DNA of 64,000 nt from Corallium rubrum (lineage: Eukaryota; Cnidaria; Anthozoa; Scleralcyonacea; Coralliidae), in the NCBI GenBank assembly GCA_964035015.1, contig OZ035999.1:3919627-3983626 (forward strand), read 5' to 3'. The notes under the pieces were generated by a model. It was given only the letters and a program-made list of their open reading frames with translations. It made no database searches and was not told the DNA's origin. Of this stretch, positions 1-64,000 are shown piece after piece (within the stretch, counting starts at the first letter, position 1; every line of letters starts with the position of its first letter). Made by a program: the position numbers and the translations under genes.

Positions 1-255
1 TCCACTGGCTTTTAAAATTCATCTCATTAAATACCAACTACCTAAACCAAAATAAAGAGATTATCGTAGTTATTTATCAGCAGAGGAAGTCTTTGATATA
101 TTATATGTAGTTTTTACTTGTACTTTATTATAATTGTACATTTTATTCTTGCTACAGTTTTCCTAACTCATTAATAACTAGGCCAGTCAAAAGTAAACAA
201 GTAAAATTATTTGATGTTAGACAGTGTAAAATAAATGGGCTATTTTAGTATGCCT
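1..255. other. AT-rich non-coding DNA
   Basis: No exon, RNA gene or repeat structure was recognised here. It may belong to the first intron of the RBM39-like gene on the minus strand, whose later exons would lie beyond the left edge. Confidence 0.4.
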
Positions 256-349
256 TAACTCTTTCCTGTCCAAATTGGTCTTTGGTATTTTATTCTGGCA
301 CCAGAGGATTTTATTCACCTCTTTGGAAGCCTCGGACAGGAATGAGTTA
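256..349. mobile_element. 94-bp MITE, TAACTC termini
   Basis: The element begins TAACTCTTTCCTGTCC and ends with its near complement GGACAGGAATGAGTTA. An enlarged relative follows at 363-1537, and a half copy of the same end is seen near 62687. It has no coding capacity. Confidence 0.6.
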
Positions 350-362
350 TAAACTCTCTCTC

Positions 363-1537
363 TAACTCTTTCCTGTCCAAATGAGTCCAAGGTCCGAATT
401 AACGCTTCGTAAATCGCGAAGCAATTATGAAAATTTCTGAAAATGTAGCAATTATGAAAAATGTAGCGTAACGACTAAGTAAGGTCATAGTCAATCGAGA
501 TATATGGTCTGGAAACTCAGCTAAAGTCTTTGGTCTATCTTTTTGTTCACCTTTATGCATTTTTGTGCACGGTCACTGAACACATTGTATTTTAGTATAA
601 TGAACGAATTGTCCAATAGCAACGTTTCAGTTCAATCATTCAACCGTGCTATTTAAATATTAATAAACCTAAAACAAAGGATGTGCACGGTGTAAGGTAC
701 GGTTCAACATAAAATCACAGCTCATTATAGGTGCTTTGAAGTTTGCCGAGTTTCCAGACCATATATCTCGATTGACTATGGTAAGGTATAGTATCGTTCC
801 ACATGTACCGTAACAACTCAAAGCAGTAACTCAAAGCAGTAACTTCTCTAAACGAAGGATAACTTCTGATCATAGCATAACTTTTCTGAATGTACATGTA
901 GCGTAATTTTTCAGAACGTGGCATAACTTCTTTGAATGTAGCGAAATAACTTCTTAGAACGTAGCGCAACTTTTCAGACGGCAGTGTAACTTCTTAGAAC
1001 GAAGCATCATTTCTCAGAACGTATGTAGCGTAACTTCTCCGAACGTATAATGTAACTTACAGAACGTATAGCGTAACTTTTCTGAACGTAGCGTAACTTA
1101 TAAGAACGTAGCAAACAGTAACTATTTTGAACGAAACGTAACTTTTCAGAATGTAGCATAACTTCTCAGAACGTAAAGTAAAAGTAAGAAAGCAGTGTAA
1201 CGTTTTAAATGCATGTAGCGTAATTTTTCAGGACGTTGCGTAATGTTTTTCAAGGTAGCATATCGTCTCACAACGTAGGCTACATGTAACGTAGACCACA
1301 CAAAGAAAATAAAAATCCATAAAATGAATGAAAAGTTCGTCTCAGAAAGAAGAGTAATGGTTAATTGAAGGACAATGATTAATTAATTATTTCGGAGAGT
1401 AACTAGCTACTGAAAAACAGCGAAGCTGTTCTGAAGCGCGAATTCGGACCCTGAAAATCAGTGTTTGGTATTTTATTCTGGCTAATGCAAGACGATTTTA
1501 TTCACCTCTGGGGAAGCCCTCAGACAGGAATGAGTTA
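363..1537. mobile_element. MITE with internal minisatellite
   Basis: It has the same TAACTC/GAGTTA ends as the 94-bp element just upstream, and its subterminal sequences are also inverted (TCCGAATT near 393, AATTCGGA near 1440). The interior, about 780-1290, is a degenerate tandem repeat of about 20 bp built around AACGTAGCGTAACTTCTCAG. The small ORFs inside are repeat artefacts. Confidence 0.55.
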
Positions 1538-2685
1538 AGCAGAAATGACTAAATCAAAATATTGTTTTACATCATATGTGTACACTGTGCATGCAAATTT
1601 ATAAATACATATAAGTAATAAAAAAGCAATTTTGTCCAGATTAAACATTGAAAACAAGAACCTTGATTAATTTTCTCAAAAAGACTGTATTTATACACAT
1701 CTTGAAACCTGGTGAGGTATGAGAATTCACAATTTATTACCAAATCTCGTATTTTAGTTGAATTTAAATTATATGCATTTGGACGTGATTTGGTGGTCTT
1801 TTTGTCTTTTCAGCTCTGGTATTTTGACATCTATTAGTCTTCGGTATATAACAAAACATTTGACGACTTTTGTTTTGAAAAACATTGAGTTTTAAGATTT
1901 CTTATGCTGCTATATGGCCCTCTAACTAGCTACAGGTCAATGTTTCTCTCAGTATGTGCCATTAATTAATAAAAGTAAACAAATTTGACAAACATGCACC
2001 TCTCACAGTTGCAACCTTATTAATTAAAGTATTTCTGAGCACAGTAGCAGCTACACACTAGATTTGACTTGGCCACAAAATAACAAAGTTCTGTTAGTTT
2101 GTTCCATTTTCATTATAATGAAATAAATTGGGTAATTATTAGCAAAATAGTGTCGTGAAATTGATAATAGGTTGTTCAGCTATTTAATAAATCTATTATA
2201 CATGTAAATAATCAAGACTTCCACAAACACATTGACAAGATCAACTTTTATTGTGATATATATATTAATTATATAAAAATAGTGTTCCCTCTCATCCCCC
2301 TCCCAAAAAATTGCTGGCAGCTTAATTTCATTTTTGAAACAAGAAATAGAATGTAGGCAAAGTTGTTAAACACAGATTTTTTTTAGAAAATCTCAAATGC
2401 TGAACAGAAAAATATTTTTGTTTCCAGTCACATTGCAAAACAGACATGGTCAGTTCATTAAAAAACTTATATTATTTAAAAAAAGAATTATAAACTTGAG
2501 AACACCTTGGACATTTTGGCCCTTTACTAAACACTGGTGACATCTTAAAATTTGTTGATTTCATTTGTGGCAAAATATGCAAATGCTTGACCCACAACTG
2601 GTGGAAATCATGAAAAGGGATGATGCAAGAGTTCTAGTCAAATCTGTTGACTTTGGCAGTGTAAGAAAATTAATAAATTCTCTGC
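1538..2685. other. AT-rich non-coding DNA
   Basis: Low-complexity AT-rich sequence with no supported exon. It is probably part of RBM39 intron 1. A short open stretch near 2577-2660 lacks a splice acceptor and was not accepted as coding. Confidence 0.4.
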
Positions 2686-2688
2686 TTA

Positions 2689-3136
2689 GGCCAAAAAAAT
2701 ATACCTGGGTTTCCAGTTTCATGCTGAAAAACACTAGGTAGGGTAGGTTGGGGGTTTTTTGTTTTGTTTTTTTTTCTTTCAAACATTGCATGGATGAACA
2801 ATAGGGTTTTTTTTCTTCGTTTTGGTGGTGACTGAAACATCATAAACTGAGTAATCTACAGCGCCGTGATAACACCCAAATATATCCATCAGTGATAACT
2901 TATTTGCAACAGAAACAAATAAATTTTTCTCGCTTGAATGGTCGCATTTTTTTATGCTAATCTTGAGGACGCTGCCTGGATCAGCAGCCATGTTTGCTAT
3001 CCCAGGATACAAATCAAGCTGCAACTCAGGCCCAGGCTTCTCAAAATTTCAATAAAAAGATTAGGGTTAGCATTTTACTGGCCAAATACTAGGTAGGGTC
3101 GGAAAACCAGAAACCCAGGTGTTGTTTTTTTTGGCC
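2689..3136. mobile_element. MITE, GGCCAAAAAAA termini, TTA duplication
   Basis: The termini are GGCCAAAAAAATA and its inverted copy, followed inside by CCTGGGTTTCC and AGGTAGGGT blocks in inverted orientation. It is flanked by TTA at 2686-2688 and 3137-3139. A 3-bp TTA duplication is typical of PIF/Harbinger-type elements. A second copy lies at 37073-37382. Confidence 0.75.
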
Positions 3137-3139
3137 TTA

Positions 3140-4053
3140 TTAGTTTTGGGGATGATTCTGTAATAGCATGGATAAAGTTTCACAGTCAAGAGTGTCCGCC
3201 AATTGGAACACCAAAAATTGAAGTTGCATAATATTAAAAGTTGGCTGTAAATTGGAACAAAAAAGATTTTCTGTCCAGTATAATAAGTTCATTCTGGATT
3301 AGTTTGGGGTGGGGGGTTTGCACACATTTTGTAATCTGGAAAACTGCCAAGTAGGACCTGCAAAAAATTGTTTTAGAATTTTTCACTGTGTGCATGTGTC
3401 ACTACCTCTGCAAGCTTGTAGCTGAACCCACAAACCAAATGTCTACAAAAAACAATAGAGGACTTAGAGAAATACAAATAATGGAAACTAATTGTTAAGG
3501 ATCGTGATCAGTTAATGCAAATCACTTTTTTTTCTCTTGTCATTGGCAATAGAAATGTCCACAAAACTTGCTGAAAATTATTTCCTCTTTCTGACCAATT
3601 CATTTTTTCAAGTCTGTTTTTAATTTGAATGTCTTTTTGGGCCAAACAAGACAAAAAAGATTATTATTGTAGTAAGAAAACCCAATCAAATTCAAAGCAT
3701 TACAACTTTTATCAATGTAATGGTCATGAGAAAATAATTTTTGGCTATTTTCAAGAACACACTTCCATCACAATGACAGTAAATTAAAGTGAGTTGACTG
3801 CAACTGAAGGAAGGAAAGTATTGTATGCAAAGTTGAAAGAAAAACTTAAATAATAAAATTAATCCCCTCCAAACAATTAGTTGTAATATCATAATTACAC
3901 AACGCTTGCATGCACAAATTATTTAATATCGTTTAAACCTAATAATTATTTAAAACAGCTGGTCACACTTTAGAATTTTAGTTTTATTATGGCTTACAGT
4001 ATAGTACACAACAATGGGAATTCTAGCTTGACACTAAAACTATAGCAATATAC
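3140..4053. other. Non-coding, probable RBM39 intron 1
   Basis: AT-rich sequence immediately downstream, in minus-strand sense, of the RBM39 first-exon splice donor. No further RBM39 exon (RS-rich or RRM coding) was found on the minus strand between here and the left edge. Confidence 0.5.
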
Positions 4054-4107
4054 CTCATTCTTGTATGGTGCTTCAAGCATGGCCTCTACATCAAAATCTT
4101 CTGCCAT
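4054..4107 (-). CDS. RBM39: RBM39 (CAPER alpha) first coding exon
   Basis: Eighteen codons on the minus strand read MAEDFDVEAMLEAPYKNE and end at a GTATAT splice donor. The vertebrate RBM39 N-terminus has the same form (an acidic start followed by IEAMLEAPYK), so the match is specific despite its length. RBM39 is a nuclear SR-like RNA-binding protein with three RRM-type domains, acting in pre-mRNA splicing and transcriptional coactivation. Only the first coding exon is present; the RS region and RRMs must lie beyond the left edge, making intron 1 at least 4 kb. The gene is divergent from CHMP1. A possible upstream 5'UTR donor (AAG|GTAAAC) just before the ATG was not resolved. Confidence 0.8.
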
Positions 4108-5716
4108 ATTTGTTTACCTTTACAAAAAATAGATTAAATAAATAAATAAATAAATAAAAAAGAAGTAACATTTAAAACACGAGCAGGAGTGTTTTATCAG
4201 ATTTAAAACCACGAGGGCGTAGCCCGAGTGTTTTAGATCTGATAAAACATGTGATGCGAGTGTTTTGAATGGCTTCAAAAACGATTCGTTATTGGATGTT
4301 ATGTTCATTAGTATTCTTTATATAAAATTGTATGTTCATTAGTATTCTTTCTGATATCAAGAAGTTTTATCAGGTATAAAATCACAGATATGGTACTGAT
4401 TTCCTTTGTGTTTTCCTCATGAATTATTAATGACAACACAAAACTAAGGGGCCCAAGAGGATACCCTTCCAGAAATTTTTTTAAATTTTCAGTCTTTGAA
4501 ACAGCATTTCCTGTATTTTTGAGGACACATTTTGAGTAAAATATAAAGGTTTTAAATCACATATTTTAACTGTGCATCCCACTCCACCTCCCCAATCCTC
4601 TGTGTGCACCTGCCCCAGACTGGAAAGTTTGTAAAATGCAGTGGGAATCAAATTTTGGCCACCATCTCGTGAAAATCGAAAAATTGTGCAGCCACTGCAG
4701 TTTTTTACGAAAATTGCACGGCCACAGGAAATTGTCATAAAAAATCACGTCATGGATATATCTGTTGCACAATACAAACTTTCCAGTCTGGCTAAAACTT
4801 TAACGCAGCTGCAGATAGCAAACTTCTGCATTTTATACAGATGTTCCCATTTATGAATATATGACATGTAGAAGTTTTTGAAAGGCAAAATATAACCCCC
4901 CAAGATTGAAGTTATATATATCTGAACCAAAAATTTATTAAAAAAACAAAGTAAATTGAACAGACTAAAAATTTCACGAAGTACCGTAATATGAGCAGCA
5001 ATGCAAAAATGACACCACATCCTTGTTTCAATGAAGTCATGCACGAAGCGGTTCAAAATCTCACACAAATTTATCGCCTGTTTTTCCCGCCAATTTGCGG
5101 AAGAGTGCATCTCTGAAATTTCTCACACTGCATCAGTTAATTTTTAAACTAGAATATGCTTGTAACTGTGAACTTTAACATATTATTTTCAACATATTAT
5201 CCCCATATAAAATTTCTCAGGATCTCAGGGCACTTTTTAAGAAGTGCCAATACTATTAGGTTAAACTATGCTATATAATTACCGAGCTGGCCTGTGAATT
5301 ACCTTTATAATTAAATACACAATCCAAACCAACAGCGGCTATTTTCCTCCAAGGTACAGCGTTAAATATCAGCTTGAATTACTGCCTAAAACTGAAAAGA
5401 ACTGAACAAGATGGCCGCCAAGACGTCTGCACGCGGCGAAATCTAAACGGGTTTAACCAGTAATAGTACTCGGAAACACTCGGATTTCAACGTATGCATC
5501 GCGAGTAATTTACGAAAGAAAACGATGACGTCGATGTTTACCGAAAACATAACGACAGATTACGGAGGTTGTGCTTCAGTGTTTATCTTCCTTTCTTGCA
5601 AAGAAACTGTGAAAGTATTTCGTCTTTAGCTTTTTTTCATTGAAATATCAACCCCCTGATGCTCTTCTGAGGAATAGTCTTCTGTTTTTGCCAAGATTGG
5701 TTCAAATTTTGCCAAG
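4108..5716. promoter_or_regulatory. Divergent RBM39/CHMP1 spacer
   Basis: This 1.6-kb spacer separates two divergently transcribed starts, so it should hold both promoters. The CHMP1-proximal 300 bp is less AT-rich and contains an AAGATGGCCGCC motif near 5410, resembling a YY1 site, and TGACGTCG at 5526-5533, resembling a CRE. The RBM39-proximal part holds a dispersed repeat (about 4160-4275) with inverted AAAACACTCG-type blocks. Promoter function is inferred from position. Confidence 0.5.
4160..4280. repeat. Dispersed repeat of the TCTGATAAAACA type
   Basis: A short imperfect inverted repeat built from TTTAAAACACGAG and TGTTTTATCAG/CTGATAAAACA blocks. Related blocks recur near 62800-62850, marking a dispersed family. 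It has no coding capacity. Confidence 0.45.
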
Positions 5717-8684
5717 ATGCCGTCAATGGAAGGTAATATAACCGTATATTAAAATGTGTTTACTGGTTTACTCAAAGGAAAAATATACAGAAGTGTATTA
5801 TGTACATTGATATGTTATTTGATATACATCTGTACATGTGAAGGCTGTGTATTTTTCTTTTACATCATATTTTGTGGCATAAACCTGTAATAAACATATG
5901 TACTATCATTATTAAATGATGGTCTAACATGTCTATTTTTAGAAAATTATGTAATCCAGGCAATTAATTATGACTCATATAAATAAGTTTTGTGTAAACA
6001 CCACGTAAAATATTTCTTTGCTAAGCTTTTGGCCTGTTGACTCAGGCCTTCATCATTGCTCTGATGAAGGCCTGAGTCAACAGGCCGAAAGCTTGGTGTT
6101 TCCACAAAACTTATTTATATTACTTTATCCCATGAAAACTTTCAAAGAATTAATTAATTATGACTCAACAAAATCAAAAGACAAACTGATATTAAAAAAA
6201 AATTAAAATACCTTTAAAATTTTGTTTTATATTGACAATTTGACATCAGATGTACTGTACCTACCCAAGTTAACTTGGCACAAATACACTTTTGTACCTC
6301 TGCCTTTTGTTAACTCTAATCGTAACCTATGTTGAAATGCAAAAGTACAACAGCACTGATTAATTTATTGCTGCCTAGGCTTGTTGGGGGTTCTTGCATA
6401 TTTAGGGTTATTTTTAGCTGCCTCAGGCTAGTAAGCTCACCTAAAAATTTGGGTAAGCCTTCATCTGCAAAAATGTTATATACTGTTGCAGATATATATG
6501 AGACACACACTGACTGTGTGTTGGGAGGTAAGGGGAGTACTTACAGCTTAAACAAGGTGAAGTCCCAATCCCCAGGCTAGTGTATGTAGTCTCCTTCGTA
6601 GTCATCATATATTGACACTGATGACTGCAAAGGTGTCCCATGTAGCTACTGCAAAGGAGGCTACCAAGGTAGTGGAGGGAAGGGAACACCACCATTGTGG
6701 ACCACCAAAGTAGGATACAGGTATGTTTATTTCTAACTTTGTTTTCAATTGTTTGTTTTCTCTCTGTTGTATAGATACCCTTTTTCAGTTGAAGGTAATA
6801 GTTTACAAGTTATTCAACCTTATGAATTAAAGTAGAATCTTCTGGTATTACCTGTAACCAGATTAAAATTATGAGAATCTGTCAATTGGATTAACACAGT
6901 CACCAAAACACTACATTTATCTTTCAGTTTACAACAAAGCAACTTGAACGCTATGCCAAGAAAGGCGAAAAAGAGCAGAAAGTTCAACAGGCAAAGATAA
7001 AAAAGGTCAATATATTATATATTTACTGGTACACAATATATTTTTAAAATGTCATTTACACAGAAATTTATATTTAAGGTAAATAAATAATTAAACAAAC
7101 AAACAAACAAACAAACAAACAAACAAACAAACAAACAAACAAACAAACAAACAAACAAATAAACAACAAAACAAACAAACAGACAAACAAACAAATAAAT
7201 CTGAATAATTACTTAAAATTATTCCACAGGCACTGCAGCAAAAGAATGTGGAGGGTGCAAGAATCTATGCTGAAAATGCTATTCGAAAGAAAAATGAAAC
7301 TCTTAATTACCTTCGACTTGCTTCACGTGTAGATGCAGTTGCATCAAAAGTTCAAACTGCCATGCAAATGAAACAGGTAAATGTACTTAGATTAAAGCAA
7401 TTAAAGAGAGATACAGTACTGTACTGGTAATATAAATAACATTCCTTTTCTAACTAAATATATGATTGTAGCAAGTGATAATTGCCAGTTTGAAACTGTA
7501 ATTGCAAAATGAATATACTCAACTCAAAATTTTAAAATGCATATCAAAGAGTTAGTACACTGAAAACCAGCCACTGATCTCATCTCATTCTCACTCCTGA
7601 GAATAGCGAACAAGATGAGATCGGCTTTCAGTCTAATCAAAGAGCATTGGTACACTGTATTGTATTTTAAAATTTTGAGCTGGGCTCTTATATTCATTTT
7701 GCGATAATTATAAAACTTCATGTTAACTACATGCACTGGACTGCTTTGAATTCTTAAAAATTCTTGAAGGTCACAAAGAACATGCAAGGTGTGGTTAAAG
7801 GTTTAGATAAAGCTGTTCAATCCATGGAATTACAAAAGGTATGGGATGTGATTCACAGTATATTGTACATGCTATGTACTGTACATTGAAGTATGTACTT
7901 AAAATAGGCCTACAGTACATCCTTCAGGTCATCTACCGTATGTTGCTGCAGATATGCTGTACTCATGAATGCCCTATTAATTATGTCTTTTTCAAGCAAT
8001 TAATTCTTTCTTTTGCGGTTTCACTATTTAGGTTACAGCTACAATGGAAAAGTTTGAATCACTCTTTGAAGACCTTGATGTACACACTCAAGTAAGATCA
8101 CATGCAGTAGTTTCTGTTTTTCATTTGAATCTCATATTTGTCAAGTGCAAATTTGAGCTTAATTCTAGAATGTAAACCTGATGTTTGCTATTTCAGGTAC
8201 TTGATACAGCAATGAGTGATGCCACAACAATATCTACACCAACCAACCAGGTAAGTCTTGGCTTAAGTTCGTCAACACTAGTATCATCATTTGCATGAAT
8301 TAAGAGAACTATATCATATGGATCCAATTTTACTGTTTAATATTACTTTTTGGGCATTTAGGTTGATGCTTTGATTCACCAAGTTGCTGAGGAGAATGGC
8401 TTAGAAATGATTGAACAGATAGAAGCTGTACCAGCTGGAACATCCAGTTTGAAAGAAAGTGGAGAACGCTCCAAACAGAAAGAAGACCAGCTGTCACAAA
8501 GGTATAATTTACTGGCACATGCACCAACTATCAAGTTGCATCTTACCTTGACAACCATTTGTATATGCTCAAGTAGAAATATCAGTTTGAATGGGTTGGG
8601 CTCTGAATTGCATAGTTTTCTATGTGTAACTCATTTGACTCTATCTTCTGCATTTCTTTTAGGTTGGCAGCCTTACGAAGCTGA
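5717..8684 (+). CDS. CHMP1: Charged multivesicular body protein 1 (ESCRT-III)
   Basis: Nine exons join in frame to a 201-aa protein: 5717-5732, 6775-6794, 6928-7005, 7230-7376, 7770-7838, 8032-8091, 8197-8250, 8362-8501, 8663-8684. All introns are GT-AG. Vertebrate CHMP1A/B are 196-199 aa. Family landmarks include [14 protein letters not shown] and [14 protein letters not shown] in the basic helical core. The C-terminus QLSQRLAALRS is the MIT-interacting motif that binds VPS4, spastin and similar MIT proteins. CHMP1 is a late ESCRT-III subunit that recruits VPS4 in endosomal sorting, abscission and nuclear envelope sealing. The start fits the short MxxMExxLFxLK N-terminus of the family. I cannot separate the 1A from the 1B type; invertebrates usually have one gene. 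Confidence 0.95.
5979..6119. repeat. Foldback element in CHMP1 intron 1
   Basis: The arms pair around 6062: GCCTGTTGACTCAGGCCTTC on the left and its complement on the right, extended outward by TAAGTTTTGTG and CACAAAACTTA. This hairpin type is common as a MITE-like repeat. It lies wholly in the intron. Confidence 0.65.
7097..7199. repeat. (AAAC)n microsatellite
   Basis: About 25 tandem AAAC units with a few interruptions, in CHMP1 intron 3 shortly before exon 4. Confidence 0.95.
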
Positions 8685-8913
8685 TCCAGATGAAGAATTA
8701 ACCAGGAGCTATAAAAATGCATAATTTACCAGTAATAGCACTTACAGTTTTTTTTCAAACCATGTAACTAATTCACTTTTACACAATACATGTATACAAT
8801 GTACTGTACATGTATTTAAATTGAAATATTTCAGATAGTGTTTGCTATTTAATCTATAAAATCACACAGTAGTTGAAGAAAAGCAGAAAACCAAGTGAAT
8901 GTGATTTTGACAA

Positions 8914-8919
8914 AATAAA
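8914..8919 (+). terminator. CHMP1 poly(A) signal
   Basis: A canonical AATAAA lies 230 bp after the CHMP1 stop codon and before the convergent MRPL52 3' end. Its use is inferred from position. Confidence 0.5.
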
Positions 8920-9315
8920 GTGTATGGCAAAATATCCTTAAAGTTCACTAATGCAGATTTTTAGTCTTGCATTTTTTCTCTTTATCAGTTAATTATGTCT
9001 ATAATATACAGACTGCCTTGTACTTTAATTGTATGTGTGAAAGTGTGAGTTAACATAAGACTTGACCTTTTAATTTACATACAATCATGTACTTTACACA
9101 ATTGGTCATTTTTGTACTATACGGGGAAAAAACATGTCACTGAAAATCTGCCTTTTTACTGCAATGTTGCTAATGTTTGGACTGGAAAGTTTTGCTGTAC
9201 ACTGGATAGCCAACTATATCAACCAACCCCTTTGTAGCATAGTATTTTCCACATGTATCATCTTTGTCAAGGGAGGCACATGTAGTACTTATTAAAACTG
9301 TAAATATTAAATGTT

Positions 9316-10456
9316 TCATCTCTTTGCATCTCCTTTGTATGGGTCATCTTCTTTAATACTATCATCTACCTCTTGTAAAAATCCCATGATCCGCTCCTGA
9401 TAAAGAAAAAATTAGAGTTCACTCAATGTCAGTTTTGGCAACTTGGTATGCATGCTCATTATAAAAAGAAATACATATTTCCATACTAAATAATAGACTA
9501 CTGATGACAGAAGTATTAACTTTAACCAGTTTAACCTTTAACCTATTGCTGCCTTCAGCCAACAGTAGGATGCATGTCTGAGGATTATTCTCCCTTAAAA
9601 TCTTACAGATTCACGAAGTCTCTTGTATCTTCTTCTCTTTCTTCTCCTTGTTTCTGGGGCAGCTGGGCCATCTTCAACAAAATTTTATGAATATTTAAAC
9701 TTTGAGCTAATACAGTCCACACTATTTTTTCTTAAATTTAGTTTCTTACTTGCTAAACAAAAATGTTTTAATTATCTAAATTAAGTAATAAACAAACAAA
9801 CAAATAAATAAATATCAAAATAAATAAAAGATACAAATAAATTAATATAATAAATAAATAAATATAATAAATAAATAATACATAAAATAAATATATAAAT
9901 AAATAGATAAATGAATGAATAAATAAATAAATAAATGAATAAGTAAATATAAAGAAATTAAGAAATAAGTAAATAAATGATAAAATGAATGAATTAACAA
10001 ATAAATAAGTAAATATATAAATAAACAAATAAAGAAAGAAAACAATTAACAAATAAATATATAATACAGTATAGACTATAGTATACTGTACCAGCAAATG
10101 ACCAGTCTGGTAAATCTGTAAGTGGACCATAAGCCAAGCCATCACTTGCCATGCCATTACTAAAATAACAAGATCTGGCTAAATTTTTATATTGATATAT
10201 TTATAACAGCAGTCCAAACTAAAATATATATAATATACAGAACATATACCTGACCCGCCATTTTTGACCACCTGACAATGAAGCACAGACTGAAAATGAA
10301 TTGATCCTGCGAGGAACGGAAGAAACTGTGACAGAAACTAGAAGAGGATTATATGAGAAGATTATATCCTGTGATACAGTGTGAAAATCAACGTTCTAAA
10401 ATGCATTTAGCTCTACACTTACAAAGTCGTAGACTTGAAGCTAAAAAAGTCACCAT
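9316..10456 (-). CDS. MRPL52: Mitochondrial ribosomal protein L52 (mL52)
   Basis: Five minus-strand exons (10423-10456, 10250-10337, 10092-10159, 9607-9671, 9316-9396) join in frame to 111 aa; human MRPL52 is 123 aa. The diagnostic segment is YGPLTDLPDWSFADG (residues 51-65), preceded by a GGQKWR block as in vertebrates. The first 40 residues are rich in Ser, Val and Arg, consistent with a mitochondrial presequence. A very basic stretch (TRRRKRRRYKRLRES) follows, then an acidic tail. mL52 is a small mitoribosome large-subunit protein. The exon 2 acceptor could alternatively be 12 nt further in without changing frame. The gene is convergent with CHMP1 and divergent from SACM1L. Confidence 0.88.
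9783..10072. repeat. (AAAT)n-rich microsatellite
   Basis: Imperfect AAAT, AAAC and ATGA tetramers run for nearly 290 bp inside MRPL52 intron 3. The long aromatic/Ile-rich ORF on the minus strand here is a repeat artefact. Confidence 0.9.
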
Positions 10457-10616
10457 CTTGATGTCTCGTGCCCAGGTTCTTTCATGCGTTTCGAATTTTA
10501 AATTTTATTTTTCTTGTAATTATAAAAAAAATTTATGAAATAAATTTCATAATATAATATCACACTTTTATTGTGTACTGTTACTGTAATGCTGTTATTG
10601 TTGAACTTGTTGTTTT

Positions 10617-10661
<45 letters not shown>

Positions 10662-11070
10662 TTGAATTGTTGGTATTGGTGTTCCCTGCTGTTGTTGTTG
10701 CTGTTGTTGTTATCGTCGTTACTGCTGCTGCTGCTGCTGTTGCTGCTGTTGTTGCAGTTGCTGTTACTGCTGCTGTTGTTACTTGCTGCATACTACTGCT
10801 GTTGTTGCTGCAGCTGTTGCTGCTGCTGTGTATTTTCCCTTTTCCTTTCCTGCTGCTGCTGTTGTTGTTGCTGTTACTGCTGCTGCTGTTGCTGCATACT
10901 ACTGTTGTTGTCACTGCAGCTGTTGCTGCTGCTATGTATTTTTCCTTTTCCTTTCTTCCTTTTATTATTGATCGATTGTCCCTGCAAAAATAAAATCCTC
11001 CCAATTTTCAAATTTTTTTTTGTCTTGGTCCAGCTAGGTCCCATACCTCCATTTGTCAGGGTCCACAATC
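10457..11070. promoter_or_regulatory. Divergent MRPL52/SACM1L promoter spacer
   Basis: Only 614 bp separate the start codons of two divergent housekeeping genes, so both promoters must lie here or in untranslated exons. More than half of the spacer is a GTT/GCT triplet array (10613-10935), leaving roughly 100 bp of unique sequence upstream of SACM1L. Confidence 0.55.
10613..10935. repeat. (GTT/GCT)n trinucleotide array
   Basis: It starts with about 18 uninterrupted GTT units and continues as mixed GTT, GCT and ACT triplets. Two related blocks of about 110 bp each end in a TATTTTYCCTTTTCCTTTC segment (near 10828 and 10937), showing a higher-order duplication. Poly-Leu/Val/Ala ORFs in the several frames are artefacts. 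Confidence 0.93.
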
Positions 11071-14000
11071 ATGGCGGAGCAAATGGTTTACAATCTTCTG
11101 CGATTGTAAGTGATTTTGTCATTGTTATATTTCTAAAACAGACTATTTTCAGCTTTACTGACTTGCGATTTTCCTTATAGACATATTTCGCCGGAGAAAT
11201 TTTACATAGAACCGAAAGATCGGAAGTGTATTGGAGAAAAGGTTTTGGAGATAGACCGCGTTAGCCAAGAACTGAGCCTTGCAGGTGAAATTGACAAAAT
11301 TAAATCTATTGTGTAGAAATAGATGTGATTGAAAACTTTACAAACTTCCTTTGCAATGCTTTTATAATATTTTTCCTGAGAGGAAAGGATATAACAGTTT
11401 AGTTCATTAAATTACAAATATAGACATAAAAATGAAGATCTGAATTTCACAATATCCAACATCCAGCGTGTCAAGGCAAGAATATTAATCCTTTACTGGT
11501 GGTTTAAATAGTTTAGCATAAAGCTTCTACATTAGTACAAAAGATATATTGATTGTGTATTACGTTCTACTAGTGCGGTAAATCGGTAATTTGAACGTCG
11601 CTTTCTTGTGTGTGTTTGCTGTATAAATTATAAGATGTGCAAAATGAATTGTTAAAATCTATAACAGCTGTACTGTAAAGCTTGACATATTTGACACCTG
11701 CAGTTCAATTTAATATTGATGTTGTATATTGTTCCTAGAGGCAGATCTGAAGAGGCAGATTGTTTTGTATTAATTTGGTGAAAGATTCAAACTTTTTGTC
11801 CAAACTGCATTTTTGGGATCTTCCCTCAATTCAAGAAGCTTTGTTTTAATCACATAGGGTGATTTAATAAATTTAGTTCACCAGCCAATGTCATGAGAGA
11901 CAATGAAATTAAGCTTTGAATATATTGTCCCTGTAAATATGACATTTCCTGGGGTTTTTTAAATATGTTCTTTTCAAAAGTACAGTGTCTCAGTATAAAA
12001 AATGAGGAATGATCCAACATCATTCTGTGCAGAGCCAGATGTGAATATATGGTTAAAACCATAGAAATATTATACCTAGAATGCGTGCTCCTATCTCTCG
12101 TCAGTCAAAAAATTGTCGCCACAAAATGGTGGATTTATAAGGGCAAAAGGAACTCGCCCCAGGACTTTTTAACAGTTTTTAACACGGTTGCGGTTGGTGA
12201 TGTTGTGGAGTGATGGATGTATTTTAGCACTGAATTTCTTTGTTTTTTGTACCGGAAAACTTGCTGGATTGGTGAATTTTATAAAGATGAAGTGCAATAT
12301 CCTTCGCCAAAACATTTCGAACATTAAACTCTGGATGTAGACATGCAGCAACGATAGCGGCCTTTTAATACGAATGGTTTTAGTGTTTTTTTATACTGTT
12401 TTACATTATATTTGAATGATTCTCACTTGCCAATCTGTATGTGATTTATACTGAATGTGGAGGATTAATCCAGGAGACAGTAAGTGTTTTTTTCTCTTTT
12501 TTATCCAATCTAATAAGGATTTCTAGCTTGTGATTTTTGAAATATAAAATATGTTTATGCACCTGTCATATTTTTTATACATCAGTCTTTTCGACATTTA
12601 TTTATATTGAGATATTAAATCCGTGTTTTTTTAAAGATTTTCTCCTAGTTTCCATTACGTATTTGATTATTTTATTTTCTTTTAAACGGGCTTTGATGCA
12701 GACAATTTCTGAGTTTCAAGTTTAGCACTTTTTGTTGCTTTTTGTAATTGTGAATTGATCGAAATATAATTTTGAACTTATAGTTTTTATACGTTTAATG
12801 AAAGAAGTGTCTTGAAAATTGTTTTATTTTATGCTAATGTGTATGTGGCTGATTTGTTGTCGTGCATGTATCCAATTTATCCCTATGAAACGTCCTCCAA
12901 TTCTTTATTTTGAGAGACGATCATTGTTGTATATATATCCCACCCCTTAGCAAAATTCAAAATGGCGGATCTATAAGGGCAAAATAAAATTTAATTTGGA
13001 CCCCTGTCACGTGACAGAGCACGCATTCTAGGTCTATTATTTCTATGGTTAAAACATGTAAAAATACCCGGGTTGTTCCACACCAGCATGCAAGTTGTCA
13101 CAAGACTGTTTCAACAAGCTGTCATTGGAATGCATTTGCACTGATTGTTCGCTATTTGTTAACAAGTCTGTAACAGGTAGTTGACAACTTGTAACAAGCT
13201 GTGGCAAGTTCCAACATTAACTTGTTACTGCTCTGCCAACAACAAGCTTATATTGGCTTGATAAAATCACAACTTCTTTATAACAACTTGTTAATGCCTC
13301 AAGTGTTGCAAGCTTATTGCAAGCTTATTGCAAGCTTATTAATAAGCTGTGAGATTTTTTACATGTGTAGCAGTCAGCCTGTGTGAATAGCTAGAGATCA
13401 CTAGAATGACAGTACATGTACTTACATGCATGATTCTTGTGGTCAACATCTGGCTGCATGCTGTCAGATCATAATATACAGTTATACACTCTCATGATAT
13501 ATACTGTATGCATACATAAGCATTTAAATGTAAGTTTTCATATTTATTGATACTCACTTTCAGAAAACAATGGACAAATTCCAGTTTTATCTGAAACTAG
13601 AGATATCTTTGGAATCTTGGGAGTTATCAACTTAGTTGCAGGTGAGTTAGTTTTCAAACTATAAAGTGATATTTCCAGCAGTGGTACATGTACTGTACAT
13701 ATACCTGAATTTACCAGTACAATTATTGGATGCATGAACAGTAGATAGCAGTATGGTAATCATAGGTGTACCTGACCAGTTAAGTTTGGGGGGGCAAAAC
13801 ATTTTTGCCAAAAAAATTAAGAGTCGGAAATATATTAAAACAGTTCAAAATATATTTTTTCGTGAATATTTAACAGCAATATTACCCGAATTTACCCGAA
13901 ATTTCTTTCAAAAAGTACCTGAAATTTTGTATGCCTATGATGGTAATTGTGTCAGTATGTGGAGTGTATTTTTGGTATACAGTAGAATTATAGCAATTTG

Positions 14001-17000
14001 CAAGGTTGTTGGTCTGATTGCAGCGAGAAAGTTTTGATGTTGCATTTTTGCAACTGGTAATTAAAGTGGTCCCACTTTTAGAACACTGTTACACCATGGT
14101 TACACTCTACTAAGATAAAAAAAAAAATTCAGGTAGATTTTATCTCCCAGGTATGACTTATTGACACTCCCCCAACTTTAGGCCCATACCTAGTTGTCAT
14201 CACCAAAAGAAAGTTTGTTGGAAGGATCAATAATCAAGAGATTTGGAAAATCCAAGATACAGAAACGGTTCTTTTTCCCAGGACAACTTTGCACTTGACT
14301 GAGACCCAGGTATTAGAATTAGAATTATGTACCGTACAGTATAGAAGTTACTTCCTTTCCCCCTTCTTTTCTCATCTCCCTTTTCCTTTCTTTCCTCCTC
14401 CTTTTTTGCCTTTCCTTTTAATAGTCGTTTCTTCCCTCCATCAATATGTCGTTTCTCCTTTCCATCCATCATACTTCATTCCTTCCTTCTGTCCATCCTT
14501 TCTTCCCTCCTTTTTTATGTAAAATTTTGTTATTGTATCCTGTTAGCCACATGTATTGTACATAAATAACTTTATTTTCTGTGGTTTTAGGAGAGAGATA
14601 ATAAAACATATCTGACCATGATTCAGCAAGTTTTGCTCACAGATGGTTTCTACTTTTCCTCATCATATGACTTAACCCACACATTGCAAAGACTTTCTAA
14701 GACAAGTCCTGACTTTCTTCAAATGCCTCTCCATGAAAGGGTAACCCTTATTTGTTTTCTTTTCTGTTTTCCCCCAATTATGCATGCTATAAGTGAGATT
14801 TACAATATGTACTGTACAGAACTACATGCCTCCAGACAAATGCAGGCTCAAGACAATCTGAGAGGAACATCTGTTTGAAGTAACACAAATGCAGAATGAT
14901 GATAGATTGCGACAAAAGATTGCCAATCATATGCAGACAGTCTGACTATAATATACATTGTATTATTATAATCCATTGTAATTTGTGTTTCTCAGGCTGA
15001 CCAAAGGTTTCTGTGGAATGGTCACTTTTTAAGAATGTTTGCTGTACAGCCAGAGGTAAAAATGACAATTTCAATCCATCCTATTGAGCTCTTGCACATA
15101 TTCCCAAGCTGGGTGGCAAATTAAACGAAAGGATTACCATTCATTATTTGGTCCACTAAACGTCGGTACTTTGAAGTTGCAAGAGCCCAATTATTTTACT
15201 CTGTCTGGTGTCAGATGAATAATAATACATATAATATACTATACTATACTATACTATACTATACTATACCATACCATACCATACCATACCATACCATACT
15301 ATACTATACTATACTATACTATACAATACAATACAGTGCTGTGCTGTGCTGTGCTGTACTGTACTGTACTGTACTGTACTGCACTGTACTGTACTGTACT
15401 GTACTGTACTGTACTGTACTGTACTGTACTGTACTGTGCTGTGCTGTGCTGTGCTGTGCTGTGCTGTGCTATACTATACTATACTATACTATACTATACT
15501 ATACTATACTATACTATACTATACTATACTATACTATACTATACTATACTATACTATAAAGAGATGAGTATTACTCCCACTCAATTTTGGATCATTTAGT
15601 AATTTTTCTTTGAGAACCACCAAAAGACAGTATCATACTGAATTACTATTAAAGAAGGAATTATTAGTAAATCAGAAAACATTAATTGTGAATTGCTTGG
15701 AAGCTTCTCAACTTAAGCCAACATTTTCCCTTTCTACATTAATACACATCCTTACCTTTTTTGCTATCCAGTAATATTAAAAAAAAATTGCTGTATATTA
15801 GACTAATTAAGGGTGGCTTGTTTATTTTTTTGTAGCTCCGCAAATTCATCCTTCCAGTAATCCATGGCTGTATCCTTAATAGAAATAATTAAACCAAAAA
15901 TTACACCAATATAAATATTTTCATAAAAAGTGTTGTTTACTTCCTTGACTCTTTTAAGTTATAGAAATTCAGCACTGTTCAATAAAAAACAAATCGTTTG
16001 ACTTTATCCTAATATCACGACGAAGTTGTTTCAGAGCAGGTAATATTAATATGCCTGCAATATGATTAATTACATGTGGTACAATTTGTTTCTCTAAATG
16101 GTGCCCGTGAAGTTACTGTAATACGAGCAGCAACTTGCTGCAACATTGTTGCGTTGCAAGTTGAATAGCGTTGTTGCACGTATTACCACCTACATAAAAC
16201 ATTTTGTTGCAAGTTGAATCAGAATGTTGCAGCAAGTTCTAAATCGAGTCTACTTTTTCACTACAAATTTTTTCAACTTGCAACAAAATCATTGTTACGT
16301 GACAATGCTTAAGGTCTTCGTTAAGGTTTTCAGGGTCATTTCTGTAAAGCGCTCTCAATTCGTCAGAATTTATGCCACAAAAATAAAATAAATATCGTTA
16401 GAAAGCTATGAATTTGTAGAATACATTGGTGTCTTTGGTTTCGCGATAAACTTAAACCGTTAATAGTTGTGAATTTTTTAATTAAAACCGGAGGGCTTCG
16501 TTCGGGGCGACTTAAGAACAAAGCGTTTCGATTCCGAGATAAATGTCCAGCAAAACGGTGTCAGCGTTTTTTTATTTAATGCCTGGTTTCGAATTTACGA
16601 CTTATTTTGTCCGAATGTTGGTTAAAAAACAGCATTTTTAACTTTGGTCATCAATAAAATCGGCAAAACTCGTCATATCAAAAAACGCTGACGTCGTTTT
16701 GCTGGAAATTTATCTTGGAATCAAACTACAAAAAAAGATTTTGAACAAAATAAAACGCTTTTTACTCGAGTCGCCCCGAGTGTAGTCCTCTGGTTTTAAT
16801 TAAAAAAATTCACAACTATTAACGGTTTGCGTTTATCGCGAAACCAAAGACACCATTGTATTCTACAAATTAATAGCTTTCTAACGATATCTATTTTATT
16901 TTTGTGGCATAAATTCTGACGAATTGAGAGCGCTTTACAGAAATGACCCTGCAAACCTTGCAACAAAGTTGCGTTGTAAGTTGAAGAAAAATGTTGCCCG

Positions 17001-17016
17001 TATTGTATTACCTCAC

Positions 17017-17092
<76 letters not shown>

Positions 17093-20000
17093 TAACAATT
17101 TTTGCGGTTCAATAGTCACCTCCTAGTAACTGACTCGGATTTTCACGGCAAAAACTTTAATCTTTGTGTGTCTAGGTGTGCGTTACTATTTACGTGGGTT
17201 AGATATAGAAGGACATCCCGCAAATTACGTTGAAACTGAGCAAATTATTCAGTACGACGGGGAATTCACTTCGCTTGTTCAGGTAATATTAGCCTTAAAT
17301 TCTTTTTTGTGAATTTTGAAGGACCAATGTACAGTACAATGTGCGAAGTAATATATCCAACACCTCCTATTTCTAAATACAGCCAAGCAGTTTGAAAATA
17401 CGAGGTGAAGCCGAGTTTGTTTAACCTGCTTGGCTGTATTTATAGACATCAGAGGATGAACACTGACGAGTGTTGGATATAGTTTCTCAAACGAATCAAT
17501 ATTTGAAGAGAAAATCGACCTCAAAGTTTGCTAAATTTGACCGTAATCTTCCTCCGATTTCTAAATCACTGATTAAATATTGATTTCTTTTGAATTTTCC
17601 TCGTGAATTGCTGAGTTTGAGAAAATACAGTATAATGCATGGTTTAGCAGTCTAGGAGAACAGGTTAAACCAGCAGCTACAATCGTTGTTAATTTTTGTG
17701 TCCACTGTACATGCGGTGAACCTTTTAAATGCTGACATGCGAAGTTCGCAATGTTAGTTAAGTAATAGTACTATTAGCTTGCTGCAGGGACGTTGGAAGC
17801 GGGGGGGGGGGGGGGGGGAGGGAGCCTGCCCCCCTTTTTTTGGTGGTGGTGGGGGGGGGGGGGCAGAATATGTTTGGGCCCCACCACTTTTTAACAAGGT
17901 CAGTAATAAAGTTATGATTAACAAAATCACTAACCCTAGCTAACCAACGACTTTGAATAAAGATATAATAACGAAATTTGAATGCAGATATTCAATGTCC
18001 GGAAAAGCGTTGTCTTTTGAGTATTTTATGACGTTTTGGGACCTTTAGAATCCTGTAAATCCTTGTCCTAAAATGCAGGAAATGGCATTTCAGAGACTCT
18101 AGATTTCAAAATTTCCCGGGGAGCATGCCTCCGGACGCCCTAAAAATCCCCCCCCCCTTTTAGTGTCGCTCCGACGCCCCTGGCTTGCTGTTATCAACTT
18201 TGTAGCAATTGTTCCAAACAACGCTGCAGCCAGTTGTTGGAACAACCTGCATGCAGCAGCTGCAACAGACTTGGTGATCACAACAACTTGCAGACAGTTT
18301 GTTGCACTGCTAGCTGGAGCAACGTAGCGGCGTGGATATATCCAGCGATACTTGCTGGGTAAGACAAGGCTGTTTGCAGACCTTTTTATCGATACGCGAA
18401 TATTTCTATTAGCACTGTTTCTCTCCCGCTACACGCGTAAAAACGCACAACTTGTTCACGGTTGTCAACAGGCGTGAACAATGTTGTGCTGCTCGCCGTG
18501 AACAATGTTGTCCTGCTCGCCGTGAACAAGTTGTCAACAAGTTGTTCACTTATGGTTCGAACAACTTGTTCACGGATAAATCAACAGTCATGAACAAGTT
18601 GTTCCAACAGCACATTTTTTATAGCCAACAACGTTCGCACATGATACAACACGTTGTAACGGCGTGACAAAATAACAACGATGAACAATGTTACAACAAT
18701 GGTGAGCAGTAACAACTTGTTGAAACAATGATGAACAATGTTGTTCATTTATCAATGTTGTTCACATACGTCAACAAGTTGTTACAGCATTGTTGCACGT
18801 TGTTACAGCATTGTTCAGGCAACAATGCTGTAACAACTTGCGAGATTTTTACGCGTGTATCTTGACTCAGTTTCTTTTTTTTTTCCCCTTCTGAATAACT
18901 TATTGACTTCAGGTGCGAGGGTCAATTCCTCTATACTGGTCACAAAGACCTACTTTACAGTACAAACCAAGGCCACAACTACACCAAGCAGATCATGTGA
19001 GTATACCACTGCATGAAGGAGGTATTTCATGATAATAATCTAATAGTAGACATGCAGGCTACTAGCTACAGCATAGGCTAAGCGTTATGTCAAATTTCCT
19101 GAATATGTTTTGTTATGAAAGTACTATTTATAGCACAAAATGCGGACAAACCAACATTGACTTTCAAATGATTGCAAATAAGCCATTATCTATTGTTTGG
19201 ACTGGAAGAATTGTGGGTAAAAGAGGACAATCTTAAATAGTGACGTCATCACGACGGAGCGCTATTATCAATTAAATAAGGGCAAAGTTACATTAGTTTT
19301 ACTTCAGTAAGACCCCGTTTACACGATGCCGGTACAATAATGACATGAAAACGGCGCAAAATGAAGACGGGTTCCTTGACGGCATGAAATGAAAACGGAA
19401 CACTAACCGGTATTGTGCAAACGCCCGTGCCGTAACAGTTTGATGACGGTATCACGATATATACGACCACAGTATTCGGGTCAGCAGTATTCACAAAGTC
19501 TTCTCAATTCTCATTGGAAGAGAATAGTCATATGCTAATCCGTCATTATATTATACCGGCAACGTGTAAACGCAAGACTTTTTGACCTGTATTTACATAC
19601 CGGCATGATTTTGTTCCGTTTTCAAATTGTACCGGCATCGTATAAACGGGGTCGAATTAGTCTATTATTTATGTCGACGCAATTTTTTGTAAGCCCATTG
19701 GGACGAAACGATTACATGGACATTTTCATCTCGGCAAACCGGGCTAGCCCGCTTGCCATGTAATCGAAACGTTGAAAAAACATACAATTTATGCACGATG
19801 CCCGGCTAAAGCTAGCTAACCAGGCTACCTAGCCCACGGTCCATGTAATCACCCCATAATTTGTATTTCTCCCATTTGTTTTAGAATTTAGGTTTTCAAC
19901 AACACATGGAAAATTTGATGTTTCATTACAATGAAATTGTCCTTGTAGATCTGGTTAGTTGGATTTACTTGTTATAAAAAAATATCAGAATTATGTCTGA

Positions 20001-23000
20001 ACAATGTCAACAGCGATGTAAACGAGGTGCAGCACCCCATTTTACAGTTGGCAACGTTGATTCGACGGTAAATGATGCAAAAGAAAACGCCTTTTAAACG
20101 ATTGTCGTTGGATACCGTAAACAACTTGTGCTGTTTACGTGATAATTCTTAAGATAAGAATCAGATTTTTATAGGCTTTCCAAAAAAAAAATTAAATATT
20201 TTTCCTGTGTCGTTTTTCCTCAGATTGACCACAAAGGGCCTGAAAAAGAGCTTGGAGATCAGCTTACAACCATTGTCAGAGGATCACCTTACTCGGGAAA
20301 ACAAGTTAGGCAAGTTATACTCGTACTTTAGCAATATAGTGTAATCTTAATCCTTTTTTTCGCTCAAGCTTTAACCGAGAGATATTTACATTCTCAGTTA
20401 CGAAGTTCTTAGTAAAACTGCATGTTTGGAACCAGACAACCGACAAGTTACTTTATACACAACTGTTTCTTACAGGTTAGAAAGATTTGATTTTCATAAA
20501 GAGTGCAGCAAACTGCGATGGCATCGTTTATCTATTTTAATGGAAAGACTAAAAGAAGATCAACAGAAATTTGGGTAAGAAATGTCTCTCTTCTTCTCAG
20601 CCGAGGCAGAGTTGGAAAACAGTGTATAAAGAAGCTTTGCCGTTCTCTTATCCACGTGTCAAAACATGTCTTAGAGTAACGCACTTTTTTCCTCAGGTAT
20701 TTTAAAATGACGAGGGATAGAATTGTAATTTCAGAACAGTCAGGAGTATTCAGAACGAACTGTATGGACTGTTTGGACAGGTAATAACGATATTACGAGC
20801 TTTGTATTCGAATCAATCCTGTGTGCAAGCCGTTCGTTGCATATGAATCTGAGTGGCTATACACGGATTCGTCTTTTACTTTTCTTAAGCCAAGTCTTTT
20901 TGTTATTCAGAACGAATGTCGTACAGAGTATGCTTGGACGAGAAAGTCTTCAGAAACAATTTGAGGTAATCTCTTTAAGAGTAATTAAAGTTAGAAAAAG
21001 TAGGGTTGCAATTGCAGCCTGCTGTTCTCCGCTTTGTGATTTCACAATACAGTAGATTATTTGGTTGTTGTTTTCCATATAGTTTTTAAACATTTACAGT
21101 TCAGGGAATGTTACGTGCTTTCCTTTTTTTGTACAGAGCTTTAGCATTCTTGGAAAAGAAGAAAAAGTTCAGGAATGTTCAAGTTTCGAATATATTTATA
21201 AGAACGGTAAGTAGATATTAGACTTTTGTACAAATCGAATCGAATTGTCTTTTAAACTGCATTTTCTCCTGGGATAACTTATAAATTGTACTGGTTAGTA
21301 TACGGTTTAATACAGTAAAAACCCGCTAACAAAAATTTCAGCCTGAGGTTCTTAATACTGGTAGGTTCTTGTCAAGAACCTGCCAGTATTAAGAACCTCA
21401 GGCTGAAATTAAGAATTTATTTACATAAGAATATATAAGAATATAAGAACCTATCCCAGGCTGATTTGGTAAAATGTATAGGTTCACCATTTCCCCCTAA
21501 AGAAACTTGTCGGCAGTTGTTACCTGACAGTGATGGGTCCAGCCTGATCTGTTAGGGGGTGCTGAGCGAGTAAAGTGAGATCAGGCCTGCGGCGTGGGGC
21601 GTGACCGAGGCAGGGTGGAGCGCCGCTGAGAGAGGTACGGCAGGGGTCTGGGGACACAGCCCCCGGCAGGGTCCAGGGGGGCAAAGCCCGCCAGAATTTT
21701 TTTTATACCTATTAATACCTATGAATCATATGATAGCTAATATATGAATCATATATCTATGAATCGTATGATAGCATGAAGTTTACACGGACATTGAATG
21801 AATGCGTCCTTTAATGTACTTGGATTTGACAAGGCAATTGGCACCCCCTTTGGCCAAGGCCAGGGGATGCGCACCCCCCCCCCCCCCCGCCAGGGGGGAC
21901 CCCCGTACCCCCTGTAAATCCCTCACTGTTACCTGGAACTGTGTTTTTTTCGTTCCATAGCTTGGGCTGATAATGCAGATGCCTGCTCAAACCAGTATGC
22001 CGGGACAGGTGCATTAAAAACTGATTTCACAAGGTGGGTATTCCATTTTACTTAATTATTGAATATTATTAGAAAAACAAATATGATTTGTTCATAAGGA
22101 CGCGTCGTTTCATATATGAGCAGAAACGACTTTCTCATTTATATGACAAATTTACTCGCTCCACAATGGAATCTTTAAATAGATTCAATTTATGAAATAT
22201 AATTTTCGTTTCTCGAAAATTGCCTTGCCTTTAGAACAGGAAAACGAACAAGATGGGGCCTACTGCAAGATGGCTACAACTCAATGATGCGATATTATAA
22301 GAATAACTTTTCTGATGGTTTCAGACAGGTAAATACAAGAGATTACAAAACGACAAAGCTGTTGGGTCCATACGGAAAACGAAAGCCAATACTTTCTCGT
22401 ACAGCCCGAGCGAACAAACTGAACAAGGTTTTAGCGAGAAACTCCGAAGTGCAAAACTTAAAAGAATATGACTAAAAAGCCATACAATTATTTCCTTAAT
22501 ACATGTATAAACTTTTAAAGTTACCTGGCTTACCTAAGCTTTTTCGTGCCCTTTCTTGTTTACATCAGTTCGGCTTTTTTGTGTCGTCTTTTAAGATGAA
22601 CAGCTGTAACGGAAAACCAGTCGTAGTCTAGCACATATATTTAGTTCTCTTAACGACCCAGGAATTTTCGCGCCAAAACTGAATGGCTCGAGGAAAAGCG
22701 TATTGACCGAGCGCTGAGCGGTCATTAGCGTAGGATCCCGATCCCCCAGCAACCAATCACCTTGCATCGTTTTTGCGTACCGACCGGAGATCGAGTTCAG
22801 CCATATAACTAAACCTTGTTCTCACATTTTATTTTTAAAACTTTATTTTTACTGCAATTACGTATACCGAATATAATATCAAGACCCGTTGCATTATATT
22901 TAATATGCTTTTGTCGGTCTGACTCAAGTGGTGTTTTTTCCTCCCCTAAAAAGGACGCTATTGACTTGTTTCTTGGAAATTACATCGTGGAACCTACAGA

Positions 23001-25762
23001 AGGCGTTTCTAAACCGTCACCTCTGTATCAGCCAAAGGACTGGAAATACATGTTGGTTAGTACAATACTTAACTGAAAACTTGTCTTCTAAACAATCATC
23101 CCCCCAAAAAAACCTAAAAAAAATTAACCACAGCAAATTTTGGGAAAAGACTAACAACTAAATTTCAGTGAATGCTCTCAGAAATTTTTTTATTAATTAT
23201 TACTAGTTCTTCAATTAATTAGTAGTAATTAAGAGATTATTAGTAATTAATTAATTATTCGTAAATTAAGTAATTTATTAAGTAATTATTAAGTAATAGA
23301 CCTTTTCACCAATAGCGGCGCCATCTTGAATTCGCAATGCATTATGGTCTATCCAGGGTAGCAAGCTCCATTAAAAGGGCGATTGCGTAGTGTTGAGACA
23401 CAATGCGGTAATTTTTTCTTTATAAATACTTTCGTGGCAACAATATCTAAATATAATAATTGTCATATGGTAAACGCAATAATTCTTGTACGTATAAGGA
23501 TACATTTGTCATGAATCTATCCTTACACGTCCAAGAATTGTTGCTTTTACCAATATGACAATTATTATATTTAGATATTGTTGCCACGAAAGTATTTATA
23601 AAGAAAAAATTACCGCATTGTGTCTCAACACTACGCAATCGCCCTTTTAATGGAGCTTGCTAGCCTGGATAGTCCATAATGCATTGCGAATTCAAGATGG
23701 CGCCGCTATTGGTGAAAAGGTCTAGTATGAAGTCAGTAGTTATTAATTAAACTGGTGAAACCTAACATGTTTTCTGTTGCTCAATGGGTTCTTTCTTGAG
23801 CCCTCTTCGTGATAAATTTATGTTTCTGTCTTTATTAGCTTCCGTTAATTCTCCTTGTTGGTTTTTCTATGTTCATTATGAGTGCTATGATCTCAGCAAG
23901 TAAGTACATCTACATATTCAACTACAGAAGTATATAAATATTGCACCAGAAATTTCTGAAAGAAAGTGAATCACTGAAAAAAATCGAGATTGTTGTTTGA
24001 TGCCAAAAAGTTGAGGCAGTGAGTCAACAAGTAAAAAGTTACAAAGGATTACGGTCACCGAGCGGTATACGATCTCTGTTTCACTGTTCAAAATAGTAAC
24101 TTTCTCAAACTTGATTTTTCGTGCATGAGTAACCGATTTAATAATATACATGAAAAAATTTCTCAATTCTGACTGGCTGAGAGGAGTGCAATTGTATGTA
24201 GTGTAATTCAGTGCAAAATGAAATACAGTGCAAATTTTGTAATTTTTTAAATTTGCACAAAAATCATTTTTTACTAGAAAAAAGCTCTTCCTGTTATTTT
24301 TCTTCATGTATGTTATTTGAACAAAGCATTTTCTTTATGATAATTTTTTTCATGTATATTATTAATAAGTAATAGCATGATTTCTCGTGCAATTTGGAAA
24401 AAACACGCACTCGTGAGTTTTTCAAAGACCTCAAATAGCACTCGTCCTTTGGACTCGTGCAATATTGATAGTCTTTGATCACTCGTGCATGTTTTTTCCA
24501 AATTGCACCTGAAACCATGCTATAGGTTACCTATACTATAATAGCGGTATCTTCCGTATATGGACCTCAAAACAATCTATATACGGAAAAAAGTGGAGTC
24601 CTGCGTAGGCAGGGTTTTAGATAGAGCAAAGTGAAAGGATGGTAAATTGCCGAGAATAGTTTTGATAACGAAATACTGACGATTCGAACGGAGCCCTTCA
24701 TCAGAGTAAAATATGATGTAAAAGGCTTCGCTTGAAACATGTATACTACGCGAGCCCTGATTGGTCAATTGCCGTGTTTGGATCAGAGTATCCAAACACG
24801 GAAAATTCCCGCCAAAACGATTTTTTGAAAATGTCGGACAGTATATCATATTCACTTGTGATTATTTTATAAAAGAAATACCAAATGGTTTTTTCCGTGT
24901 TTGGAGACTCTTATCCAAACACGCGGGAAATTGCGAGACTGGAGAAAAGCGTAACACAACACGAGCCGTAGGCGAGTGTTTTTAGCTTTTCGAAAGTCGA
25001 GCAATTTCCCAAGTGTTTGGATAAGAGACTCCAAACACGGAAAAAACCATTTGGTATTTCTTTTATAAAATAATCACAAGTGAATATGATATACTGTCCG
25101 ACATTTTCAGAAAATCGTTTTGGCGGGAATTTCCCGTGTTTAGATACTCTGATCCACACGGCAATTGACCAATCAGGACTCGCGTAGTATACATGTTATT
25201 TTATAATACGCTTTTCTCCAGTCTCGCAATTTCCCGTGTTTGGATCAGAGTATCCAAACACGGAAGACCATTTGGTATTTCTTTAATCAAGACTATTCTC
25301 GGCAGTTTACCACATTTTCACCTTGCTATATACGGAAAAAGCTTCTAGGACAGCGTCAGCCACGGTTGAAATCCAAATATTACCAGGGTTAAGTCACGTT
25401 GGCCTGAAAAACAGAGAAAAATCTTCTCGACGTTTCGAGCGAAGGCCCTTCGTCAGGAGAAATTTGTTTACTAATTTCTCCTGACGAAGGGCCTTCGCTC
25501 GAAACGTCGAGAAGATCTTTCTCTGTTTTTCAGGCCAACGTGACTTAACCCTGGTAATATTTATATACGGAAAATGTTGTAATCGGTAGTTTATCATGCG
25601 TTTATGCTTCTTTCTTTAGCTGACCCGGGCTTTCAGTTTCTTTACGTTCTGTTCTGGGGAACCGCCGTGGTCTTTACTTTATCTATGGTCTTTTATTATG
25701 GCCACGAGTTCGTCGACGAGCCCAAGTTAGTTCACAAGAGATTAAAAGATAAGAATGTTTGA
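11071..25762 (+). CDS. SACM1L: SAC1-like phosphatidylinositol-4-phosphate phosphatase
   Basis: Twenty-one exons splice in frame to 598 aa (human SAC1 is 587): 11071-11105, 11181-11284, 13564-13641, 14182-14309, 14591-14740, 14996-15055, 15836-15869, 15959-16039, 17176-17282, 18913-18996, 19885-19953, 20224-20309, 20476-20574, 20697-20780, 20911-20965, 21137-21206, 21961-22033, 22235-22328, 22954-23055, 23839-23899, 25620-25762. The catalytic CX5R motif is C394-MDCLD-R400 within [12 protein letters not shown]. Other Sac-domain landmarks are [30 protein letters not shown] and [15 protein letters not shown]. Two hydrophobic segments (about 532-549 and 557-577) give the C-terminal ER/Golgi membrane anchor. 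The enzyme dephosphorylates PI4P at the ER and ER contact sites. Intron 12 is GC-AG; all others are GT-AG. Confidence 0.96.
12058..13049. mobile_element. MITE of about 1 kb in SACM1L intron 2
   Basis: The inverted ends read ACCATAGAAATA...TAGAATGCGTGCTC and the complement GAGCACGCATTCTA...ATTTCTATGGT. TAAA flanks both ends as a possible target duplication. The interior has two direct copies of an AAATGG...TATAAGGGCAAAA block but no transposase. Confidence 0.65.
13050..13359. mobile_element. MITE with CATGTAAAAA ends and CAAGTTGTT-rich core
   Basis: The ends are ACATGTAAAAAT and ATTTTTTACATGTGTAG in inverted orientation. The core is a degenerate mosaic of AACAAGCTGT, CAAGCTTATTG and TTGTCA words. 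A related element lies at 18429-18860. Confidence 0.55.
14340..14520. repeat. Pyrimidine-rich tract
   Basis: A CCTTCCTTTCCTCC-type polypyrimidine stretch in SACM1L intron 4. There is no coding evidence. Confidence 0.7.
15232..15558. repeat. Mosaic pentanucleotide microsatellite
   Basis: About 65 contiguous 5-bp units in SACM1L intron 6. Blocks of variants follow each other: ACTAT, ACCAT, ACTAT, GTGCT, GTACT, GTGCT, ACTAT. The period stays 5 throughout, so variant domains have spread by local duplication. The long ORFs on it are artefacts. Confidence 0.95.
16117..17010. mobile_element. Large foldback element
   Basis: An almost complete palindrome of nearly 900 bp in SACM1L intron 8. Sequence at 16325-16495 is the reverse complement of 16790-16960 with few mismatches, and the interior (GACGTCG/CGGTGTC, TTTGCTGG/CCAGCAAA) continues the pairing. 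The outer ends are rich in TTGCAACA/TGTTGCAA. Confidence 0.75.
17021..17090. repeat. (TA)n microsatellite
   Basis: About 35 uninterrupted TA units at the right edge of the foldback element in SACM1L intron 8. Confidence 0.97.
17786..18182. mobile_element. hAT-like MITE with 8-bp target duplication
   Basis: The ends CAGGGACGTTGGA and its near complement TCCGACGCCCCTG are flanked by exact GCTTGCTG copies at 17778-17785 and 18183-18190. The 8-bp duplication and CAGGG termini fit non-autonomous hAT elements. The interior holds poly-G runs and no transposase. It lies in SACM1L intron 9. Confidence 0.85.
18429..18860. mobile_element. MITE with ACACGCGTAAAAA ends
   Basis: The ends CTACACGCGTAAAAA and ATTTTTACGCGTGTAT are inverted. 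The core is a degenerate field of palindromic GAACAACTTGTTC and CAACAATGTTG words. The terminal and core style match the element at 13050-13359. Confidence 0.65.
19310..19653. mobile_element. MITE, GACCCCGTTTACACGATGCC ends
   Basis: The terminal inverted repeats begin GACCCCGTTTACACGATGCC on the left, with the complement at the right end, extended by an ACGGAACAAAATCATG block. A second family member is at 36731-36907. It lies in SACM1L intron 10. Confidence 0.75.
21528..21928. mobile_element. hAT-like MITE in SACM1L intron 16
   Basis: It starts CAGTGATGGGTCC and ends AAATCCCTCACTG. The flanks are TTACCTGA and TTACCTGG, a one-mismatch 8-bp target duplication. It is clearly homologous to 61694-62102, sharing the GATCAGGCCTGCGG and GAATCATATGATAGC blocks. 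Confidence 0.8.
23299..23722. mobile_element. 424-bp near-perfect palindromic MITE
   Basis: Two arms of about 210 bp pair almost perfectly around 23511. The ends GACCTTTTCACC and GGTGAAAAGGTC are flanked by TA on both sides. Each arm carries GGCGCCATCTTGAATTC near its outer end. It lies in SACM1L intron 19. Confidence 0.85.
24535..25345. mobile_element. Nested foldback elements in SACM1L intron 20
   Basis: An inner palindrome pairs about 24735-24930 with 24990-25195. Both arms contain CCAAATGG, GTCGGACAGTATATCA and repeated CGTGTTTGGA blocks. Outer blocks (ACGGAAAAA and GAGAATAGT/ACTATTCTC) near 24590-24670 and 25290-25340 form a second inverted pair. No transposase is present. Confidence 0.7.
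25379..25559. mobile_element. Palindromic MITE, GGGTTAAGTCACG arms
   Basis: Arms of about 85 bp pair around 25468. They contain CTCGACGTTTCGAGCGAAGG and its complement, ending TACCAGGGTTAAGTCACG. It lies shortly before the last exon of SACM1L. Confidence 0.85.
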
Positions 25763-26454
25763 CTGGAAGGCATCAACGTTGTCTAAAAATGTCCACTCGA
25801 AGAAAAACACACCAAGATGAAGAGAGCAATATATTTGAAAACGATTTCCACAAATGAAAACGATTTCCACAAATACAAAGATTTCATTGGAGAGGTTGTC
25901 AGGGTGCAGAGCAGAGCACCATATGGCCTTGGAAAGTCATTCAGCCGTGTATATACCAACTTGATTTAACGACACGACATTTCTTCTTTTTCAAAATCTC
26001 CGAGAAAGCGTTTTTCGAGAGGCGTTGAACTTGGGTTGTCTGGATATAGCCAGGATAACTCAACTACTGTTGTGAGCACTTCAGTGCGAGCGCCAAGTAA
26101 AGACCCTTGGTACCAGTTGCTTATTTGGCAGAGAGGTATACAAAAACGTGTAAGGTGCATGCGATTCCTAGAGGTTCCAGGAGAGACGTTTTGTCGAGTA
26201 AATACATGTATATGACATTAATGCATGCAATAGCCTCTATATACGCAGACGAACATATGCGGTCGCCCTTCTTAAAATCATGAAAATTATAATACGAAAA
26301 TTATATTAAAAAAAGTTGACATGATGCATGCAGTTTTCATAGTATAGGATTTAAATCAATTGACAATCTTATTTAACTTATAAAGTAACTATAGCTTCAT
26401 TTGTCATGTACTGTGTTGTATTGTAGACGAAAAGAAAAATATATAAGTATTCTC

Positions 26455-26518
26455 ATTGTTTTGTTTTGTTTTGTTTTGTTTTGTTTTGTTTTGTTTTGTT
26501 TTGTTTTGTTTTGTTTTG
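26455..26518. repeat. (TTTTG)n microsatellite
   Basis: About 12 perfect TTTTG units in the spacer between SACM1L and NUDCD1. The complementary AAAAC unit recurs at 55988-56047. Confidence 0.95.
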
Positions 26519-26620
26519 AATTGAGACTGTCAGAACAAACTTGTGTTTAACCTATTGCATGGATCCTTTCAGAAAGCAAAGCTGTATTAAAGTTTGAAAA
26601 TACACGTTCGCTCTACACGA

Positions 26621-26626
26621 AATAAA
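26621..26626 (+). terminator. Candidate SACM1L poly(A) signal
   Basis: A plus-strand AATAAA lies 860 bp after the SACM1L stop and 33 bp before the NUDCD1 stop on the other strand. If used, the 3' ends of the two genes overlap. Confidence 0.35.
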
Positions 26627-26658
26627 CTCTCTCCGAGTAAAAATGGCAACGCTTGGGG

Positions 26659-29600
26659 CTAAAAAGCTGAGACGAGAAACAGTTTGTTCTTGGCGAGTGC
26701 AAATATCATATTTTTACATGCTTGGATGCCGACTATTCCATCCGACCCCACATCATCCAACTGAACCAACTTCTGTTCGGCGTGGACAGCATCCTCGGCG
26801 CTAGGTTGGTAGTAGGTAAAAATATGATTTCTAACATCACAAACCAGGGCGTAAGACATATCCGGAGAACAAGAGGTAAACTTTTGTTCCTTTTTCGAAG
26901 CGTGAACGAATCCAAAAGCGTTTAGGGTACCAGTGTGCGTCCAGTTGAGCTCACCTGGGTCTTCGTGGGCATGCGGTTGCCAGATGAGGGCGTCAACGTC
27001 GTGTCTGACACAAAACGCGGGAGGCGAAGTTGGCTTGATCACCTTGGTGAAGAGCCATTGGTGGGTGGATAAACTGGTCTGGAAATAAAGGCAAAAAGAT
27101 TGATATTTCGTCGTGGACACACCTTTACGCGGCAGTGTTGGCATAAAACTGGATTGAAGCCGAACACGGCGGACATGTAGGCCGGGCCTGGTTATACACG
27201 GTGCAATTTTTCATGCAACTGTCTCGCAATGATGACTCATGCAGTTGCAAGACAGGGGGTGTTGCAAGCTGCAACGCGTTTATGCAATTTTCCAATGATT
27301 TGGATTTCGATAAAAGCGGGTAGACTGGGGAGAGGCTCGATTGAGTGCCAAATCATAACAAAATATTGCGAAACAAGTTGCTGAAGGGGTGTTACACGGT
27401 GCAACACTGAAACAAATTGCTGCAATCGTTGCAGAAAGTACAATCATTGACAAAATTAGTTGGAACATGTACACGAAAGTAAGACATTTCACAATGTTTT
27501 TATATCCCCCCATCCCCCCTATTCAATGTTGGCTTTCCATCAACGGAAATGTGATGAGAACCTATAGAGAACAAATCACGAATGTTTTGTGGTGATACAA
27601 CATTGTTTAGGGGGAGGGGGGGTCGAGTAATGTAGGCGGAGTGATGCAAAACATGTTAATGTTGCTTTTGTTACAACAATTTTGTCAATGATTGTCTGAA
27701 AATGATGGTATCTTTGTATTAACGTTTAACCTTTAAAATTTAACTAAATGTATGCGCTAATGTTAAGAAACTGCTTTACAAATAAAGTGCTAGCATTCCT
27801 CTTTAAAATTATCAAAATTGATTATATTGGATAAATTAAATGACGTCACAATGAGTTCTTTCAAAAATGGTGTTCAAAGGACGACTTACGGCCTTGCAAT
27901 GCGCACACGCACTTGTGTTGGCTCAGCAAGGGGGATACTCTCTTGCAAAGATTGCCTACAAGACGAAAATGTCGAGAACAAGTGTTTGGCGACTTCTACA
28001 TGCAGAAGAAATTGAAAGGGGAAAAAAGGAAAGAAAGCAGCCGGGGAAAAAAGTTGGCAGACCTCAGGTTATGACAGCGCGTGATAAACGGAAACTTAAA
28101 AGAGCTATTGCGAAAATCCGCCAACACAATCCAAATTTTACTGTTATGGACGTCGTGAAGACAAGTGGAATCAGTCTTGATACAGCCCATTACAGGACCT
28201 TTTTAAGACAAATTCGGAAACTGGGATTCCAATTTCAACAAAGTCGTAGAAAGGGGATCCTTACTGCGAAGGATCTAAAGCAACGACGTACATTTGCAAG
28301 GGCAATGTGTGCAAAAAATGCCGATTATTGGACGAAAGACGTGGCATTTTATTTGGACGGAGTATCCTTCATCTACAAAGGAAACCCGATGAGTGATGCG
28401 ATGAAACCAAAGAACAGAGTTTGGCGAAAAAGAAGCGAGGGTCTCGTAGTAACGACGAAAGGAAGTAAAGATCTGGCCGGAGGCAAACGATTGCATCTCA
28501 TTGTCGCCATATCATATGGGAAAGGAGTAATTTTAGCCGAGCCATACGAAAAAATGAACGGAAAATTTTTCGCGCAATTTATAACACGACATTTTCCAAA
28601 TTTGTTCGAAATAGCTGGAAAAGGTGAAACAGATGAGAAAATATTTGTGATGGACAACGACCTTTCACAAACGTCTTCAAAAGCAAGAACATGTTTGGCA
28701 GACCACGGCATTAGCATGCAAGCCATTCCACCAAGATCGCCAGACCTTAACCCGATTGAGAATATATTCCATGTCGTTAGAAAGCGCATTGAAGCCCAAG
28801 TGAGAAAGAATAACATCACACATCAGACATGGGATGAGTTCTGCAGTGCAGTTAAATACAATATTTGGTCAACGTCTAAAGAGTACATTGATAAGACAAT
28901 ATCCAGTATGCCGAAAAGACTAAAGCATATTGTGAAAACTAAGGGTCGACGAACAAAATACTGAACTCACTTACTAATTAAACCGTATCAATATTATCAA
29001 CACATGTTGTGCAAAACAGCAATTCAATGTTATACATGGTCATAATAATTTGTATTTAATGTAAACTACAACTTGAGAATTAGTGATAACAAATAACCCG
29101 AATTTCAAAGACTGTATGTGAGTTTGAAGGAATAAACTAATTGTTTTGAAGTTGCCATGCAACTCTGCCGTATTTAATAACGATGGTGTCGTATATCATA
29201 TGCAGTTACTCGTCACTTTATATCAGTGTATATGATGGTAACAAATACATTTTATTAAAAATTTACGGTTAAACAAGCTTTCTTAAATCGAATTATATCA
29301 TATTAATTCACTTTACCATGGCAAAATCATAATTTTTCATACACTTTACCACACTTTACCACACTTTACCACAAACAGTGTATAATAATAGGATACTTAA
29401 TTTAATTTATAAACACCGCTGTGGTAAAGTGTGGTAAAGTGTGGTAAAGTGTATGAAAAATAATCGTATACCTATGGTAAAGTGTACTCATATGAAACGC
29501 TACATCATAAGGATTAACATGATGGTTTGGCATTAACACAAAATAGAAAATATAGGAAGTTATAGCACAATATCTAATATAAGTCGTGCGAAACATGAAC

Positions 29601-32600
29601 CACAGGGTTGCACTTCCTTTTGTTCATGCTGGGCAATCTGGCGAGTAAAATTGAAAATTTTCCATCTGACGGCCATCATCTCCGTCTCTCGTTCGTCGAT
29701 TTGTCCGTTCTTCACATAAACGATCGGTCGTTTCGAAGTGCAAAAGATTGGTGTATCTCCGTCGAATGTCGTGTCCTTGGCAAAATGGGATTTAGGGGCA
29801 GGTAAATGAACCAGTTGCCCCTCCAACATGAGAAGCAGATCGTGCCACGCTAAAATTTGAGGAGACCACCTGAAGTCATTAAGAAAAACGACTTCAGCGT
29901 TCTCCGCTCCTACCCACGCAAAACTTGTGCATGCCGGATTGGTGAAGGTGTGGTAAATTCTGTTGAGAGGATTTAATAGGAAGGTTTTACCACAATTTGC
30001 AGGTCCCGTCAACATTATGTTCCGGTATTTCCCTCTACCCCTTTCAAGTAGTTCCCTCATTGATTTGGCAAACAGTTCTCGCGGTATGTGGTTGTTCTGC
30101 AGTAGCTGTAACGCACACATCTCCCACTCTCTTTCCGTTTCACAAGTGCATTTTGTGTCATATGCTTCTTTTAGCAAATCTATTCGCGATTTTTTGTTTC
30201 GTTCATTAGTGCGTTCTGCGCTTTCCATCTCCCATGCATTAGTTAGCAGTTCATTCACAACTTTTGTTCCCCGGTTGATGACGAATTCTGCCAAATCACT
30301 CTTCCCATGCCGTTTTTGCATATTAGCAAAAGCTAGCAAAGCATTTCGATTTCGAAGATTCTTTGCTACTATGATCTCCGATACGTCAAATGCACTGAGT
30401 CGTTTCCGCTTCTTCGCCGGCCCTTTCTTCTTCGTATCCGTATGCGTCTTCTTCATCGCTTGACTTCAGTGGCATACGTTTCTTTCTGCGTTGTTTGAAA
30501 GTTTCGTGGGCTCTCATAGTTGCAGGTCCATTGCTGTTGGTTAAATCTGGGTGGTTGTCGCTTTGTTCGTATGCCGTATCTTCTGTCGTAACATACTTCC
30601 ACGCGGTGAAATAGTTTGCGTGGACGCTTGAGAAATGGACAGATATGCCATGTTTTTTTTGCAGTGCTTTCTTTGAAGGCAACAATCGTTGAATTCTATC
30701 AAGCTTCACACAAACATGATAGTGTATTCCCGATTTTTTGTGCAACTCTTTCGAACAACACCATTGTAAAACGACTACAGATCGCGCGCAGAAAGAATCA
30801 ACAATAGCTTCTGCGAAAGATTGTCGTGTGGGAAACTTTTGAGTATCCGCTTGGCTCAAAGTAACCAAATATACCTGACGAACTTCGCGAGTATGTAATT
30901 CTTCATCTTCTGATGATGTACTCGACCTATCGCTATTATAACATTGTAATAATTCCATTCCATTCAGTTGAATGTGAACTACGAAGACACAGTGGGTGTC
31001 ACAATGGCAGTGTAATATGAGAAAAGGTGTTATAGTACACGCCATGACACTTTGGAGACAATTTTTAAGGGAATACTACGACCTCATTCTGACCATGAAT
31101 AACAAAAGTAAAGGAGTGCATGGCGTAAGCCATTTCTCGCAATCTGCATTATGTAAAATACAAGGTAATAGACAAAAATATAGTTACCAAGTGCCGTTAC
31201 GTAAACGCGTGTTCGCAACTTGCCAAGTTATGATTTCTGAATTATGACGAAAATCAATTCAAATGCATAATTTGTATAATATATTATAAAATATACTTCA
31301 TTAAAACAATTAGGTGCTTAATTTTCACGTATTCTAAGTAATATTTGATGAAATTATTTAGTTAAAATTTGTTTTTCTCTTGAAAATAATCTTAAAATTT
31401 TGCATAAAAAACTCAGACAATCATTGACAAAATTAGTTGGAACATGTACACGAAAGTAAGACATTTCACAATGTTTTTATATCCCCCCATCCCCCCTATT
31501 CAATGTTGGCTTTCCATCAACGGAAATGTGATGAGAACCTATAGAGAACAAATCACGAATGTTTTGTGGTGATACAACATTGTTTAGGGGGAGGGGGGTC
31601 GAGTAATGTAGGCGGAGTGATGCAAAACATGTTAATGTTGCTTTTGTTACAACAATTTTGTCAATGATTGTCTGAAAATGATGGTATCTTTGTATTAACG
31701 TTTAACCTTTAAAATTTAACTAAATGTATGCGCTAATGTTAAGAAACTGCTTTACAAATAAAGTGCTAGCATTCCTCTTTAAAATTATCAAAATTGATTA
31801 TATTGGATAAATTAAATGACGTCACAATGAGTTCTTTCAAAAATGGTGTTCAAAGGACGACTTACGGCCTTGCAATGCGCACACGCACTTGTGTTGGCTC
31901 AGCAAGGGGGATACTCTCTTGCAAAGATTGCCTACAAGACGAAAATGTCGAGAACAAGTGTTTGGCGACTTCTACATGCAGAAGAAATTGAAAGGGGAAA
32001 AAAGGAAAGAAAGCAGCCGGGGAAAAAAGTTGGCAGACCTCAGGTTATGACAGCGCGTGATAAACGGAAACTTAAAAGAGCTATTGCGAAAATCCGCCAA
32101 CACAATCCAAATTTTACTGTTATGGACGTCGTGAAGACAAGTGGAATCAGTCTTGATACAGCCCATTACAGGACCTTTTTAAGACAAATTCGGAAACTGG
32201 GATTCCAATTTCAACAAAGTCGTAGAAAGGGGATCCTTACTGCGAAGGATCTAAAGCAACGACGTACATTTGCAAGGGCAATGTGTGCAAAAAATGCCGA
32301 TTATTGGACGAAAGACGTGGCATTTTATTTGGACGGAGTATCCTTCATCTACAAAGGAAACCCGATGAGTGATGCGATGAAACCAAAGAACAGAGTTTGG
32401 CGAAAAAGAAGCGAGGGTCTCGTAGTAACGACGAAAGGAAGTAAAGATCTGGCCGGAGGCAAACGATTGCATCTCATTGTCGCCATATCATATGGGAAAG
32501 GAGTAATTTTAGCCGAGCCATACGAAAAAATGAACGGAAAATTTTTCGCGCAATTTATAACACGACATTTTCCAAATTTGTTCGAAATAGCTGGAAAAGG

Positions 32601-35600
32601 TGAAACAGATGAGAAAATATTTGTGATGGACAACGACCTTTCACAAACGTCTTCAAAAGCAAGAACATGTTTGGCAGACCACGGCATTAGCATGCAAGCC
32701 ATTCCACCAAGATCGCCAGACCTTAACCCGATTGAGAATATATTCCATGTCGTTAGAAAGCGCATTGAAGCCCAAGTGAGAAAGAATAACATCACACATC
32801 AGACATGGGATGAGTTCTGCAGTGCAGTTAAATACAATATTTGGTCAACGTCTAAAGAGTACATTGATAAGACAATATCCAGTATGCCGAAAAGACTAAA
32901 GCATATTGTGAAAACTAAGGGTCGACGAACAAAATACTGAACTCACTTACTAATTAAACCGTATCAATATTATCAACACATGTTGTGCAAAACAGCAATT
33001 CAATGTTATACATGGTCATAATAATTTGTATTTAATGTAAACTACAACTTGAGAATTAGTGATAACAAATAACCCGAATTTCAAAGACTGTATGTGAGTT
33101 TGAAGGAATAAACTAATTGTTTTGAAGTTGCCATGCAACTCTGCCGTATTTAATAACGATGGTGTCGTATATCATATGCAGTTACTCGTCACTTTATATC
33201 AGTGTATATGATGGTAACAAATACATTTTATTAAAAATTTACGGTTAAACAAGCTTTCTTAAATCGAATTATATCATATTAATTCACTTTACCATGGCAA
33301 AATCATAATTTTTCATACACTTTACCACACTTTACCACACTTTACCACAAACAGTGTATAATAATAGGATACTTAATTTAATTTATAAACACCGCTGTGG
33401 TAAAGTGTGGTAAAGTGTGGTAAAGTGTATGAAAAATAATCGTATACCTATGGTAAAGTGTACTCATATGAAACGCTACATCATAAGGATTAACATGATG
33501 GTTTGGCATTAACACAAAATAGAAAATATAGGAAGTTATAGCACAATATCTAATATAAGTCGTGCGAAACATGAACCACAGGGTTGCACTTCCTTTTGTT
33601 CATGCTGGGCAATCTGGCGAGTAAAATTGAAAATTTTCCATCTGACGGCCATCATCTCCGTCTCTCGTTCGTCGATTTGTCCGTTCTTCACATAAACGAT
33701 CGGTCGTTTCGAAGTGCAAAAGATTGGTGTATCTCCGTCGAATGTCGTGTCCTTGGCAAAATGGGATTTAGGGGCAGGTAAATGAACCAGTTGCCCCTCC
33801 AACATGAGAAGCAGATCGTGCCACGCTAAAATTTGAGGAGACCACCTGAAGTCATTAAGAAAAACGACTTCAGCGTTCTCCGCTCCTACCCACGCAAAAC
33901 TTGTGCATGCCGGATTGGTGAAGGTGTGGTAAATTCTGTTGAGAGGATTTAATAGGAAGGTTTTACCACAATTTGCAGGTCCCGTCAACATTATGTTCCG
34001 GTATTTCCCTCTACCCCTTTCAAGTAGTTCCCTCATTGATTTGGCAAACAGTTCTCGCGGTATGTGGTTGTTCTGCAGTAGCTGTAACGCACACATCTCC
34101 CACTCTCTTTCCGTTTCACAAGTGCATTTTGTGTCATATGCTTCTTTTAGCAAATCTATTCGCGATTTTTTGTTTCGTTCATTAGTGCGTTCTGCGCTTT
34201 CCATCTCCCATGCATTAGTTAGCAGTTCATTCACAACTTTTGTTCCCCGGTTGATGACGAATTCTGCCAAATCACTCTTCCCATGCCGTTTTTGCATATT
34301 AGCAAAAGCTAGCAAAGCATTTCGATTTCGAAGATTCTTTGCTACTATGATCTCCGATACGTCAAATGCACTGAGTCGTTTCCGCTTCTTCGCCGGCCCT
34401 TTCTTCTTCGTATCCGTATGCGTCTTCTTCATCGCTTGACTTCAGTGGCATACGTTTCTTTCTGCGTTGTTTGAAAGTTTCGTGGGCTCTCATAGTTGCA
34501 GGTCCATTGCTGTTGGTTAAATCTGGGTGGTTGTCGCTTTGTTCGTATGCCGTATCTTCTTTCGTAACATACTTCCACGCGGTGAAATAGTTTGCGTGGA
34601 CGCTTGAGAAATGGACAGATATGCCATGTTTTTTTTGCAGTGCTTTCTTTGAAGGCAACAATCGTTGAATTCTATCAAGCTTCACACAAACATGATAGTG
34701 TATTCCCGATTTTTTGTGCAACTCTTTCGAACAACACCATTGTAAAACGACTACAGATCGCGCGCAGAAAGAATCAACAATAGCTTCTGCGAAAGATTGT
34801 CGTGTGGGAAACTTTTGAGTATCCGCTTGGCTCAAAGTAACCAAATATACCTGACGAACTTCGCGAGTATGTAATTCTTCATCTTCTGATGATGTACTCG
34901 ACCTATCGCTATTATAACATTGTAATAATTCCATTCCATTCAGTTGAATGTGAACTACGAAGACACAGTGGGTGTCACAATGGCAGTGTAATATGAGAAA
35001 AGGTGTTATAGTACACGCCATGACACTTTGGAGACAATTTTTAAGGGAATACTACGACCTCATTCTGACCATGAATAACAAAAGTAAAGGAGTGCATGGC
35101 GTAAGCCATTTCTCGCAATCTGCATTATGTAAAATACAAGGTAATAGACAAAAATATAGTTACCAAGTGCCGTTACGTAAACGCGTGTTCGCAACTTGCC
35201 AAGTTATGATTTCTGAATTATGACGAAAATCAATTCAAATGCATAATTTGTATAATATATTATAAAATATACTTCATTAAAACAATTAGGTGCTTAATTT
35301 TCACGTATTCTAAGTAATATTTGATGAAATTATTTAGTTAAAATTTGTTTTTCTCTTGAAAATAATCTTAAAATTTTGCATAAAAAACTCAGACAATCAT
35401 TGACAAAATTAGTTGGAACATGTACACGAAAGTAAGACATTTCACAATGTTTTTATATCCCCCCATCCCCCCTATTCAATGTTGGCTTTCCATCAACGGA
35501 AATGTGATGAGAACCTATAGAGAACAAATCACGAATGTTTTGTGGTGATACAACATTGTTTAGGGGGAGGGGGGGTCGAGTAATGTAGGCGGAGTGATGC

Positions 35601-38600
35601 AAAACATGTTAATGTTGCTTTTGTTACAACAATTTTGTCAATGATTGTAGAACCTGATTCTACTTTGTGCAACGATTGTATTACAACTTATCTCGTGACG
35701 ATTTTGACCATTGCACAGCAAGTTACACGGTGCAATTGGTTCATGCAACGCCGTTGCGAGACAAGTTGCATGAACCATTGCACCGTGTGACATGCTATAC
35801 AATGGTCAAAATCCGTGTAACAGGGCCTTTAGGTTCTACACGGTCTGATCCGGTTAAAAGACCGCGTAAGAGAGCCTACGTGTTTAGCTTCAATCTTTGT
35901 CCACCTATCACACTAGGTAGGATGGGTTAACGGGGTGGGTTGGAATAACCCTATATATGTTGTTGCACCCTCTCACATGCCTTTTCTCCATGTACCCCGT
36001 TTTTCCCTCCTCCATAAAAACAACACCTAGTAATCTTAGGGAATCTTTATATAAGGTTAACCGCAAAATTCTCCTGCATGCAAGGATCTTGATAACTTGT
36101 TTAAACGAGATTGATCGAAGTCTACGTTTAATAAAATCCATACTTATACTGAGAATGGTATGCCACTAAGATTATTCAATGCAACCTTACTTTATGTGTG
36201 ACGGTGCCATCTTTTACACCCATTCGTACAATGTACAACACATCTTCGGGCAAGGAGTCACATTCTTCTAGCTCTCCTTGATTGAACAATGTATTTGTTT
36301 CTTTCTGAAAAAAAAGTAAACCACAAATAAATCAACGTTCCTCGCAACAATACAGTAGTATGTACGATTCTATTCTCACCGTTTTGGTATTCAGTAATTC
36401 ATCCAATATCTCAAGGTTTTCCCCATTTGGTCTGTATTGTCCTCTTTCATCCCCCTTTATCACATCAAGCCACAAAAGGTCGGACACAATCTTTTCTAAA
36501 GATATTTCTAGCCTGAAGAATTGTGAAAATTAACATTCTTAAAACATGAGATCGTGGACCCTAGCTAAACGTCGCTCTTCTCATGCGCCAAACCTAATGA
36601 TAATGAGCTAAATCCTTTGTTTATGCTGATTTGCATTAGGTTCAGGGCATGAGAAGAGCGACGTTTCACCTAAGCCTATAAGAGGTTACCTTGTAAGATG
36701 TTACGCTACCTGAAGTGTAGGTACATATTAAGACCCCGTTTACACGATGCCGGTACAATTTGAAAACGGAACAAAATCATGTCGTTATGCAAATACAGCA
36801 TATAACATTTCACGTTATTTTTGTGCCGGTATCGTGTAAACGCAAGGCCTAAACGGCATGATTTTGTTCCGTTTTCAAATTATACCGGCATCGTGTAAAC
36901 GGGGTCTAAGTTACGTTGCAAGACGTTACCGTTACACTAGGTTAACTGACGTTACACTAAGTTTAGTTATAAGATATTAGGCCGCTAAGTTGTAAGATGT
37001 TAGGCTGCGTTATAAAACATACATATATACGCTTACGTTTTAAGTCGCTACGTTGTAAGACATTCCAGTTTAGGCCAATAAAAAAATAGCTGGGTTTCCT
37101 ATTTCTCTCCACAAAAATTTAGGTAGGGTAGGTTGGATTTCTTCTTTTTTTTACTTTTTTTTAATTTAGTGCCTAGGAATAACAATAATATTCTTTCCAA
37201 CACCAAATGTCAATTACACTAGCACATCCATTAAAGCTAATTTTGAGCACATAGAGATGCAAATCACGCTGCAACTCGGGCCCATGCTCCTTAAAAATTC
37301 AATAAAAAGATTAGGGTCGGCATTTTGCTAGCAAAAAACTAGGTAGGGTCGGGAAACCGGAAACCCAGGTATATTTTTGGCCTTAGAAATATTATTTTAT
37401 ATTATACACTTAATGTCTGCTCCCGAGGGAAACAGTTAGTTTTGTTTTCCCGAGAGTCTTGATATTTCCCGAGACGAAGTCGAGGGAAACATCGAGACTC
37501 GAGGGAAAACAAAACTAACTGTTTCCCGAGGGATCAGACATTAAGTGTTTTGTTATATAGCTAGAGTTTTACTGAATAATTTCGACGTTTATCAAGGGAA
37601 AGTACACAAAAGACAAAGTGAAAGACTTACCAAAACATTTCGCCTGGCTCCGTAATTTCACTTCAACCAAACAAATATTAGTCTCAGAACAAAAGAACAG
37701 CAATACATTTCTCCAGTTAATCTTCACACATGCTTTGAAGACCTATAAATATTCTTTTTTTCGTACCAAACAAGCTTTTGTTTATAGGATGCTGTGAAGA
37801 GTTCAAATTTCTAGCGGGCAGCAATTGAGAACTTACTGACCGAGCAGGCAATAAGTTCTCAATTATTGCCCGCCCGGTAGACATTCAAATTTAGATAAGG
37901 TCATGTGACCACAAACCAACCAATGACAGTCATCGTTGTATCCAGCGAAACTCTAGCTATATAACAATATCTATTATTAAAGGATTTTTCTGAAGAGTTA
38001 CCGATTTACGGAAAAACTGACACTTACACACTGCAGTTTAGAACGGTGTGACTTATAGCGACTTATAGGCCAGAAAATACGGTAAAGTTAAATTTCAAGT
38101 CTCTGAAAAGTGACATACTGACAGTACCTTTGTTTCTCTATTATCCAAGTGCAGGAATCGCTTTCCACTGGGGCATATAATTCACCATCCAATAATGTTT
38201 GACCATTTTTCAAACTGACCTTCAAACTATGTGTTTTTACACTGAACAAAATATCATGTTTTCCCATTCCTGCAGGGAGAGGATACAAGATAGTTATTTG
38301 CCCACCATCTTGCGTCCAGGCATACTCCTTTTTTATTTTTGCCTCTTCATCTGGTTCCTTTGAAACAGGTCTGATATCTTCATATCCTTGATCAAGGGAA
38401 ACTAAGTGGAATAAAAAGGAATTTTCTTAGACTTGTGTTCTTTTCAGATGACTGGTAAGGCCAATAGACGAGTTTCTGGGTGTTGCGTGCGCATCGTTTT
38501 GGAAAGAAATTGGCGGGCTCTTGGCGGGCTCCCCACAAAGTAAGGAATGGCAAACAGACTTGCTAGCGATATAGCAACAGCGGCAGAATAACAATGTTTT

Positions 38601-41600
38601 ATATCCAGAAACTGTATCTACACTTTGTTTACTTTAAACAGTATGTTTACTTTGAGTGGAGCTTGCCAGCTTTTTTGAAAAATGATGCGCGCGCAACAAC
38701 CTGAAACTCGCCTATTAAAAAAATATTTCTGTTTTTCATCACTTTTTTTGAAAAAATTGGGGCAGGTGGGTGGATTTTTTTTTTATTTTCTATTTTTATT
38801 AGTAGCGTATTTTCTTACAGGAAACGGGTTAAAAGTTGAGATGTTTTCTATTTTGCACGCTTTGCCTGCATAGCTAACGATTACTGTCCAAAGCTATTGC
38901 AAGTTTAAAGCTAATTTTTGCACGACTTAAACACCTAGCTGCTTGTCCAGTTTCTTCGGAAAGCTACTCTACTTTGCTCATGCGCAACAGTACAAACAAA
39001 AGCAAAAACATGATTTACCACTCTTTTCTAACAACAATAGCGCATTACGGTGCCAAATTTTTGGTTTCTAACAGATAACTGACGATAAAAAAAGTAAATC
39101 AGGGCAGACAAATTCTTGGGGGCGGGCGGCGACGAAAAACTGAAATATTTTTTAATTGGCCTAATCATGGACCTTATTCAGAAATGACCACTGAATGAAA
39201 TTTCTTTTATATACATGTACAAAAATTAGCCCTTATCGGAACTCATTTTCACATGGGAAATTCAAAATAATTACTTTACTTTACTTTAAAACGAGGTCAT
39301 AAGGGCTAATTTACAAGCATTATGCACATGAAGAATGCTAATTCAGTGGCCATTTTTGAATAAGGTCAGTCTATACTGCGAACAGATATTTCACCAAAAT
39401 GCATGAGGATGCTTGTTTTTTTAAATGAATTGGGTCTACAGATTTTTTAATATCTCCCTGTTGAGTTCTTAAACTTGAAGAAATGGTTTTAGTTCAAAAA
39501 AATTTGGGGCTAACCAAACTCATTTTTTATCAATTTATAAATTGAATTAAATGTGAATTTGCAGCCATTTTGAAATGTCACTGTTGTCATGTTCAACCGA
39601 TAAAACATATTTTTATTTGTTAACATTATTTGATGCTCTGAACATTGTTATTATTTTTGTACACAACTTTGGGAGTTTCATTCTTTTCCAAAATATTCAT
39701 AAGTACTTTTTGAGGTTGAAACTTAAGCCTAGCAGAGCTTCCTTTTTGCCAGATGAACAAGGAAGCTCTGTCACTATATAAAATAAGACTCACTTTGCTC
39801 ATAGCTACATGTAATTGTGTCTCCCAGTTGCCACAGTATATGTTTTGGAGACACAATGACAAACCTACACTAACTGACAGTACAACACTTTTGGCTTAAT
39901 TAATTAAATAAGAATACCACCTCAAGCACCTACTGTAGTACAGTATACACACCTTTTCCCTTATCTGTAACCAAATAAAAAGGTTTTTCACTTGCTAACA
40001 AAATAGCTTTATTGCTGGGTTCAAGGGCTCCATACAGAGGAACAGAACGGCTTTGAAATTCTTTCTGTACCTCAAAAACAAACTTTGTTTCACCCTTGTC
40101 ACCAACTTCAGCTGAAAACACAAGAAGTGTCAAAACAACTGTATGTTTCACATGTACCGAGTCACTTTCTTCATCAGTGGTAACACTTAATAACAAGCAG
40201 CTTAATGTCTTTGAGTTGGGTTCAAAATTTGAGTGTAAAATGGAAAAAGGTTGGTCTATTTTCTGAATGAGAATGAGTTCCCATTCGACCTGCTCTTGAC
40301 GGTTGCCTGTGTGCAGAATGTACAGTCGACCAGCACCATCTGAAGCGACAGCGTGAGAACTGCATGGAAACGAGACAAATGCATTCAGTTGGTGAGGAGC
40401 TTTATTGTCTTCCACAGGAAGAATCTGGAAAACATTATTGAATCCTTGGACATGGTTATCCTATAAAAATATAAAATGAAAGATAAGTGAAAATATCTAT
40501 AATTGTTTGGTAAGTGTCAAGTTAATTATAATTAATAAGTTTAACAATACACAATTTTTGTGCAATTTACTACAGTATACTTTGAATAACTTCATGTATC
40601 CAGCACAAAGGGCTTCTAAATTAGCCTTAAATTTTTTATTTGATTTTTTTTTCTTATAATGTATTGATCTCAATTGAACCCATAATTTGCTGCCTAGGTC
40701 CCTTTTGATGAGTAAAATAATCTGTTGTTAGACAGAGCAAAAAAAATACACAAATCAGCTGTTTTTAGCCAGCTTGGGTAGCAATGGGTCATGTATCAGT
40801 CAATTCCAGCTGTGCCCATCCCAGCCAACCCCCGGGCATTCACAATTTTTGCTAATCCTGGGAGTAGGCTATCGCCAGAAGCACATAACCTGGGGGTCAG
40901 GATTTGGAACATTTGCACTTGCTATATATGCACTGTGGGAAAGTATGTCTAATTCATACTGCCATGCGGGCATTTTAACGGAAATATATTTGAAAAATAA
41001 GGTTTTAAACTTCCAAGTAAATCGGACATTAAATGAGCTAAAATACAACAAATTTTTCAGTAAAATAGCGTTACCTTGGGTTCATGATGTGTTGTCTTCT
41101 ATTTGTGTGCTTCTTGAGTTGATTTGAAGCAATTTATCTCTGTTTTCGTTCGGGGTTTAGACCTATATTCGTTGCCCAGGGATGGGGCCTTGGCACACTA
41201 TGTCCTTCCCTTGGGGTGGAGACATGGTCAGTTTTTTCTCCGAAATGTCAGATGCCTGGATGTTGGCCTGGGGGGGGGGGGGGAGGGGGAGGATGGGCAC
41301 AATTGGAATTGACTGACGCATTAATAATTTGTTAAGCCATTGCCATCTAGGATGTTTGAGGGTTCCTTTGATGAGTAAAATCATCTGGCATTAGACATAG
41401 TTAAAAAATAACAAGAGCTGTTCTGTTTTTCAGTTCTATGTTCTCTAAGGCAGCAATGGGTTAATGAGATGAAGACGTTCTTAATAAATTCATGTGGTGC
41501 AGTAGCAGAGGAGCAACAGTTGTCACCCCCCCCCCCCCCCCCTTATAAAAGTAATAAAATTTTAATACAGGAATACTATAGCGTAAGGCAGTCCAGCCCA

Positions 41601-42241
41601 CTTACCTCAGGGCCATGTGAAAAGACCCTAAATTATACAATGAATCTCACAATCATAATTTTATATTTTCACTAAATTTATATAGTCATATAAATAATAA
41701 ACAACTCAAACGCACTGTTTACAAGTTTCATCCAAAACCCTTTTAGCCGACTTGTTGCAGATGTATTTGGCGTTACTGTACGTTTTGGACTATTCTGTAG
41801 CTTTCTATGTCCCAATGTCTGGCTATTTATATGACCACTGCCTGCATGCATGACTATTACATTTACATGTAAATGACTATATATAAATATAGTTATACAA
41901 TAGTAAATTACTAAATTATTTACAACATATACTGTATTATTGCAGTACAATTTTAATATACCAACCTTCACGGTTACTTGATTCACGCTGTAGTTCTCGT
42001 CGACAAAATAAAGCAACGTCTCGTTGTCTTGTTCGTTCCAGCTATCCAGGACAAGATGGTTTGTCCAACCAAATGCTTTCACGTGTAAATGTGAGAAAAC
42101 GTCATCTTTTAGAGTGACAACGTTCACTGGAGCAGCCAGCGATGTCGACTGAACATCCAGTGGCTGTGTCGATAGTTTATAGCCGTCAAATTTAGCGTTT
42201 AAAAGTGATCTATCCGGACGCAAAGACTCCATGGCGGCCAT
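26659..42241 (-). CDS. NUDCD1: NudC domain-containing protein 1
   Basis: Six minus-strand exons (41966-42241, 39953-40460, 38128-38401, 36380-36512, 36191-36304, 26659-27078) splice in frame to 574 aa; human NUDCD1 (CML66) is 583. Landmarks are FDGYKLS near the N-terminus, a CS/p23-like domain in exon 3 (YAWTQDGGQITILYPLP through DSCTWIIEKQ), LEECD in exon 5, and CVRHDVDALIWQPH in the last exon followed by the WD-like C-terminal half. The family acts as an HSP90-associated co-chaperone, and human NUDCD1 binds COPI/DHX15-type clients. I chose the ATG at 42241; a second Met three codons later is also possible. The last intron (27079-36190, 9.1 kb) contains the composite mobile element. Confidence 0.94.
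27184..27440. mobile_element. Host palindromic MITE, left half
   Basis: A foldback-type MITE with ends GGCCTGGTTATACACGG here and CCGTGTAACAGGGCC at its right end. It was split by the composite element at a TA. The sequence up to the insertion (ATCGTTGCAGAAAGTA) is mirrored in the right half. Confidence 0.75.
27441..27694. repeat. M module copy 1 (254 bp foldback)
   Basis: It begins CAATCATTGACAAAATT and ends with the complement. Inside, CCCCCCATCCCCCC and GGGGGAGGGGGGG face each other, so the whole module can fold into a hairpin. Its left end is the outer end of the insertion. Confidence 0.85.
27841..27848 (+). promoter_or_regulatory. CRE-like site upstream of transposase, copy 1
   Basis: A perfect TGACGTCA palindrome lies 18 bp upstream of the transposase ATG. 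It matches the CREB/ATF consensus. Regulatory use is inferred. Confidence 0.4.
27867..28964 (+). CDS. Tc1/mariner-type DD34E transposase, copy 1
   Basis: An intact intronless 365-aa ORF. Residues about 7-45 form a helix-turn-helix (SLAKIAYKTKMSRTSVWRLL), followed by a basic GRP-type linker (KKVGRPQ, 62-67). The catalytic triad is D164 (FYLDGVS), D263 (FVMDNDLSQ) and E298 (SPDLNPIEN), with 34 residues between the second D and E, the mariner/Tc1-type spacing. Family enzymes cut DNA at terminal inverted repeats and integrate at TA, matching the TA duplication around this insertion. All catalytic residues are present, so it may be active. It converges with the Rep/helicase ORFs. A polyadenylation signal AATAAA follows at 29131. 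Confidence 0.93.
   Translation: MVFKGRLTALQCAHALVLAQQGGYSLAKIAYKTKMSRTSVWRLLHAEEIERGKKERKQPGKKVGRPQVMTARDKRKLKRAIAKIRQHNPNFTVMDVVKTSGISLDTAHYRTFLRQIRKLGFQFQQSRRKGILTAKDLKQRRTFARAMCAKNADYWTKDVAFYLDGVSFIYKGNPMSDAMKPKNRVWRKRSEGLVVTTKGSKDLAGGKRLHLIVAISYGKGVILAEPYEKMNGKFFAQFITRHFPNLFEIAGKGETDEKIFVMDNDLSQTSSKARTCLADHGISMQAIPPRSPDLNPIENIFHVVRKRIEAQVRKNNITHQTWDEFCSAVKYNIWSTSKEYIDKTISSMPKRLKHIVKTKGRRTKY
29131..29136 (+). terminator. Transposase poly(A) signal, copy 1
   Basis: AATAAA 167 bp after the transposase stop codon. The same site is present in copy 2 at 33107-33112. Confidence 0.45.
29309..29484. promoter_or_regulatory. Iteron hairpin, candidate replication origin, copy 1
   Basis: Perfect 42-bp inverted arms (29332-29373 and 29420-29461) surround a 46-nt AT-rich loop. 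Each arm holds three tandem copies of a 10-bp GGTAAAGTGT iteron (or complement). A fourth copy, spaced outward, is seen on both sides (29309-29319 and 29474-29484). Iterons plus a stem-loop are the usual signature of origins bound and nicked by HUH Rep proteins. The lower strand of the loop contains TATTATTATAC, loosely similar to the CRESS nonanucleotide NANTATTAC. It lies between the convergent transposase and helicase genes. Confidence 0.6.
29560..30456 (-). CDS. SF3 helicase domain of Rep, copy 1
   Basis: A 298-aa ORF with superfamily 3 helicase motifs: Walker A GPANCGKT (151-158), Walker B-like VVFLNDF (189-195), a basic B' region around KSHFAKD (222-228) and motif C IFCTSKRP (237-244). 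The C-terminus has a CGSCFARLI cysteine pair. This organisation is that of parvovirus NS1 and CRESS-DNA virus Rep C-terminal halves. The ORF overlaps the HUH ORF by 71 nt in another frame, so the two are probably one protein joined by frameshifting or splicing, or translated separately. It is identical in both copies. I read it as an endogenous virus-derived or transposon-borne replication gene. Confidence 0.8.
   Translation of the reverse strand: MKKTHTDTKKKGPAKKRKRLSAFDVSEIIVAKNLRNRNALLAFANMQKRHGKSDLAEFVINRGTKVVNELLTNAWEMESAERTNERNKKSRIDLLKEAYDTKCTCETEREWEMCALQLLQNNHIPRELFAKSMRELLERGRGKYRNIMLTGPANCGKTFLLNPLNRIYHTFTNPACTSFAWVGAENAEVVFLNDFRWSPQILAWHDLLLMLEGQLVHLPAPKSHFAKDTTFDGDTPIFCTSKRPIVYVKNGQIDERETEMMAVRWKIFNFTRQIAQHEQKEVQPCGSCFARLILDIVL
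30386..31045 (-). CDS. HUH Rep endonuclease domain, copy 1 (motif III altered)
   Basis: A 219-aa ORF; Met30 is a plausible alternative start. Rolling-circle motifs in order are motif I VYLVTLS (58-64), the metal-binding HUH motif in GIHYHVCVKL (H108, H110) and motif III WKYVTTED with the candidate nicking Tyr151. Residue 154 is Thr here but Lys in copy 2, due to one base at 30585. The Lys three residues after the catalytic Tyr is usually conserved in such Reps, so this copy may be impaired. A basic/acidic tail overlaps the helicase ORF. The fold class is inferred from motifs only. Confidence 0.75.
   Translation of the reverse strand: MACTITPFLILHCHCDTHCVFVVHIQLNGMELLQCYNSDRSSTSSEDEELHTREVRQVYLVTLSQADTQKFPTRQSFAEAIVDSFCARSVVVLQWCCSKELHKKSGIHYHVCVKLDRIQRLLPSKKALQKKHGISVHFSSVHANYFTAWKYVTTEDTAYEQSDNHPDLTNSNGPATMRAHETFKQRRKKRMPLKSSDEEDAYGYEEERAGEEAETTQCI
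31418..31670. repeat. M module copy 2 (internal junction)
   Basis: A 253-bp copy of M, one G shorter in its G-run than M1 and M3, joining core 1 to core 2. On both sides the junction reads TCAGA|CAATCATTG and CAATGATTG|TCTGA, so the cores are also bounded by an inverted pentamer. Confidence 0.85.
31817..31824 (+). promoter_or_regulatory. CRE-like site upstream of transposase, copy 2
   Basis: TGACGTCA at the position equivalent to 27841 in copy 1. Confidence 0.4.
31843..32940 (+). CDS. Tc1/mariner-type DD34E transposase, copy 2
   Basis: A second intact copy, identical in translation over 365 aa to the one at 27867-28964. It carries the same D164, D263 and E298 catalytic residues and the same upstream CRE-like site. 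Identity across the full unit shows recent duplication or arrival as a dimer. Confidence 0.93.
   Translation: MVFKGRLTALQCAHALVLAQQGGYSLAKIAYKTKMSRTSVWRLLHAEEIERGKKERKQPGKKVGRPQVMTARDKRKLKRAIAKIRQHNPNFTVMDVVKTSGISLDTAHYRTFLRQIRKLGFQFQQSRRKGILTAKDLKQRRTFARAMCAKNADYWTKDVAFYLDGVSFIYKGNPMSDAMKPKNRVWRKRSEGLVVTTKGSKDLAGGKRLHLIVAISYGKGVILAEPYEKMNGKFFAQFITRHFPNLFEIAGKGETDEKIFVMDNDLSQTSSKARTCLADHGISMQAIPPRSPDLNPIENIFHVVRKRIEAQVRKNNITHQTWDEFCSAVKYNIWSTSKEYIDKTISSMPKRLKHIVKTKGRRTKY
33107..33112 (+). terminator. Transposase poly(A) signal, copy 2
   Basis: AATAAA 167 bp after the second transposase stop codon. Confidence 0.45.
33285..33460. promoter_or_regulatory. Iteron hairpin, candidate replication origin, copy 2
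   Basis: Same structure as 29309-29484: 42-bp perfect arms at 33308-33349 and 33396-33437 made of GGTAAAGTGT iterons, with flanking fourth iterons. Confidence 0.6.
33536..34432 (-). CDS. SF3 helicase domain of Rep, copy 2
   Basis: 298 aa, identical in translation to 29560-30456, with the same Walker A GPANCGKT and motif C CTSK. It overlaps the upstream HUH ORF by 71 nt in a different frame, as in copy 1. Confidence 0.8.
   Translation of the reverse strand: MKKTHTDTKKKGPAKKRKRLSAFDVSEIIVAKNLRNRNALLAFANMQKRHGKSDLAEFVINRGTKVVNELLTNAWEMESAERTNERNKKSRIDLLKEAYDTKCTCETEREWEMCALQLLQNNHIPRELFAKSMRELLERGRGKYRNIMLTGPANCGKTFLLNPLNRIYHTFTNPACTSFAWVGAENAEVVFLNDFRWSPQILAWHDLLLMLEGQLVHLPAPKSHFAKDTTFDGDTPIFCTSKRPIVYVKNGQIDERETEMMAVRWKIFNFTRQIAQHEQKEVQPCGSCFARLILDIVL
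34362..35021 (-). CDS. HUH Rep endonuclease domain, copy 2 (motif III intact)
   Basis: 219 aa, one residue different from copy 1. Motif III reads WKYVTKED with Tyr151 and Lys154, the standard YxxK arrangement. The HUH motif GIHYHVCVKL and motif I VYLVTLS are present. If either copy is functional, this is the more likely one. The relation to the overlapping helicase ORF is as in copy 1. Confidence 0.77.
   Translation of the reverse strand: MACTITPFLILHCHCDTHCVFVVHIQLNGMELLQCYNSDRSSTSSEDEELHTREVRQVYLVTLSQADTQKFPTRQSFAEAIVDSFCARSVVVLQWCCSKELHKKSGIHYHVCVKLDRIQRLLPSKKALQKKHGISVHFSSVHANYFTAWKYVTKEDTAYEQSDNHPDLTNSNGPATMRAHETFKQRRKKRMPLKSSDEEDAYGYEEERAGEEAETTQCI
35394..35647. repeat. M module copy 3 (right terminus)
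   Basis: A 254-bp copy with the same G-run length as M1. It ends CAATGATTG followed directly by the target TA and the right half of the host MITE. Confidence 0.85.
35650..35829. mobile_element. Host palindromic MITE, right half
   Basis: A continuation of the MITE at 27184-27440. GAACCTGATTCTACTTTGTG completes the palindrome begun by ATCGTTGCAGAAAGTA on the other side of the insertion. An inner hairpin (GGTGCAATTGGTTCATGCAA against TTGCATGAACCATTGCACC) and the terminal CCGTGTAACAGGGCC follow. Confidence 0.75.
36557..36668. mobile_element. Short foldback MITE in NUDCD1 intron 3
   Basis: Inverted ends AACGTCGCTCTTCTCATGC and GCATGAGAAGAGCGACGTTT, with inner AACCTAATG/CATTAGGTT pairing. Confidence 0.75.
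36731..36907. mobile_element. MITE, GACCCCGTTTACACGATGCC ends (copy 2)
   Basis: Long terminal inverted repeats of about 50 bp, matching the element at 19310-19653 at both ends. It lies in NUDCD1 intron 3. Confidence 0.8.
37073..37382. mobile_element. MITE, GGCCAAT/GGCC termini, TTA duplication (copy 2)
   Basis: Same family as 2689-3136: inverted CTGGGTTTCC and AGGTAGGGT blocks, flanked by TTA on both sides (37070-37072, 37383-37385). Confidence 0.75.
37400..37970. mobile_element. Foldback cluster with CTCGGGAAA arms
   Basis: A first palindrome (about 37408-37545) pairs AATGTCTGCTCCCGAGGG with CCCTCGGGA...CAGACATT. A second pair, TTGTTATATAGCTAGAGTTT near 37550 and its complement near 37950, encloses the rest. 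It lies in NUDCD1 intron 3. Confidence 0.65.
38463..38716. mobile_element. MITE, AATAGACGAGTTTC ends
   Basis: Ends AATAGACGAGTTTCTGG and the imperfect complement CTGAAACTCGCCTATT, with inner TTGCG/CGCAA pairing. It lies in NUDCD1 intron 2. Confidence 0.6.
39170..39367. mobile_element. MITE, GACCTTATTC ends (copy 1)
   Basis: Inverted repeats contain GACCTTATTCAGAAATG...AATTAGCCCTTAT and the complement. A second member is at 63249-63427. It lies in NUDCD1 intron 2. Confidence 0.75.
40797..41315. mobile_element. MITE, CAGTCAATTCCA ends
   Basis: Inverted ends CAGTCAATTCCAGCTGTGCC and the imperfect complement GGGCACAATTGGAATTGACTG. It lies in NUDCD1 intron 1. It contains a poly-G run and no ORF of interest. 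Confidence 0.65.
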
Positions 42242-42605
42242 GTTGTCAACCAACGTTGTTCGAAACGAAATCGGCCTGTATCCCCTCCCCTCCCCCAACG
42301 GGAAATTGCAAGCACCGAGCCATTCCCCCTCCCCCCTGCGCAACGCGGAAGGGCTATAAGGCTATCACATGGCCGGGGGGTTAACAAACAACATTATTTG
42401 CAGTATTGCCATAAATTAATGTGCAAAATAATACTCTTGGCATACTATATAGTGTATACATATATAATAAAAGATTACATTAGTTTAAATAATTCTGTGG
42501 TTACAAAGGACAAGGTGTTCTGTATAATAAGACCTGTACAAGTATAATATTTGCCAATTGAATAATGTTCTAAATTGCTAGTAATGAACAATTACCAGAA
42601 GTTTG
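42242..42605. promoter_or_regulatory. Spacer between NUDCD1 start and CCDC90B-like stop
   Basis: Only 364 bp separate two same-strand genes. The NUDCD1 promoter must lie here or within the 3' part of the upstream gene. The NUDCD1-proximal 130 bp is GC-rich, with runs such as CCCCTCCCCTCCCCC on the plus strand. Confidence 0.4.
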
Positions 42606-45600
42606 TTACATCTTGAAAAATCTCCAGAATGCAAGTATTATAGTACACATTGACAAGACACTACCTGGAATCAAACAAAACATTCACTAGTCAAAATATA
42701 TAACGCTAGTCCATGGCCTGGCCACGCGTTTTCCATGCGTGATTTGTGTACTCGTGACTAAAGAATCTATATCGCATGCTATTTTCACTAACATACTTGT
42801 ATGCACAATAAATACATAATCAAACTGACTAAAATGTTTGCCGCAATCCTCCCAAAAAATAATGTAAATATTTAATTTTCGTATTTTCTAATCTTCAGAA
42901 TTCTACAAATTCTTTCCCTAAAATGCAGGAAATGGCATTTCAAAACCCCTAAATTTCATAAATTTTCCGGGGCATGCTACCCCTTCTTTAGAAATGTTAC
43001 TTCGTCCAATTGGTCAACCCTGGCTACGCCACTGATTTGGCTAGATCGAGCATTTAGAGCAATGAACTACTACATGTATGTACTGTTAAGGTTGGTTTCC
43101 TCTCAGGAAAATTTTCCTCAGGACAGGAACACATGACAGGAACCGCCGCAGGACAGGAACGCAGGACAGGAACACAGGACAGGAACCGACGCAGGACAGG
43201 AACGCAGGACAGGAACACAGGACAGGAACGCAGGACAGGAACACAGGACAGGAACCGGCGCAGGACAGGAACGCAGGACAGGAACACAGGACAGGAACCG
43301 GCGCAGGACAGGAACGCAGGACAGGAACCAGCGCAGGACAGGAACACAGGACAGGAACCGGCGCAGGACAGGAACGCAGGACAGGAACACAGGACAGGAA
43401 AGCAGGACAGGAACGAAGGACAGGAAAGCAGGACAGGAACGCAGGACAGGAACCAGCGCAGGACAGGAACCGGTGCAGGAGAGGAACGCAGGACAGGAAC
43501 CGACGCAGGACAGGAACTCAGGAGAGGAACGCAGGACAGGAACGCAGGACAGGAACACAGGACAGGAACACAGGACAGGAACCGGCGCAGGACAGGAACG
43601 CAGGACAGGAAAACAGGACAGGAACGAAGGACAGGAAAGCAGGACAGGAACGCAGGACAGGAACCAGCGCAGGACAGGAACGCAGGACAGGAAAGCAGGA
43701 CAGGAACACAGGACAGGAACCCAGGACAGGAACACAGGACAGGAACGCAGGACAGGGAAATTTTCTTTGTCTTAATTGTGAGCTCTCGGTTGGAACTAAC
43801 ACAAAAGAAACTTTCCTGTCCGTTCCTGTGTCCTGAGGAAAATTTTTCTGAGTGGAAACCAACCTTTGGTCACACAGTAAATCCTTAGCTTAGCCGATTT
43901 ATTAAAAGCGCTCAATTTTTTTTTCTGGGCTTGTTTTGGAAAGGGCTTTACTACCAAACTTAGGGTCCACAATAGATTTATCGGGACGCGAAATACCGAT
44001 TATTTTATAGTCTATAACGAGAAACGGGATATAAGTCGGAAAGGGTAGCAAATATAGAACGCGTATCGGGATTTGAGAAACACATTTGTGGACCTCACAA
44101 AATGAAGAGAGCGTCTTTTCAGGAACACAACAGATGGTTTGAAAGGTAGCCAAAGGTAGCCAAAGTTTCTGAAACACGCGTTTCCGTTTCAAAAAATAGA
44201 ACAGTGTTCTAATAATCAGGGATACTTGGTTTCTACAACAAAGTTTTGGAAACTTTTCAACATACACTAGTGGAAACTTTGTTTCTGAAACCGTGTTTCG
44301 CGGTCATTTTGAGACTGTATATGCCGGGCTTTATATATGACATCAGCTCAGCAGTGGCGTAGCCAGGGTCTATACATTGGAGGGGCTGAGCGTCGAAGGC
44401 GCGAGGTACCTAGGGGGGTCCGGGGGCATGCTCCCCCGGAAAATTTTTGAATTCTGGGGCCTCTGCGATGTGATTTCCTGCGTTTTGTGGGCTCGAGTTA
44501 AAAGAATTTAGAACATAACAAGTAGTACACATAAAAAGATATTTTTATGGTTTCACAAGAAAGTTTAGCTAATATATCTTTGTGTATAAAGAAAAGTTAC
44601 ATTTGTAAAAACACATGTTGAGGAGCTTCCGCCATTACCATAAAACATAATAGTATTCATAGTACTTCATGTTATACAAATATTTCAGATCGCACTCGTC
44701 ATTGATACTTTCGAACAACCTCGGCAATTCTCAGCCAAAAAAAAAATGGTGGGCTTGACTTTCGAGTGATTGAAATAATACGCTTGTAATGTAAATTATT
44801 ACTTGCAGTTAGTAAGACCCCAATTATATATATTGTCATCTATTAAAGCACTCACAGGAATGTTGGGAGGATCCAGCGATCATTTCGTACCTCCCCCCCC
44901 CCCCCCAAATATTTTCTCCTCGGATTTGGGTTTTTCACAGGGGCTGTCTTGAAGATGATTGGGGGGGCAGAGCCCCCCCTTGCCCCCCCTTGCCCCCCCT
45001 TGGCTACACCACTGCAGCTCAGAAATACAGCGAAACCAATGAATTGTTTGATAACACTGAATATTTCTTCCCAGGATATTTCAAAACAAACTTTGTAAAG
45101 GTGAAGTTATACGAACAACAAATTGCTACAAATTATTTCTCAACAATGTTGCATTGCAAGTTAAGGCGTGGCCTCCTTCTCAAAATCACGTCAGATATCT
45201 CAATTTGCAACGCAACATTATTCAAAGGCAAGTTGCAGCACTCTTCTGCCCATATACTTAAGTTTATTCCAATGACAAACGCTTCTGCAGTACTTATCGC
45301 GAACATAAGGAATTATGTTAGCCCAGCTGCACAATTATGCTGTAAGTGCTCAATGGCAACGCTCAACTGACTCTTCCAAAATACGCTCCTTGAAAAGGGT
45401 TAATTTTTCTAAAAACTGTTGAAGTTCACTTACCAACAAGATATTTAAGAAGATCTAATTTCTGTGCCTCTATTTTAGTTTCAACTCTAGCTACCTAGTA
45501 ACAACAACAGAACAATCAGAATATTCCTCCTTAGGTAGATCTAAATCTTTTGTGTAAGTATTATTTACCATGGATAGTAATACTATCCATGGTATTACAA

Positions 45601-48600
45601 TTTAACATCGTATGTGATAAACAACACTTACTTCTGTATCAATTCGATTGTTATTATCTTTGATCTTTTGATCTCGAAACTGAAACTAAAATTACAAGAA
45701 TAAATAGAGTACAAGAAACTGTCAGACATAATTTGACGCTATTCTCACTTAAAGTTTTTTAAGGTTTTCTGAAACTCATTAATAATTCACGATAAAACAC
45801 AGGAAAATCATGACCATGAGATATGATTGGTCTATGGTAATAAACATCCATAAGTTAACGTGACTTAAACGTCCATTAAATAAAAATGGGAATTTGAACA
45901 GATAAGCCTCATGCATGTGCATCGCCATCTTGGATTTATATAACGTAAAATGGTTGTGCCTCTGATCTCTGCACCTATATTATTCGAAGACAATGGTACG
46001 TTTCTTAGTTTGACTTTCAGTACAATAAGAGCAATTATTTTACACCATCAAATCCAAAATGGCTGCACCAGACGCTTATTTTACATTTTTACCTCCTCCT
46101 TTACTCGACTTCTTTCTAAGCTAGTATCCAAAGCCTGGCTAGATTTTAACTTTACAACCTCTTCCTAAAAGAGTAAAAGATAAAATGGAAAGTATGAATT
46201 TAAGCTGTTTGATAACTTTCAAAGCATTTCCTTTAAAATTTGGAAATTCTGACACACGCTCGTTTGAACTGGCTGCTTCGTTCCTACTAGCCAATGAAAT
46301 GTGTAGTTCAAAACGAACTCCAGAACAAACTTCTAGACATTTCGGTGAAAAGTACAGTGCAATGACAAAAAAAAATGAATCTTTTCAAAATAGGTTTTCA
46401 TGGTTATTAGGCACTTCTGTGAAACAAACATTTAGTGTTAATCAGAATACTTACTTGTAAAAGAAATTTTAAAGAAGCAACTTCACTTTTTAGTTTCTAA
46501 TAACAGAAAAGAGTAGTACAAATCGCAAATAGTAGCACAAAAATTTTGTGTGAAAAACACATTTCTCAATTTGCAAATTATTTTATACTTTAATTAGTCT
46601 TTGTTTCAAATATAATTTATAGGTGCACTAAATAAATATTTTGTACAATTTAACAATTACAATTAAAATATCGGCTTTTTCTTTCATGGACCCTTATAAT
46701 TTAAAGGATTAAAGCAGCTGAACTAAACAACTGATGCAACACTTAACTATGCATAATGCATATGTTATATAAAAGCACAAGTATTTCACATAGTTACCTC
46801 ACATTCATCTTTCATACGGACAAATTCTGTTTTTTCTAGAATTATCATATCATTTCTATTTTATAAAAACATATAATATTTATTAGCTAACACTATCTTT
46901 TGCATGAAAAACAAGCCACATATAAATTGCTAGCAAGTTAAGAAAAAGTTGTTATTTAATTAATAAATATAATTATATTCAATTAATTGCTATGAATTGA
47001 TTGCATGATTCAAGCAAAGGTGCAGGATTTTAGAAAGGGGGGTCATTTTTAGCATAAATAATAACAACACAAATCTACGGTGATCTAGCTAGGAGGCATA
47101 TCCTTACAAAAATAAACTATACTTTTTGAGGTAAAAACTATAGTTTTCAATACTATAGTATTTTGGAATAAAACTATAGTTCCAAAAACTATAGTTTTTC
47201 AAACTTTAGTTTTGGAAATTATAGTTTTTTAAAAAAAAACTATAGTTTTTAAACAATAGTTTTGTTCCAAAATACTACAAAGATAACTATATTTCAAGAA
47301 ACTATAGTTGTAAAAACTATAGTTTTAAGAACAATAGTTGTGGGAACTATAGTTTTAAGAACAAGTTGTAAAAACTATAGTGATTTTGAAATATGACTGG
47401 TGTTTTTAGTTTTGGCTAAACTACAATTAATTCAAATACATAATTTCAAAGAATTTATTGAGTTCATAGTAAATACATTAATATAATTGGATATTGTAAA
47501 TGTAATTAATGTAAATATACAATAACATAATAAAATAATAGTAAGTGAGAATTTGTGGTATTAAACAGGATACTTTTGAACTTTGTCTCTAAAATGGTAT
47601 TTCTTGCATTCTGAGGACACTTTTGACCAAAATATAAAGGTTTTAAATCACATATTTTAGGCATTAGAAAGAGTAGAAAGTAGAAGTAACTTTTGAAACT
47701 TTTGACCTCCAAAATTTCAATCCTTGCACCTCCCAAAAGGGGGGTGGTTACACCCCCCAAGAAGGGGTGGTTGGTTCCACCCCCTGACTCCCCCCTTGTT
47801 GGGCACCTGGGTTGAAGCTTATTGTAAAAATAAGATACTACTCAAATCAGTAGAGCGAGACATAGACGATGTTTTCATCGCTTCCGAAGCGACAGTTTCA
47901 TTAACCACAGACAATTTCAAAGCAATCATGAGGTGTATTCTTATGTACCACGTGATAAGTTACGAGTTAACGATTGGATGTTTATCACGTGGTACATGAG
48001 AATACACCTCGTGATTGCTTTGAAATATGATCTGCGATTAATAAAACTGACACTTCGGAAACGATAAAAAAATCATCCATGTCTCGCTCTACTGATTTGA
48101 GTAGTACAGTCCCCAAGAACTGGCCAGAGTGCAAGTATGTCAAAACAAGGTAGCAAAGTATAACAAACATCTCCGCATGGCAATGGTTTACCTCACTTTT
48201 TCTATTAAAGATTTCAATCTGACTTCCAATTGTTCCTACAAATAAGAATTCCCATTAGATTTCAACCCAAATTCCTATAGGATCAGACCTATCAAGTTTT
48301 TTAATACAAGTTAGCTGATAAGATTACCAAGAAAAAAAAGACAATTAACCTCAAATATTATTGTTTAGATGATCTGTCATCTCACACACCTGTTCAACTC
48401 TTGATACTGAATTACCTTTTACATTTCCAACAGTTGATTGAACAACATCAGCTATAGCAGATGTTATAACTTCTGACTGGCTCAATGTAAAACCTTAATG
48501 CATGTCAATAAAGTAATATGAGGACATGTTTATGATAATCAAGTCAGATCAGTGTATTAAATAAATCACTATATATACATACGGTACATATATGTATATA

Positions 48601-48633
48601 TATATATATATATATGTACCATATGTATATATA

Positions 48634-48679
<46 letters not shown>

Positions 48680-48813
48680 TATAAAACGTTTATATATAAA
48701 ACGTTTATATATAAAACGTTTATATATAAAACGTTTATATATAAATGTTTAAATGTTTTATGTAAGTTGCTTTTTAATTTCTGCATTTGTCCAAAGTCTT
48801 TTTCTTAAAATCA

Positions 48814-48866
<53 letters not shown>

Positions 48867-48879
48867 CAATAAATATAAA

Positions 48880-48943
<64 letters not shown>

Positions 48944-50103
48944 TATATATAAAGGAAATGGTTCATGGTTTCGTGTGCTCCATCGAGTTATGGATGCATA
49001 TAGGAAGTTGGGAGAGCATGAAAAAAGCATAGATTTTTTAATGCTCTCCAACTTCCCAAGTGCATGGAGCATGCCAAACCATGAACCATTTCTTTATAAC
49101 AGAGAGTCAGACACAAAACAATGGAAAACAATATCTATTTCACTGATTAAAAATGAGTTTCTCATTACATTTGAAATTACTGTGCTCCATCGAGTTATAG
49201 AGCACACACAATAACCAATCAGAAAGACTATTGTATTGCATCTGTTATATATTTTATGCAATCAAATGATATATTATACATACCACATTTATGAAGGTCT
49301 GTCACCATCATATGAGTATCAAAATAAAATGAACTTCTGCTTGGACTAACATATTTTGAACAATTCCTGCTAATAATTTGAGGTCCAATAACTTTATAAA
49401 AATAATAACAGTATAATTATTGTAAATACTAGAAGCATTTTATAATTCTGGTGTGAGCCTTTGGCTAGGGGTGTAGCATGCAACAACCCCCCTGGAAAAA
49501 CAAAAATGTGTGGGAAAATTATAAAATTGAGTTAGATAATAAAGGTCCCCACACCCACTCAGAATAGTGGCTTAATTATTAATATTGCCTACACTTTATT
49601 TTATTGGCTGTCAGAGTTTAAACTATACCTTCAAAATATAACCAAGCTAATTTAAATTATAACAAAAAAACGATAAATTTACTGGTCAGGGGCAAATATT
49701 CAAGTATATTAAATAATTAGATACTGTACAAAAAGTATTTATATTTAAAAACATTAATACTGACACTTTTGACAGCCTCACGCTAAATTAATAAATAAGT
49801 GCAAATATAACCGCTAAAATTTCACATGTACAAGTAGTTAATAATAATACTGACCATTTAATTTTTAATAATAAAATTAATAATACTGAACATTTTTTTA
49901 CCATTTGGTATCTGGGTGGAGTTGAATGGGCTGTACGTCGATCGAGTGCTTCTGTAGAGACACGTTTTATTGTTGGTAAAAATAGTTCCAAGAGGAGAAT
50001 AACGTATAAATGTTTCGTATTTCTGACGTGAACTGCAGAATTGCCTGCAGTAAAGTCGGGGCAAAGTCCTAAAATATGAAAAGAGACTCACGGAAGTATC
50101 CAT
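42606..50103 (-). CDS. CCDC90B: CCDC90B/MCUR1-family inner mitochondrial membrane protein
   Basis: Ten minus-strand exons (49902-50103, 49284-49391, 48390-48493, 48192-48235, 46798-46855, 46455-46496, 46093-46164, 45632-45685, 45434-45494, 42606-42664) splice in frame to 267 aa; human CCDC90B is 254. The N-terminus ([20 protein letters not shown]) looks like a mitochondrial presequence. [12 protein letters not shown] starts the conserved domain, MIILEKTEF and LERSRVK lie in the coiled coil, and [20 protein letters not shown] is the C-terminal membrane anchor. The family forms coiled-coil trimers in the inner membrane; MCUR1 regulates calcium uptake through the uniporter. The coiled coil seems about one exon shorter than in vertebrates. 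Separating CCDC90B from MCUR1 needs a tree. Confidence 0.88.
43088..43866. mobile_element. MITE with AGGACAGGAAC minisatellite core
   Basis: Inverted ends AAGGTTGGTTTCC and GGAAACCAACCTT, extended by a shared GAAAATTTTCCTCAGGA-type block, enclose about 630 bp of AGGACAGGAAC-based 10-18-bp repeats (43120-43757). It lies in the last intron of the CCDC90B-like gene. The 251-aa plus-strand ORF of RTGTQDRN repeats is a by-product of the array. Confidence 0.8.
44352..45014. mobile_element. hAT-like MITE with CAGCTCAG duplication
   Basis: Starts CAGTGGCGTAGCCAGG and ends CTTGGCTACACCACTG. It is flanked by exact CAGCTCAG copies at 44344-44351 and 45015-45022. The 8-bp target duplication and CAGTGGCGTAGCC terminus are classic for non-autonomous hAT elements. 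It lies in the last intron of the CCDC90B-like gene. Confidence 0.9.
47118..47400. repeat. Degenerate minisatellite of AACTATAGTT palindromes
   Basis: About 20 copies of the palindrome AACTATAGTT or close variants, with spacers of 2-10 bp, in an intron of the CCDC90B-like gene (46856-48191). Confidence 0.85.
47835..48107. mobile_element. Foldback element, ACTCAAATCAGTAGAGCGAG arms
   Basis: The left arm is the near complement of CTCGCTCTACTGATTTGAGT on the right, with inner GTGTATTCT..TACCACGTGATAA pairing. Confidence 0.7.
48590..48950. repeat. (TA)n microsatellites with TATATAAAACGTT units
   Basis: Two long TA arrays (about 48595-48682 and 48818-48940) flank four copies of a 17-bp TTATATATAAAACGT unit (about 48680-48742). 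Intron of the CCDC90B-like gene. Confidence 0.95.
48958..49087. mobile_element. Foldback element, ATGGTTCATGGTTT arms
   Basis: The arms contain GTGCTCCATCGAG, GGAAGTTGGGAGAGCAT and their complements around 49033. Intron of the CCDC90B-like gene. Confidence 0.7.
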
Positions 50104-50225
50104 TTTGTGGCAGGGATGCGAGGAGCAACCCGTGCGGGAGAGGATACAAGGGGACAGCAGAAAGGAACACAAAGGGATTAACGGGAACTAAGGGAAACCT
50201 TAGTGGAGGAGTACTCTACTGAATA

Positions 50226-51178
50226 GACGACTTTCACGATCATGCGCAGTAGCAACAAATATTCAAATTTTCGTCGGAGATAAAAATAACTGTTTTAGCT
50301 GGAACGAGCATATTGAAAATAGTAGAAGTGCAAAGTTTGAAACTAATTGTTTAAAGGGATATGGCAATAAAAATTATTTTTGTCTAATTTGTAAGAACAT
50401 CAAGAATAGTTATGAAGTGCGTTTACAAATTTTCATTAGATTTTTTATTTTTTAAGAAATTCGGCATTATTTGCGTACGAATACGCTCGCCATCCGCCAT
50501 TTTGGATATGCATATCTATCGTCAGATATGCATGACGTCACAAGCAGGGTAAAATTTGTCTAAACATTTCTTAATTTCCTAGGTATTTTAATGCAAAATC
50601 TTAAGTATTTTGATCTGATATATTTCAAATTGAAACTCTAACAATGTAAAAGAATTTTAGCTGACATTTCGCTACTGACTGCAATTTTTACAATGTTTAC
50701 CCTGCTTGTGACGTCACTTAATTAGATCTAATTGTGAAACAAGATGGCGGACGGCTTGTGTTTTTGTTCGCAAATATCTGAAAAAGTAAGCCAGCTAATG
50801 AAAATCTGTAAACGTACTTTCTAACTTTTCTACATATTCTTACAAATTGGACAAAAATAATTTTTATTGCCATATCCCTTTAACAAATGGAAAAAGTTTC
50901 ACAAGCGGAAAGTTGACCATTCCAACAGGGATTTATTAGTGATTTAATAGGGATTTTGGCTTGGCGGGCGGGAGTTGCACGCCAAGCCAAAATCCCTATT
51001 AAATCCCCAGTGGAGAGCAAAACTTCCGAAGAGCGTAGCTTTCGCACTATTTGTCCGATTTATTTTAAACTTTGCACTTTTACTATTTTTAATATGATCT
51101 TTCCAGCTAAAACAGTTGTTTTTACCTCCGATGAAAATTTGAAGTAAAGTTGCTACTGCGCATGAGCCTGAAAGTCGT
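50226..51178. mobile_element. MITE with 120-bp inverted ends, interrupted
   Basis: Ends GACGACTTTCA and TGAAAGTCGTC are flanked by TA. The arms share GCGCAGTAGCAAC, TTAGCTGGAA and GTGCAAAGTTT with their complements. A second TIR element at 50355-50879 is nested inside. It lies upstream of the CCDC90B-like gene. Confidence 0.75.
50355..50879. mobile_element. piggyBac-like MITE, TTAA duplication
   Basis: Inverted ends AGGGATATGGCAATAAAAAT and the complement are flanked by TTAA at 50351-50354 and 50880-50883. The TTAA target is the hallmark of piggyBac-type transposition. Inner sequences (AAGATGGCGGACGGC and GCCATCCGCCATTTTGG) are also inverted. No transposase. Confidence 0.8.
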
Positions 51179-51287
51179 CTATAAATGGCTCTACTCCAAA
51201 CGTCACTGTTTTCCTTTACTAGAAATCTCGGTAGTTTTTTTCGCTTTGCTCTGTCTAAAACACTTACTATACGCAGATATACACAAT

Positions 51288-52007
51288 CAGGCCCGGCGGA
51301 GCTGGGGCGGCAGGGGTGGCCACGGCCGCCCCACTTTTTGGTCAAATGTTGTTGCTGACATAAGCATTTTTAAAAATACATAAAAGTATATAAAAATAGC
51401 GATATAAAATTTTGAAGTTTTATTACAATAAGGTGCTGCAATCTTGAAAACGAAGTCCAGAATGAGACTTGTCAAGGAATACTTAGTTAAGCACCGAATT
51501 TTACCTTCTCGTTACCTCACCGGCGTAACATTATTATGGCTAATTTATTCAGAGTTGTTTTTATTGGTAGAGGTTTTTTTACCACTCGTCATCTTGCGTT
51601 TTGCTTTTTCCCGTCATGAAGGTTATTTTATGTTTTAGTTTAATGTGGGAAGACTTTTCTTTTTATATGTCTTTTAAACAACAATTTTACCTTTGCCTGC
51701 AGGCTGCAGTTTGTATAGTTCGGCGTACCAATGTGAAGCTTAAACGTTCTATTAGCAAATAAATCCGGCAGGTTAAAAAGCCGTAATTATTAAATTTTCT
51801 TAATGCAACAAATGCCTTAATTATCGTGAATTTTCTCTTTAAATGCCTGAATATCACCGTTGTCTTACCGATTGATTTTTCGGAAATTTCTCTCAGAACT
51901 CTCCGAAAATGCCTTTCTGGGGCATGCAAAATTCAAAATTTTCTGGGGGAGCATGCCCCCAGACCCCCCCTAGCCGCTCCACTTCTCCAGAGCTTCCGCC
52001 GGGCCTG
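51288..52007. mobile_element. MITE, CAGGCCCGGCGGA ends
   Basis: Inverted ends CAGGCCCGGCGGAGC and GCTTCCGCCGGGCCTG. The terminal style resembles hAT MITEs, but no clear 8-bp flanking duplication is visible. Confidence 0.65.
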
Positions 52008-52733
52008 ATAAAGCGGGGTGGTTGCGAATAAATTAGCTATCTTGAATTAGAACGTGGACGAAGAGACGCTAACCGGTAGCTTCCTTTGGAAACGGAGCAC
52101 CCACCTCCCCCCTGTAGGCCAACAGTGCACTGCATTTCGGTCGGCTGCGCTCCTTTAACCGGAGTAATAAGATGCTTTTAAACAAATGTTTGGTGTTCTT
52201 TTAGTATATGTTGTAAGGGAAAGGTGTGAGTAGAGTTCGCGGATTTCGTTTCCTGGAACTCTCTCTTCCGCGCGCGGTTGAATTACTTGAATATAAATGA
52301 GCAGTCAGTGAGAATGCTTTAGAATCTTAATTAACTTTATAGCATCAGGCTAAAGCTGCAGTTTTCATTTGCATTTGCATTTCTGAACTCATTGTACTGA
52401 ATTCCTCAGCCTAATGTTATAAATTGAAATAAGTTTTACCCCAACTCAGAACGCGTCATTATGATGCGCAGTCGAGATTCGCGATCCATGTATATCGACA
52501 CACAAAAACACCGTGCGCGCAATAATAACCGGATATAGAAAAAAGTTTCTTTATCTTTATACATAAAATTATTTGCAAATTTAGTTTTCTAACATTAAAG
52601 ACACCCAACTACATACAACATTGCAAACATGCATTTACATTACTGCATGTAAATAACAAAAAAGCGAAAATATAAATGTTACGGTAACCCCTTTTTCATA
52701 ACGTGTGACATGGAATAGTTTTAATACAAGACT
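52008..52733. other. Spacer between MITE and NFU1 3' end
   Basis: No exon or repeat of note was recognised. The part next to 52733 should be NFU1 3' untranslated sequence. Confidence 0.4.
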
Positions 52734-55700
52734 TCAATTGCCTTCAAGTTTACTCTCGAATTTCTCGAATTCTTTCTTGATTATCTCGTCAACTTCATCT
52801 TCAACCTAAAAATAATAGGAAAAAAACAAAATACGATTAATAGCTTACATGTATGTCCAGAAAAAAGAAATCATTGCATAAATTTTCAGCGGCGGAATAG
52901 TTAGAGCTAGAACTTTAATATATATATGTTATTTACCAGCTGGGAGGTCCGTATAGAGAAATATTTCCCGAGGTCTCAAAAACTGCCCGAGGCCGCAGGC
53001 CGAGGGTGGTTTTTGAGACCGAGGGAAATATTTCTCTATACGGACCGACCAAAACGGTAAATAACATATATAGATATATTAAAGTTCTAGCTCTAACTAT
53101 TGAAGATCTAGTGTTTTTAAAGTTTAGTTGATAAAGATTCTTCGTCGTTCTTCTTCGTCGCTTGCACGTTTTTGGCTGTTCGCTTGGAAAATCGCTTTCA
53201 ATACTCGGCTGACTGCATGGAAATTGAAAGTGGGTCGTTCGAGTTTGAAGACGAAAATGCTTGTAAGAAGCCATTTGAAACTTTTTTCAAAGACATGACA
53301 CGATGAGGTTGGCATGTGAAAAATATTTGACTAAAGGGTAAAGACTTGTAGCGGTTCTGTTGAGTATAGTTGGACAACAGAAGAATAACAGTTTAGTATC
53401 AAAAGGTTTCATGGTATGTTTTTTTAAAATATATATTTCAGTCTATATAGTTTCATTTAGTGATTCAAAATACTGTGTTTACAAGTTTATGTGTGTTTTG
53501 CCTATTGTTTTAAACTGTTTTCATACGTCGTTGAGCAATAATACAGTTTAAAACTTTATAAATGTCGCTCGCTGAAATTTTGCTTCTTCACAGCATTCTC
53601 GCGTTCTTTTGAAATTGGCTGTTTTCACACGAAGTTGTCAAAGCCATTTGGATAATAAAACTCATTTGCATCCCCGTAGCTCTCTTTTTCTGTGGCAAGC
53701 GAAATAGTTATGAAAATCGATCAATTTTACGGCCTATAAAACACATTTTAAAAAATTATCTCGAGCGGTCCGTACGGGCTCATACGGACCGCTCGTTAAC
53801 CAATCAGAAAGCAGGATTTGGTAGGATACGGACCGAAAAAAAATAATATACAATATTTGTTTGTGGTGTGGTGTTTTTTTCTGTTTGTTTTCCGTTTTTT
53901 TTTAACTTTATCGAGGTAATTAATTACAGTATTTCTCGCGATCACCTGTTCAACGGAAAGAACTTCGGGCACGTAAAACTGTAGCATGTTTTCAATTCCA
54001 CTCTTAAGGGTCACTATCGAACTTGGGCAAGTAGAACAAGCTCCCTGAAATAAACAAAGTTAATTATCAAATGTTAGTGGGAATGGGAATGAGAATTGGA
54101 ATTGGCATTAAAATATGAACTAGAATAGAAATTGGAGTTGGAATTAGAATTAGAATCTTATTCTAATTAGAAATCAGAATTAGAATCAGAATTAGAATTA
54201 GAATCGGAATTAGAATTAGAATCGGAATTAGAATTAGAATCGGAATTAGAATTAGAATCGGAATTGGAAATGACTGGAATTAATATTAGAATTAGAATTA
54301 AAATTAATAATGAAAGATGAGTAGACAAATTAACGTTAGATTCGTAATTTTAAAATTGAATTAATTTGGCACAAAACGCATTTTATTACCTGCATTTTGA
54401 GTTTTACAACACCATTTTCAAATCCCTAGAAAAGGTAAATGAACAATGCAGAATTGAAAAGCTAACTTCTTCATGACTTATTACATAAATTGAGACATTC
54501 TTACAGTGTACTGTACGTTGCAAGTAAGTTTTAATATTACAATGGTGTTAATATGCAGTACATTTGCATAATTTAATAGTATACAAATCTTCGACTACAG
54601 TATATATAAAGTACTTTATTATCATGATAGTGTTTATTACAGTCAAATCGGGTGTTCTCTTGCGAGCAACATTGCAATATTCCCACGCAACATTGCAATG
54701 TTGATTGACAAGTTCCGGTGAGCAATTTGCAAACGTTAATGTATTTTCAGCCATGCAAATGGTAGTTTAGTAATGAAATTCAACATTTCGTTACTTAAAC
54801 TACCATTTGCATGGCTGAAAATACATTAAATACCATCTACCCACCAACGGTACTATTTTAAACATAAATTTGTATATTTACTCAAAAGAAAGACGAACCT
54901 TTAAAGGAATCTACTGAGGAATCTTCACGAGACCTTTGCAAGTTGCTCAAGCTAAATTGACAATCAACATTGCAATGTTGCGGCGTAATATTGCAAAGTC
55001 GCATGCAAGAGAACATCCGCTTTGACTGTACATGGAAGAAATTTGACAAAACTACGCAAAGCAAGGTTTTCAATATTGAAAATGCAGACCTTAAAGATTA
55101 TGTCTCCGCCATCTTCTTGGACTGTTGGCCTAAACACGTTAACACAGAAATTTACAGAAATCTACAGATTGAAATATTTACTTGCATAAACATAACATAT
55201 AACACGTAAGGTGAGGTAAAGTGAGGTGAGGTGAGGTGAGGTGAGGTGAGGTGAGGTGAGGTGAGGTGAGGTGAGGTGAAGTGAGGTGAGGTGAGGTGAG
55301 GCAAGGTGAGGTGAGGTGAGGTGAGATGAAGTGAGGTGAGGTGAGGTGAGGTGAGGTGAGGTGAGGTGAGGTGAGGTGAGGTGAGGTGAGGTGAGGTGAG
55401 GTAAGGTAAGGTAAGGTAACGTAACGTAACAAAGCGTAATGTAGCGTAGCGTAATGTAACGTAACGTAACGTAACCTAACATAACATAACCTAACCTAAC
55501 CTAACCTAACATAACATAACATACCATAACATAACATAACATAACATAACAAATATAGCATAAGAAAGCGTAACATAGCGTATTAACATAACATAACATA
55601 ACCTAACATAACATAACATAACATAACATAACATAACATAACATAACATAACATTAACATAACATAACATAACATAACATAACATAACATAACATAACAT

Positions 55701-55988
55701 AACATAACATAACATAACATAACATAACCTAACCTGACCTGACCTGACATGACATGACATGACATGACATGACATAACATAACATAACATAACATAACAT
55801 AACATAACATAACCTAACCTAACCTGACATGACATGACATGACATGACATGACATGACATAAATAACATAACATAACGAATGTAACGTAACGTAACGTAA
55901 CATAACGTATAAACGTAGCATAACGTAACATAGCATAACATAGCGAAACGTAACCTAAGCTAACGTAACATAATTATAACGTAACATA

Positions 55989-56019
<31 letters not shown>

Positions 56020-59000
56020 CAAAACAAAACAAAACAAAACAAAACAAACCTAATTCTTGTGTCTATTAATTCTTTTATCATAGCCACAGTTTCATCATCA
56101 TCCTCTAAAATTTCTATAAAAAGAAAGGTATGAAAATGTTTGAGAAATTGAATATCAAGACAAGAATATCTTCAATTTGATATACTAGTCGAGCAACCAG
56201 ACCTGTATCAGTACTCGGCTGTTCATCAGTTAGTATTGGAAGGTTACTTGCAAAAAAATCCATCACAGTAGCAAAGATGTTTGGCTTGATTGGTCCCCAA
56301 TCTACTCCTTCATCACCAGACTACAAATAAGTTTAAAAGTTGAGCATAGTATAGTAACAGTATAGCACCAGTATCAGTAATACAGTGCAGTGCAGTGCAG
56401 TGCAATGCAGTGCAGTGCAGTGCAGTGCAGTGCAGTGCAGTACAGTACAGTACAGTGCAGTGCAGTGCATTCTAAAACTCGTTAATAATTCGTGAGGAGA
56501 ACACAAAGAAAATCTGTGTTTAATGAGGGTCTATTCTGTATCGAGATACAGGCACTCGGCTTTGCTTCATGTCTGTATAGCCCGATACAGAATGGCCACT
56601 CATTCTGTATATAGTATGTACAGTAGTACAGTACAGTACCTCTTCCTTTGCTAGTGTTTTTCCTTGTTTCCTTCTCTTTCTGTTCAACTTCCAACACACT
56701 ACTCTCTCTCCTCACTTCGAATGGGTACAGTACAGTTTAGTTTAATAGTACAGCAGTACAGTACAGTACAGTACAGTACAGTACAGTACAGTACAGTACA
56801 GTACAGTACAGTACAGTACAGTACAGTACAGTACAGTGCAGTACAGTACAGTAGAAGTTTGTTCATCTCTTGTTTGGTATAAATCATTTACATGTTACTG
56901 TACTGACTTCAGTTTTAGTTTTAGTAGTGCTTTGTTGCATTGACTGGATGGAAGACTATCAACATTCTTACAAGTTGTCATCAGAGGTTTTCTCTTCCTT
57001 GCACATTCACCTCACCTCCTTGTAAAACCTCTGGTATTCAGGGTAAAATATATTAACCACACCCAAGGATTGTTGATTACCTTTGTGATAGTAATAAAAT
57101 CAGCACCAAACATCACCCCAGTTATTCCTTCTATAGTGAACAGCTGCCTAGATAAAAAATAGTAAAGAAATAACTAACTTGTGAAATCAGACTCTCACTT
57201 TGTCATCCCTCTCACTGGCAAACGAGAAAGAGAGTGTGCACCAAAGCTAATGGCAACAGTAATGTTTTCTATAAGTCACTAAAATGTCATCACCATATGC
57301 TTCACAAAAGCATCCAAGAGTGTTTATTTGAATGGGAACACTCATTGCTTGTTTGTTTTCATTACAGGGCACTTACAGCATATACATGGAAGGAATGCAA
57401 ATTTGAACATGAGCACTAATTCAAACAAGTACTGTAGTGGTAATGTAAAAATCTTGGCACATTATTAATTTGTTTTGTCCAATGCTCAAAATAATGTTCA
57501 GAACTACACTGGTCAAATAACCAGTCATCACAATTTTTATTAATGACTTGACAAGAATTTGGCCAGTCATCTGACAATTTTGGACAGTCATTGACCAGTG
57601 ACTGGCCATTATTTTGAGCCTTGCTCAGCAAGCCTGACAATCATGCTTATTACATTAATCATATTTAACATTGTAGATACTGTACCTTGCTAAAGGTGAC
57701 TTCATTGCAGACTTTGCATCTGCAAAATTAACAGTACCAGATTCAAGAATCTCCACACCAGGAACAAACTTCAGGCTGTTTGGATTTGGTGTTTCTTGAA
57801 CCTGAATAAACATTCCACGAACTAAAATATAAAATATGCATAGCTAAAGAGAAACCCCTGTAAAAATAGTTTAAAAATACTACCATATAAAAGCTCTATT
57901 AAAGTCCTCAGCAGCTTACACATATACTTCTCAATTTTTATGGGGGAAGGAGATGGGTGGGATGGAGGGGTGCAGGGGGTGGTGGTAGAGGGTGGTGAGA
58001 TGGTCCACGATCTCACCACCATCCCCTACCACCAGGTAGGAAATGGTGGTGGTTGGTGGTGGTAGAGAGTGGTGGTGGTAGAGGGTGGTGGTGGTAGAGG
58101 GTGGTGGTGGTAGAGTGGTAAGGGGTTGTGGCTTGGGTGGTAGGGTGTGGTGACTTGGGTGGTGGCTTAGGTGGTAGGGAGTGGTGGCTTGGGTGGTAGG
58201 GGGTGGTGGCTTGGGGTGGTGAGGGGTGGTGGAAGTAGGGAGTGGTGGTGGTAGTAGGGAGTGGTGGCAGTAGTAGGGAGTGGTGGTGGTAGTAGGGAGT
58301 GGTGGTGGTAGGGTGTCGTGGCTTGGGGTGGTGTGGTGGTGGTAGGGGTGGTAGGGGGTGGTGGTGGTGATAGGGGGTGGTGGTGGTAGGGGATGGTGAG
58401 TCCCAAAATCAGTAAAAGCTCCTGCTGTGTCAGTCGCTAAAATAGCCATATTAAAATATTATGTTCTTCATAATTATTGAAATACAAATCCCATTTTGGC
58501 ATTTATTTATTTTTTATTTAAACATATATTTCTTACGTTTGCCCCAAGAGCAATAAGAGCTCATCTCGGGAGCTCACGTATATTTATAAAATGGTTACAA
58601 AAAGTGGTATAAGAGTACACGCATGCAACATTACATAATACATAATACATAATAGGCAGCCAAGGAAACAGCTGGTTCATCAATCATTTAAAACTACAAA
58701 ACGCTCTGAACTTTTAATATATTGTTGCACATGGCAAAAAATAGCATTATTTTGATTCAAATTCAAATTATCAGCGCCAAACAAAATCATTTTCACTTTA
58801 ACTGAGTCAGACATATTATACCAGCTGTTTCCCAAGATTTCAACTACAGCCATAAACAAAGAAAATCTAAAAGCAGCATATCGGGGACAATGTAGAAAAT
58901 AATGAATTGGGGATTCACAACTGAATCCACAAACACAGGCCTGAGATGCTACACAATTAATTTTAAAGAGATCATAATTCAGCGCACAACAATTCAGCCT

Positions 59001-59403
59001 AATTCGAGTATGTAAAATTGAACTATATCTATCAAGTGCATAATCATAGCGTTTATCATTCTTTCACATGAATTCATTTAAGGAAATTAAAAAAGTTTTT
59101 CAAAAAACGAAGCCATTCTATGCCCTCATAATGTTGTTTAAAGTAACACTGAACATGCGTCCCGTAATAAAATGCTGACCACAAATTATGAAATTATAGA
59201 GAATTTTCTTGCTTACTTGCATATTTAGATGGCAGAGTTAGAGAAGGAATGGGTCTGCTATTCCATAGAAACGACTGCCGTTGTATTTTATGCTGACTTG
59301 AAAGAAAACCAAACGAACGGCGTTGGAGACTTGAAGGAACGGCTTTCAAACGTGTATTACGAACAACTAAACAACATTGACGCAGGATGCACTTGGTCGC
59401 CAT
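52734..59403 (-). CDS. NFU1: NFU1 mitochondrial iron-sulfur cluster scaffold
   Basis: Nine minus-strand exons (59217-59403, 57686-57821, 57081-57147, 56203-56320, 56050-56113, 55090-55129, 54390-54425, 53946-54044, 52734-52805) splice in frame to 272 aa; human NFU1 is 254. Residues 1-62 are a basic mitochondrial presequence. The Nfu N-domain starts at [16 protein letters not shown] and runs through [10 protein letters not shown]. The NifU-like C-domain has TVQEDGGD and the cluster-binding CxxC in GACSTCPSS (C219, C222), followed by [12 protein letters not shown]1 delivers 4Fe-4S clusters to lipoyl synthase and respiratory enzymes. The exon 5 splice donor abuts an (AAAAC)n array. The gene is divergent from EMC8 with 354 bp between start codons. 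Confidence 0.95.
52892..53101. mobile_element. Foldback element in NFU1 intron 8
   Basis: Arms read TAGTTAGAGCTAGAACTTTA and the complement, with inner GGTCCGTATAGAGAAATATT pairing around 52995. Related ACGGACCGCTCG/CGAGCGGTCCGT palindromes lie near 53765-53795. Confidence 0.75.
54085..54305. repeat. GGAATTAGAATTAGAATC minisatellite
   Basis: An imperfect 6-bp/18-bp tandem array based on GAATTA and GAATCG units in NFU1 intron 7. Confidence 0.9.
54640..55028. mobile_element. Mariner-type MITE, CAGTCAAA ends, TA duplication
   Basis: Ends CAGTCAAATCGGGTGTTCTC and GAGAACATCCGCTTTGACTG are flanked by TA. An internal perfect palindrome (TTTCAGCCATGCAAATGG and complement) sits at about 54745-54828. 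It lies in NFU1 intron 6, about 60 bp before exon 6 on the genomic axis. Confidence 0.8.
55207..56049. repeat. Mosaic pentanucleotide array
   Basis: More than 150 five-bp units in NFU1 intron 5. Successive domains are GGTGA, GGTAA, CGTAA, CATAA, CCTAA, CCTGA, CATGA, CATAA and finally AAAAC, some recurring. It ends immediately at the splice donor of exon 5 (minus strand). Long ORFs here are artefacts. Confidence 0.95.
56383..56470. repeat. (GTGCA)n microsatellite
   Basis: About 17 pentamers, mostly GTGCA with GTACA near the end, in NFU1 intron 3. Confidence 0.93.
56750..56852. repeat. (GTACA)n microsatellite
   Basis: About 20 pentamers of GTACA with one GTGCA, in NFU1 intron 3. Confidence 0.94.
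57944..58397. repeat. GGTGGTGGTAG minisatellite
   Basis: A G-rich array of GGTGGT(GGTA)G and GTGGTGGCTTGG units in NFU1 intron 1. The Pro/Thr-rich minus-strand ORFs are artefacts. Confidence 0.93.
58680..59067 (-). pseudogene. 5'-truncated non-LTR retrotransposon, reverse transcriptase C-terminus
   Basis: A continuous minus-strand frame of about 128 codons ends at 58680. It contains [15 protein letters not shown] followed by [20 protein letters not shown], the Cys-His block found at the C-terminus of many LINE-type reverse transcriptases. Upstream the frame is lost at 59067, so the copy is 5'-truncated, as is usual for LINE insertions. It lies in NFU1 intron 1, same orientation as the gene. 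The 3' tail probably extends to about 58500. Confidence 0.8.
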
Positions 59404-59757
59404 CTTAGAAATCCTAACCGGATATATGTCACCCTATGATGTCACCACAATGATCAAATGATGGCAAACTTTTTCAATTTATACTAATATTACTTCTTCT
59501 CAATCTTCTGTAAGATTATGAATTGTTATGCAATGTGTAGGCAATGATAATAAAATAGTACTTTTCATTTGCATATATATTGTGAAAAAATTAAAAAAGC
59601 TCAAAAAAAATTTAATTCTAAAATCGTGCGAAATTATCGCTGAAAAGCGATATTACCGGAGATAAGGAACCGCTATCTTTTCACTTTAGTCTCCAGTCCG
59701 CCATGTGATGCATTGTTATGTTATATATTTAAATGTTTCTTGGGATAAGTTAATATC
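59404..59757. promoter_or_regulatory. Bidirectional NFU1/EMC8 promoter
   Basis: A 354-bp spacer between divergent start codons, free of recognisable repeats. It includes TGATGTCACC near 59439, resembling a CRE half-site. Promoter function is inferred from position. Confidence 0.6.
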
Positions 59758-62700
59758 ATGAAAGTTTGTATTTCTGCCCGAGCTTACTCTAAAATACTTC
59801 TCCACGCCAGTAAATATCCACACAAGGCAGTGTGCGGTGTTTTGATAGCTGATGAACATGTGGATAATGTAATTGATGTATTGGATGCTGTGCCATTGTT
59901 TCATCTACACATAGGACTGGCTCCCATGATGGAGGTTGCACTCATTCAGGTTTGTTGGGATTGCTTAAATTGATATAAGTTTAGAATACCAGGTTAATGA
60001 AAGTTGGGAGTTGTACTATAGCTACTTAATAAATGGCCAGTACAATATGTACACTGCCAAGTGTACAGAAATGAAAATCTTGAAAATTTTGTACGCTCAG
60101 CAATGGTGCCAAGTGTATGAAGATCTGAAAATTTTGTACACTTGGCAGTGGTGCCAAGCCCAAGCATACCAATGGTGCCAAGTGGTCAGTCATCAAGTAC
60201 CGTAGAATCCCAAAAGTAGTGCCCCCCCCCTTACTTTTGGTTTTATCCACTGTTGGGGGCCACTAGTTTCAGGGGGGTGCTACTTATGGGGGCCACTACT
60301 TTCAGGTGGTAAAATACATTAACATTGTGGGAATATTCTTCTTCATTCCTTCCTACTGTATTTACCACATTTAATATGCTTTAGTTTTTCCTTATACCAT
60401 TTGAACTCTGACTGTTATACACTTTGGTACATTGATCGTTGAAACTTAACACTTTTGAGTTAATTAAGCAATGACTCATGACTTGGGGGCCGCTACTTAT
60501 GGGGGGCCACTACTTTCGGGGTAGCCACTACTTTCGGAAATTTTGTAGACATCTCAAATTTGTCACTACTTTAGGGGGGGGGGGGTTGCTACTTTCGGGA
60601 TTCTACGGTAGCCAGTCATGCTAGCCTAGGAAGTTTGTAAAATGTACAACAGAGACCTGTATATTTTATGTGTGTGGTCACCTGTATGCACCAACTTGTA
60701 AGCCAGTAGGCTATTCTTACAGAAATTTGTTCAAGACTAGTCAAGTGACAATGCCCTGTTATTTCTAAAGTTACTCCTAGTTATGCTATTTATAGGAGTA
60801 CAGAGTACAGTAATTATACTTAGTATAAATATACAGGTGATTATAGAAAATCGTGTGCCCTTATTGGTCAAGCTACTTTGGGCTAATTTTCAATACAATT
60901 TAAGTTGTCAATGCAAAAGACAAGGAAATTAACAATTTAAAAAAGTTGTTCCTAAAAGTACGAAAATGTGTATTATTTTATACTAAGACAATTATTCACA
61001 TCAAGCCCAGTGAAAATCAGTGAATAATAACCTTGACTTCGTCTCGGTTATTATTCACCAATATTCACCTCACCCTTGGTGAATAATTATTATATAATTG
61101 TACATTTCTCACCATCTGTGTTATTTTTCTCTGTAGGTTGATTCATACTGTAAAAGTAATAAATTACAAGTTGTTGGTTATTACCAGGCTAATGAAAGTC
61201 TTGAAAATAATAGGTACTCTACCAGTAACATATTAAATGCTTGTAAAGTTTTCTAATCAGCTTCTAGAAAGTACTGAAAAAATATTACTTACATACTGTA
61301 CTGTAAATCTTAACAACTTCTCAATTTCTTTTACTTTTAGTCCTGATGTTTTTGCCTTTAAAATTGCAGAGAAATTGCAGGAAAACTTTACTTCTGCATT
61401 TATTTTAATGGTAATTATATCAGTGTATATTAATTAATTTACTCTTGCATTAGAAAGTAACATAATCTGGCATTAGATAGTACAGTAATTGATGTTTTTT
61501 TATTTCCAAATAATCATTAAAAAAGCCTTCCCTTGATGTGTAACACTAATAATTCTAGTGTTCACCAGGAGTGGGTTCAAAAGCCCCCCTAGCATGAAGT
61601 AAAATCATCTGACATTAGCCAGAGTAAAATTATAAAAGGCCATCTAATGCATGTACATGTACAGTAGGCAGGAATGAGTTACAGTAAACCATTCAGTAAT
61701 GGATCCAGCTTGACCTGCTAGGGGAGTGCTGAGTGAGCGAAGTGAGATCAGGCCTGCGGTGTGGGGCATGACCGAGGCAGGGTGGAGCACCACTGAGGGA
61801 GCTATAGCAGGGGTTTGGGGACAGCCCCCATCAGGGTCCAGGGGCCAAGCTGGTGGTGGGGCTAGGGGGTAGGGGGTGAAGCCCACCAGAACATTTTTTT
61901 ATACCTATTACTACCTATGAATCATATGATAGCTAGTATATGAATCATATATTTATGAATCATATGATAGCATGAAGTTTACACAGTCATTGAATGAATG
62001 CATCCTTTAATGTACTTGGATTTGACAAGGCAATTGGCACACACCCTGCACCCCCTTGGCCAAGGCCACACAGCCCTTCACCCCCCTGTAAATCCACCAC
62101 TGAAACCATTACTGTACCTAACACTAAATTTATTTCACTAAACAGGTTGACAACAAAAAAATGGGTTTTGAATGTGAATCTCTAGCATGCAAGGTAATCA
62201 AAACTAAATATACAGTATTATGCAACTGGATTAAAAATATCATTTGTCAGTGATGAGCAATTCAATTATTTGCCTAAGACAGAGCTAAAAGTTATTGTCA
62301 GATTGTTTTATCTATAGTATTATTGTCTAGGACTGGCTTTAGTTTGTTTTAATTTTAATTTCAAATTTCATTTTAATTTTAATTTCAAATTTCATTTTGA
62401 CAGGAAACAATAACTCTAAGAAAATTATAAACAATTTTAAAATTATTTAAATTATTAATTTAATTTAAATAATTAGAACTGTTGGACAAATTATTCACAC
62501 AGGAAATGAATAAAGATTTTCTTATTTTTTTTTTGTCATTAGTTATATCATATTCAAGATACCAAATGGAAATTGAATGAAAAAGATGTGTAAGTATAAA
62601 CAGTTTGTCCATAGGTATTCAACTATAAGTTGTAGATTTGAATAAATTAATAACCATAATTTTCATTTTATTACCACTTTATACTCATTAACTCATTCCT

Positions 62701-63130
62701 GTCCGGGGGCTTCCCCTTATTTTCAATGAACTTTTTCTTCGATTTTGCAGCTTGATTTCTATATGAGCTTATTACATGGATAGTTTTTGTATCACCTCAT
62801 GTTTTAAATCTGATAAAACACTGCTGCTCATGTTTTAAATAGTACTTCAAACCTTTCCCCAATTTTTAATACCTAGTGCATAATGCTGCATTACTAAAAG
62901 GATACAAGTATTGTCTTGTCCCAGTTGTCTCTTACAGCCAGTTCATCTTTTCTATCTCTAGTTGTCTAGCTGACGATGAAATTCTCAGTATTGTATCGCA
63001 GTTAATGGTGGGCAAAGCATATCCCAGCTTGGTAGATTTTGATAACCATCTTGATGAACTTCACTTAGACTGGTTGAATCCAGAAATTAACAGAGTGGTG
63101 GACAACGCAACAAGTCAAGTTCAAGACTAA
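59758..63130 (+). CDS. EMC8: ER membrane protein complex subunit 8
   Basis: Six exons (59758-59949, 61137-61213, 61341-61410, 62146-62193, 62543-62589, 62962-63130) splice in frame to 200 aa; vertebrate EMC8/EMC9 are about 208-210. The N-terminus VCISARAYSKILLHASKYPH with AVCGVLI and PLFHLHIGLAPMMEVALIQVD matches the MPN-fold EMC8/9 family, and QVVGYYQANE is the next conserved block. The MPN fold here lacks the catalytic JAMM zinc ligands, as expected. EMC8 is a cytosolic subunit of the EMC, which inserts tail-anchored and multipass membrane proteins into the ER. Invertebrates normally have a single EMC8/9 gene. Confidence 0.95.
60200..60608. mobile_element. MITE, CCGTAGAATCCC ends, TA duplication
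   Basis: Ends CCGTAGAATCCCAAAAGTAG and the complement CTACTTTCGGGATTCTACGG, flanked by TA (60198-60199 and 60609-60610). The core repeats GGGGGCCACTACTTTC-type blocks. EMC8 intron 1. Confidence 0.8.
61694..62102. mobile_element. hAT-like MITE with AAACCATT duplication
   Basis: Starts CAGTAATGGATCC and ends AATCCACCACTG. Exact AAACCATT copies flank it (61686-61693, 62103-62110). It is homologous to 21528-21928 along its length. The right duplication ends 35 bp before exon 4 of EMC8. Confidence 0.88.
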
Positions 63131-63248
63131 ATTATATATATGGTCTTGTAGACTGATCCATTCAGTAGGGAAAATTCTTCAATAAGGACATACACAAATG
63201 ACTATTTATCGTATCTGGATCTTTTATTGATGAAGTACTGACCCATAG

Positions 63249-63427
63249 ACCTTATTCAAAAATGGCCACCGAATTATAATTCTTTTATGTGCATATAAAT
63301 TAGCCCTTATGACCTCATTTTAAAGTAAAAATTCTTTTGAATTTCACACTTGAAAACGAGTTCGTAAGGGCTAATTTATATGTACATAAAAGAATTTTAA
63401 TTTGGTGGCCATTTTTGATTAAGGTCT
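63249..63427. mobile_element. MITE, GACCTTATTC ends (copy 2)
   Basis: Near-palindrome with GACCTTATTCAAAAATGGCC at one end and the complement at the other, plus inner AATTAGCCCTTATGACC pairing. Same family as 39170-39367. Confidence 0.78.
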
Positions 63428-64000
63428 ATGTAATTGTAAAAATACATCATTTTGCCATTTTAAAGCCACTGTCACACTATGGGCTGTTCATAAGAGGTGG
63501 GCTGGCCCGGTTACCGGGCTGATTTTATGTTACAAAAATTTTTCTTTGACTACAAAAGGAATTAACAAACAGAAAAACGAACCCAATTTTGCTTTGTAAT
63601 GTCATTTTGCACTTCTCTCAAATACCGTATTTGACCGGTTAACCTCCCATATGTTTGGGAAAGCGCCCACCCCCCTTTCTGGACTAAAAGTTTGTTTAAG
63701 TGTATTATTAAAATTTGACTCACACTTTGTTCTGGTGTTTTCACAAAGAACTTGTTTGCTTCTCAACAATAAAATTTCCATATTTTTTGTGTTTTAAGCA
63801 ATTATTTTTGATAATTTGGTTGCTATGCGTGTTTTCATTGGTTGTTGCCCATGATCTATTAGAGGACAGACACATGGATCACGTCAGATCACGTCAGCTG
63901 ACTTGCTTTTTTCTTTCTTCATGCCCCAATATCCGGCAAGAAGTATTGTTTAATTTTTATATTGTACAAAACAAATAGATTCCATTTTTTGTTGTCTGTT
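63428..64000. other. Intergenic DNA downstream of EMC8
   Basis: No exon, RNA gene or complete element was recognised. Small ORFs lack any recognisable similarity. Confidence 0.4.

What the first reader, a model, noticed from the sequence alone, without database searches (positions are those of the whole stretch)
27441..35647. Transposon-virus hybrid: a DD34E transposase and an HUH/SF3 Rep in one mobile unit
Seen: each 3.97-kb unit carries an intact Tc1/mariner-type transposase (D164, D263, E298) and, on the other strand, Rep-type ORFs with HUH (HYH) and YxxK nuclease motifs and an SF3 Walker A (GPANCGKT). All lie inside one TA-flanked insertion with inverted ends. Known: Tc1/mariner elements normally carry only a transposase; HUH-SF3 proteins replicate parvoviruses and CRESS-DNA viruses. 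Inference: the element integrates by cut-and-paste chemistry but may also replicate as an episome by rolling circle. I do not know a described family with this combination.
Basis: partly seen in the sequence, partly recalled or inferred. Interest (0 to 1): 0.92.

Follow-up and report, generated by a model that had tools for sequence, protein, structure and literature searches.

The report
Jumping gene fused with virus-like replicator
An animal genome carries a family of mobile DNA elements that combine a cut-and-paste jumping enzyme with a virus-like DNA-copying enzyme and that often sit in the chromosomes as tandem multimers, as if they were copied as circles and then inserted by the jumping enzyme.

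Summary
Confirmed and extended. The 8,207-bp insertion (27441-35647) is a head-to-tail dimer of a 3,976-bp unit, E-body-E-body-E, where E is a ~254-bp palindromic module with Tc1-like ends; TA flanks both sides. Each body carries an intact DD34E Tc1/mariner transposase and, facing it, HUH and SF3 Rep parts (split into two frames in this copy). Between them lies a long hairpin with inverted iterons, a likely origin. Elsewhere in the genome 28 of the 34 closest SF3 matches lie in a 514-aa open frame, and 6 of 6 diverged loci fetched (five families, transposase identity down to 41%) have the same gene order, so this is no chance nesting. Multi-unit runs occur at 18 of 93 SF3 loci but at 0 of 96 Tc1-like loci without a listed Rep. 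Units of an array share private variants. Some inner E modules are missing, leaving CATG, CCTG or CTG scars like Tc1 excision footprints. Best reading: a replicon multiplied by Rep into multimers, which the transposase integrates using any two E modules. The hybrid is near certain; the circle and rolling-circle amplification are inferred. Closest precedent found: a degraded Rep-plus-transposase element in truffle.

The parts
27439..27440 (.). TA, left flank (target dinucleotide)
   Evidence: read directly; TA at both ends of 11 of 11 insertions whose flanks were printed
27441..27694 (+). E module, left outer copy (254 bp, ends CAATCATTGACAAAATT and its inverse, imperfect palindrome)
   Evidence: fold computed on the inner copy
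27867..28964 (+). DD34E Tc1/mariner transposase, unit 1 (365 aa, intact)
29298..29495 (.). hairpin with inverted arrays of the 10-bp iteron TGTGGTAAAG, proposed replication origin, unit 1
   Evidence: a hairpin at the same place in 6 of 6 diverged loci
29560..30456 (-). SF3 helicase part of Rep, unit 1 (298-aa ORF)
30386..31045 (-). HUH endonuclease part of Rep, unit 1 (219-aa ORF, other frame; motif III YVTT)
31418..31670 (+). E module, inner copy, flanked TCAGA|E|TCTGA
31843..32940 (+). transposase, unit 2
33274..33471 (.). iteron hairpin, unit 2
33536..34432 (-). SF3 part of Rep, unit 2
34362..35021 (-). HUH part of Rep, unit 2 (motif III YVTK)
35394..35647 (+). E module, right outer copy
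35648..35649 (.). TA, right flank

Best explanation
This is an integrating rolling-circle replicon. A small circular form (one E plus one body) is copied by its Rep (HUH endonuclease plus SF3 helicase), which nicks and unwinds at the iteron hairpin between the two genes and makes head-to-tail multimers. The Tc1/mariner transposase recognises the ends of E. From a monomer circle it could only cut out E itself; from a multimer it can cut at the outer ends of any two E modules and insert E-(body-E)n at a TA, giving monomers, dimers and longer arrays in one step. Inner E modules can later be cut out, leaving a 3-4 bp scar. Shown here: the parts, their conserved order, TA on both sides, excision-type scars, clonal multimers, a Rep-like fold. 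Inferred: the circle, nicking at the hairpin, multimer formation by rolling circle, what the transposase does with one or two E copies, and Rep acting in trans on Rep-less derivatives.
For: Same order E-tnp>-hairpin-<SF3-HUH-E in 6 of 6 diverged loci fetched (five families, since L041 and L042 are near-duplicates; tnp 41-71% identical; one E is incomplete in L041 and one in L044). Three of them (L043, L044, L048) have Rep as one ORF of 443-527 aa. Same-strand multi-unit runs at 18 of 93 SF3 loci (one, C1:80.60M, joins unlike copies); on the DDE_3 list alone 4 of 23 Rep-bearing loci against 0 of 96 loci without a listed SF3 (lists capped). Arrays are clonal: 4 of 4 units of C1:87.7M share HUH 208 and bodyR 106 variants; 7 of 7 and 6 of 6 tnp copies of the two C32 arrays share tnp 546. 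TA at both ends of 11 of 11 insertions whose flanks were read, outer E full at both ends in 10 of these 11 (the other is a Rep-deleted derivative). Inner junctions without E carry CATG (2), CCTG (1) and CTG (1) in two arrays and CTG (1) in a diverged family; Tc1/mariner footprints are stated as 2-4 bp in PMC7913693 (section 17 read). One hexamer has inner junctions alternating E, none, E, none, E, as copying of a dimer circle would give. One solo E lies between two TAs. The hairpin beats 200 of 200 shuffles (z=-14.6). Two Rep-less, tnp-broken derivative units sampled keep E and the hairpin, the latter 99.5% identical against 93-98.5% elsewhere, except one 48-bp piece at 100%.
Against: No circle or read-level junction was available. 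Unequal crossing-over between E copies would also give E-(body-E)n. Rep-less derivatives also form arrays (4 of 10 loci), which needs Rep in trans or another mechanism. The hairpin is not unusually conserved in every copy (89.6-100% in full-length copies, 94.9-99% in the L038 and L040 derivatives). The nick site is not identified. The solo E could come from recombination between two E copies. L048 departs from the border rule: its inner E has TCAGA on one side but TCTCT on the other, and its first E is not preceded by TA. Identity of tnp and Rep across loci correlates (r=0.86 and 0.91), but with L041 left out p is 0.07 and 0.12, and L043/L044 suggest some swapping. In this dimer Rep is split, so it may be inactive here.
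Confidence: 0.65

Rival explanations
1. The hybrid is real, but arrays grow in the chromosome by unequal crossing-over between the 254-bp E repeats; Rep serves another step.
For: Gives the same E-(body-E)n form and clonal units; Rep-less derivatives also form arrays; some variants recur in only some units of one array (dyad and bodyL 60 in two of the seven units of C32a).
Against: Would have to be frequent for a 254-bp repeat and in many families (18 of 93 SF3 loci); two arrays of 7 and 6 units, 10 Mb apart, share the same private variants, which fits dispersal of ready-made multimers better.
Confidence: 0.2
2. Concatemers arise from transposase action on a circular transposon without Rep, as proposed for the Bari1 arrays of Drosophila.
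For: Published proposal for another Tc1-like element (PMC8834629, passages seen).
Against: 0 of 96 DDE_3 loci without a listed SF3 are in runs; Rep and hairpin are present in 6 of 6 diverged loci fetched.
Confidence: 0.07
3. It is a satellite or capsid-less stage of an infectious ssDNA virus that uses a transposase to integrate and borrows a capsid.
For: Rep resembles CRESS, parvovirus and papillomavirus initiators; many relatives lie in 3-5 kb public contigs (33 of 119 Rep and 38 of 120 tnp contigs).
Against: The five other ORFs of 70 aa or more in unit 1 have no Pfam hit better than E=0.06; no relative in IMG/VR by two pattern-limited scans; short contigs may be assembly pieces.
Confidence: 0.1
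4. Chance nesting of an endogenous virus fragment in a Tc1 element.
For: Endogenous viral sequences inserted into transposons are reported (PMC3198968, passage seen).
Against: Same order in 6 of 6 diverged loci and facing gene pairs at 37 of 131 SF3 places.
Confidence: 0.01

Closest known systems
Tc1/mariner (IS630-Tc1-mariner) DNA transposons, e.g. Sleeping Beauty
   Same: DD34E transposase with matching catalytic domain, TA on both sides, short inverted ends starting CA, 3-4 bp excision scars
   Different: Carries HUH-SF3 Rep parts and an iteron hairpin; the ends are themselves a separately excisable module; often multimeric
Geminivirus-like transposon of truffle (Tuber melanosporum), Liu et al. 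2011, PMC3198968 (passages and section 8 read)
   Same: Rep-like ORF plus transposase ORFs within terminal inverted repeats, many copies
   Different: There a reconstructed element with interrupted ORFs and no obvious target duplication; Tc1, mariner, Fot1, pogo and DDE are not mentioned in the main text; geminivirus-type Rep; no E modules or arrays in the section read
Parvovirus-like repeats of acorn worm, and DENSOV_HM (Hydra) and PIVE (planarian) of Repbase, as cited in PMC3198968 (section 8)
   Same: NS1/E1-like Rep repeats in early-branching animals; DENSOV_HM sat near papillomavirus in their tree
   Different: No transposase mentioned for them in the section read; relation to this family not tested
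CRESS-DNA viruses and RCR plasmids
   Same: HUH fold closest to CRESS Reps; iterons and a hairpin as in their origins (recalled)
   Different: Helicase part matches parvovirus/papillomavirus proteins best; no capsid found; own DDE transposase
Helitrons
   Same: Eukaryotic mobile elements with a HUH protein
   Different: Helitrons use HUH for transposition and have SF1-type helicases (recalled); here a DDE enzyme appears to make the insertion
Teratorn (piggyBac plus herpesvirus), PMC10175614 (abstract start and passages seen)
   Same: Fusion of a cut-and-paste transposon with a viral system
   Different: 180 kb, other transposase and other virus

Membership tests
Tc1/mariner superfamily | DDE transposase with DD34E spacing | tested here: met
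Tc1/mariner superfamily | TA target, TA on both sides | tested here: met
   11 of 11 insertions whose flanks were printed; an empty site was not obtained because the genome search did not complete
Tc1/mariner superfamily | small excision footprint made of terminal nucleotides | tested here: met
   CATG/CCTG/CTG at 5 inner junctions without E in two families
Tc1/mariner superfamily | only a transposase between the ends (usual form, recalled) | tested here: not met
   Rep parts and hairpin present
CRESS-DNA / RCR replicon | HUH endonuclease with HYH and Y-x-x-K | tested here: met
   motif residues invariant or in at least 90% of a 40-row alignment, fold match; motif III changed in window unit 1
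CRESS-DNA / RCR replicon | SF3 helicase | tested here: met
CRESS-DNA / RCR replicon | nick site in an origin hairpin | tested here: inconclusive
   hairpin with iterons found; no nick site shown
CRESS-DNA / RCR replicon | circular DNA form | not testable with these tools
   no reads; ends of the small public contigs not available
CRESS-DNA virus / Parvoviridae | capsid gene | tested here: not met
   besides transposase, HUH and SF3, the five other ORFs of 70 aa or more in unit 1 gave no Pfam hit better than E=0.06; Pfam by sequence only
Helitron | HUH protein with SF1 helicase, no target duplication or TIR (recalled) | tested here: not met
   SF3-type helicase, inverted ends and TA flanks

The most novel reading that the evidence does not exclude
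A separate class of eukaryotic mobile element in which two unrelated systems are coupled: HUH rolling-circle replication must first make a multimer before the DDE transposase can integrate the genes, because integration needs two E modules while the circle has one. The E module is a built-in mini-transposon, and chromosomal arrays double as launch sites from which Rep can release new circles between two origins.
Probability: 0.45. Interest if true: 0.93.

Novelty: new variant of a known kind. Interest (0 to 1): 0.86.

Why it matters
It shows a stable, diversified and apparently recent marriage of a cut-and-paste transposon with a virus-type replicon, not a one-off relic. It makes the old question of how ssDNA viruses, plasmids and transposons turn into one another testable in living animals, suggests a way in which small replicons can be integrated as multimers, and offers an explanation for tandem arrays of transposons that are otherwise put down to accident.

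Tried and rejected
Chance nested insertion: rejected. Arrays as serial insertions of different elements: rejected for the arrays mapped, since their units share private variants. Relatives in IMG/VR viral contigs and in GTDB genomes: none found by pattern-limited scans. Sequence-only PDB search with Rep: nothing useful. PHROGs: nothing informative. Other ORFs of the unit: no Pfam hit of note. Matching contig lengths between listed Rep/HUH and transposase hits: 6 transposases matched against a mean of 1.7 at shifted lengths, suggestive only. Inner E copies shorter in G/C runs than outer ones (11 of 12 intact inner against 0 of 16 outer; C13 and C37 outer copies were not in that list but are full length; one outer copy of the C1:14.5M insertion, not fetched, is 252 long): unexplained, probably a sequencing effect. 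Empty-site search for the window insertion: not completed. Literature: ten searches of the held PMC library listed no paper on a Tc1/mariner plus HUH-SF3 element; subscription papers, the bioRxiv library and Repbase were not searchable, so a description may exist.
Full report
What is there. The window is G000:C12:3919627-3983626 of a 474-Mb genome. The insertion 27441-35647 is flanked by TA on both sides and reads E-body-E-body-E. E is 253-254 bp, begins CAATCATTGACAAAATT and ends with its inverse; the inner copy with its borders folds as an imperfect palindrome (z=-8.2). Inner E copies of the window subfamily are bordered by TCAGA and TCTGA, outer borders are TA. The same borders were found by pattern at ends in L041-L045. 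L048 departs: its inner E has TCAGA on one side and TCTCT on the other, and its first E is not preceded by TA.

Genes. The transposase is intact and identical in both units, with DDE_3 (E=1.2e-14), an IS630-type match below cut-off, a Sleeping Beauty match and D164/D263/E298. On the other strand lie a 298-aa SF3 ORF and a 219-aa HUH ORF in different frames. Of the 34 closest SF3 matches in the genome (at least 96% identical), 28 lie in a 514-aa open frame, and L043, L044 and L048 have one Rep ORF of 527, 474 and 443 aa: copies with an unbroken frame exist, the window copies are split. Unit 1 alone of 27 HUH copies compared lacks the motif-III lysine. Sequence profiles are weak: for the window Rep pieces all hits are below cut-off, and of 24 relatives 11 match REP_ORF2-G2P, 9 PPV_E1_C and 7 Parvo_NS1 at E up to 0.01. 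The folds are clearer. The HUH model (core pLDDT 90-98) matches redondovirus, circovirus and geminivirus Rep domains, with target TM 0.54-0.75 in the seven best hits. The Rep model of P0047 (mean pLDDT 79) matches AAV Rep68 first (E=1.4e-11, TM 0.39 over both domains, whose arrangement differs) and then papillomavirus E1, AAV Rep40 and B19 NS1 helicases with target TM mostly 0.53-0.69; papillomavirus and parvovirus proteins lead in the viral library, with some CRESS Reps.

Hairpin. Between the 3' ends of the two genes lies a 198-bp region with 76-nt inverted arms holding 3.3 copies of a 10-bp iteron each, more stable than 200 of 200 shuffles (z=-14.6). All 6 diverged loci fetched have an inverted repeat or hairpin at this place. 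Inverted iteron arrays are visible in L041, L042, L044, L045 (GTGGT core) and in L048 (another word), not in L043. This is what an origin for a HUH Rep would look like, but no nick site was shown.

Family. The transposase gives 176 matches in the genome, some of them two pieces of one copy, the SF3 part 133; both counts are lower bounds. Six diverged loci were fetched, five chosen from the transposase list and one from the SF3 list; L041 and L042 are near-duplicates (tnp 99%), so they stand for five families. In 6 of 6 the order is E, transposase, hairpin, SF3, HUH, E with the same orientations; both E copies are complete in four, one E is incomplete in L041 and one in L044. Transposase identity to the window is 69.7, 69.4, 62.8, 61.9, 60.8 and 41 per cent (the last over residues 128-365). 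The association is therefore old. Identities of the genes correlate over the seven (r=0.86 for SF3, 0.91 for HUH; permutation p 0.003 and 0.005), but not significantly when L041 is left out (p 0.07 and 0.12), and L043/L044 hint at some exchange.

Arrays. In the window subfamily the ten full-length loci mapped (window included) are five monomers and five multimers of 2, 3, 4, 6 and 7 units; two further loci mapped there are Rep-deleted derivatives. Over all listed SF3 matches 18 of 93 loci are same-strand multi-unit runs with spacings of 3.0-4.6 kb; one (C1:80.60M) joins unlike copies and is probably not an array. On the DDE_3 list, 4 of 23 loci facing an SF3, 4 of 10 Rep-less derivatives of the window family and 0 of 96 other loci are in runs. 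That list was cut at 150 matches and 'without SF3' means without a listed SF3, so this compares samples. Units of one array share array-specific substitutions, which shows amplification of one template. Pieces cut by locus boundaries were dropped.

Scars. Two arrays have inner junctions without E: CCTG and CTG in the C1:28.6M trimer, CATG twice in the C32:10.2M hexamer; a diverged C25 array has CTG at its short spacing. CATG is exactly the first two and last two bases of E, the form that Tc1-type cutting leaves (Tc1's own footprint is recalled; a 2-4 bp range is stated in PMC7913693). So E seems to be cut out on its own. A solo E between two TAs exists (L046), though recombination between two E copies could also leave one; only 40 E matches were scored. 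One further inner E is internally deleted.

How it may work. A monomer circle holds one E, so the transposase could only free E from it; two E copies are needed to carry the genes. A Rep that makes head-to-tail multimers would supply them, and cutting at any two E copies gives E-(body-E)n with outer E at TA, which is what is seen. Integrated dimers hold two origins, which in geminiviruses allows Rep to release unit circles (recalled). Derivatives that lost most of Rep, and in two samples part of the transposase, keep E and hairpin, and some form arrays, as expected if Rep and transposase act in trans, but equally as expected from unequal crossing-over. The alternating junction pattern of the hexamer fits copying of a dimer circle.

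Prior work. Ten searches of the held library listed no paper on this combination. The nearest is Liu et al. 2011 (PMC3198968; passages and section 8 read): a degraded truffle element with Rep-like and transposase ORFs between 37-bp inverted repeats, and parvovirus-like repeats in acorn worm, Hydra and planarian. Bari1 arrays have been explained by a rolling-circle-like process (PMC8834629, passages). The kind 'transposon-virus hybrid' is thus known; this Tc1 plus HUH-SF3 family with E modules and multimeric insertions is, as far as I could check, a new and much better preserved variant.

Limits. No reads, no circles, no empty site, no nick site; base-level differences in homopolymers within arrays may be errors; the host and the wider spread are known only from protein lists.

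Noticed in passing
window 27441-27694, 31418-31670, 35394-35647; other E copies in L021-L040: Inner E copies are 1-2 bases shorter in G or C runs than outer copies: 11 of 12 intact inner against 0 of 16 outer; one outer copy of 252 appears at C1:14.5M. Either a polishing effect in arrays or a real difference between inner and end copies.
   Followed up: partly
L051 (C108), L052 (C96), L040 and L038 (C8): Derivatives that lost most of Rep (L051 and L052 also part of the transposase) keep E and the iteron hairpin; L051, L052 and L040 lie in tandem arrays of about 2.2-2.6 kb units, L038 is single with one E only partly matched.
   Followed up: partly
E modules of the window, L042, L043, L044, L045: A C-run/G-run stretch inside E (about E 62-92 or 158-182) is shared by families whose E is otherwise dissimilar; possibly a G-quadruplex.
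   Followed up: no
window 27196-27220 and 35764-35788; 35700-35813: The insertion lies between inverted arms of another repeat.
   Followed up: no
C32:56373-84503 and C32:10192193-10215982: Two arrays of 7 and 6 units, 10 Mb apart on one contig, share private variants, as if inserted from one pool.
   Followed up: partly
L045 3868-4041: An extra partial copy of the start of E beside the full E in the C237 copy.
   Followed up: no
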